Shown here one piece after another: positions 1 to 35,664 of a stretch of 35,664 nt of DNA. The notes beneath the pieces were generated by a model. That model saw only the letters and a list, made by a program, of their open reading frames with translations. It was not told where the DNA came from and made no database searches. Position numbers and translations under genes: made by a program. The first letter of the stretch is position 1; each line of letters starts with the position of its first letter. Source of the stretch: Clostridiales bacterium (GTDB lineage: Bacteria; Bacillota; Clostridia; Oscillospirales; Acutalibacteraceae); assembly GCA_012522615.1 (NCBI GenBank), contig JAAYKB010000003.1:1-35664 (forward strand). The letters run 5' to 3'.

Positions 1-58
1 GGATAATACCGGCTGCGGCAAGACATACGGCTTTTTTTATTTGAAGCATGACGTTCAT
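1..58 (-). CDS. Start of a secreted or membrane protein, cut by the window edge
   Basis: Only the first 19 codons are present, reading leftward off the window: MNVMLQIKKAVCLAAAGII. The lysine pair followed by an Ala/Leu/Ile-rich stretch looks like a signal peptide or first membrane helix. An AAAGGCGG ribosome site lies 8 nt before the ATG at 58, and a good promoter lies further upstream. A second in-frame ATG at 49 is too far from the ribosome site. The function cannot be told from this fragment. It is divergent from the polyamine operon. Confidence 0.55.
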   Translation of the reverse strand, partial: MNVMLQIKKAVCLAAAGII

Positions 59-103
59 TGAAAAATTCCGCCTTTCGGTTGCTTTTTGTATAGGGTTGCA
101 TAT

Positions 104-132
104 ATTTTACCATAATTAAAATTTAAAGGCAA
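104..132 (-). promoter_or_regulatory. Promoter for the leftward secreted-protein gene
   Basis: On the minus strand TTGCCT and TAAAAT are separated by exactly 17 nt, with a TGG extension before the -10. It points at the partial gene ending at position 58. It is back-to-back with the rightward promoter at 186-214. Confidence 0.5.
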
Positions 133-185
133 ATTATTGCCGAAACACTTTTATTTTTTATATTGACAAAATTCATCAAATAATA

Positions 186-214
186 TTGACAACGCGGCTC
201 TTGGATAGTATACT
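186..214 (+). promoter_or_regulatory. Strong sigma-A promoter of the RNA leader and polyamine operon
   Basis: TTGACA (186-191) and TATACT (209-214) are spaced by 17 nt. Transcription should begin near 221, about 450 nt before the speD start codon, so it makes a long leader or a separate RNA. Confidence 0.8.
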
Positions 215-220
215 CCTAAC

Positions 221-645
221 TGATGCCCCAAGAGGAGCAGAGTTTTGGATTGTGTATGCGGCTTTTGCGTATGCAATCAGGCTGTTTTAAAATTTTGGAT
301 TAAAACAGCAGCAAGAAATTGACCATTCCTTTTTAAGGATTTAAGGCCATACGGACAGCCGGGTCAACTGCCGATCGCAGCTTTAAGGCTGCATTATTGA
401 TTGAGTTAAACTCAAATTTTATAAGTTGGTTACTTCATAACCATGTGTATTCGGTACACAACACTTGTGAAACGGTCAATAAGAGTGGTAAAAGTAAGTT
501 CTTGCTATATAGACTCTGACAACTCTGCATTGTGGATAATAACGTGAGCCTTTGCTCATTACTAAATAAAACACGTTTTGTAGATTACGTACTCAAGTGA
601 TTTGTGGTTAGAATACCATTATATCACTTGGGTTTCCTTATTTTA
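221..645 (+). ncRNA. Large structured leader RNA or noncoding RNA upstream of speD, family not recognised
   Basis: About 420 nt between a strong promoter and speD hold no credible gene but many hairpins in series. These are 248-259 with 267-278 (12 bp including G-U pairs), 281-290 with 300-309 (10 bp perfect), 319-324 with 362-367 enclosing two smaller stems (327-339 and 344-360), 377-381 with 388-392, 401-405 with 411-415, 427-431 with 439-443, 445-449 with 455-459, and a last long stem 594-601 with 623-630 that contains an inner TGGT/ACCA pair. The last stem is followed by a weakly T-rich stretch just before the speD ribosome site. It could terminate a free RNA or act as an attenuator. I see no motif of SAM, tetrahydrofolate, guanidine or ykkC-type riboswitches, RNase P RNA, tmRNA or SRP RNA. 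Confidence 0.6.
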
Positions 646-670
646 ATCAGATATGAGAGGATACGGCGCC

Positions 671-1456
671 ATGGAAAATAAGCTGAAGCTTTATGGATTC
701 AACAACCTTACAAAATCATTGAGCTTTAATATTTACGATATTTGCTACGCAAAAAGCGAACGCGAGCAAAAGGATTATATAGCTTATATTGATGAGCAGT
801 ATAATTCGGAAAGACTTACTAATATTATGTTTAACCTGACTGAAATGATCGGGGCGCATGTCCTTAACATTTCAAAGCAGGATTATGAGCCGCAGGGTGC
901 GAGCGTTACCTTTTTGATTGCCGAGGAGAAGATGCTCGGGGCGATTGACGGTAAGCCGGAGATACTCAAGCCAGAAACGGTGGTTGCCCATCTTGATAAA
1001 AGCCATGTCACGGTACACACATATCCCGAATTTCATCCCGATACCAGTATCGCGACCTTTCGCGTGGATATTGACGTTGCGACATGTGGCGAGATTACGC
1101 CTTTGAGCACCCTGGATTATTTGATCGGCAGCTTTGATTCGGATATAATTACAATGGATTACCGCGTCAGGGGCTTTACCCGCGATGTGGAGGGTAAAAA
1201 GCTGTTTATGGACCACCCCATGACCTCGATTCAGGAATATATAGACAGCTCAATCCTGAGTAAATATGACGCTATTGATATTAATGTGTATCAGAGCAAC
1301 CTGTTTCACACAAAGATGATGATTAAGGAAGTCGATTTGAAGAACTACCTGTTCAACACCGATGTATATGAGTTGCCGCCCAAGACAAGGCTGCAGATTA
1401 CAAACAGCCTGAGGCAGGAAATGATTGAGATTTTCAGCGGTGCTAATGTATATTGA
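671..1456 (+). CDS. speD: S-adenosylmethionine decarboxylase proenzyme
   Basis: This enzyme makes decarboxylated S-adenosylmethionine, the aminopropyl donor for spermidine synthase. The 261-residue protein matches the long E. coli-type class in length (about 264) and in its opening KLKLYGFNNLTKSLSFNIYD. The self-cleavage site that yields the pyruvoyl cofactor is visible as LDKSHVTVHTYPE, with Ser111 as the pyruvoyl precursor. I chose ATG 671 over the track's 653 because a GAGAGGA ribosome site lies 9 nt upstream and the family starts here. It is the first gene of a polyamine operon, behind a long structured leader that may control it. speA begins 33 nt downstream. Confidence 0.95.
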   Translation: MENKLKLYGFNNLTKSLSFNIYDICYAKSEREQKDYIAYIDEQYNSERLTNIMFNLTEMIGAHVLNISKQDYEPQGASVTFLIAEEKMLGAIDGKPEILKPETVVAHLDKSHVTVHTYPEFHPDTSIATFRVDIDVATCGEITPLSTLDYLIGSFDSDIITMDYRVRGFTRDVEGKKLFMDHPMTSIQEYIDSSILSKYDAIDINVYQSNLFHTKMMIKEVDLKNYLFNTDVYELPPKTRLQITNSLRQEMIEIFSGANVY

Positions 1457-1489
1457 ACTTTTAGGTGTGATGAAAGGGACGGCCGAGTT

Positions 1490-2938
1490 ATGGGTGAGTT
1501 ATCACAAAACCGCGCCCCGATAGCCGAGGCGCTGGAACAATTCAGAAGAATGAGGGTCGTTCCGTTTGACGTTCCGGGTCACAAGCGGGGCAGGGGGAAC
1601 CGCGAGCTTACCGAGTTTCTGGGCGAGCGCTGCATGTCGCTCGACGTGAATTCCATGAAGCCGCTCGATAATCTCACCCATCCCACCACGGTTATACGGG
1701 AGGCCGAGGAGTTGGCAGCGGAGGCGTTCGGCGCAGGATATGCCTTCTTTATGGTCGCCGGAACCACCTCGTGCGTACAGACCATGATTCTGGCCACCTG
1801 TCAAAAGGGCGATAAGATAATACTGCCCCGAAACGTGCATCGAAGCGCCATCAACGCCTTGATACTGTGCGGGGCGGTTCCTATATATGTCAATCCCGCA
1901 ATGAACCATGAGCTTGGAATTTCCCTGGGCATGTCGATTGAGAATGTGGAGCGCGCAATCACGGAAAATCCGGACGCAAAAGCCATATTTGTGAACAATC
2001 CGACTTATTACGGGATTTGCTCCAACCTGAAAGCCATTACCGAGCTTGCGCACAGGTATGGCATGAAGGTGTTGGTCGACGAGGCACACGGAACGCATTT
2101 TTATTTTGGTAATCAGCTACCGATAAGCGCAATGGCGGCGGGGGCGGATATGGCTTCGGTAAGCATGCACAAATCGGGCGGCTCGCTGACGCAAAGCTCG
2201 TTTTTGCTTACCGGAAAGAATATAAACAAGGACGCGGTGCGTCAGATTATCAACCTCACCCAGACGACAAGCGGTTCGTATCTTCTCCTTGCAAGCCTTG
2301 ACCTGTCGAGAAAAAGGCTGGCTCTGGACGGCGAGCGGATTTTTGACAAGGTGAACGAGATGGCGCAGTATGCCCGCAACGAGATAAACGATATCGGCCG
2401 ATACTATGCCTACAGCAGGGAGCTTATTAACAACGACACCATCTTTGATTATGACAAGACAAAGCTGTCGATAAACACGCTTAATATCGGGCTTGCCGGT
2501 ATTGAAGTATATGATATCCTGCGCGACGAATATGATATTCAGATTGAATTCGGCGATATCGGCAACATACTTGCATATATCTCCGTGGGTGACAGCTACA
2601 AGGACATCGAGCGGCTGGTGGGAGCTCTTTCAGAGATTGCGCGCCGTTACGGCAGGGACAAGGCCGGAATGATGCGGCATGAATATATCAGTCCGCGCGT
2701 CGCGGTAACCCCGCAGAAGGCTTTTTACGCCGACAAGCAGCCCCTGCCGATTGCCGAGAGCAGCGGCAGGATAAGCGGGGAGTTCGTGATGAGCTATCCG
2801 CCCGGAATCCCGATTCTTGCACCCGGTGAGGAAATCACGCCCGAGATTATCGAATATATTAATTATGCGAAGGAAAAGGGGTGCTTTTTGACTGGCACCC
2901 AAGACCTGAAGGTGGAAACAATCAGGGTTTTGAAGTGA
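1490..2938 (+). CDS. speA: Biosynthetic arginine decarboxylase, fold-type I PLP enzyme
   Basis: This is an Orn/Lys/Arg decarboxylase of the Bacillus SpeA/YaaO type (482 residues), which uses pyridoxal phosphate and is expected to convert arginine to agmatine. The cofactor lysine is in SMHKSGGSLTQSS (Lys228). The aspartate that holds the pyridine nitrogen is in VLVDEAHGTH (Asp197). The C-terminal part carries the family motif MSYPPGIPILAPGEE. Substrate choice among arginine, lysine and ornithine cannot be read from these motifs. The agmatinase gene two positions downstream strongly favours arginine. A GAAAGGGA ribosome site precedes ATG 1490. Confidence 0.9.
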   Translation: MGELSQNRAPIAEALEQFRRMRVVPFDVPGHKRGRGNRELTEFLGERCMSLDVNSMKPLDNLTHPTTVIREAEELAAEAFGAGYAFFMVAGTTSCVQTMILATCQKGDKIILPRNVHRSAINALILCGAVPIYVNPAMNHELGISLGMSIENVERAITENPDAKAIFVNNPTYYGICSNLKAITELAHRYGMKVLVDEAHGTHFYFGNQLPISAMAAGADMASVSMHKSGGSLTQSSFLLTGKNINKDAVRQIINLTQTTSGSYLLLASLDLSRKRLALDGERIFDKVNEMAQYARNEINDIGRYYAYSRELINNDTIFDYDKTKLSINTLNIGLAGIEVYDILRDEYDIQIEFGDIGNILAYISVGDSYKDIERLVGALSEIARRYGRDKAGMMRHEYISPRVAVTPQKAFYADKQPLPIAESSGRISGEFVMSYPPGIPILAPGEEITPEIIEYINYAKEKGCFLTGTQDLKVETIRVLK

Positions 2939-2978
2939 CCCATAAGACGGCTGCCCGCTTGGGAAAGGAGTGAATCTC

Positions 2979-3839
2979 TTGGAATTATGGTATTCGGAAA
3001 GGCATACGCCGAACGTAAAGCTGTCCATCAAGGTTGATCGTCAGATTTTCAGCGGAAAAAGCGATTTTCAGTCCATAGAAGTAATGGAATCGCCCGAGTT
3101 CGGACGTTTTCTGACCATTGACGGATATATGATGCTGACCGAAAAGGATGAATTCATCTACCATGAGATGATTGTACATCCGGCCATGGCGGTCCACCCG
3201 GAGGCAAAGAGAATTTTGGTGATTGGGGCGGGCGACGGCGGTGTTGTCCGCGAGCTTGTCAACTATCCGTTTGTCGAGCATATCGATCTGGTGGACATTG
3301 ACGAGATGGTGATTGAGGTATGCAAGAAATACCTTCCCCAGACGGCCTGCTGTCTTGATGACGAAAGGGTCAGCATCCATATCCAGGACGGTTTGAAATT
3401 CATCCGCAGATGCAAGGACGAATATGACGTCATTATTGTGGATTCTACAGACCCGTTCGGGCCCGGCGAGGGCTTGTTTACAAAGGAATTCTACGGAAAC
3501 TGCTTTAAAGCGCTCAAAGAAGACGGCATAATGGTCAACCAGCACGAAAGCCCCTTTTATCCCGAGGACGCTATTGCCATGCAGAGGGCGCACAAGCGGA
3601 TTGTGGAATCCTTTCCGATAAGCAGGGTTTATCAGGCGCATATACCGACCTACCCGTCGGGGCACTGGCTTTTCGGCTTTGCGTCGAAGAAGTATCATCC
3701 GATATTCGATTTCGACGCCGGACGCTGGCGCGGCTTGGGTATAAAGACGCGGTATTACAATACCCAGCTACATGTCGGAAGCTTTGCCCTGCCGAATTAT
3801 GTTGAAGAGCTGCTGGAGGATGTGGAAGAGGTTGAATGA
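2979..3839 (+). CDS. speE: Spermidine synthase (aminopropyltransferase)
   Basis: This enzyme transfers the aminopropyl group from decarboxylated AdoMet to putrescine. The 286-residue protein starts with the usual MELWYSERHTPNVKLSI. It carries the nucleotide-binding GAGDGGVVREL, the acidic VDIDEMVIEVC and the catalytic IVDSTDPFGPGEGLF. I place the start at TTG 2979, which lies 8 nt after a GGAAAGGAG ribosome site. The track's GTG 2970 overlaps that site and is unlikely. Its end overlaps the start of speB, so the two are probably translationally coupled. SpeD is made from the same operon and supplies its donor substrate. Confidence 0.93.
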   Translation: MELWYSERHTPNVKLSIKVDRQIFSGKSDFQSIEVMESPEFGRFLTIDGYMMLTEKDEFIYHEMIVHPAMAVHPEAKRILVIGAGDGGVVRELVNYPFVEHIDLVDIDEMVIEVCKKYLPQTACCLDDERVSIHIQDGLKFIRRCKDEYDVIIVDSTDPFGPGEGLFTKEFYGNCFKALKEDGIMVNQHESPFYPEDAIAMQRAHKRIVESFPISRVYQAHIPTYPSGHWLFGFASKKYHPIFDFDAGRWRGLGIKTRYYNTQLHVGSFALPNYVEELLEDVEEVE

Positions 3840-4695
3840 TTTAAGAAGAAATGCAGAAACTTTTATCGGATGCGAAGCCGGGTACGCCGAAGCGGATATC
3901 GTCATTTTCGGCGCGCCTTTTGATTCTACCACCTCATACCGCCCCGGTACGCGGTTTGCTACAAAGGCAATCCGCGGCGAATCATTTGGTATTGAAACCT
4001 ACAGTCCGTATCAGGACGCGGATTTGTCGGACGCAAGGATATTTGACGCGGGTGATCTGGAGCTGAGCTTCGGCGACCCGAAGCCGGTTTTGGAGGCCAT
4101 TGAAAGGTTTGCTGCGGGGATACTCGACGACGGAAAGCTTCCGGTTATGATTGGCGGGGAGCATCTTGTGACGTTGGGGGCGGTTGCTGCCGCCGCAAAG
4201 AGGCTAGATAATCTTCACATCCTGCATTTTGACGCCCATGCCGACCTGAGGGATGATTATCTCGGCACAAGGCTTTCACATGCGGCAGTCATGCGTCGCG
4301 TATGGGAGCTTGTGGGCGATAACCGTATATTTCAGTTCGGTATACGCTCGGGGGACAAAACCGAGTTTATCTGGGCAAAAGACCATGTGAGGATGAACAG
4401 GTTCAACTTCAACGGTCTTGAGGACACGGTAAAAGCCCTTGAGGGCAAGCCGGTCTATCTGACGATTGACCTTGATGTGCTTGACCCGTCGGAGTTTCCC
4501 GGTACGGGTACTCCCGAGGCGGGCGGCGTTGGCTTTAGCCAGCTGCTGGACGCTGTTATGAAGGCCGGCAGTCTTAATATTGTCGGCTGCGATATAAACG
4601 AGCTATGTCCTGTATATGACCAGAGCGGGGCGTCAACCGCTCTGGCGTGCAAGCTGCTGCGGGAGTTGCTTTTGGTGTTGGGCATAAAGCGCTAA
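3832..4695 (+). CDS. speB: Agmatinase (ureohydrolase)
   Basis: This enzyme hydrolyses agmatine to putrescine and urea, completing the arginine decarboxylase route. It is a di-manganese ureohydrolase of about 287 residues. The metal-binding motifs are all present: GGEHLVT, HFDAHADLRDDY, and LTIDLDVLDPSEFPGTGTPEAGG near the C terminus. SYRPGTRFATKAIR near the N terminus is also typical of bacterial agmatinases such as Bacillus SpeB. The start is uncertain. TTG 3832 fits a GGAGGA site 11 nt upstream, while ATG 3820 has that site too close. Either way it overlaps the end of speE. The track's 3772 start lies deep inside speE and is unlikely. Confidence 0.9.
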   Translation: MNDLRRNAETFIGCEAGYAEADIVIFGAPFDSTTSYRPGTRFATKAIRGESFGIETYSPYQDADLSDARIFDAGDLELSFGDPKPVLEAIERFAAGILDDGKLPVMIGGEHLVTLGAVAAAAKRLDNLHILHFDAHADLRDDYLGTRLSHAAVMRRVWELVGDNRIFQFGIRSGDKTEFIWAKDHVRMNRFNFNGLEDTVKALEGKPVYLTIDLDVLDPSEFPGTGTPEAGGVGFSQLLDAVMKAGSLNIVGCDINELCPVYDQSGASTALACKLLRELLLVLGIKR

Positions 4696-4731
4696 CCGCG
4701 CCCGCAAAAATATGTTTTGGAGGTTTATATC

Positions 4732-5931
4732 ATGGGAAAAGCTTTGATAATCGGATGCGGCGGGGTTGCGAGCGTTGCAATTCATAAATGCTGCCAGAAC
4801 AGCGAGGTTTTTGAGGAAATAATGATTGCGAGCCGCACAAAAAGCAAGTGCGACGCATTGAAAGAAAAGCTGGACGGTGGCAAGACAAAAATCTATACCG
4901 CGCGGGTTGACGCCGATAATGTGGACGAGCTTATCGCTCTTATAGACGGCTTTAAGCCGGACGTGGTGCTGAACCTTGCCCTGCCTTATCAGGATTTAAC
5001 CATTATGGACGCCTGCCTTGCGACAGGGACGAATTATCTTGACACTGCGAATTACGAGCCGCCCGACACCGCAAAATTCGAATATAAATGGCAGTGGGCG
5101 TATCGCGACAGGTTCAAGAAGGCGGGTATAACCGCGCTCCTGGGGAGCGGGTTTGATCCGGGGGTGACCGGTGTGTTTTCCGCCTATGCCCAGAAGCACC
5201 TGTTTGATGAAATCCATGAAATTGATATTCTCGACGCAAATGCCGGAGATCACGGTTATCCTTTCGCTACAAACTTTAATCCGGAGATAAATATACGCGA
5301 GGTTACTGCCAAGGGAAGCTACTGGGAGAACGGAAAATGGATCGAAACCGAGCCGATGGAGATAAAGCGGGTTTATAATTTCCCCGAAATCGGCGAAAAG
5401 GATATCTACCTTTTGCATCACGAGGAGTTGGAGTCGCTTGCACTCAACATCAAGGGAGTCAGGCGAATACGCTTCTTTATGACTTTTGGACAGAGTTATC
5501 TGACCCATCTTAAATGCCTTGAAAATGTCGGTATGACCTCGATTGAACCGATTATGTTTGAGGGCAGACCCGTTGTGCCGCTGCAGTTCCTCAAGGCGGT
5601 GCTTCCCGACCCGGCGACCCTCGGACCCCGTACGCGCGGCAAGACAAACATCGGATGTATTTTCAAGGGGATTAAAGACGGCAAGCCCCGCACGCATTAT
5701 ATCTATAACGTGTGCGACCATCAGGAATGTTATCGCGAGGTAGGCTCGCAGGCTATTTCCTATACGACCGGAGTTCCCGCAATGATCGGGGCGATGATGC
5801 TGATGACAAAAACATGGGACAAGCCGGGGGTATATAATATAGAAGAGTTTGATCCCGATCCCTTTATGGACGCCCTCAATAAATGGGGGCTTCCGTGGCA
5901 GCAGATTGAGAATCCGGAGCTTGTGGACTGA
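4732..5931 (+). CDS. Carboxynorspermidine synthase (saccharopine dehydrogenase-like)
   Basis: This enzyme reductively condenses aspartate semialdehyde with a diamine (putrescine, or diaminopropane in Vibrio) to give carboxyspermidine or carboxynorspermidine, using NADPH. The 399-residue protein begins with a Rossmann loop, KALIIGCGGVASVAIHKC, followed by IASRTKSKCDAL, both characteristic of this family within the saccharopine dehydrogenase-like group. A GGAGG ribosome site lies 9 nt before ATG 4732, so the track's 4717 start is too early. Its partner decarboxylase, nspC, follows. Finding it beside speD and speE is unusual because this is the alternative route to spermidine. Ordinary lysine-pathway saccharopine dehydrogenase is less likely given the neighbours. 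Confidence 0.85.
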   Translation: MGKALIIGCGGVASVAIHKCCQNSEVFEEIMIASRTKSKCDALKEKLDGGKTKIYTARVDADNVDELIALIDGFKPDVVLNLALPYQDLTIMDACLATGTNYLDTANYEPPDTAKFEYKWQWAYRDRFKKAGITALLGSGFDPGVTGVFSAYAQKHLFDEIHEIDILDANAGDHGYPFATNFNPEINIREVTAKGSYWENGKWIETEPMEIKRVYNFPEIGEKDIYLLHHEELESLALNIKGVRRIRFFMTFGQSYLTHLKCLENVGMTSIEPIMFEGRPVVPLQFLKAVLPDPATLGPRTRGKTNIGCIFKGIKDGKPRTHYIYNVCDHQECYREVGSQAISYTTGVPAMIGAMMLMTKTWDKPGVYNIEEFDPDPFMDALNKWGLPWQQIENPELVD

Positions 5932-5956
5932 TTATACTGAAGATTAACGGAGCAAA

Positions 5957-6014
5957 GGACTCCCTCGTTTTGCTGCCGACCCGTAAAAAGGGGCCGGTAT
6001 GCCGGAGGGAGTCT
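5957..6014 (+). other. Intercistronic hairpin between carboxynorspermidine synthase and nspC
   Basis: GACTCCCTC (5958-5966) pairs perfectly with GAGGGAGTC (6005-6013) and encloses a second GC-rich pairing around a GTAAAAA loop. It sits in the only sizeable gap of the operon (about 140 nt). It is followed by TTACTTAATATTTT, which is too weak for a standard terminator. It may lower expression of the last two genes or protect an mRNA end. Confidence 0.5.
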
Positions 6015-6072
6015 TACTTAATATTTTGAAGGCACGAAGTTTGCGGACTGCCCGAAAGGAATGGCCATAACC

Positions 6073-7209
6073 ATGGAGATTAATTTTGATATATATAAGC
6101 TTGAAACGCCGTATATAATCGTGGATGAGGCAAGGCTTATCCGCAATCTTGAAATACTCAAGGGCGTGATTGACCGTACCGGATGCAAAATCCTGCTGGC
6201 CCAAAAGGCCTTTTCGATGTTTTCGCTCTATCCGAAAATCCGTCAGTATCTGCACGGGACGACGGCGAGCGGGCTTTATGAGGCAAAGCTGGGATTTGAG
6301 GAAATGGGGGGCGAAACGCACATATACTCGCCCGCATTTGACGAAAGGGAATTCACCGAAATTGCGGTCATATGCAATCATATTGTGTTCAACTCGTTTG
6401 CGCAATGGGAGAAATTCGGGAAGATTGCCTTGGATGCGGGGTGCCGCTGCGGAATACGTATAAATCCTGAATATTCCACACAGCAGCATGAGATATATGA
6501 CCCATGTGCTCCCGCCTCCCGTCTCGGGGTTCCGATAAGCGGGTTCGGCGGGGAACTGCCGGACGGGATAAGCGGTCTGCATTTTCATACCCTGTGCGAG
6601 CAGAACGCGGACGCTCTTATTAAGACCCTTGCCGCTGTCGAAGAGAAATTTGGCAGATATCTTCCAGGGCTTCAATGGCTCAACTTCGGAGGGGGGCATC
6701 ATATTACACGGGAGGATTATGATGTCGAGGCGCTGGTCGCGGAGATAAACAGGGTTCAGGAGAAATATGATCTGACCGTATATCTCGAGCCGGGGGAGGC
6801 GGTTGTGCTGAATGCGGGTTATCTAGTGGCTTCGGTACGGGAGATCATCGATTACGGCACGCCGATTGCCATACTCGACACGTCTGCTGCCTGCCATATG
6901 CCGGATGTTCTTGAAATGCCGTACCGCCCGCCGCTTCTTGACAGCGGGATGCCGGGCGAAAAGGAATACACCTATAAGCTCGGCGGAACTACCTGTCTGG
7001 CGGGCGATATAATCGGTGCCTATTCCTTTGATAAGCCGCTTTCCGAGGGTGACAGGCTGGTGTTCGGGGATATGGCGCACTATACCATGGTGAAAACCAA
7101 TACGTTTAACGGCATGAAGCTGCCGTCGATTGCTATTGCCGGAGCGGACGGCGAGATAAGGCTTGTTAAATCGTTCGGATATGAGAATTTTAAAGCAAGG
7201 CTGTCATAA
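6073..7209 (+). CDS. nspC: Carboxynorspermidine/carboxyspermidine decarboxylase
   Basis: This PLP enzyme of the alanine-racemase-like fold removes the carboxyl group from carboxyspermidine or carboxynorspermidine, the product of the preceding gene. The 378-residue protein opens with the family pattern LETPYIIVDEARLIRNLEIL. The PLP lysine is in LLAQKAFSMF (Lys45). Later motifs are GLHFHTLCEQ, LNFGGGHHIT, and YLEPGEAVV, which binds the PLP phosphate and substrate. The start is ambiguous. GAAAGGA abuts ATG 6061 directly, so the in-frame ATG 6073, which matches the family start, is more plausible even though its spacing is a long 12 nt. The CoADR gene starts 24 nt after its stop. Confidence 0.9.
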   Translation: MEINFDIYKLETPYIIVDEARLIRNLEILKGVIDRTGCKILLAQKAFSMFSLYPKIRQYLHGTTASGLYEAKLGFEEMGGETHIYSPAFDEREFTEIAVICNHIVFNSFAQWEKFGKIALDAGCRCGIRINPEYSTQQHEIYDPCAPASRLGVPISGFGGELPDGISGLHFHTLCEQNADALIKTLAAVEEKFGRYLPGLQWLNFGGGHHITREDYDVEALVAEINRVQEKYDLTVYLEPGEAVVLNAGYLVASVREIIDYGTPIAILDTSAACHMPDVLEMPYRPPLLDSGMPGEKEYTYKLGGTTCLAGDIIGAYSFDKPLSEGDRLVFGDMAHYTMVKTNTFNGMKLPSIAIAGADGEIRLVKSFGYENFKARLS

Positions 7210-7233
7210 AAAAGAAGAGAAAGGGGCAAGGAA

Positions 7234-8964
7234 ATGAAGGTACTGGTTGTCGGCGGCGTCGCGGGAGGGGCGTCGGCGGCCGCACGCCTGAGAAGGCTTG
7301 ATGAAGCCGCCGAGATTGTGATGTTTGAGCGGGGGGAGTACATTTCGTTTGCAAACTGCGGTCTTCCGTACTATATCGGCGGGGAGATTGCCGATAAAGA
7401 GGACCTGACCCTGCAAACCCCCGAAAGCTTTAGCACCCGCTTTAATGTGGATGTCCGAATAATGAGCGAGGTCATATCGATTGACCGCGCGGCAAAGACG
7501 GTCACGGTCAGAAAGACCGATACCGGAGAAATATACAAGGAAGGTTATGACCGTCTGATTCTTTCGATGGGGGCATACCCTATCCTGCCCGGTATTGAGG
7601 GGGTGGGGTCGGATAAGGTGTTTACCCTCCGTAGTATCCCCAACGCCGTGAGAATCAAGAGCTATATTGACTCCTTGCAGTCGGCAGGCGGCGCGGAATC
7701 AGGGCATAAGAAATACAGTGCGGTTGTTGTCGGAGGTGGATATATCGGGGTCGAGATGTCCGAAAATCTGCATAAAGCCGGACTTTCGGTAACAATAGTC
7801 GAGATGGCGAACCAGGTGATTGCCCCGATTGACTACGATATGGCGTGTGAGGTGCACCGCCATATCGAGAGCAAGGGCGTCCGCCTTATGCTGGGCAATG
7901 CCATGCGGGCTATCAGCGATGACGGCGGCAATCTCCGTGTAAAGCTTGACAGCGGGGAGATTGAGGCGGATATGCTGATTATGGCGGTGGGGGTTTTGCC
8001 CGAAACCGCCATTGCGAGGGAGGCCGGTCTGGAGGTCAATTCCCGCGGCTCAATTGTGGTCAATTCAAAGATGCAGACCTCGGATCCGTCTATCTACGCC
8101 GTGGGGGACGCGGTTGAGGTGGTGGACTTTGTCACCGGGCAAAAAACCTTTGTCCCTCTTGCCGGCCCGGCAAACAAGCAGGGGAGGATTGCTGCCGACA
8201 ACATTTGCAATATCGAAAGCGAGTATACGGGCACCCAGGGCAGTGCTATACTGAAGGTGTTCGACCTCACCGTCGCCGCGACCGGAATAAACGAAAAAAC
8301 CGCTAAAAGGCTCGGGCTTGATTATGACAAATCCTTTACATACTCGCCCTCCCACGCCGGCTATTACCCCGGCGCCTCAAATATGACCATCAAGGTGTTG
8401 TTTGAAAGGCAGAGCGGCAAAATCCTGGGCGCCCAGATTGTGGGTTATGACGGGGTTGACAAGCGCTGCGACGTCATCGCGACCGCCATCAGGTTTGGGG
8501 CGACCGCATATGATTTGACAAGGCTGGAATTGTGCTATGCCCCGCCTTATTCCAGCGCAAAAGACCCGGTAAACATGGCGGGCTATGTTATCGAAAACCT
8601 GCTTGCCGGCAGAGTGCAGAATTTCCACTGGCACGATGTCGCCGGGCTGCCCCGCGACGGCAGCGTAACCCTGATTGATACCCGCAGCAGGAGTGAATAT
8701 AAAAAAGAGCATATTGACGGGTTTGTCAATATGCCTCTGGACGAGCTGCGCGGACGGATTGGTGAGCTTGATAAATCCAAGCCGGTTTATGTGACATGTC
8801 AGGTTGGCTTGCGCGGTTATATAGCCTGCCGGATTCTTTCCCAGAACGGCTTTGAGTGCTATAACCTAAGCGGGGGATACAGCCTGTATCGGTCAATTTT
8901 CGGCGAAAGCACCGCTTTGGATGAATCGGATGTGAATCCCGAAACACAGCTGCCTGAAAAATAA
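7234..8964 (+). CDS. CoA-disulfide reductase/NADH-dependent flavoprotein fused to rhodanese domain
   Basis: This is a FAD- and NAD(P)H-dependent pyridine nucleotide-disulfide oxidoreductase of the CoADR-rhodanese type (576 residues). The N-terminal dinucleotide fold is VVGGVAGGASAAARLRRL. The single active cysteine is Cys42 in FANCGLPYYIGG. A second nucleotide-binding loop is VVVGGGYIGVEM, and FAD contact is in YAVGDAVEV. The C-terminal rhodanese domain (about 475-560) has its catalytic loop at VTCQVGLRGY (Cys522). Relatives reduce CoA disulfide, persulfide or polysulfide. The exact substrate cannot be told. It shares the polyamine operon by position, 24 nt after nspC, and ends just before a terminator. 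The functional link to polyamines is not obvious, though thiol redox balance is possible. Confidence 0.88.
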   Translation: MKVLVVGGVAGGASAAARLRRLDEAAEIVMFERGEYISFANCGLPYYIGGEIADKEDLTLQTPESFSTRFNVDVRIMSEVISIDRAAKTVTVRKTDTGEIYKEGYDRLILSMGAYPILPGIEGVGSDKVFTLRSIPNAVRIKSYIDSLQSAGGAESGHKKYSAVVVGGGYIGVEMSENLHKAGLSVTIVEMANQVIAPIDYDMACEVHRHIESKGVRLMLGNAMRAISDDGGNLRVKLDSGEIEADMLIMAVGVLPETAIAREAGLEVNSRGSIVVNSKMQTSDPSIYAVGDAVEVVDFVTGQKTFVPLAGPANKQGRIAADNICNIESEYTGTQGSAILKVFDLTVAATGINEKTAKRLGLDYDKSFTYSPSHAGYYPGASNMTIKVLFERQSGKILGAQIVGYDGVDKRCDVIATAIRFGATAYDLTRLELCYAPPYSSAKDPVNMAGYVIENLLAGRVQNFHWHDVAGLPRDGSVTLIDTRSRSEYKKEHIDGFVNMPLDELRGRIGELDKSKPVYVTCQVGLRGYIACRILSQNGFECYNLSGGYSLYRSIFGESTALDESDVNPETQLPEK

Positions 8965-8990
8965 ATATCTATATCAAAAACATAAGTAAA

Positions 8991-9022
8991 GAGGTGGCAA
9001 CATATGGCCGCCTCGTTTTTTT
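8991..9022 (+). terminator. Rho-independent terminator of the polyamine operon
   Basis: GAGGTGGC (8991-8998) pairs with GCCGCCTC (9007-9014) with one G-U pair, followed by a G and seven T residues. It lies 27 nt after the CoADR-rhodanese stop. Confidence 0.85.
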
Positions 9023-9031
9023 GTCTGCCCG

Positions 9032-9060
9032 TTCACCCCTGCCGCGCCGGAGCATACTAT
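9032..9060 (+). promoter_or_regulatory. Possible promoter of the cupin gene
   Basis: TTCACC and TACTAT are spaced by 17 nt just downstream of the operon terminator. The match is moderate, but the gene needs its own promoter here. Confidence 0.35.
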
Positions 9061-9091
9061 GGTATTAAAGTATATGAAAGGAAGGATTGTA

Positions 9092-9571
9092 ATGGGTTAT
9101 CGTCGAGGAGATTATTATGATGATACGGCAGGGAATATGGATTATACAAGACCGATGCCAAGATCGAGCGATTACGGTCCCAACCCCTTTGTGGTGAACA
9201 TCCGGGGCGCCGCCTTGAAAAACAACTATTTCAGGACCGCCCTGTGGACAGGCGACCACCTGCAGTTGACCTTAATGAGTATCCGGCCGGGGGAGGATAT
9301 CGGTCTGGAAATCCATCCCGAGCTTGACCAGTTTTTGCGGGTTGAACAGGGTCAGGGGGTTGTATTTATGGGGGATGACAGGGATAGACTGACGTATCGG
9401 CAAAGGGTTTATGATGATTATGTAATATTAATACCCGCCGGAACGTGGCACAACCTTGTCAATACCGGACGCCAGCCGTTGAAATTGTATTCGATTTATG
9501 CTCCGCCCGCCCACCCGTTTGGTACGGTTCATGTCACCAAGCGGGACGCCGAAGAGGCTCACGGCTATTAA
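9092..9571 (+). CDS. Single-domain cupin protein
   Basis: This is a 159-residue protein with one cupin beta-barrel (about 55-145). The metal-binding pattern is visible as IGLEIHPELDQFLRVEQGQG, followed by PAGTWHNLVNTG. Proteins of this kind in Clostridia are often annotated as mannose-6-phosphate isomerase-like cupins. The substrate is unknown, and enzyme activity should not be assumed. The N-terminal 40 residues are polar, rich in Tyr/Asp/Arg and probably flexible. I chose ATG 9092 because AAGGAAGGA lies just upstream. The track's 9059 start has no ribosome site. It appears to be a single-gene transcript between a terminator and the next promoter. Confidence 0.8.
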   Translation: MGYRRGDYYDDTAGNMDYTRPMPRSSDYGPNPFVVNIRGAALKNNYFRTALWTGDHLQLTLMSIRPGEDIGLEIHPELDQFLRVEQGQGVVFMGDDRDRLTYRQRVYDDYVILIPAGTWHNLVNTGRQPLKLYSIYAPPAHPFGTVHVTKRDAEEAHGY

Positions 9572-9623
9572 AGGCGTGATTTTTAGTTTTTTATAAACAT
9601 ATTTGTTTCCTGCGGTAAATTTA

Positions 9624-9652
9624 TTGACATTTTTCTTTTTCGGTTGTAAAAT
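9624..9652 (+). promoter_or_regulatory. Promoter of the cobalamin-riboswitch transcript
   Basis: TTGACA (9624-9629) and TAAAAT (9647-9652) are spaced by 17 nt. Transcription would start about 15-20 nt before the riboswitch aptamer. Confidence 0.75.
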
Positions 9653-9675
9653 CTAACTGATTTCCAGAGTCATGA

Positions 9676-9828
9676 GTACAGGTGCCCGGAAACCGGGAGA
9701 ATAGGGAAGCGGGTGAAAATCCCGCGCGGTCCCGCCGCTGTAAAAAGCTGAAACGGTCTTCATAATGTCACTGGAGGAATCCGGGAAGACGAAAGACCGT
9801 AGCTTTGAGCCAGAAGACCTGCCTGTAC
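9676..9828 (+). ncRNA. Cobalamin (vitamin B12) riboswitch aptamer
   Basis: The class signature is clear: GGGAAGCGGGTGAAAATCCC, then GCGGTCCCGCCGCTGT, and the B12 box AGCCAGAAGACCTGCC near the 3' end. The closing stem pairs GTACAGG (9676-9682) with CCTGTAC (9822-9828). It should bind a cobalamin and lower expression of the two downstream genes when B12 is plentiful. Confidence 0.95.
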
Positions 9829-9927
9829 CGGAATGTCCCCCTCTACGGAAGATAGAGTCGGCGTGAGGACAACAGATGTGTGTTGCATATCGATTTTTGC
9901 ATAACATCTGCGGTAAAATGTCACCGT

Positions 9928-9963
9928 GCTGTCTGCTCTTTCGAGTGGGCAGCTTTTCTTTTT
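9928..9963 (+). terminator. Expression-platform terminator of the cobalamin riboswitch
   Basis: GCTGTCTGCTC (9928-9938) pairs along its full length, with G-U pairs, with GAGTGGGCAGC (9943-9953) around a TTTC loop. TTTTCTTTTT follows. It lies about 100 nt after the aptamer and 67 nt before the next start codon, so control by transcription termination is likely. Upstream pairing of CAGATGT with ACATCTG (about 9873-9908) is a candidate competing structure. Confidence 0.75.
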
Positions 9964-10030
9964 CTAAGGGGAATGGAAATCAAGTATTATGGGAGCTTCA
10001 CTCCCCATAAAAGGAAAGGATGGATTTACC

Positions 10031-10453
10031 ATGGGAAAAACACGTAATCACAACACAAAAATCATCATCATCTCAATCGTCGCACTTGTCGTACTGGCTA
10101 CTGCATTCTTTGCCGTGTATCAGTTACTGCGCCCGAAGGGCGTCGAAGGCACGAAGACATTTCATTTGAATGTCATTGTCAACAATGAAACCATAAAATC
10201 GGGATATTTCCGTACCGATGCCGAGTATCTGAGGCAGGCGCTGGAGGAAGAGGATTTAATCAAAGGCAATGAAGGAACATATGGATTGTGGATTACGACT
10301 GTGGCAGGTCGGACGGCGGACAGTGACAAAGAGGAATGGTGGAGTCTTTATAAAAACGGCGAAATGTCTATGACCGGCGTTGACGACACGCCGATTGAGG
10401 ATGGCGACCGTATCGAGTTCAGGTTGATGGTCGGGTATAATGATGCCGAGTGA
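10031..10453 (+). CDS. Membrane-anchored DUF4430-like (transcobalamin C-terminal-like) protein
   Basis: This 140-residue protein has one N-terminal membrane segment (about 10-32) and an extracytoplasmic domain with the pattern of DUF4430: a small beta-grasp-like domain with WITTVAGRTAD, WWSLYKNGEMSMTGVDD and IEDGDRIEFRLM. Pfam relates DUF4430 to the C-terminal domain of animal transcobalamin. Together with the B12 riboswitch upstream, this suggests a surface cobalamin or corrinoid capture protein. That role is inferred. I chose ATG 10031 because AAAGGA lies 10 nt upstream. The track's 9989 start has no ribosome site. The stop codon overlaps the start of the ECF component gene, so the two are probably translated together. 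Confidence 0.82.
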   Translation: MGKTRNHNTKIIIISIVALVVLATAFFAVYQLLRPKGVEGTKTFHLNVIVNNETIKSGYFRTDAEYLRQALEEEDLIKGNEGTYGLWITTVAGRTADSDKEEWWSLYKNGEMSMTGVDDTPIEDGDRIEFRLMVGYNDAE

Positions 10454-10967
10454 TAATAATACGGATGGTTTAAGGCGTTTTAGAAACGCAGGGAACAATG
10501 TTGCCGTACTTGCCGTCTGCGCCGCCATTATGTTTGTCCAACAAGTTGCACTGGCAGGTTTGCCTAACATTGAACTGGTGTCACTGCTGGTCATTGTATA
10601 TGCTTATACTTTCCGATTTAAATCGCTGAGCATAATATATGTTTTTGTCTTGATGGAGGGCGTGTACTATGGATTCCATATATGGTGGGTCTCCTACCTG
10701 TATGTCTGGACGATTCTGGCTCTTATAGTCATAGCCTTGCGCGCGGTTAAATCTTCACTCGTTTTGGCGGCAATCTCCGGAATGTTCGGATTGTGCTTTG
10801 GCGCACTATGCTCCATTCCATACCTTGTTACCGGCGGACCGGCCATGGCCATAGCCTACTGGGTAAGCGGCATTCCGTTTGACCTTATTCATTGCGCCAG
10901 CAACTTTATCTTATGTCTGTTGTTGTGGAAACCGCTGATAAAGCTGATTAACAAAATATTAGTATAA
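10440..10967 (+). CDS. ECF transporter substrate-binding (S) component, probably for cobalamin
   Basis: This is a 175-residue integral membrane protein with about five or six hydrophobic helices (roughly 20-45, 50-65, 68-85, 88-120 and 122-165). Its size and layout fit S components of energy-coupling-factor vitamin importers. The B12 riboswitch and the fused-in-order DUF4430 partner point to a corrinoid as substrate. No EcfA or EcfT gene lies in the window, so it would use a shared energizing module encoded elsewhere (group II arrangement). ATG 10440 overlaps the upstream gene by 14 nt and has only a weak ribosome site, consistent with coupling. The substrate is inferred from regulation and not from motif. 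Confidence 0.72.
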   Translation: MMPSDNNTDGLRRFRNAGNNVAVLAVCAAIMFVQQVALAGLPNIELVSLLVIVYAYTFRFKSLSIIYVFVLMEGVYYGFHIWWVSYLYVWTILALIVIALRAVKSSLVLAAISGMFGLCFGALCSIPYLVTGGPAMAIAYWVSGIPFDLIHCASNFILCLLLWKPLIKLINKILV

Positions 10968-11023
10968 TCAGCTCCGCGGAGGTTTTGTAGGTGGGATTAT
11001 TATATTAATGAATAACCGGAGTA

Positions 11024-11082
11024 TCTAATACCAATCTCAAGCAAGAAAGTAGTCTGATTGTCTAATTGAGATTGGTATTAGA
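11024..11082. repeat. 16-bp perfect inverted repeat, MITE-like or terminator
   Basis: TCTAATACCAATCTCA (11024-11039) is the exact reverse complement of 11067-11082, with a 27-nt spacer. TTTT follows on the plus strand, so it might end the ECF transcript. The arms are AT-rich and long for a terminator, which also fits the termini of a small non-autonomous mobile element. Confidence 0.6.
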
Positions 11083-11110
11083 TTTTCGGTTTTGAGGCTT
11101 TGGTTTGTCT

Positions 11111-11148
11111 GCCAGAAAAATTTGACCCTGCCAGAAAAATTTGACCCT
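11111..11148. repeat. Exact 19-bp tandem direct repeat
   Basis: GCCAGAAAAATTTGACCCT occurs twice without a gap (11111-11129 and 11130-11148), between the inverted repeat and the tRNA promoter. Multiple short repeats of this kind are found at the ends of IS21-type elements and as binding sites. No transposase is present here. Confidence 0.75.
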
Positions 11149-11154
11149 CGGCAC

Positions 11155-11183
11155 TTGATTTTTCGACGCTTATATTGTATACT
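11155..11183 (+). promoter_or_regulatory. Promoter of tRNA-Leu
   Basis: TTGATT and TATACT are spaced by 17 nt, about 20 nt before the tRNA 5' end. The -35 starts 6 nt after the tandem repeat. Confidence 0.65.
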
Positions 11184-11203
11184 TTTCATCGGCTCGAAAT
11201 TAT

Positions 11204-11290
11204 GCCGGTGTGATGGAATTGGCAGACGTGCTGGACTCAAAATCCAGTGGTGGCGACACCGTGCCGGTTCGACCCCGGCCACCGGCACCA
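11204..11290 (+). tRNA. tRNA-Leu (anticodon CAA)
   Basis: Acceptor arms GCCGGTG and CACCGGC pair fully. The anticodon loop CTCAAAA is held by CTGGA/TCCAG, giving anticodon CAA. A long variable arm (TGGTGGCGACACCG) is present as expected for leucine tRNA. The T loop GTTCGACCC is canonical and CCA is encoded at 11288-11290. Confidence 0.96.
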
Positions 11291-11331
11291 AACCCGCTGG
11301 CCCTTGATATATCAAGGGCCAGCGGGTTTTT
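11291..11331 (+). terminator. Terminator of tRNA-Leu
   Basis: A 38-nt perfect palindrome starting AACCCGCTGGCCC begins immediately after the CCA end and is followed by T residues. Confidence 0.9.
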
Positions 11332-11340
11332 GGTTGGGGC

Positions 11341-11359
11341 CCCCCGACTGTGTCGGGGG
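11341..11359. other. Short GC hairpin after the tRNA terminator
   Basis: CCCCCGAC and GTCGGGGG form an 8-bp stem around TGT. No T tract follows on either strand. Apart from this and the ylxM promoter, I see nothing else between the tRNA and ylxM. Confidence 0.4.
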
Positions 11360-11444
11360 TTCGGGTAGAGCTTTGGCATTCCATAAGAAAACTCCTTTTA
11401 TTTAGAGATGTTATAACAAAATTTAAAAAGTAATGTTTTTGGTA

Positions 11445-11473
11445 TTGACAAAAATGAAAATCGGGTGTATAAT
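11445..11473 (+). promoter_or_regulatory. Strong promoter of ylxM-ffh
   Basis: Perfect TTGACA and TATAAT hexamers are spaced by 17 nt. The leader that follows folds into a hairpin, TCTGCAACGCA with TGCGTT...TTGCAGA, at about 11500-11532. Confidence 0.85.
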
Positions 11474-11578
11474 TTGCTGTAAAGTGAAAGTCTTTACAGT
11501 TCTGCAACGCAATGTGCGTTGCGTATTGCAGATTGTTTAAGTACTAAATAATACTCGGCGGGAAAGGATGGTTATGGC

Positions 11579-11944
11579 ATGGCAAAGAATATGGAGATTT
11601 CGCTGCTTTTTGATTTTTACGGTGATATGCTGACAGAAAAACAGCGGGACATGATTGAATACTATTATAACGATGACCTTTCCCTTGCAGAGATTGCAGA
11701 AAATGTGGGTATTACCCGTCAGGGTGTCCGGGATTCGATAAAACGCGCCGAAATCCAGCTTCTTGAGATGGAGGAGCGGCTCGGGCTTGTTCGTCGGTTC
11801 AACGAAATGAAAAACGGCTTTGAATCCATCAGGGTTGCTGCCAGCGACATACGGGAGTTGAACCAACGCGCCGGATATTCCCGTGATATTGAAGAAAGGG
11901 CTTCGCGGATACTTGAGGTATCACGCCGCCTGTGCGAGATATAG
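11579..11944 (+). CDS. ylxM: YlxM/p13 family protein, SRP-associated
   Basis: This is a 121-residue UPF0122-family protein with a sigma-70 region 4-like helix-turn-helix (about 20-65): LTEKQRDMIEYYYNDDLSLAEIAENVGITRQGVRDSIKR. In Gram-positive bacteria ylxM is encoded just upstream of ffh, and YlxM binds the SRP complex and stimulates its GTPase activity. The same order is seen here, with ffh 64 nt downstream. GGAAAGGA lies 10 nt before ATG 11579. The nearby ATG 11574 is out of frame. Despite the helix-turn-helix fold, a transcription role should not be assumed. Confidence 0.9.
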   Translation: MAKNMEISLLFDFYGDMLTEKQRDMIEYYYNDDLSLAEIAENVGITRQGVRDSIKRAEIQLLEMEERLGLVRRFNEMKNGFESIRVAASDIRELNQRAGYSRDIEERASRILEVSRRLCEI

Positions 11945-12008
11945 CAGTACTGATTTCTATTGCTTATAAACTGTTTCTATATATTTATAAAGCCTAAGGA
12001 GGGTAACC

Positions 12009-13367
12009 GTGGCATTTGAAGGTCTTTCCGAAAAACTTACCGCCGCCTTTAAACGGCTGCGCTCCAAAGGAAAGTTAAGTGAATCAGACGTCAAGGAGGC
12101 CATGCGGGAGGTTCGTCTTGCCCTTCTGGAGGCTGATGTAAACTATAAGGTAGCCAAGGATTTTACCTCCGCCGTGACGGAGCGTGCCGTCGGTTCCCAG
12201 GTGATGGAGAGTCTTACTCCGGCTCAGATGGTTGTCAAGATTGTCAATGAAGAGCTTTGTGCTTTAATGGGCGGACAGGCCTCAAGGCTTGCTTCTGCCA
12301 ACCGTCCGCCCTGTATTATTATGATGTGCGGGCTTCAGGGTTCCGGTAAAACCACCCACTCCGGCAAGCTTGGCAAGATGCTGAAATCTCAGGGCCACAG
12401 GCCGTTGCTGGTCGCCTGTGACGTATATCGCCCCGCTGCCATCAAACAGCTTGAGGTTGTGGGGGAAAAGGCCGGCGTGCCGGTTTTTCAAATGGGCAAT
12501 GCCAATCCGATTGATATTGCGCACAAAGCCGTTGCACATGCACGCGATTACGGAAATGACTATGTTATCCTTGATACTGCGGGTCGGCTCCATATTGACG
12601 AACAGCTTATGGAGGAACTTAAAAACATTAAATCGGCTGTAAAGCCGCATGAGATACTATTTGTTGTGGATGCCATGACGGGTCAGGACGCGGTTAACGC
12701 GGCCTCGGCATTTAACGACGCGCTTGGAATAGACGGGGTTATACTGACCAAGCTGGACGGCGATACCCGCGGAGGCGCGGCACTCTCGGTACGGGCGGTC
12801 ACCGGCAAGCCGATAAAGTTTGCGGGAATCGGTGAAAAGCTGGACGACCTTGAAGTGTTTCATCCCGAACGTATGGCATCCCGTATCCTCGGTATGGGCG
12901 ATGTCCTCTCGCTGATTGAGAAAGCCGAACAGCAGATAGACGCCAACCAGGCGGAAGAACTCGCCCGTAAAATGAGGGAAAACAAGTTTGACTTTAATGA
13001 TATGCTGGATCAGTTCCGCCAGATTAGCAAGATGGGCGACCTCAAGGGTATGCTTTCCATGATACCCGGAATCGGAAATCAGCTCAAAAATGTGGACATT
13101 GACGAGCGGCAGATGGCACGGGTTGAAGCGATAATACTCTCGATGACGCCGCAAGAAAGATCAAAGCCCGATCTTATCAATCCGTCCAGAAAAAGGCGGA
13201 TTGCCGCGGGTTGCGGCATGAAGGTCGAGGACGTCAACCGACTGATTAAACAGTATGAGTCCATGCGTCAGATGATGAAGCAGATGAAGAATATGGGGAG
13301 AAAAGGCATGCGCGGAATACCGCGTATCCCTCAGATGCCCCCAATGGGCGGAAGACGCGGATTTTAG
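12009..13367 (+). CDS. ffh: Signal recognition particle GTPase Ffh (SRP54)
   Basis: This GTPase targets nascent membrane and secreted proteins to the FtsY receptor with SRP RNA. The 452-residue protein has the N domain (1-90) and a G domain with GLQGSGKTTHSGKL (P-loop), DVYRPAAIKQL, ILDTAGRLHID (G3) and LTKLDGDTRGGAALS (G4). The Met-rich M domain follows and ends in MMKQMKNMGRKGMRG. It starts with GTG 12009, 5 nt after an AAGGAGGG ribosome site. It is cotranscribed with ylxM upstream and rpsP downstream, the usual Firmicute order. No SRP RNA gene was seen in the window. Confidence 0.98.
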   Translation: MAFEGLSEKLTAAFKRLRSKGKLSESDVKEAMREVRLALLEADVNYKVAKDFTSAVTERAVGSQVMESLTPAQMVVKIVNEELCALMGGQASRLASANRPPCIIMMCGLQGSGKTTHSGKLGKMLKSQGHRPLLVACDVYRPAAIKQLEVVGEKAGVPVFQMGNANPIDIAHKAVAHARDYGNDYVILDTAGRLHIDEQLMEELKNIKSAVKPHEILFVVDAMTGQDAVNAASAFNDALGIDGVILTKLDGDTRGGAALSVRAVTGKPIKFAGIGEKLDDLEVFHPERMASRILGMGDVLSLIEKAEQQIDANQAEELARKMRENKFDFNDMLDQFRQISKMGDLKGMLSMIPGIGNQLKNVDIDERQMARVEAIILSMTPQERSKPDLINPSRKRRIAAGCGMKVEDVNRLIKQYESMRQMMKQMKNMGRKGMRGIPRIPQMPPMGGRRGF

Positions 13368-13445
13368 TTTTTAATATTGTATTCTGCCAATGAGGTATGT
13401 CCTTGCTGGTTGAAGATAAAGTTGAGAAATTTTGGAGGTAAGCAA

Positions 13446-13691
13446 ATGGCAGTCAAGATTAGGCTTCGCAGAATGGGTGCGAAGAAAAGCCCTTTTTATC
13501 GAATTGTTGTAGCGGATTCACGTTATCCCAGAGATGGCCGTTTTATAGAGGAAATCGGTTTTTATAATCCTCTGTCAGAACCGGTTGAGATAAAGGTTGA
13601 TTCCGAAAAAGCAAAGAAATGGATTTCAAACGGTGCGCAGCCTACAGATACCGTTAGAGCACTTCTAAAAAGGGCGGGAATTGAGTATTAG
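13446..13691 (+). CDS. rpsP: 30S ribosomal protein S16
   Basis: This is an 81-residue small-subunit protein with the family opening [26 protein letters not shown] and the later GFYNPL and [17 protein letters not shown] lies 9 nt before ATG 13446. The track's start at 13377 is too early. It follows ffh by 78 nt and precedes khpA by 105 nt, as in Bacillus. Confidence 0.98.
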
Positions 13692-13796
13692 ACAAGGCGC
13701 GCCCGGGTTTCCGGACGCTTTGAGGAGTATGTGTGAGAGTCTGAGCGGCAAGGATTATTCCGCATACTTCTTCTGCAAAGAAGGGGGTTATTGGTT

Positions 13797-14030
13797 ATGA
13801 ACGAACTATTGGCATCAATCGCAAAAGGTCTTGTTGAGGATCCCGACGCAGTAGTCGTGAAACAAGACGAGCCGGCCGAAGACGGTACCATTGTGTTCCA
13901 CCTTCATGTTGCGCCCGATGACATGGGACGTGTAATCGGAAAACAGGGTCGCATTGCCAAAGCGATTCGTACTGTTATGCGTGCTGCCGCTACCCGCCGG
14001 GAAACCCGGGTATCCGTGGAAATCGACTGA
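13797..14030 (+). CDS. khpA: KhpA, KH-domain RNA-binding protein
   Basis: This 77-residue protein consists of one KH domain with the RNA-binding loop VIGKQGRIAKAIRTVMRAAA. KhpA (YlqC) forms a complex with KhpB in Gram-positive bacteria and binds many RNAs; it affects cell size and division in Streptococcus pneumoniae. AAGGGGG lies 9 nt before ATG 13797. The track's TTG 13791 is two codons early. rimM, trmD and rplS normally follow in Firmicutes, but here a terminator and a thioesterase follow instead. Confidence 0.93.
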   Translation: MNELLASIAKGLVEDPDAVVVKQDEPAEDGTIVFHLHVAPDDMGRVIGKQGRIAKAIRTVMRAAATRRETRVSVEID

Positions 14031-14052
14031 ATTACTTATGACCCGCGGAAAA

Positions 14053-14093
14053 ACTAAAAAAGCTGTCGCAATACAAGCGGCAGTTTTTTTAGT
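14053..14093 (+). terminator. Terminator after khpA
   Basis: CTGTCGC pairs with GCGGCAG around AATACAA, extended by A/T pairing, and followed by seven T residues. The A tract on the 5' side would let it work in both directions. Confidence 0.85.
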
Positions 14094-14202
14094 TAGCGGT
14101 ATATTATTGTTGGTGCGCGGCAAACGCGATAATCTAATAAAATAATGTTTATTTTGTAATGCTGATGGTCTATAGGGATAACAGAAAAGGTGGGGATATT
14201 CT

Positions 14203-14682
14203 TTGGAAAGAAATGAATCAAAGTTTGTTTCGGATTCGCGTACCCAGCAGGTTCAAATTGTACTTCCGCAGCATGCCAATGCCTATAAACGCCTATTCGG
14301 CGGTGTGCTGATGCAATGGATTGACATTACGGCGGCGGTTACGGCCAGACGTCATTCCTGCACAGAGGTTACCACTGTCCGGATTGATACGCTTGATTTT
14401 GTGGCTCCGGCCTATGTCGGGAGCACCGTTTTGCTTGAGGGATGCATTACGCATGTCGGCAACACATCAATGGAGGTACGGGTTGACACCTATGTGGAAT
14501 CGCTTGACGGAAACCGTGAACATGTCAACCGCGCCTATGTTGTGATGGTGGCGCTGGACGATCAGGGTAAGCCTGTCAAGGTCCCCGGCCTCATTCCGGT
14601 AAGCGACGAGGAAAAGGCCGAATGGGAGGCCGGCGAAAAAAGACGCATGCTTCGTAAACAGCGGCGGGAGGAAAAATATTAA
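14203..14682 (+). CDS. Hotdog-fold acyl-CoA thioesterase (YciA/BACH type)
   Basis: This 159-residue protein is a cytosolic acyl-CoA hydrolase by family. The hotdog domain spans about 12-130. The characteristic opening PQHANAYKRLFGGVLMQWIDITAA corresponds to the active-site helix region, and VRIDTLDFVAPAYVGS to the central strand. TTG 14203 is the likely start, 7-8 nt after AAAGGTGGGG. The C-terminal tail (135-159) is highly charged, rich in Arg/Lys/Glu. It is a single gene flanked by terminators. Substrate chain length cannot be judged from the sequence. Confidence 0.87.
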   Translation: MERNESKFVSDSRTQQVQIVLPQHANAYKRLFGGVLMQWIDITAAVTARRHSCTEVTTVRIDTLDFVAPAYVGSTVLLEGCITHVGNTSMEVRVDTYVESLDGNREHVNRAYVVMVALDDQGKPVKVPGLIPVSDEEKAEWEAGEKRRMLRKQRREEKY

Positions 14683-14707
14683 GCCCATCGGCTCAGCCGA
14701 TGGGCTT
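14681..14707. terminator. Bidirectional terminator between thioesterase and ABC exporter operon
   Basis: A perfect 12-bp stem, AAGCCCATCGGC with its complement, encloses TCA. It overlaps the thioesterase stop codon and ends 4 nt before the end of the convergent permease gene. The T tracts are short on both sides. Confidence 0.7.
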
Positions 14708-14711
14708 TGAC

Positions 14712-15872
14712 TTATTGGTTGGCTGTCCTTTTTTGCTTACTGACAAACAATGCTACCGAAAAAATTGCAATCGCAAAACCAAGCTGAATCAATACTGCAG
14801 TCAGAACGTCATTGCGCCCTTTATCAAAACCTATTTCACTGATTATATTATTTGCCTTTACAAACCAGTAAGCCGGAAGGAAGCTGGCAACCCGCAACAC
14901 CCCGCTTCCGAGCAAGGACTGCGGTACGAATACCCCGCATAAAAAGCTCATGCCCATTGAAAGAACATTGGATACGGCTGCTTGTACGTTATGGCTTTTG
15001 ATAAGGATTCCCACCAGAAATCCGATGGCGGTACAAACGGTTGTAAATACAAGCGAGTTCAAAGCGAGAATGGGCAGTGATTCTGACAAGACGAGCGATT
15101 CCCCATATATTATAATTCCGAAGAGAACAATGACGGCCCAGCAGAAAAGGGAATAGATTATGCTGCCGAGGCCAATCTGGATATTCATACTGCGCTGCTT
15201 GATTGGAGAGCACAGGTTTCTCCGCTTTAAGTCAGGCTGGTTAAATACCATCATAATGGTGCTTATGCCCAATGTGGCAAGCGCCAGCATAACATAGGGG
15301 AAAAAGTTGAAATAGTAGGTGTATCCTTCCGAATTATTGCTTTCGACCCTGGATTTCATAACAATATCCGTCTTCACGGCAAGATTTTTTGAAACAAGCT
15401 CTGCTTGTTTTTCTGCCGTAAAATTGCTGTAATCGCCGACAAGGCGCAAGGTCTGCAGGTATCTGTTTACAATCAAATCCAGATATATGGCGGATGTGGA
15501 ATTGGGAACAACAACCGTTTCAATCCTGCTGTTTTCGCTTTTATTAAAACTGTCAGAGAATCCCTTTGGGATGATGGCTATATACTCAACCTTGCGAAAA
15601 AACAGCGCGTCTTGAAGCTTTTCGGTATCATCCGGCATATCAACAATTGTGCTGGTTTTTGAAAGATATTCGGTCAGTCCCTTTGCAATGTTGTTTTCTC
15701 CGTCCCGGTTGATAACCGCGATTCTGATTTTTGAATCCGTAAAGCCTGTGTCTTCAGGAGAGGTGTAAAATTGCGAGGTCATATACGTGACGCCGAGGAA
15801 TATCAGGAGGTAGATGATTAGCGGTGTCCTTGCGGCGTTGATGATTCGAAAAAAGGTTTTAAATACTGGCAT
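14712..15872 (-). CDS. ABC-2 type exporter permease, second subunit
   Basis: This 386-residue permease has one N-terminal membrane helix (about 15-33), a large extracytoplasmic region (about 40-205) and five or six C-terminal helices (about 208-380). It is the YhgE/DrrB-like ABC-2 architecture. It overlaps the preceding permease gene by 14 nt, and GGAGGGAAC precedes its ATG. With the other permease and the ATPase it should form a heterodimeric exporter. The cargo may be a drug, lipid, peptide or cell-wall intermediate, and cannot be told from the sequence. Confidence 0.85.
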   Translation of the reverse strand: MPVFKTFFRIINAARTPLIIYLLIFLGVTYMTSQFYTSPEDTGFTDSKIRIAVINRDGENNIAKGLTEYLSKTSTIVDMPDDTEKLQDALFFRKVEYIAIIPKGFSDSFNKSENSRIETVVVPNSTSAIYLDLIVNRYLQTLRLVGDYSNFTAEKQAELVSKNLAVKTDIVMKSRVESNNSEGYTYYFNFFPYVMLALATLGISTIMMVFNQPDLKRRNLCSPIKQRSMNIQIGLGSIIYSLFCWAVIVLFGIIIYGESLVLSESLPILALNSLVFTTVCTAIGFLVGILIKSHNVQAAVSNVLSMGMSFLCGVFVPQSLLGSGVLRVASFLPAYWFVKANNIISEIGFDKGRNDVLTAVLIQLGFAIAIFSVALFVSKQKRTANQ

Positions 15873-17001
15873 AACGTTCCCTCCTCAAAAACAGATAGCT
15901 GCCGATGGTAAAGAGGATTGAAATTACGCATAGCAGTCCGATATTTATAAAGTAGCGCGTGAGCGGCTCATAGATATAAAGACTGTAGAATGCGTCGGTA
16001 ATCAGCGCTGCCGGATTGACCATGTTGAGTATGGGAACATTCTGGTCAATAATTATTTTCATGTTGCCGAACATCAATCCGGAAAGGAAGCTCATGGTCA
16101 TTGAGAAGCCTAACAGAATGGATGTTTTGAAGTTTTCGCTCTTTCTGAAGGCGGAACCGATAAAGGTTCCGAACGAAACGCCGGTGAAGCAGCCGACCAG
16201 ACAGGTCAAAACGACATAACCCCAGCGTTCGCCGAAATCAACACCCAGAACAAACGCGATATAACCGACTGTGATAAGGATTTCGCTGAAATGAATAACA
16301 AGAGCCGCCAAAATGTCGCTTGAAACAGCTTTTAGTTTGTGGGTGGGGGCAATACTTCGGCGGGCGCCTAATGCCGAGAGGTCAGCCTGAATTTCGGTTG
16401 TGTTGCGCATTCCCCAAAAGGAGCCGTAAAGGCATGACATGGCGATTAGGGCATAGAAATAGTTGAGCATGGTGTCGGGCTTCGCCCCGCTGAAGGTAAT
16501 CTCTTTGGTGTAGATATTCTGATCCGAAAGAGCGTCGAGCAGTCCCTCGCCGATGGCATTGGGATTGCTTTCAATAACAGCTTGAACAGTCTTTTCGGTC
16601 TGGAGATACTGATCCAGCAAAGTCTTGAGTATGCTTTGGTTCAGCCCTGATTTTTTTACCTTCAAAGAGATTGTATCCGAGACAATTATGACACCCGAGA
16701 CCTGGCCGTTCTCCAGTTTTTCATCGGCCTCCTTTTCGTCCAGTACAGACAGTTTCAGACGAGGATTATCGCCGCTTGAAACGCTCTTGAGAAACTCCGA
16801 AAAGTAGGTGTTGGATTTGTATGAGTCGTTATTGACGACTGCGGTGGGAATTGGGGAAAACTCCTCGGATTTATTCATAACGCTGCTGAATGCAATGTAA
16901 AAAAATGTAGCAAGAAGTATCGGAAATAACAGTGTCCAGAAGACGCTGTCCTTGTCCCGTAGCAGCGTTTTTACTCGTGAGGAAAACAAAAAGAAAAACA
17001 C
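15859..17001 (-). CDS. ABC-2 type exporter permease, first subunit
   Basis: This 380-residue permease has the same plan as its downstream neighbour: an N-terminal helix (about 17-38), an extracytoplasmic domain (about 45-180) and six C-terminal helices (about 182-372). It starts at GTG 17001, 8 nt after a perfect AAAGGAGG site that overlaps the end of the ATPase gene, so translation is coupled. The two permeases are probably ancient paralogues acting as a heterodimer. Confidence 0.85.
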   Translation of the reverse strand: MFFFLFSSRVKTLLRDKDSVFWTLLFPILLATFFYIAFSSVMNKSEEFSPIPTAVVNNDSYKSNTYFSEFLKSVSSGDNPRLKLSVLDEKEADEKLENGQVSGVIIVSDTISLKVKKSGLNQSILKTLLDQYLQTEKTVQAVIESNPNAIGEGLLDALSDQNIYTKEITFSGAKPDTMLNYFYALIAMSCLYGSFWGMRNTTEIQADLSALGARRSIAPTHKLKAVSSDILAALVIHFSEILITVGYIAFVLGVDFGERWGYVVLTCLVGCFTGVSFGTFIGSAFRKSENFKTSILLGFSMTMSFLSGLMFGNMKIIIDQNVPILNMVNPAALITDAFYSLYIYEPLTRYFINIGLLCVISILFTIGSYLFLRRERYASI

Positions 17002-17015
17002 TACGGCGACCTCCT

Positions 17016-17948
17016 TTAATCACGAAGTTCTTTTCCGGTGATTTCGAGAAAGACATCGTTCAATGTGGGCAGTTCGGAATACACGCGCCCAAAGGACAAA
17101 TCGCGAACCTTAAGTGTGTCGAGAACGCGGATAAGGTTATGCTTTCCGCCCGAACAGTGCACGATAAGCCGATTATCCGAATAAGCTGCATCTGTTATAT
17201 GAGGCAGGCTTTTGATTGATTCGAGATCATCGTCGGACAGCTTATACATTTCAATGGTAAGGGTTTCACCGGTCTTTATCATCTTTTTTAACTCTTCCTT
17301 GGTACCGATTGCGAGGGTTCTGCCCTTGTCGATTATAGCTATTCTGCTGCAGATTCGCTCAACCTCTTCCATATAATGCGATGTGTAGACAATGGTCGCA
17401 CCTTCTCGGTTGAGCCGTAAAATTCCCTCAAGAATATTGTTGCGGCTTTGGGGGTCGACTGCCACGGTCGGTTCGTCAAGAAAGATAAGCTTCGGCTTAT
17501 GCGCGATTCCGCAGGCGATATTGAGTCGGCGGAGCAGCCCGCCCGACAGCTTTTTGGGCTTGAATTTTCGATAATCCTGCAGACCGACAAACTCGATTGC
17601 TTCATCGACATATTTGTTGCATTTTTCTTTATCGGAGATATATAAGCTGCAGAAATAATGGATGTTTTCAAATACCGTCAGTTCGTTGAAAACGGCGACA
17701 TTCTGCATTACCACTCCGATATTGCGTTTTGTATCATAGGCGTCCGGGGTCATGGGCTTGCCGAAGATTTCAATCGTTCCTTTATCGTATTTAAGCAGGG
17801 ACAGCATACAATTAATTGCCGTGGTTTTTCCCGAGCCGTTCGGACCCAGAAGTCCGAACACCTCGCCCTCTTTAATCTCCAGCCCGAAATGATCAAGAGC
17901 CAGCAGATCGCCGTACCGTTTTACAAGATTTTGCACTTTAATAACCAT
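17016..17948 (-). CDS. ABC exporter ATP-binding protein
   Basis: This 310-residue ATPase drives the two downstream permeases. Walker A is LLGPNGSGKTTAINC, the signature is LSGGLLRRLNIACGI, Walker B is LIFLDEPTVAVDP and the switch histidine is in YTSHYMEEVE. A C-terminal extension (about 225-310) is typical of DrrA/NatA-like exporters. The start is ATG 17948, preceded by GGGAGGAAA. The track's 58-residue N-terminal extension has no ribosome site and is not family-like. It is the first gene of a three-gene minus-strand operon. A TGACA-AA-TGTCA palindrome 84 nt upstream may be an operator. Confidence 0.93.
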   Translation of the reverse strand: MVIKVQNLVKRYGDLLALDHFGLEIKEGEVFGLLGPNGSGKTTAINCMLSLLKYDKGTIEIFGKPMTPDAYDTKRNIGVVMQNVAVFNELTVFENIHYFCSLYISDKEKCNKYVDEAIEFVGLQDYRKFKPKKLSGGLLRRLNIACGIAHKPKLIFLDEPTVAVDPQSRNNILEGILRLNREGATIVYTSHYMEEVERICSRIAIIDKGRTLAIGTKEELKKMIKTGETLTIEMYKLSDDDLESIKSLPHITDAAYSDNRLIVHCSGGKHNLIRVLDTLKVRDLSFGRVYSELPTLNDVFLEITGKELRD

Positions 17949-18031
17949 GGTATATTTCCTCCCTGGGTTTGATGACCTTATTTTAACAAATCCGTAGCGA
18001 ATGCGGTAGTGAATACAGTCATAAATTGAAG

Positions 18032-18043
18032 TGACAAATGTCA
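18032..18043. promoter_or_regulatory. Candidate operator upstream of the ABC exporter operon
   Basis: TGACA and TGTCA form a 5-bp inverted repeat around AA. The site is in the leader or promoter region of the minus-strand ABC operon. No clear -35/-10 pair was found next to it, and no local regulator gene is adjacent. Confidence 0.3.
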
Positions 18044-18090
18044 TTTGGAAGTAGAACCACAGACAATAAATCGGGGGGGAGCCACAGAGG

Positions 18091-18122
18091 TAAAAAATGA
18101 GGCGGCTAAATTGCCGCCTCAT
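18091..18122 (-). terminator. Terminator of the hrcA-grpE-dnaK-dnaJ operon
   Basis: On the minus strand ATGAGGCGGC pairs with GCCGCCTCAT around AATTTA and is followed by six T residues. It lies about 45 nt after the dnaJ stop. Confidence 0.88.
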
Positions 18123-18168
18123 CCTTCAGTTTTATTATATAGGTTTACCCTAACTATCGGCAAAAAGC

Positions 18169-19308
18169 CTATGAATTAAACGCGTCCTTTACCTTCTGGA
18201 AAAAGGTTCGCCGTTTTGGATAGTTTCCCTCTCCGCATGCTTCCTCTAATTCCTTGAGCAGCTTTTTCTGGGTGGCGTTGAGCTTTTGCGGTACTTCTAT
18301 CGTGACCTTAAGGATTTGATCCCCGTGGCCGCGTCCATTGACGAAGGGGATTCCCTTGCCCTTGAGTCTAAACATATCGCCGGGTTGCGTGCCCTCCTTT
18401 ATCACATGCTTTATGTTTCCGTCAAGCGTGGGTACGTCAACCTCAGCGCCCAGAGCAGCCTGAACAAAGGTCAGCGGAAGCTCATACCAGACGTCATAGC
18501 CTTCGCGCTCGAATATAGGATGGGGACGAACCGCAACCGATACCTGAAGGTCGCCTGCCGGTCCTCCGTTTGTGCCGGAATTGCCCTTGCCGCGTATAGT
18601 GATAATCTGACCGTCGTCAATACCCGCGGGGATATTGATTCCGATTGATGACGGGCGGCGCACATGACCAGTTCCGTCGCAAGCATGGCAGGGCGTTTCA
18701 ATAATTCTGCCGCGTCCCCGACAACGCGAACAAATCGTCTGTGTCTGTATAACGCCGAAAGGAGTGCGTTGCTGACGGCGTTCTTGGCCGCTTCCGTGAC
18801 AGGTCGGACAGGTTTTCGGCGAGGTACCTTTTGCCGCTCCGCTGCCGTTGCATTCGTCGCAAGCAGTGATTACCCGGACATCAACCTGCTTTTTACATCC
18901 TCTTGCCGCCTCTTCAAACGATATGACAATCGATGCTGAAATATCACTGCCGCGACGAGGTGCATTGGGGTTTTGGCGGCGTCCCGAACCCCCGAAAAAC
19001 GAGGAAAACAGGTCTCCAAAATCAAAATCCATGCCGTCAAAGCCGTAGCCCTGATAACCGCCCGCTCCGAAGTTAGGATCAACGCCCGCATGACCGTACT
19101 GGTCATACCGCGCTCTTTTCTGGCTGTCCGAAAGAACCTCGTAGGCTTCGTTGACCTCTTTAAAGTTGGCTTCAGCCTGTTTGTCACCCGGATTAAGGTC
19201 TGGATGATATTTTTTCGCCAGCCGGCGATAGGCTTTTTTGATTTCATCCTCCGAAGCGCCTTTTCCGAGTCCAAGCACCTCGTAGTAATCGCGTTTGTTT
19301 TCGGCCAT
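18169..19308 (-). CDS. dnaJ: Chaperone DnaJ (Hsp40)
   Basis: This is the DnaK co-chaperone that delivers unfolded proteins and stimulates its ATPase. The 379-residue protein has all type I domains: a J domain (1-70) with the HPD triad in [11 protein letters not shown], a Gly/Phe-rich linker (75-115), and four zinc motifs, [24 protein letters not shown] and CHACDGTG (about 145-210). The C-terminal substrate-binding domain follows. It is the last gene of the heat-shock operon. The ribosome site is weak (AAAGG about 13 nt before the ATG). Confidence 0.97.
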
Positions 19309-19376
19309 TAAAGAACCATGCCTTTCTATGCCTAATCTTCTGTCGATAAATTATTATATGAAATCATTACATAATG

Positions 19377-19417
19377 GGATAAATCCACCGCTTGGTACCC
19401 CGCACGGTGGATTATCC
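19377..19417 (-). other. Intercistronic hairpin between dnaK and dnaJ
   Basis: GGATAATCCACCG on the minus strand pairs with CGGTGGATTTATCC with one bulged base. It begins 14 nt after the dnaK stop and has no T tract. It may slow polymerase or protect the upstream mRNA, favouring DnaK over DnaJ. Confidence 0.5.
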
Positions 19418-19430
19418 AATATTGATTAAG

Positions 19431-21239
19431 CTATTTTACTTCACCGTCGTAATAACCGTCATCCGACGGGGCGGCGTCGGGGGTGGTTCCGGACGCGTCC
19501 TGAGGAGCGGCACTGCTGTATACCTTTGCGGAGACTTCATGGAATTTATTGGTCAACTCTTCCTGCTTTGCCTTAATTTCCTCAATGTTATCACCCTTGA
19601 GGGCTTCCTTGAGCGCATCCAGCTTGGAATTCAACTCGGACTTGTCGGCTTGCTCTATCTTATCGCCCAGTTCATTGATTGTCTTCTCACACTGATAGAC
19701 CATCTGGTCGGCAGCGTTGCGTGTTTCAACCTCCTCGCGGCGCTTCTTGTCCTCCTCCGCATACTGCTGGGCTTCCTGTACAGCCTTTTCGATATCCTCT
19801 TTGGACATGTTGGTGTTGGAGGTGATGGTAATCTTCTGCTCGCGTCCGGTTCCCAAATCCTTGGCGCTAACGTTTACAATGCCGTTGGCGTCAATATCAA
19901 AGGTAACCTCAATTTGCGGTACTCCGCGGGGGGCGGGAGCGATTCCGTCGAGATGGAACATGCCGAGGGTCTTGTTATCCTTGGCAAAATCACGCTCGCC
20001 CTGCAGGACATGAATCTCAACGGAGGGCTGGTTGTCGGCTGCGGTCGAGAAAATCTGACTCTTTTTGGTCGGAATTGTAGTGTTTCTTTCGATTATTCTT
20101 GTCATAACCCCGCCCATTGTCTCAACTCCGAGCGACAATGGGGTAACATCGAGAAGCAGCAATCCCTTTACGTCGCCGCCCAAAACGCCGGCCTGCAGAG
20201 CGGCGCCCATGGCAACGCATTCGTCGGGGTTGATGCCCTTGAAGGGCTCCTGCTCCATAAAGTTTTTAATTGCTTCCTGAACGGCGGGAATACGGGTGGA
20301 ACCTCCTACCAGAAGCACCTTGTTGATATCCTTTTTGCTAAGCCCCGAATCACTAAGTGCCTGGCGGACAGGTCCCATGGTCGCCTCCACCAAAGACGCG
20401 GTCATTTCATTGAATTTAGCACGGGTCAGAGTAAGGTCTAGATGCTTGGGTCCGTTTGCGTCGGCAGTGATAAACGGCAGGTTTATAGAGCTTGTGGTCG
20501 AGCCGGAAAGCTCAACCTTTGCTTTCTCCGCCGCCTCACGAAGCCGCTGAAGCGCCATTTTATCCTTAGACAGGTCGATACCGTTTTCCCTTTTGAATTC
20601 TGCAACCATCCAGTCAATAATCTTCTGGTCAAAATCATCGCCGCCCAGACGGTTATTGCCCGCCGTGGCGAGAACCTCCTGAACGCCATCGCCCATTTCG
20701 ATTATAGAAACGTCAAAGGTGCCTCCGCCGAGGTCATAAACCATAACCTTTTGGTCGTTTTCCTTGTCGATTCCGTATGCAAGGGCAGCGGCAGTCGGCT
20801 CGTTTATGATTCGCTTGACTTCCAGACCGGCAATCTTGCCGGCGTCTTTTGTGGCCTGACGCTGGGAGTCGGTGAAGTATGCGGGGACTGTGATAACCGC
20901 CTCTGTTACCTTGTCGCCTAGATAGGCTTCCGCATCGGCCTTTAGCTTTGACAGAATCATTGCCGAGATTTCCTGAGGAGTATATGATTTATTGTCAATC
21001 TTCACGGTATATCCCGTACCCATTTCACGTTTAATGGATGAAATGGTGCGTTCGGGGTTTGAAACAGCCTGCTGCTTTGCAACACGTCCGACGATACGCT
21101 CGCCGTCTTTTTTAAATGCCACAACCGAAGGGGTTGTACGCGCTCCTTCGACGTTCGGTATCACGACAGGCTCTCCGCCTTCGATAACCGCAACGCAGGA
21201 ATTTGTTGTACCAAGGTCGATACCGATAATTTTTGCCAT
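19431..21239 (-). CDS. dnaK: Chaperone DnaK (Hsp70)
   Basis: This ATP-dependent chaperone is 602 residues long, slightly short of E. coli DnaK (638) but usual for Firmicutes, which lack part of the nucleotide-domain insertion. Hsp70 signatures are present: [15 protein letters not shown] at the N terminus, [16 protein letters not shown], and [16 protein letters not shown]. The substrate-binding domain begins near [15 protein letters not shown]. The C-terminal tail is acidic and ends in [18 protein letters not shown] precedes the ATG. It lies between grpE and dnaJ in the CIRCE-controlled operon. Confidence 0.98.
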
Positions 21240-21290
21240 ACTGATTTCTCCAATCTTGAATTCATTATTAAGATATAAACAATTATTAAA

Positions 21291-21869
21291 TTAATTTGCA
21301 ACCTTAACCATTGCGGGGCGAAGAATACGCCCGCCAAGTCTGTATCCCTTTTGATATACTTCGGTAACGGTGTCGGGCTCGACGCCCTCGGCGTCCTCGC
21401 GTGTGACCGCGTGATGTATTTCAGGATTGAAAGGTTGGCCGGTAGGATCAATGGCTTCCAGTCCCAAAGACTTCAAAAGCTCGTCGAGCTGGCGTATCGT
21501 CATAACGACTCCTTCCTTATACTCGTCGCCGGGCGGAGCTTCGGCCGCGCGGCCGAGATTATCAAGAGCGGGCAGAAGCGCCTTAATGGTTTCGGCCTTT
21601 ACAAAGCCGCTCAACTGTTCCTTTTCCTGTTCCGTTCTGCGTTTATAGTTGGCATATTCGGCGAGCATTCGCTGGTATAAATCGTTTAGTTCATCCAGCT
21701 TCTTTTTTAGCTCCTCAATCTCCTCAAGAAGCTTTTTTGTCTGTTGGTCGTCCTTCTTGTTTGACTTTGCACCCTTGACCGAAGCGCCGGACTTTTTCTG
21801 CTCGGGCTTTTCCGCGATTTGTTCCTCTGTGACTACCTCTTCGGTTTCGGGTGTGGTTGTTTTACTCAC
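21291..21869 (-). CDS. grpE: Nucleotide exchange factor GrpE
   Basis: This protein releases ADP from DnaK. The protein has about 192 residues. It has a charged, disordered N terminus (1-45), a long coiled coil (about 48-100, KKLLEEIEELKKKLDELNDLYQR...) and the C-terminal beta domain with the signature region VEPDTVTEVYQKGYRLGGRILRPAMVKV. The start is ambiguous. ATG 21881 abuts GAAAGGA with no spacer, so GTG 21869, 12 nt away, is preferred. The track's start at 21914 has no ribosome site. It is the second gene of the heat-shock operon. Confidence 0.95.
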   Translation of the reverse strand: MSKTTTPETEEVVTEEQIAEKPEQKKSGASVKGAKSNKKDDQQTKKLLEEIEELKKKLDELNDLYQRMLAEYANYKRRTEQEKEQLSGFVKAETIKALLPALDNLGRAAEAPPGDEYKEGVVMTIRQLDELLKSLGLEAIDPTGQPFNPEIHHAVTREDAEGVEPDTVTEVYQKGYRLGGRILRPAMVKVAN

Positions 21870-21960
21870 AGCTATGACCATTCCTTTCTCAATCCGGACG
21901 CGGTCTCGCCGCAAAATTATATACCGGATTTATGCTCAAAAAAGCAATAAAATCGACGTC

Positions 21961-23016
21961 TTATTCCTCATCGTCAGGATTATTTTTGTCTAAACCAATT
22001 ATTTCATCCATTATCCTGCCGATTGACCGTGCAAAATATTCAATACGCGGTATTTCAAAGGCATAATCCATCCGCAGCGGTCCGATTATCCCAATCGACC
22101 CGTCGGGCCGACCGCCCAGCTTGTATCTGGTAACAATTATACTCGAACCGTCAAGCTCGGGTCTTTTGCTTTCACTGCCGATTACAACACGAAGTCCTTT
22201 GGGAACGGCGGTCAGCAATCTTGTCAGCATATCTCTTTGCGCCAAAAAGGTAAGTAAATCCCTTGCCCTGACAGGGTCATAATCGGGATGATGAAGCAGG
22301 TTGAGTTGGCCTTTCAAAGAGATTTCCAATTCCGCCGATTCCTGAACCAACTGATAAAAGGTGGTCAGTGCCGGGGCGCAAACCAAGCCGTATGCTCCGA
22401 GTGCGGTCACCAAGCTCTGCACCTGCGGAAGTCCTATATCCGACAGCAGACTGCCGCAAAAATACTCGTTCAAGGCACGGGACAGGGTTTCAAGCGCCTC
22501 GTTCTCAATATCACTGTCAAACCTGCATACGCGTGTGCGAAGCATACCTGATCCCGTCATAAGCAGCAGCGCCGCCGAGTACCGGGATACACGAAGAACC
22601 TCGATTCGCCTGATATCGGCCGCGTAACTGCTCGGAGTGGTCGTCACTGCGGCGCAGCCGGTCGTTTCCGCCAAAACATTTGATGCTTCTTCAACCAGCT
22701 TTTCAGGATCGCCGGCAGCGCGCTTTAGCTGAGTGTCAATTTCCCTGCGGTCGTCCTCGGAAAGAGCGCGGCGGTCCATAAGACTGTCGATATACAGACG
22801 AAAGGCGGCGGCAGTCGGGATGCGTCCGGCGGATGTGTGGGGTTGTTCAAGATATCCCATGGCTGCGAGTTCTGCCATTTCATTGCGGATGGTAGCGGAT
22901 GAAACGGCGTTGTCCAGCATATCAACCAACACTTTTGAACCAACAGGCTCGCCGGTTCGGACATAGACGTCGATTAAGGCGGTCAATATCCTCTGCTTTC
23001 GCTCACCAAGCTCCAT
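21961..23016 (-). CDS. hrcA: Heat-inducible transcription repressor HrcA
   Basis: This repressor binds the CIRCE operator and holds off the heat-shock operon until stress. The 351-residue protein has an N-terminal winged helix (about 1-75) with GERKQRILTALIDVYVRTGEPVGSKVL and VSSATIRNEMAELAAMGYLEQPHTSAGRIPT, followed by the GAF-like domain. GAAAGGA lies 8 nt before ATG 23016, so the track's start three codons earlier is unlikely. A perfect CIRCE lies 31 nt upstream, giving autoregulation. Confidence 0.97.
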   Translation of the reverse strand: MELGERKQRILTALIDVYVRTGEPVGSKVLVDMLDNAVSSATIRNEMAELAAMGYLEQPHTSAGRIPTAAAFRLYIDSLMDRRALSEDDRREIDTQLKRAAGDPEKLVEEASNVLAETTGCAAVTTTPSSYAADIRRIEVLRVSRYSAALLLMTGSGMLRTRVCRFDSDIENEALETLSRALNEYFCGSLLSDIGLPQVQSLVTALGAYGLVCAPALTTFYQLVQESAELEISLKGQLNLLHHPDYDPVRARDLLTFLAQRDMLTRLLTAVPKGLRVVIGSESKRPELDGSSIIVTRYKLGGRPDGSIGIIGPLRMDYAFEIPRIEYFARSIGRIMDEIIGLDKNNPDDEE

Positions 23017-23046
23017 GCTACCCATCCTTTCATTAATATCGGGGCG

Positions 23047-23073
23047 TTAGCACTCTGGCACCTCGAGTGCTAA
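23047..23073. promoter_or_regulatory. CIRCE operator for HrcA
   Basis: TTAGCACTC and GAGTGCTAA are a perfect match to the consensus inverted repeat, with the standard 9-nt spacer. It lies just downstream of the hrcA promoter. Confidence 0.98.
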
Positions 23074-23081
23074 CATTATAT

Positions 23082-23110
23082 AATTTACCATTCCCCCACA
23101 CCCATGTCAA
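23082..23110 (-). promoter_or_regulatory. Promoter of the heat-shock operon
   Basis: On the minus strand TTGACA and TAAATT are spaced by 17 nt. Transcription would start within or next to CIRCE. A TATAAT slightly nearer the gene (about 23078-23083) is an alternative -10. Confidence 0.7.
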
Positions 23111-23263
23111 TATGTAATTGTGAACCTTTTGTAAAAGAAATGGAAGGACGCCCCGTTATTAGAAACACAAAAAATAGTATTCAAAACCCACTCATAAATC
23201 ATATATTGTATATTGTGCTGTTCATACCTCGTTATAACAAAATATATTCGGCATATTTTTGAA

Positions 23264-23292
23264 TTGCACGATTCATAATTTTCCATTATAAT
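23264..23292 (+). promoter_or_regulatory. Promoter of the 83-residue orphan gene
   Basis: TTGCAC and TATAAT are spaced by 17 nt, about 60 nt before the ATG. The rest of 23111-23263 is AT-rich and shows no credible gene on either strand. Confidence 0.7.
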
Positions 23293-23353
23293 GTTTATAA
23301 CAACAAGGGTTGTTAAATGCCGCATTCCCTAAAGCTGAAAGGAGCGAAAAACC

Positions 23354-23605
23354 ATGGCCGGATTTAAAATCCACAACTTTGATCTGAGCAAACTCATTGA
23401 ATTCGCATCAACTGCGAAAGGCGAAGTTTATCTTAAGACTGCCGACGGTGACAGCCTTAATCTTAAAAGCAGGTTAACCCAGCTTCTCGCCCTGTCGAGT
23501 GCAGTTGACTGGGGAAATGTCGGCGAAGCGACTGTTGTCTGCAGCGATCCCGATGACGAAAGCAGACTGTTCCGTATTAATCTTTATGGCACCGACTCCA
23601 AATAG
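23354..23605 (+). CDS. Small hypothetical protein (83 residues)
   Basis: I do not recognise this gene. It is real by context: a good promoter, an AAAGGAG ribosome site 9 nt before the ATG, and a strong terminator just after the stop. The protein is soluble, mixed alpha/beta in appearance and has no signal peptide, membrane helix or metal motif. Segments such as GEVYLKTADGDSLNLKSRLTQLLAL and DPDDESRLFRINLYG look like a compact single domain of alternating strands and one helix. It has a single Cys. A role cannot be proposed from the sequence. It is transcribed alone, divergent from the heat-shock operon and convergent with the next small gene. Confidence 0.8.
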   Translation: MAGFKIHNFDLSKLIEFASTAKGEVYLKTADGDSLNLKSRLTQLLALSSAVDWGNVGEATVVCSDPDDESRLFRINLYGTDSK

Positions 23606-23616
23606 GTTTAAAAGCT

Positions 23617-23655
23617 AAAAAATCCCGCTCGCAAAAAATGCGAGCGGGATTTTTT
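23617..23655. terminator. Bidirectional terminator between two small convergent genes
   Basis: ATCCCGCTCGC pairs perfectly with GCGAGCGGGAT around AAAAAAT, flanked by A6 and T6, so it works on both strands. Confidence 0.93.
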
Positions 23656-23666
23656 GTTGTATGGTC

Positions 23667-23894
23667 TTAGACTAACGCATCCTCGATTATGTCCCTAAAA
23701 TGGATATCGGCCACATCTCCCTTCGTAATCTTCTCCGCAAGATTACATACAAAATCATAGTCACATGAAATATCCTCGACCACAGCTAATACTTTTTGCA
23801 TACTCTTATAGGCTATTCCATATGTAACCGCCCAACCATAGTCCTCGATGTACTGCTCGCAGGTAATAAGTTCACATTTTTTATTAACAGTCAC
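23667..23894 (-). CDS. Small hypothetical protein, possibly DUF6514-like (75 residues)
   Basis: This is a short acidic protein with no signal peptide or membrane helix. The pattern of a Y-G-I-A-Y segment, then VVEDISCDYDFVCNLAEKI, then DVADIHFRDIIEDAL resembles the DUF6514 proteins of Clostridia, whose function is unknown. That assignment is from memory of the pattern and needs a profile search. It starts at GTG 23894, 5 nt after GGGAGAGAT. It shares a terminator with the convergent 83-residue gene. Confidence 0.6.
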   Translation of the reverse strand: MTVNKKCELITCEQYIEDYGWAVTYGIAYKSMQKVLAVVEDISCDYDFVCNLAEKITKGDVADIHFRDIIEDALV

Positions 23895-24044
23895 TAGTTA
23901 TCTCTCCCTTTCATTTTTTTGTAATTTGACTGAAGAATGTGCACTTTCTTCCCGTTTTATATGAGATAATAACAATTTAATGGTTTACGTTGTAAAAATA
24001 AATTGGTTATTATACAATTATTCATTAGATTTTGTTGGTTATTG

Positions 24045-24073
24045 TTGTCCATATTAGGTTTTCATGGTATAAT
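24045..24073 (+). promoter_or_regulatory. Promoter of the Spo0A-like response regulator
   Basis: TTGTCC and TATAAT are spaced by 17 nt, with a TG extension one base before the -10. It lies 43 nt before the ATG. Confidence 0.7.
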
Positions 24074-24116
24074 TTGTATAGCTGTTTCCAATTTGCTTAC
24101 ATACGAGGGGAATGTC

Positions 24117-24899
24117 ATGGAGAAAAAGCTGTCCGTTCTGTTGGTTGAAGACGACGAAAAGGAATGCAATCTAATTGCTCAGTATATCGACGAGCTTGAC
24201 GACGTTAGCCTGGTTGGCACAACCGACAATTCAGAACAGGGAATCGAATATGTTAAGGATTTTCTGCCCGAAGCTATTATTCTCGACTTGGAGCTTCATC
24301 AGGGCGGGGGAGACGGCTTGACATTTTTAAAGGAGCTAAGATACCTCAATTTGCGTGTCAAGCCTTATGTATTGGTGACTACCAACAATTCCAGCATGGT
24401 TACATATCAATGTGCGCGCCGGCTGGGGGCCGACTTCATCATGGCAAAGCAGCAGGCCGACTATTCGGCAAAGAATGTGGTTGAATTTCTCCGGATGATG
24501 AAAGAAACCATACAAGCAAAGGCAGCCCGGGAATCCCCTCACGGCACGACGGAATCGCCCGAGCAAAAGACCAAACGAATCATCCGCAGGATTTCCTTGG
24601 AACTTGACCATGTCGGAATCAGTCCCAAGGCCGTCGGTTATCAATACCTGATTGACGCCATACAACTGGTTATCAAAAAGCCCTCTACAAACCTCTGCTC
24701 AATCATCGGGGCAAAATACGGAAAAACCGATTCCAGCGTTGAGCGCGCCATGCAGAACGCCATAAACAGAGCCTGGCACACCGCCGACATAAACGATTTG
24801 CTGCAATACTACACGGCAAGGGTCAACTCCGAAAAAGGGGTGCCCACAATAACCGAATTTATTTTTTACTATGCCAACAAGATTAAAAATGAATATTAA
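24117..24899 (+). CDS. Response regulator with Spo0A-type DNA-binding domain
   Basis: This 260-residue protein has an N-terminal receiver domain (about 5-125). Its acidic pair is in LLVEDDEKE (Asp12/13), the phosphorylation site is Asp57 in AIILDLEL, the threonine in VTTN (Thr88/89) and the lysine in IMAKQQ (Lys111). The C-terminal part (150-260) matches the Spo0A effector domain: GYQYLIDAIQLV, SSVERAMQNAINRAW and PTITEFIFYYANKI. Against Spo0A's VERAIRHAI, the Glu-Arg pair is kept, but the next Arg-His is Gln-Asn, which may change the DNA target. It is shorter and more diverged than true Spo0A, so it is a paralogue and probably not the master sporulation regulator. GAGGGGA precedes ATG 24117. 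The track's hydrophobic N-terminal extension is an artefact. A GHKL kinase follows. Confidence 0.88.
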   Translation: MEKKLSVLLVEDDEKECNLIAQYIDELDDVSLVGTTDNSEQGIEYVKDFLPEAIILDLELHQGGGDGLTFLKELRYLNLRVKPYVLVTTNNSSMVTYQCARRLGADFIMAKQQADYSAKNVVEFLRMMKETIQAKAARESPHGTTESPEQKTKRIIRRISLELDHVGISPKAVGYQYLIDAIQLVIKKPSTNLCSIIGAKYGKTDSSVERAMQNAINRAWHTADINDLLQYYTARVNSEKGVPTITEFIFYYANKIKNEY

Positions 24900-24942
24900 A
24901 AAATCGAGAGCCGCACAAAATGTGCGGCCCCTTCTCGATTCG
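24898..24942 (-). terminator. Terminator of the antisense 14-codon gene
   Basis: On the minus strand AATCGAGA and GCCGCACA form an 8+8-bp stem with a 4-nt bulge and a TTT loop, ending in six T residues. It starts 8 nt after the small gene's stop. On the plus strand the hairpin lacks a T tract, so its orientation fits the minus-strand gene. It overlaps the stop codon of the response regulator. Confidence 0.82.
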
Positions 24943-24948
24943 TCTAAT

Positions 24949-24993
24949 TTATATTACCAGTAGTCCACGAAGCCATACCCAAAACTTCCACAT
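24949..24993 (-). CDS. 14-residue Trp-rich peptide gene, candidate signal peptide
   Basis: This gene is too short for the ORF track. It encodes MWKFWVWLRGLLVI: three Trp, one Phe, two basic residues and a hydrophobic tail, without Cys. Support is positional and strong: a perfect AAAAGGAGG ribosome site (25001-25009) spaced 7 nt from the ATG, a stop, and 8 nt later a terminator with six T residues. It lies antisense in the gap between the Spo0A-like regulator and the GHKL kinase. It could be an extracellular or membrane signal sensed by that kinase, resembling short hydrophobic Trp-containing pheromones of streptococci in composition only. Other options are a membrane-active toxin or a leader peptide. 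No processing or export gene lies nearby. Confidence 0.65.
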   Translation of the reverse strand: MWKFWVWLRGLLVI

Positions 24994-25019
24994 AACTAAG
25001 CCTCCTTTTATGTATTTTA

Positions 25020-25048
25020 TTGATATAAGTTTACCCCATTTATTATAT
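25020..25048 (+). promoter_or_regulatory. Promoter of the GHKL histidine kinase
   Basis: TTGATA and TTATAT are spaced by 17 nt (or TATATA by 18). The start codon is about 70 nt downstream. It overlaps the region that must hold the opposing promoter of the peptide gene. Confidence 0.5.
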
Positions 25049-25068
25049 ATTTTGTATTAGTTGACGAT
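25042..25068 (-). promoter_or_regulatory. Candidate activator-dependent promoter of the peptide gene with 0A-like box
   Basis: On the minus strand TATAAT (25042-25047) has no good -35. At the -35 position lies TGACGAT (25062-25068, plus strand), which matches the 0A-box consensus TGNCGAA at six of seven bases. Spo0A activates sigma-A promoters from boxes overlapping the -35. AGACGAA and AGACGAG occur at about 24940 and 25097-25103. Confidence 0.4.
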
Positions 25069-25120
25069 ATGTGGTTGATGTAGATTTTTGTTGCATCTCG
25101 TCTAAAAAGGAAGGTTTTAA

Positions 25121-26587
25121 ATGATAGAGTTACTTATAAGACATTTTGCTATCATTCTTTCTAGCCTGTATACCTATGCAAGGCTTCTAAATCTGAAAAG
25201 AAGCCCCCGTCAAATTCTGATTTCATCTTTGTTTTCATTATGTTTGTCAGTAGCAACCTGTCTGATAAAGCTACATTTCTCATATATTAGTTTTCTTTCT
25301 ATGATTGTTTTTACTTTTGTTTTCACAACATGGAAAACAAAAACAAGGATAGAACTATCTGTGACAACCACTGTTCTATCCTTCGCAATCTGCTATGTAA
25401 TCTATTTTTTTTCGTCGGTACTCACATCAGGTGTTTTTTGGCTTTTTGATGTGGAATTGTCTGTTTCTCTGATTTATCTAACGGCGTGCTCATCCCTGCT
25501 GCTGCTTTTGATGATACGGCTGCCCTTTTTATCAAGGCGGCTGAAAAACGGCATGCCCTTTCTTATAAAAAAGGGGGGCGGCAATGCCGGCGTTATTATC
25601 AGCGTCATACTTTTGTGTTGTGGTATCTTGCTAAGTAACAATAAAGATATGCGACTGATCTATGTAGTTCCGTTATTTATGATAATATTCGGCGCCGTGT
25701 TCATGCTAATCTGGTGGCGGAGCAGGTTGACCAGAGAATATATAGAAACCCTGCGGAGCAACGAGATTAAAGACCTGCGGGAAATGCTTCTTAAAAAGGA
25801 GGACCAGATAGACTGCCTTGAACAGAATAACCAAGCCTTGGCGAAAATCATACATAGGGATAACAAGCTGATTCCCGCCATGGAGCTTGCCGTCAGGGAT
25901 TTTCTCAAGTCTGCCGAACAGATGGAGCAGACGGAATTGAAGCGGCACGGTCAGGAGCTTCTCCGGCAGCTCAAAGAATTGTCGGGCGAGCGTTCGGGTA
26001 TTATTGAGGAATACCAGTTCCAATGCAAAACTCTGCCGAAAACCAAGGTGTGTTCCGTAGACACGCTGATTTCATATATGTTCAATAAGTCCAAGGAATA
26101 TCGGGTAAAATTTGATCTGGCAATCCTCGGGAGCATAAAATACATGGTCGAAAAGGTTATCCCCGAATCGGATTTAAATACGGTGTTGGCGGATTTATGC
26201 GAAAACGCCATTCTGGCGGCCAAAGACAGTGAGAGAAAGAGCGTTTTGCTGGTTATCGGTATTTCCGACGGCTGTTATTCAATCGACGTGTTTGACAGCG
26301 GCCTGCCTTTTGAGATTGACACCCTCGCTAATCTGGGGCTCAAAAAAATTACCACCCGCGCCGAATCGGGTGGAAGCGGTATCGGGCTTGCAACGACTTT
26401 TGAGATAAAAGAGGCTCATAACGCCAGCTTTATTATTGAGGAGTATAATAACGACGGGCAGCTTTTCACCAAAAAGGTGTCGCTTAAATTTGATAATCTG
26501 AACCAATATCTTGTGATAACAAAAAGGGATGACGCTGTAAAAGCATCATCCCAAAGAGCCGATTTAACAGTAAGAAAACCGGATTAG
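25121..26587 (+). CDS. AgrC-like sensor histidine kinase (GHKL family)
   Basis: This 488-residue kinase has about seven N-terminal membrane helices (roughly 4-22, 33-50, 52-70, 82-108, 113-131, 155-172 and 178-198) with almost no extracellular domain, the layout of peptide-sensing AgrC-type kinases. A coiled coil (205-245) leads to the likely phospho-acceptor His245 in IIHRDNKLIPAM, an unusual variant of this motif. The ATPase domain has ADLCENAILAA (N box), DVFDSGLPFE (G1) and SGGSGIGLATT (G2). AAAAGGAAGG lies 6 nt before ATG 25121. The Spo0A-like regulator immediately upstream is its natural partner. The antisense 14-residue peptide is a candidate ligand. Confidence 0.87.
   Translation: MIELLIRHFAIILSSLYTYARLLNLKRSPRQILISSLFSLCLSVATCLIKLHFSYISFLSMIVFTFVFTTWKTKTRIELSVTTTVLSFAICYVIYFFSSVLTSGVFWLFDVELSVSLIYLTACSSLLLLLMIRLPFLSRRLKNGMPFLIKKGGGNAGVIISVILLCCGILLSNNKDMRLIYVVPLFMIIFGAVFMLIWWRSRLTREYIETLRSNEIKDLREMLLKKEDQIDCLEQNNQALAKIIHRDNKLIPAMELAVRDFLKSAEQMEQTELKRHGQELLRQLKELSGERSGIIEEYQFQCKTLPKTKVCSVDTLISYMFNKSKEYRVKFDLAILGSIKYMVEKVIPESDLNTVLADLCENAILAAKDSERKSVLLVIGISDGCYSIDVFDSGLPFEIDTLANLGLKKITTRAESGGSGIGLATTFEIKEAHNASFIIEEYNNDGQLFTKKVSLKFDNLNQYLVITKRDDAVKASSQRADLTVRKPD
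26521..26552 (-). terminator. Terminator of hppA inside the 3' end of the kinase gene
   Basis: On the minus strand GGGATGATGCT pairs with AGCGTCATCCC (one G-U pair) around TTTAC and is followed by TTTTT. It lies about 50 nt after the hppA stop, antisense to the last codons of the convergent kinase. Confidence 0.8.
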
Positions 26588-26603
26588 AACCTGTAAAATT
26601 GTT

Positions 26604-28682
26604 TTAACCGAAAATAGAGAGGGTCAAGAACAGGGTCGACATCAGCGAGGATACAAGGGATACCACGGTTATCTGGGTGTTGATGGACGGCCCTGCAGTA
26701 TCCTTGAACGGGTCGCCTACCGTGTCGCCCACAACCGCGGCTTTGTGCGATTCCGAACCCTTTCCTCCGTTGGCTCCCGATTCAATATACTTTTTAGAGT
26801 TGTCCCACAAGCCGCCCGAATTTGACATAAACAGTGCCAGCAGAAGTCCGCTTACAATATTTCCCGTCAAAAATCCGCCGATTGCCTGCACTCCGCCGAT
26901 AAAGCCTACACAGATGGTTGCGATTATTGCGGTAAGCCCCGCGGGAATCAGCTCGCGCAGTGCCCCGTGCGTCGCTATTTCAATACATTTGTCATAATCG
27001 GGCTGGGCTTCGGGTTCGCCCTCTTTCAGCCCCACAATTTCTTTGAATTGCCGGTGGATTTCGGATACCATACGCTGGGCGTTCCTGTCAACACCGAGCA
27101 TCAGCATTGCTGAAAATACGGCGGGTATTGCGGCGCCGACCAGCATGCCGAAAAACACGACAGGGTTCATAATATCAAAGCCTGTAATAAGACCCAGCCC
27201 GTGCTCCAATGCGGCTTGGTTAACCTCGCTGATAAAAGCGCCGAGCAGAGCGATAACTGTCAGACCGGCCGCCCCGATTGCAAAGCCTTTTGTTATGGCT
27301 TTTACGGTGTTTCCGGCGCTGTCAAGCGAATCGGTAATCTCCAACACTTCATCCCCGAGATCACCCATTTCCGCAAGACCGCGGGCATTATCGACTATCG
27401 GACCGTATGCGTCGTTTGAAATAATCATACCCACAATGGAGAGCATTCCGACCGCCGCCATTGCGATGCCGAACATGGGATATTCCCCTCCGAGCGGCTC
27501 GCATATTTTGTATGCCCCGAGGGCAGAGACTCCGATACCAATCATTGCTGGCAGAGTGCTCAAAAAGCCGTAAGATATGCCGGACAGGATTGTAAATGCC
27601 GGACCCGATTCCGACGCCTTGGCAACCCTGCGAACCGGATTTTTTCTGTCGTCGGTGAAATAGTCGGTCGTGATTCCTATGATAACACCGACCACAAGTC
27701 CAAGTATACTGGCGCCCCATATCCTCCACTCAAAGCCGAAAGCCCATGTCGCGAGGGCGGTGAGGACACCGAATATCGCTGTTGTAACATAAGTGCTGCT
27801 GTTAAGCGCAAAGGTCGGATTTCCGTTTTTGCCGATACGCGCCGTGGCAACCCCGATAATCGAGGCAAGCAGACCGATGGCGGCATAACAGAACACCATA
27901 TTGATATTTATTTGTTTGCCGAGACTGGCGGCAATCACAAGGGCGGCCGACATCGACGCAACGTTGGAATCGAACAAATCCGCCCCCATTCCGGCCACGT
28001 CGCCCACGTTATCACCGACATTATCGGCGATAACCGCGGGATTGCGCGGGTCGTCTTCGGGAATGCCGAGTTCAACCTTGCCGCAGAGGTCGGCGCTTAT
28101 ATCGGCGGTTTTGGTAAAAATGCCGCCGCCCGCCTTTGCAAACAGGGCAAGCGAGCTTGCGCCAAAGCTGAATCCGAGAAGGGCGGTCATGTTGTCTGTA
28201 ATCAGGTAAACAAGTGTTACACCGAGCAGGCTGGCGCCCACAACCGCCATTCCCATGACCGCGCCGCCGCGGAACCCTGACATGAAAGCGGGGCGGATAC
28301 CCTTTTTCGCCGACTCTGCCGTTCTCATATTTGCAATCGTGGCTACCTGAATGCCGATTTTACCGGCTATTGACGAAAACACCGCGCCGGTGATGTACGC
28401 GATTGCCATGGTGAGGTTTTGGATAAAATCGTTTTTCCATATCGGACTCGGGAGAAACAGGAATATCAAAAGGGAGGCGACGCCGACAAACTTGGCGAGA
28501 ACCATATATTCCTTTGCAAGGAAGGTGTTCGCTCCTCTTCGTATCAAACCGCCGACATGTATAATACGCTCGTTTGACACCGGCTGCTTCTTGACCCATC
28601 CGTACAGCCATGCCGCAAAGGCAAATGACAGTAAAGCGATTAGGATTGACACCGCGGGAAAAAATGCTTGGCTGAATGGCAT
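26604..28682 (-). CDS. hppA: Membrane-bound proton-pumping pyrophosphatase, K+-independent type
   Basis: This integral membrane enzyme couples pyrophosphate hydrolysis to ion export, saving energy in anaerobes. The 692-residue protein has about 16 helices. Pyrophosphate/Mg-binding motifs are present: KTADISADLCGKVE, DNVGDNVGDVAGMGADLF and, near the end, GDTVGDPFKDTAGPS. The diagnostic stretch is AGNTVKAITKGFAIG. Lysine where K+-dependent enzymes have alanine, and threonine in the next key position, mark the K+-independent class, which pumps protons in characterised members. GGAGGAG lies 7-8 nt before the ATG. It is a single gene, convergent with the kinase (16-bp gap) and divergent from the GntR operon. 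Confidence 0.95.
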   Translation of the reverse strand: MPFSQAFFPAVSILIALLSFAFAAWLYGWVKKQPVSNERIIHVGGLIRRGANTFLAKEYMVLAKFVGVASLLIFLFLPSPIWKNDFIQNLTMAIAYITGAVFSSIAGKIGIQVATIANMRTAESAKKGIRPAFMSGFRGGAVMGMAVVGASLLGVTLVYLITDNMTALLGFSFGASSLALFAKAGGGIFTKTADISADLCGKVELGIPEDDPRNPAVIADNVGDNVGDVAGMGADLFDSNVASMSAALVIAASLGKQININMVFCYAAIGLLASIIGVATARIGKNGNPTFALNSSTYVTTAIFGVLTALATWAFGFEWRIWGASILGLVVGVIIGITTDYFTDDRKNPVRRVAKASESGPAFTILSGISYGFLSTLPAMIGIGVSALGAYKICEPLGGEYPMFGIAMAAVGMLSIVGMIISNDAYGPIVDNARGLAEMGDLGDEVLEITDSLDSAGNTVKAITKGFAIGAAGLTVIALLGAFISEVNQAALEHGLGLITGFDIMNPVVFFGMLVGAAIPAVFSAMLMLGVDRNAQRMVSEIHRQFKEIVGLKEGEPEAQPDYDKCIEIATHGALRELIPAGLTAIIATICVGFIGGVQAIGGFLTGNIVSGLLLALFMSNSGGLWDNSKKYIESGANGGKGSESHKAAVVGDTVGDPFKDTAGPSINTQITVVSLVSSLMSTLFLTLSIFG

Positions 28683-28834
28683 ATTTTACTCCTCCATTGT
28701 TGTCATTATATACTGGCATTCGGTTAAATTTTTCCATACCCCTTCAATTATATAGTCGGATAATATTAATAAAATGTGAATTAGTACAAATTTTAGTACT
28801 ATTATTCTATATTACTGCAACATCATATTATATG

Positions 28835-28925
28835 TCGTTAAGGCGTTTCGGGGAACCGAATCCTACCCGCTGACAGCCGCAAAGCCCCTGCCGCGGCGGT
28901 AAATCACGAAATTCCCCTGTACCGA
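28835..28925. other. GC-rich block in the hppA/gntR intergenic region
   Basis: The 384-nt gap between hppA and gntR is AT-rich except for this block, which contains small stems: TTCGG/CCGAA (about 28848-28861) and GCCGC/GCGGC (about 28877-28898). If hppA is transcribed from upstream of it (TATAAT near 28958-28963 on the minus strand), the block would lie in the hppA leader. I do not recognise a riboswitch class. Confidence 0.35.
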
Positions 28926-28979
28926 TTTTCCGATATTATTCCCTGATTTTATAGTTTTAGAAAAAATTATAGAAATGCA

Positions 28980-29008
28980 TTGACATTTATTAACGACAGA
29001 GCTATACT
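28980..29008 (+). promoter_or_regulatory. Promoter of the gntR-ABC operon
   Basis: TTGACA and TATACT are spaced by 17 nt. The -10 lies inside the operator palindrome. Confidence 0.85.
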
Positions 29009-29042
29009 AACTGTATTATATCAAATAGTACGGTTAGTATAG
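29002..29042. promoter_or_regulatory. Operator palindrome for the GntR regulator
   Basis: CTATACTAACTGTA (29002-29015) and TACGGTTAGTATAG (29029-29042) are 14-nt inverted arms with one mismatch and a 13-nt spacer. The left arm covers the -10 hexamer, so binding should block transcription. Confidence 0.75.
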
Positions 29043-29066
29043 TAAAACTAGGAAAGGGGAGCGGTT

Positions 29067-29480
29067 ATGTTTTCAATTGACATCATGTCGCGGCAGCCGA
29101 TATACGAGCAGATAATCGAGCAGCTCGAACGGTATATCCTCTCAGACCTGCTTAAGCCGGGCGACCAGCTGCCGTCCGTCAGGGAAATGTCGGTACGGCT
29201 TTCAATCAACCCCAACACCATACAAAAGGCTTATTCCGAGCTCGACCACCGCGGAATCCTCTGCTCGGTACCCGGGAGAGGATGCTTTATATCGGAAAAC
29301 GCCGTCCCCATTTTAAGCGAGATGCGGAGAAAGGATATCGAAAAACTGGAGGACTTGGTTTACAATTTGGCGCTGGCCGGTGTCGAAAAGGAAAAGACGA
29401 TTAGCATTGTAGAAAAAGCTTACGAAAACATTCGCGGGCAAAGTACAAACGGGAAGGATGGTAACCATGATAAAGGCTGA
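29067..29480 (+). CDS. GntR family regulator, YtrA subfamily
   Basis: This 137-residue protein has an N-terminal winged helix (about 5-75): QPIYEQIIEQLERYILSDLLKPGDQLPSVREMSVRLSINPNTIQKAYSEL, followed by the wing GRGCFI. A short C-terminal helical dimerisation tail, without a ligand domain, marks the YtrA group. YtrA-type regulators usually repress their own ABC-transporter operon and respond to cell-wall stress. A palindrome overlaps the promoter here. Its end overlaps the ATPase gene by 14 nt, showing tight coupling. Confidence 0.93.
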   Translation: MFSIDIMSRQPIYEQIIEQLERYILSDLLKPGDQLPSVREMSVRLSINPNTIQKAYSELDHRGILCSVPGRGCFISENAVPILSEMRRKDIEKLEDLVYNLALAGVEKEKTISIVEKAYENIRGQSTNGKDGNHDKG

Positions 29481-30387
29481 AAAGCTTACCAAACGGTTTG
29501 ATGATATCACGGCGCTTGACGGCATCACCTGTACCATACCCAAAGGCTGTGTTTACGGTATGGTTGGCTCGAATGGGGCGGGAAAGTCGACATTCCTGCG
29601 TCTGGCTGCCGGGGTATACAAGCCCGACGGAGGTCTTGTCACGGTTGACGGTATGCCGATTTACGAAAACCCCGAACATAAGGCGCGGATCGCCTATATT
29701 GCGGATGAAACATATTTCCTGCCGGGCGCCAACCTTAAAAAAATGGCGGGTTTTTACGCCGCCGGCTATCCTTCGTTTTGTATGAAGCGTTTTACCGTCC
29801 TGACCGACCGGTTCGGGCTGGACATAAAAAAGCCGCTCGGAAGCTTTTCAAAGGGGATGAGAAGGCAGGCCGCCGTAATACTAGCTCTTTCCCGCCGCGC
29901 GGATTATTACCTGTTTGATGAAACCTTTGACGGGCTTGACCCGATTGTTCGAAAGCTGGTAAGAAGCCTTATCTGCGACGAGGTGATTGAAAATAATTCG
30001 ACCGTTGTGGTTACCTCCCACTCACTTCGCGAGCTCGAGGATACCTGCGACCAGCTTGCCCTGCTTCACCGCGGAGGGGTTGTCCTCGAAAGCGATGTCG
30101 GCAACCTCAAGACCTCGCTGTTTAAAATACAGGTAGCATTCCCGCAGGAGTATGACCATTCGTTATTCGACGGGCTTGAGCTTGTCCACTTTACCAAACG
30201 CGGCTCTGTCTCCAACCTTATCGTACGCGGCGACCGGAAGGAAACGGTTGAACGGCTGCGGGTCTTGCAGCCGACCGTGCTTGACGCCTTGCCGCTGACA
30301 TTAGAGGAAGTGTTTACCTACGAAATGGAAGCCCTGGGTTATGCGTTTTCCGAAACAGGGATTCAGGGCACAGAGCAAGCCATCTAA
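29467..30387 (+). CDS. ABC transporter ATP-binding protein (YtrB-like)
   Basis: This 306-residue ATPase has Walker A in VGSNGAGKSTFLRL, a degenerate signature SFSKGMRRQAAVILAL in place of LSGGQ, Walker B in YYLFDETFDGLDP and the switch histidine in VTSHSLRELED. The degenerate signature is common in GntR-linked ABC systems. I place the start at ATG 29467, 10 nt after GGGAAGG; the track's ATG 29458 is too close to that site. It works with the large permease that follows 37 nt downstream. Confidence 0.9.
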   Translation: MIKAEKLTKRFDDITALDGITCTIPKGCVYGMVGSNGAGKSTFLRLAAGVYKPDGGLVTVDGMPIYENPEHKARIAYIADETYFLPGANLKKMAGFYAAGYPSFCMKRFTVLTDRFGLDIKKPLGSFSKGMRRQAAVILALSRRADYYLFDETFDGLDPIVRKLVRSLICDEVIENNSTVVVTSHSLRELEDTCDQLALLHRGGVVLESDVGNLKTSLFKIQVAFPQEYDHSLFDGLELVHFTKRGSVSNLIVRGDRKETVERLRVLQPTVLDALPLTLEEVFTYEMEALGYAFSETGIQGTEQAI

Positions 30388-30424
30388 AATTATACTATGA
30401 TGGGTGAAAGGGTGACATTTTATA

Positions 30425-32482
30425 ATGAGACGTTTTTTCAGCAGCAATCTTTATCTGGACGGGCTGCGCCAGCTGCGCGTAGTGGGCGTTACCTATCTAG
30501 TAATCCTGATGATAAGCTCAATCTTTTTCAGCGTATTTGCAGGTATCAACTATTCAAGCTATTATGAATTTACCATGTATCAGACAAACCGGTTCCTGCC
30601 GATTATAGTTATCATCTTTGCCGCCATTTTTACCATCTTCATTTTCAGCTTTATGAACAAGCGTAATGCCAGCGACGTCTTTTTCGCGCTGCCCGCAAGA
30701 CGCGCCGCCCTGTTTTTTAGCTATTTTGCGGCAGTCCTGTCATGGATGATATTCGGTATTATTGTATCGTCTTTGTTATCAATTCTGGGATTTGCTGTTT
30801 ACATGCCGGACACAGTTACCCTCGTCGTTTCCACCATACCGTGCACGGTGCTCTATTACATACTGACGGGATTTTTTATATCGTCGATTGCCGCAATCGC
30901 GATGAGTCTGACCGGCACTCTTTTTTCCAACCTCGCCGTATTCCTGCTGATTGCTTTTGCTCCCCGGCTTTTCGGGTTGGTGTTTAAATATTCCCTGCAA
31001 GACATGCTCCCGATTATGCCGGATGAAGCCCTTCCATACTGGCTGATTGAGAAGAATAATCCCATTTTCTATTTTTTTGGCCAGTTGGTTTCAGGACTTT
31101 CCCAGATAACCATGTATCAGATTATATATCTGCTTGTTTTAAGCACCGCCTACACCGCGGTCGCGGCAGTCCTTTTTACCTGCCGCAAAAGCGAAACCGC
31201 CGACAAATCCGCCCCAAATCGGCTTGTCCAGGCCGTCTTTCGCCTGACCTTTTCCATGCTTGTCTGTCTCATACCCTGCAAGAATATACTGGACTCGTAC
31301 AGAACCTCGGATCATATTCATATTTTTTACTATGTTGTTTTCTATACCATTGCATTGGTCGTTTACTTCCTGTATGAGCTTATTACCACACATAAAGTAA
31401 AAAATCTTTTGCGCATTGTGCCCACCCTCGGCGTCCTCGTATTAATGAATCTGGGATTTATCGGCGGAATCCATATAATTCGCGGGATAGCGCTTGCCGA
31501 TTCTCCCTCTGCCAAGGACATTGCCAGCGTCCGCATCCTCGATATGTACTCGTCATTCTTCGGTTACAAATCAAACAATGAAATAAAGAACATCAGGTTT
31601 GACAATATGGAAGTCAGGGAAATTATCGCGGCAAACCTTGAAGAATCCATACAGAAAATCAAGCAAAACAAACATGATTACGATGATAATCTAATAAAGG
31701 TTTTGATTGATCTCAAGGGCAGAACAATGGCGCGCGAATTCTATATTTCCAATGAAGAATGTGAAAACCTGATGTTTCACCTTTTAAAAAACCCCGATTT
31801 CAAAAACACATATAAAACCCTGCACGATACCGATTCCGCCAATTATTATATGAGTAATAATCCATATGGATTCACGGAGAGGGAAATCGCCGATATCTGC
31901 GACACCTTTCGCCGCGAGGTAAACGACATGGAGTTTGACGAATGGATGAAATTCATCAGCACCAGTTCATACCATACCGACTACGTGGTATACGGCGAGT
32001 TTTTATATCTGCCCCAGGCAATTCAAATCATCAGCAAAAATTCTGAAAATTGGTATTTCCGCGAGTATTCCATCTCATCCGCAACGCCAAAAACGGCGAA
32101 CAAATATATGAAACTGGTAAACCGCTATTCGGATAAAAGCATAATTTCATCACTGTCGAATATCGGCGCGCAGGAGCATTTATCGGTAAGGGGATACAGC
32201 TTTATGGATAGGAACGGGAAACGGGTGGATTGTGAGTCCTATGTCTTATCTCCATCAGGCCAAAAGGATTTGGAATTTTCCGTTTATCTCGCCTCGCTTT
32301 ACAACAAGCAAAAAAATCTCGATATTGACATAACAAAGCCGCTATGGGTGGTCAACGACGGCCAGACCGGAAAAACATTGTATATTAACCAACCGGACGG
32401 GGTATTGCCAGACTGTGCTCCGGAAGGGATTCAACCTATTGCCCCAAACACCATAAACATATATACATCTATACTAAACTAA
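30425..32482 (+). CDS. Large ABC permease with extracytoplasmic C-terminal domain
   Basis: This 685-residue permease has an ABC-2-like membrane part with about eight or more helices (roughly 20-45, 60-78, 95-125, 130-150, 155-180, 220-245, 275-290, 300-320 and 330-350). A long non-membrane region follows (about 360-685), rich in Lys/Asn/Tyr, which is probably outside the cell. Such proteins occur beside YtrA-type regulators in Clostridia and may sense or export envelope-active compounds. The function of the C-terminal region is unknown. A terminator follows. Confidence 0.8.
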   Translation: MRRFFSSNLYLDGLRQLRVVGVTYLVILMISSIFFSVFAGINYSSYYEFTMYQTNRFLPIIVIIFAAIFTIFIFSFMNKRNASDVFFALPARRAALFFSYFAAVLSWMIFGIIVSSLLSILGFAVYMPDTVTLVVSTIPCTVLYYILTGFFISSIAAIAMSLTGTLFSNLAVFLLIAFAPRLFGLVFKYSLQDMLPIMPDEALPYWLIEKNNPIFYFFGQLVSGLSQITMYQIIYLLVLSTAYTAVAAVLFTCRKSETADKSAPNRLVQAVFRLTFSMLVCLIPCKNILDSYRTSDHIHIFYYVVFYTIALVVYFLYELITTHKVKNLLRIVPTLGVLVLMNLGFIGGIHIIRGIALADSPSAKDIASVRILDMYSSFFGYKSNNEIKNIRFDNMEVREIIAANLEESIQKIKQNKHDYDDNLIKVLIDLKGRTMAREFYISNEECENLMFHLLKNPDFKNTYKTLHDTDSANYYMSNNPYGFTEREIADICDTFRREVNDMEFDEWMKFISTSSYHTDYVVYGEFLYLPQAIQIISKNSENWYFREYSISSATPKTANKYMKLVNRYSDKSIISSLSNIGAQEHLSVRGYSFMDRNGKRVDCESYVLSPSGQKDLEFSVYLASLYNKQKNLDIDITKPLWVVNDGQTGKTLYINQPDGVLPDCAPEGIQPIAPNTINIYTSILN

Positions 32483-32500
32483 ACTAGAAACAATATAAAA

Positions 32501-32541
32501 GCCACGCATATTCGGTAATTTGCCGGGTATGCGTGGCCTGT
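32501..32541. terminator. Bidirectional terminator between ABC permease and glycosyltransferase
   Basis: GCCACGCATA (32501-32510) pairs with TATGCGTGGC (32528-32537) around a 17-nt loop. On the minus strand it is followed by TTTTAT and serves the glycosyltransferase gene. It may also end the ABC operon. Confidence 0.72.
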
Positions 32542-32549
32542 TATGTTGT

Positions 32550-33623
32550 CTATCGGCTTATATCCAGTTCCTTTAGCCTTTTTACCGACGAATTATAGCC
32601 CGTTTCAGCCGCCTTTTTATAACAGACCTTAGCCTGTTCGACATTGCCCGTCACCTCATAAAAAACCCCGAGATTATGAAGCGCCAGAAAGCTGCCCGCT
32701 CCGACAATCCCCTGATATTTGGGGTTCTCGCCTATTTCAATGCACCTGTTGTATGCTCGCTTGATTTTATCAAAGTACTGTATATACTCCTTTGGATTGC
32801 TGATTACAAGATCAAGATAGAACCCGCCGCACGTAAAATGGAATTCGGGAAAATCGTAAAAACGCTCTCCCTCATTATCAATCAATTCAAGGGCGTCCTT
32901 AAATCTCTTGAGCGATTTGAGGGTCTGTAGGTATTCGACAACAATATTCGGGAAAAACGGCCGGCCCGGTTCTGTCTGCCGGTATGCCTGTTCAAACAGC
33001 CCGCACGCCTTATCAAGCTCGCCCATCCCTTTATACTCCTGCGCCAGCTTGTATAAAAAATACGGGTCATTTTTATCCGCCAATTCCCTTTCCAGTATGG
33101 ATATGTTTCTGATAAATTTCTCCCTGCTTCTGTTGTCATATCCGTCATGAAATATCGTAATCGGCAGCTTGACTCTCGGAAAATCCGAGCTGATTTGTTC
33201 ATGGATTGCCGACACATACCTTGCCTCTTTTGGGAAAAGTATACCCGAGAGGGATGTGCGGACGGTCATTTCCCCGTTCTCGTAATAATGGTTCTTAATC
33301 TCGGCAAGACCGCACATCTTTTTGTCCTTTATAAAATCAAGGATATAATCCCTGGGGAAGCTTTCAACAACATAATCCGCATCCAGCATTAGTATGAGAT
33401 CCCCGGTGGCATGTTCAATACAAAAATTTCTCGCTTTTGAAAAGTCATTGCACCATTCAAAATCATAAATCTTTGCCCCGTATGCGGCGGCAATCTCCTT
33501 GGTCCTGTCGGTAGAGCCTGTGTCGGTGATTACAATCTCGTCCACATACTGCCTGACGCTGTCCAGACATCGGGCAAGCTTTTCTTCCTCGTTTTTGACT
33601 ATCATTGCAAGACTGAGCTTCAT
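32550..33623 (-). CDS. Family 2 glycosyltransferase with TPR repeats
   Basis: This 357-residue cytosolic protein has a GT-A domain (1-175) with AMIVKNEEEKLARCLDSV, ITDTGSTDRTKEIA and the metal-binding DADY (Asp81/83). The C-terminal half (about 180-357) has TPR-like helices such as PYFLYKLAQEYKGMGELDKACGLFEQAY and ALHNLGVFYEVTGNVEQAKVCYKKA. This architecture is shared by SunS-type glycosyltransferases that modify peptides and by others acting on proteins or polysaccharides. No bacteriocin precursor is adjacent, so the acceptor is unknown. GGAAAGGA lies 8 nt before the ATG. Confidence 0.88.
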   Translation of the reverse strand: MKLSLAMIVKNEEEKLARCLDSVRQYVDEIVITDTGSTDRTKEIAAAYGAKIYDFEWCNDFSKARNFCIEHATGDLILMLDADYVVESFPRDYILDFIKDKKMCGLAEIKNHYYENGEMTVRTSLSGILFPKEARYVSAIHEQISSDFPRVKLPITIFHDGYDNRSREKFIRNISILERELADKNDPYFLYKLAQEYKGMGELDKACGLFEQAYRQTEPGRPFFPNIVVEYLQTLKSLKRFKDALELIDNEGERFYDFPEFHFTCGGFYLDLVISNPKEYIQYFDKIKRAYNRCIEIGENPKYQGIVGAGSFLALHNLGVFYEVTGNVEQAKVCYKKAAETGYNSSVKRLKELDISR

Positions 33624-33711
33624 ACACTGTTCCTTTCCGTCATTTTAATATTCGCGTTATTTACGGACTCCGATTTTGCATTAACGGAACAAGATCGCCG
33701 ATTATGCTACC

Positions 33712-33740
33712 ATTATATAGCAGTCAGGTGCAAATATCAA
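33712..33740 (-). promoter_or_regulatory. Promoter of the glycosyltransferase gene
   Basis: On the minus strand TTGATA and TATAAT are spaced by 17 nt. The -35 ends 3 bp from the stop codon of the upstream transpeptidase gene. Confidence 0.75.
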
Positions 33741-33743
33741 ATT

Positions 33744-34457
33744 CTATTCCATCGCGTCAAAACCCAACGCAAGATAATCGTCATATGTAATCGTGTATTT
33801 AACCTTTAAATTATTGTCCTTTTGAAAGCTGTACAATGCTTGCTTGAGGTCATCCTCATATATTCCGTTATCCTCGCCTTTAAAATAACCCAGTTCTTTC
33901 AGCCTTTGCTGGATTGCCCGCACATCAGCCCCTCTGTCTCCCGGAACCAGCTCACGAAATCCGGTCCCGAACGGCCCGAAGGGACCGTTGATAATAATTA
34001 CCGGTGTACCTATCTCAACAACATCGTAAAGTTCCTTTATATCTTTATTAAACATGCGGATACATCCGTTGCTTACTGCACGACCAATGCTGTTTTCGCG
34101 TGTGGTGCCATGAATTCCGTATTTGCCCCAAACAACATTCAGCCCAAGCCAATATCCTCCGAAGCCTTCGCCCCATTCATACTTCTCGACAATTTCCCAC
34201 CGGCCTATAGGGGACGGGCTTTCATCTTTACCGGATGCAATCGCAAACTCCTTGATACACCTGTCATCCTCAAACAAATACAATTTCTTTTCCTCTATGT
34301 ATATCATTATAAGCAGCTTGTTTTCGCTTTTGGAGGTGTATTTCAATTTCGACAAAATCGGCTTGACAAACGCGCAATAGACCGCTGCAGCAAACAAAAG
34401 AGTCATAACGGCGGAAATTATAATAAGGGTATCCCTCTTTTTTAACACAAAAAACAT
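33744..34457 (-). CDS. L,D-transpeptidase (YkuD) with peptidoglycan-binding domain
   Basis: This 237-residue envelope protein has an N-terminal membrane anchor (about 10-31), a YkuD domain (about 48-155) with His116 in YGIHGTTREN and catalytic Cys132 in VSNGCIRM, and a C-terminal peptidoglycan-binding domain (about 170-235, RGADVRAIQQRLKELGYFKGEDNGIYEDD). It should crosslink or trim peptidoglycan outside the membrane. Most relatives place the binding domain before the YkuD domain, but the reverse order also occurs. AAAGGGGGTGG precedes the ATG. No clear promoter was found upstream. Confidence 0.92.
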   Translation of the reverse strand: MFFVLKKRDTLIIISAVMTLLFAAAVYCAFVKPILSKLKYTSKSENKLLIMIYIEEKKLYLFEDDRCIKEFAIASGKDESPSPIGRWEIVEKYEWGEGFGGYWLGLNVVWGKYGIHGTTRENSIGRAVSNGCIRMFNKDIKELYDVVEIGTPVIIINGPFGPFGTGFRELVPGDRGADVRAIQQRLKELGYFKGEDNGIYEDDLKQALYSFQKDNNLKVKYTITYDDYLALGFDAME

Positions 34458-34519
34458 AAGCCACCCCCTTTGAAATCTATATGACCGGCATTTTCACAGA
34501 ATCACCGGTAGACATTACA

Positions 34520-34567
34520 AAAGCGAGAAATCTGCAAACAGAATACCGCTTGCAGATTTCTCGCTTT
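34520..34567 (-). terminator. Terminator after thpR
   Basis: A perfect 18-bp stem, AAAGCGAGAAATCTGCAA with its complement, encloses a 12-nt loop and ends in TTTT on the minus strand. It starts 13 nt after the thpR stop. Confidence 0.88.
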
Positions 34568-34579
34568 TTGTTCCTGTTA

Positions 34580-35083
34580 TTATGCTATACTGATTCCGAA
34601 CACCTCGGTATACTTGAGTGTGCCATTGACTCGTTCGGATTTCATCAAGCTGAGCCGTCTTGCCTTCATGGAAAAGGCTTCAAACGAAAGGCTATCGCCG
34701 CTCAAGGCGACCTCCCGCCCGAGCGTGACATGCGGACAGAATCGGTTGTTGCAGTTGACCTTATAGCCCGCCTGCTCCAAATCGACGCAAATGCCCTGAT
34801 GAAGCTTTTCAAGGTCGGGATTTTGCTCGACCCCCACCCAGAAAATATTATTTTTAAAGCTGCCGATCTTGGCGAAGGAGAGGGTTACGGGAGAGGTGAA
34901 ATGTCTCGCCATACTTTCGCGGGCGGGCGAATAATCGGTGACCTCGCCCAGAAACAATACTGTCAGATGCAGGTTTTCGGGCCTTGTGAAATTTCCGGTG
35001 GTACTGTTTTTGAGCTTTTGCTGAATATCAAGCAGCCTTTTCTTTGTCGCTTCATCAAACTTAAATGCAATAAACAATCTCAT
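34580..35083 (-). CDS. thpR: RNA 2',3'-cyclic phosphodiesterase (LigT/ThpR family)
   Basis: This 2H phosphoesterase of 167 residues hydrolyses 2',3'-cyclic phosphate ends of RNA in characterised relatives. Both HxT motifs are visible: LHLTVLFLGEV (His39) and FCPHVTLGRE (about His122). ATG 35083 starts right after the stop codon of the upstream gene (TAAAATG), indicating coupling. GTG 35092 in the track is three codons earlier and overlaps that gene. It is the second gene of a two-gene operon. Confidence 0.9.
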   Translation of the reverse strand: MRLFIAFKFDEATKKRLLDIQQKLKNSTTGNFTRPENLHLTVLFLGEVTDYSPARESMARHFTSPVTLSFAKIGSFKNNIFWVGVEQNPDLEKLHQGICVDLEQAGYKVNCNNRFCPHVTLGREVALSGDSLSFEAFSMKARRLSLMKSERVNGTLKYTEVFGISIA

Positions 35084-35084
35084 T

Positions 35085-35501
35085 TTATTCACCGATTATC
35101 TTTACAAGAACCCTTTTCATTCGTTTGCCGTCAAACTCACCGTAAAAAATCTGCTCCCATGTGCCGAAATCCAGCCGCCCGTTTGTCACGGCTATTACGG
35201 CTTCACGCCCCATAACGGTGCGCTTCAGATGGGCGTCGGCGTTATCCTCGTAGCCGTTATGGGCATACTGGTCATACGGCTTTTCGGGGGCGAGCTTTTC
35301 AAGCCACCTCTCAAAATCCGCGTGCAGGCCGCTTTCGTCGTCGTTGATAAAGACACTTGCGGTAATATTCATGGCGTTGACCAGCAAAAGCCCCTCTTTA
35401 ATACCGCTCTCACTGAGCGCCGCCTCCACCTGCGGCGTTATGTTTATAAACGCCCTGCGAGAATCGGTATGAAATTTCAGCTCTTTTCTAAAAGATTTCA
35501 T
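35085..35501 (-). CDS. YjbQ family protein (UPF0047)
   Basis: This 138-residue protein has the family motifs [18 protein letters not shown] and [22 protein letters not shown], whose histidines and acids form a metal site. Members are annotated as secondary thiamine-phosphate synthase enzymes because E. coli YjbQ has weak activity of that kind. The true role is unsettled. GAAAGGA lies about 12 nt before the ATG. A strong promoter lies upstream, and thpR is cotranscribed downstream. Confidence 0.92.
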
Positions 35502-35579
35502 GTCGTCACCGTATCCTTTCCGTATGCTGGGTTATGCTTCCCGCACAACCCATACATTTTCAACCATTATCCCATTGTG

Positions 35580-35608
35580 ATTATATGATTCGTCCCGAAC
35601 TATGTCAA
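35580..35608 (-). promoter_or_regulatory. Promoter of the yjbQ-thpR pair
   Basis: On the minus strand consensus TTGACA and TATAAT are spaced by 17 nt. Confidence 0.85.
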
Positions 35609-35609
35609 T

Positions 35610-35632
35610 ATTCTGCCGCTTCACGGCAGAAT
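35610..35632. repeat. 9-bp inverted repeat next to the yjbQ promoter -35
   Basis: ATTCTGCCG and CGGCAGAAT flank CTTCA, abutting the -35 of the minus-strand promoter. It may be a regulator site or the end hairpin of a gene beyond the window. No T tract is seen. Confidence 0.45.
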
Positions 35633-35664
35633 CGCGGACGGCAAATTCATATATCCCTGTCCCA

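Follow-up and report, generated by a model that had tools for sequence, protein, structure and literature searches.

The leader of a clostridial polyamine operon is probably a member of a widespread class of orphan riboswitches that act by transcription attenuation, most likely in response to spermidine

Introduction

The closest described system is the spermidine riboswitch of Salvail et al. (2023), a variant of the SAM-I aptamer in which the ligand induces premature termination of ldcC, speE, speB and speD transcription (PMC10853860). For that class, a SAM-I fold of four stems and 13 examples were described, and its authors stated that further polyamine riboswitch classes are surely still undiscovered (PMC10853860). 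A second point of reference is the Rfam family RF02440 (SpF59_sRNA, alias 'ldcC RNA'), which Rfam types as an sRNA gene and which by its name traces back to the pneumococcal transcript F59/SN20/srn235 (also Spd_sr49). In Streptococcus pneumoniae, SN20/srn235/F59 lies between SP0915 and SP0916 and is a discrete RNA of 314–327 nt (PMC2887815, PMC12323649); the call for F59 itself was 82 nt (PMC3395615), and a mutant of this ~320-nt RNA was scored for lung fitness (PMC4387999).

Here we characterize a member of RF02440 in a 35,664-nt stretch of DNA from a Clostridiales bacterium (contig JAAYKB010000003.1), hereafter the window. We propose that it forms the leader of a speD-ldcC-speE-speB-dehydrogenase-nspC operon and is probably one of a widespread class of orphan riboswitches working by transcription attenuation, with spermidine as the most likely signal.

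Results

The leader region holds a structured RNA with a single Rfam match

Downstream of the promoter, ~450 nt without a gene extend up to speD (Table 1), and this leader locus is present once in its genome. An earlier note on this DNA had placed here a hairpin-rich RNA of ~420 nt between a strong promoter and speD. Both the promoter, whose hexamers are kept in several congeneric speD leaders, and the RNA are borne out: positions 221–645 fold at −130.1 kcal/mol, with a z-score of −6.06 against dinucleotide shuffles, 0 of 100 of which were equally stable. The limits of the RNA had to be redrawn, as the conserved part comprises 306–518 only (213 nt); the portion before it, with a 14-bp hairpin at 248–278 and another at about 280–308, is lineage-specific. 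The 3′ stem that the note gave at 594–630 is indeed a hairpin before speD, here refined to a terminator-like structure with slightly wider limits. Its statement that none of the reading frames carries a ribosome site was nearly right, the one weak candidate being a TTG at 245 that opens 25 codons and is not conserved. For speD itself, the start is most likely ATG 671, behind AGAGG; a longer frame opens at 653, on the 5′ side of this site.

The earlier note had also proposed running Rfam covariance models, and had named a match to a known class as an outcome that would count against its reading. Such a match exists, to RF02440, at 68.8 bits against a gathering cut-off of 37.2, and the window RNA is a new member of this family; but the family is filed without a function, and its 54-nt model covers only the 5′ third of the conserved RNA. 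At E ≤ 5, nothing else matched over window positions 150–700, including T-box, cobalamin and SAM models, and neither ROOL, GOLLD, OLE nor raiA matched in the window. An FMN switch, guessed for SN20 by Kumar et al., likewise has no match in the window, and no tRNA-like element was found in the leader. The published spermidine riboswitch acts on the same genes (ldcC, speE, speB, speD) and is an OFF switch by termination (PMC10853860), as would be expected if the window RNA belonged to it. The lack of any SAM-family match in this search, together with the four-stem fold and the 13 examples described for that class, refutes the identity at the level of Rfam models and makes it extremely improbable.

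Table 1. Features of the leader and the operon in the window
Feature	Position	Strand	Basis or remark
Sigma-70-type promoter, TTGACA-17-TATACT	186–214	+	11/12 consensus bases
Lineage-specific 5′ leader part, outside the conserved class	221–305	+	Differs or is missing in congeners
Conserved structured RNA (full R1 model)	306–518	+	205.8 bits, E 4e-56; covariation
P1 5′ strand AGCAAGAA, closes the domain	310–317	+	Pairs with 499–506; own versus swapped partner energies
SpF59/ldcC domain, the sole part in Rfam	320–374	+	RF02440, 68.8 bits; covariation
P2; P2a; P2b	319–324/362–367; 325–329/337–341; 345–347/358–360	+	SpF59 domain helices
P4 hairpin	376–393	+	Both-sided changes in 6/6 pairs
P3, encloses P5–P8	395–400/476–481	+	85–100% of cells paired
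P5; P6; P7; P8	401–406/410–415; 417–426/463–472; 428–432/438–442; 444–449/455–460	+	Inside P3; 85–100% of cells paired
Candidate antiterminator strand (P8 3′ strand and ACUUG of P6)	454–467	+	Complementary to terminator 5′ arm 594–604
Near-invariant 3′ module (P6 3′ strand, P3 3′ strand, P9)	461–518	+	R2, 81.4 bits
P9, loop holding the P1 3′ strand UUCUUGCU (499–506)	482–486/513–517	+	Pseudoknot
Terminator-like hairpin (ACUCAAGUGAU...AUCACUUGGGU) and degenerate U tract TTTCCTTATTTT	591–632	+	−19.8 kcal/mol
Likely ribosome site of speD, AGAGGA region	655–660	+	Sequence
speD, S-adenosylmethionine decarboxylase, first operon gene	671–1456	+	TIGR03331, 416.9 bits (cut-off 255.8)
Orn/Lys/Arg decarboxylase	1490–2938	+	Decarboxylase class only
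speE	2970–3839	+	NCBIfam score over cut-off
speB	3823–4695	+	NCBIfam score over cut-off
Carboxynorspermidine-synthase-like dehydrogenase	4732–5931	+	Below its cut-off
nspC	6061–7209	+	NCBIfam score over cut-off

Conservation extends well beyond the Rfam model

We found RF02440 in 16 of 60 relatives, in 18 of 398 genomes sampled across the phylum and in 88 of 394 genomes of the order. A string scan of named genomes added 118 loci, in Paenibacillus, Bacillus, Neobacillus, Kurthia, Acidaminococcus, Phascolarctobacterium, Faecalibacterium, Gemmiger, Flavonifractor, many uncultured Clostridia and one Synergistaceae assembly. In the aligned leaders, conservation runs past the Rfam model to the equivalent of window position 518, and this 3′ part is present at 169 of 178 loci, most of the others being cut by contig ends. 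A covariance model of 214 positions built from 41 diverse leaders (R1) matched 99 of the 100 sources searched and, applied to the 398 phylum genomes blind to genes, found 25 carriers, seven above the number for RF02440. The class is spread over dozens of families, many of them in Bacillota, and a Synergistaceae assembly. A plasmid search returned one Paenibacillus megaplasmid record with the dehydrogenase downstream; no phage record matched, and a viral contig in which the core string is present gave no full-model match among the sources searched. One further match (G046/L187, 24 bits) sits inside a long coding frame and was rejected as a false positive.

The Synergistaceae leader (L101) and one from a genome of the window's own phylum (L209) are near-alike divergent forms, both before speD, which share GAGC/GGCUC in P9 and UUAC instead of UUGC. 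This likeness across phyla suggests either horizontal transfer or a misassigned bin.

The earlier note had proposed looking for covariation in the regions upstream of speD, and this covariation is strong: on an alignment fitted to the structure under test, and with statistics uncorrected for phylogeny, 39 of 55 pairs show both-sided changes compared with 17.7 in shuffles, a figure reached by 0 of 500. Across the R1 alignment 94.5% of cells pair, whereas control partners slid by 1–3 columns pair in 27–43%. Compensatory changes are many in P5, P7 and P8. Because the alignment had been fitted to the structure, P1 was also assessed free of any alignment, and its strands pair better with their own partners than with swapped ones (−7.87 versus −5.40 kcal/mol; 42 of 49 variants, p = 4e-9, uncorrected for phylogeny). 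P9, which crosses P1, covaries as well, with compensatory changes at three of its five pairs (0 of 500 shuffles). A second local helix above P9 (487–491/502–506) displayed no compensatory change and did no better than shuffles, and P1 is preferred over it. Since P9 crosses P1 and this rival helix is unsupported, the 3′ end is best drawn as a hairpin with a large loop that pairs with the 5′ strand of P1. The SpF59 domain holds an invariant UGCCGA, and a short pseudoknot between 352–354 and 371–373 is possible, at positions that are invariant and hence carry no covariation information.

The 3′ module is the near-invariant core

Divergent carriers keep CUUGUGAAAcGGUCAAUAAGAGUAGUAAAAGUA..UUGCUAUAUAGACUCUG, but their SpF59 domain has changed or is lacking. 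A 57-nt model of the 3′ module alone (R2) recovered from the 398 phylum genomes exactly the same 25 carriers as R1, and a recognizable SpF59 domain is missing in seven of these 25 and in two congeners of the window. Eight leaders have the 3′ module without any Rfam match. In these sequences, the near-invariant heart of the class is the 57-nt module outside the Rfam model, and sensing cannot depend on the SpF59 domain everywhere, since some carriers lack it.

The leaders of these two congeners (L185 and L186), before speD in the window's genus, have the SpF59 domain deleted and keep the 3′ module and the terminator hairpin; their U tract is degraded, as in the window, and they are possibly decayed or constitutive switches. 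By inspection, two minimal leaders before speD (L208, about 1630–1727, and L210, about 1600–1690) combine a promoter, an 11-bp P1 (GCAAATATTTT/AAAATATTTGC) and the 3′ module within ~95 nt.

The RNA consistently precedes polyamine genes

In the window, speD is followed on the same strand by the decarboxylase (ldcC), speE, speB, the dehydrogenase and nspC (1490–7209). At the 178 loci, the first recognized gene is speD in 59 cases, an ldcC-type decarboxylase (ldcC/speA) in 54 and a CASDH-type dehydrogenase in 29; the other 36 include 19 that visibly open with a PotA-like ATPase and nine cut by a contig end. One PotA-headed operon tested by NCBIfam is potABCD-like, with PotA over the cut-off. All 25 carriers from the gene-blind search of the phylum sample lie upstream of polyamine genes in the right orientation (speD 11, ldcC 7, dehydrogenase 7, nothing else), and the distance from the RNA to the first gene is 190–630 nt. 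We thus find a covarying conserved structure in the 5′ leaders of functionally related genes.

These contexts bear on the view, embodied in the Rfam label 'Streptococcus sRNA SpF59', that the RNA is an independent small RNA acting in trans and its neighbouring gene incidental. The discrete ~320-nt RNA of S. pneumoniae, with its mutant scored for lung fitness, fits that view (PMC4387999), but a terminated leader would look like an sRNA too, and the 25 of 25 correctly placed blind matches, together with a terminator directly before the gene and the modest 190–630 nt that separate RNA and gene, point to attenuation. We consider a trans-acting RNA very unlikely, and the same position and terminator tell against the earlier note's alternative, a large RNA that is independent. 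The genomic context of RF02440 members instead argues for a leader, and the RNA almost certainly acts in cis.

The carboxyspermidine route (dehydrogenase and nspC) and potABCD neither use AdoMet nor make MTA, and arginine and lysine play no part in potABCD; spermidine is the one product that links uptake by PotABCD with the SpeD/SpeE and carboxyspermidine routes. The same cis leader and terminator could in principle respond to arginine, lysine, agmatine, AdoMet, MTA or an ion, as the operons mix enzymes of arginine/lysine, AdoMet and polyamine metabolism and binding is invisible to sequence. Polyamines alone, however, are common to all contexts, and a non-polyamine ligand is unlikely: dehydrogenase-nspC operons and potABCD carry the same RNA, which tells against AdoMet and MTA, and potABCD tells against arginine and lysine. 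An AdoMet-responsive leader, one of two options in the earlier note, is disfavoured on this basis. Its other option, a polyamine-responsive leader, is supported by the covariation, the polyamine-only context and the terminator before the gene.

Three further features lie downstream in the window. On the same strand, 3′ of nspC, 7234–8964 (+) reads as a protein resembling FAD/NAD-disulfide oxidoreductases, with a rhodanese-like part at its C terminus; it is possibly co-transcribed with the polyamine operon. Rfam places a cobalamin riboswitch at 9663–9840 (+; 120.6 bits) and a tRNA gene at 11204–11287 (+; RF00005, 50 bits).

An intrinsic terminator lies between the RNA and the start codon in nearly all leaders

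An expression platform in the form of an intrinsic terminator (a hairpin followed by a U tract) lies between the RNA and the start codon in 140 of 151 leaders; a first detector had called 141 of 151, compared with 16 of 151 shuffled regions. The window has the hairpin with a degenerate U tract, which may make the switch leaky, and the tract is better in some congeners (TTTTTTATT in L002).

When each leader was scanned with its own and with swapped terminator arms, a clear peak appeared at one place, the 3′ strand of P8/P6 (t = −7.9). The advantage of the own arm is modest and uncorrected for phylogeny, with 75 of 118 distinct arms (p = 6e-5), or 76 of 118 within gene class (p = 0.004). In the window, CACUUG (462–467) is complementary to CAAGUG (594–599). 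That the 5′ arm of the terminator can pair instead with the 3′ strand of P8/P6 is thereby partly shown. Minimum-energy folding of truncated leaders gave mixed antiterminator partners and was set aside in favour of the scan. Without ligand, the forced antiterminator fold of the window (−80.4 kcal/mol) is 9.5 kcal/mol less stable than aptamer plus terminator (−89.9 kcal/mol), so that switching would have to rely on kinetics or on a different antiterminator.

General effects of polyamines on translation are well known, and a long leader with a terminator might also be switched by an RNA-binding attenuator protein or by ribosomes on a leader peptide. Leader-peptide attenuation was set aside, as no conserved ORF was present among the 139 leaders examined and ORFs of at least eight codons linked to a Shine–Dalgarno sequence are rarer in them (26/139) than in shuffles (252/695). 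A near-invariant pseudoknotted core across many families is also more aptamer-like than a short protein site, and we regard switching by protein or ribosomes as decidedly improbable. That the cis leader is a transcription attenuator is very likely.

Discussion

In the mechanism that we propose, plentiful polyamine would bind the pseudoknot core of P1, P3 and P9; the bound core would keep P6 and P8 together and leave the terminator arm free, the terminator would form, and transcription would stop (an OFF switch). With polyamine scarce, the 3′ strand of P8/P6 would capture the terminator arm as an antiterminator, and the operon would be read. On the sequence evidence, we lean towards direct sensing of a polyamine by the RNA. 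We infer the ligand from gene context and pathway knowledge; spermidine is the likeliest because it alone is the product common to the three systems. The case for spermidine itself is evenly poised, with putrescine or another polyamine possible.

The RNA class is a strong candidate for a further polyamine riboswitch class. The annotated pneumococcal 'virulence sRNA' is, these data suggest, probably a terminated riboswitch leader, and by analogy ~320 nt would be the length expected of one. The natural minimal forms provide a compact construct on which ligands can be tested directly, and the model redefined on the 57-nt 3′ module recovers members that Rfam misses (25 versus 18 in the same 398 genomes). 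The alias 'ldcC RNA' shows that someone had noticed the gene link before; a literature search did not find the source of this alias. The full architecture, 3′ core, regulon and attenuation proposed here from sequence are not in Rfam, and no description was found in a search that left subscription papers and preprints aside, so that an earlier account is possible.

Among known systems, ROOL, GOLLD, OLE and raiA are likewise large structured bacterial RNAs, but the window RNA matches none of them and is a cis leader. Genes related to polyamines are also preceded by two other candidate RNA elements, the odc1 and potE motifs; the former is a short, pseudoknotted uORF element and the latter a weak candidate, and their descriptions set them apart by gene sets and architecture (PMC8632094). 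The pneumococcal RNA also has a leader position, in the SP0915/SP0916 gap. RF02440 comprises 54 nt with P2/P2a only and is typed as an sRNA gene, whereas our definition of the class runs to 214 positions and takes in a pseudoknot, a terminator and, beyond the reach of the Rfam model, a near-invariant 3′ module. The spermidine riboswitch of Salvail et al. works as we propose for the window RNA, but it has another secondary structure, no relation in Rfam and 13 examples, compared with dozens of families here. About as likely as not, the window RNA represents a second class of natural polyamine (spermidine) riboswitch, unrelated in structure and far more widespread, with the 3′ pseudoknot module as its true aptamer; the SpF59 domain would then be a mere accessory, lost in some lineages to the point of the ~95-nt minimal forms of L208 and L210.
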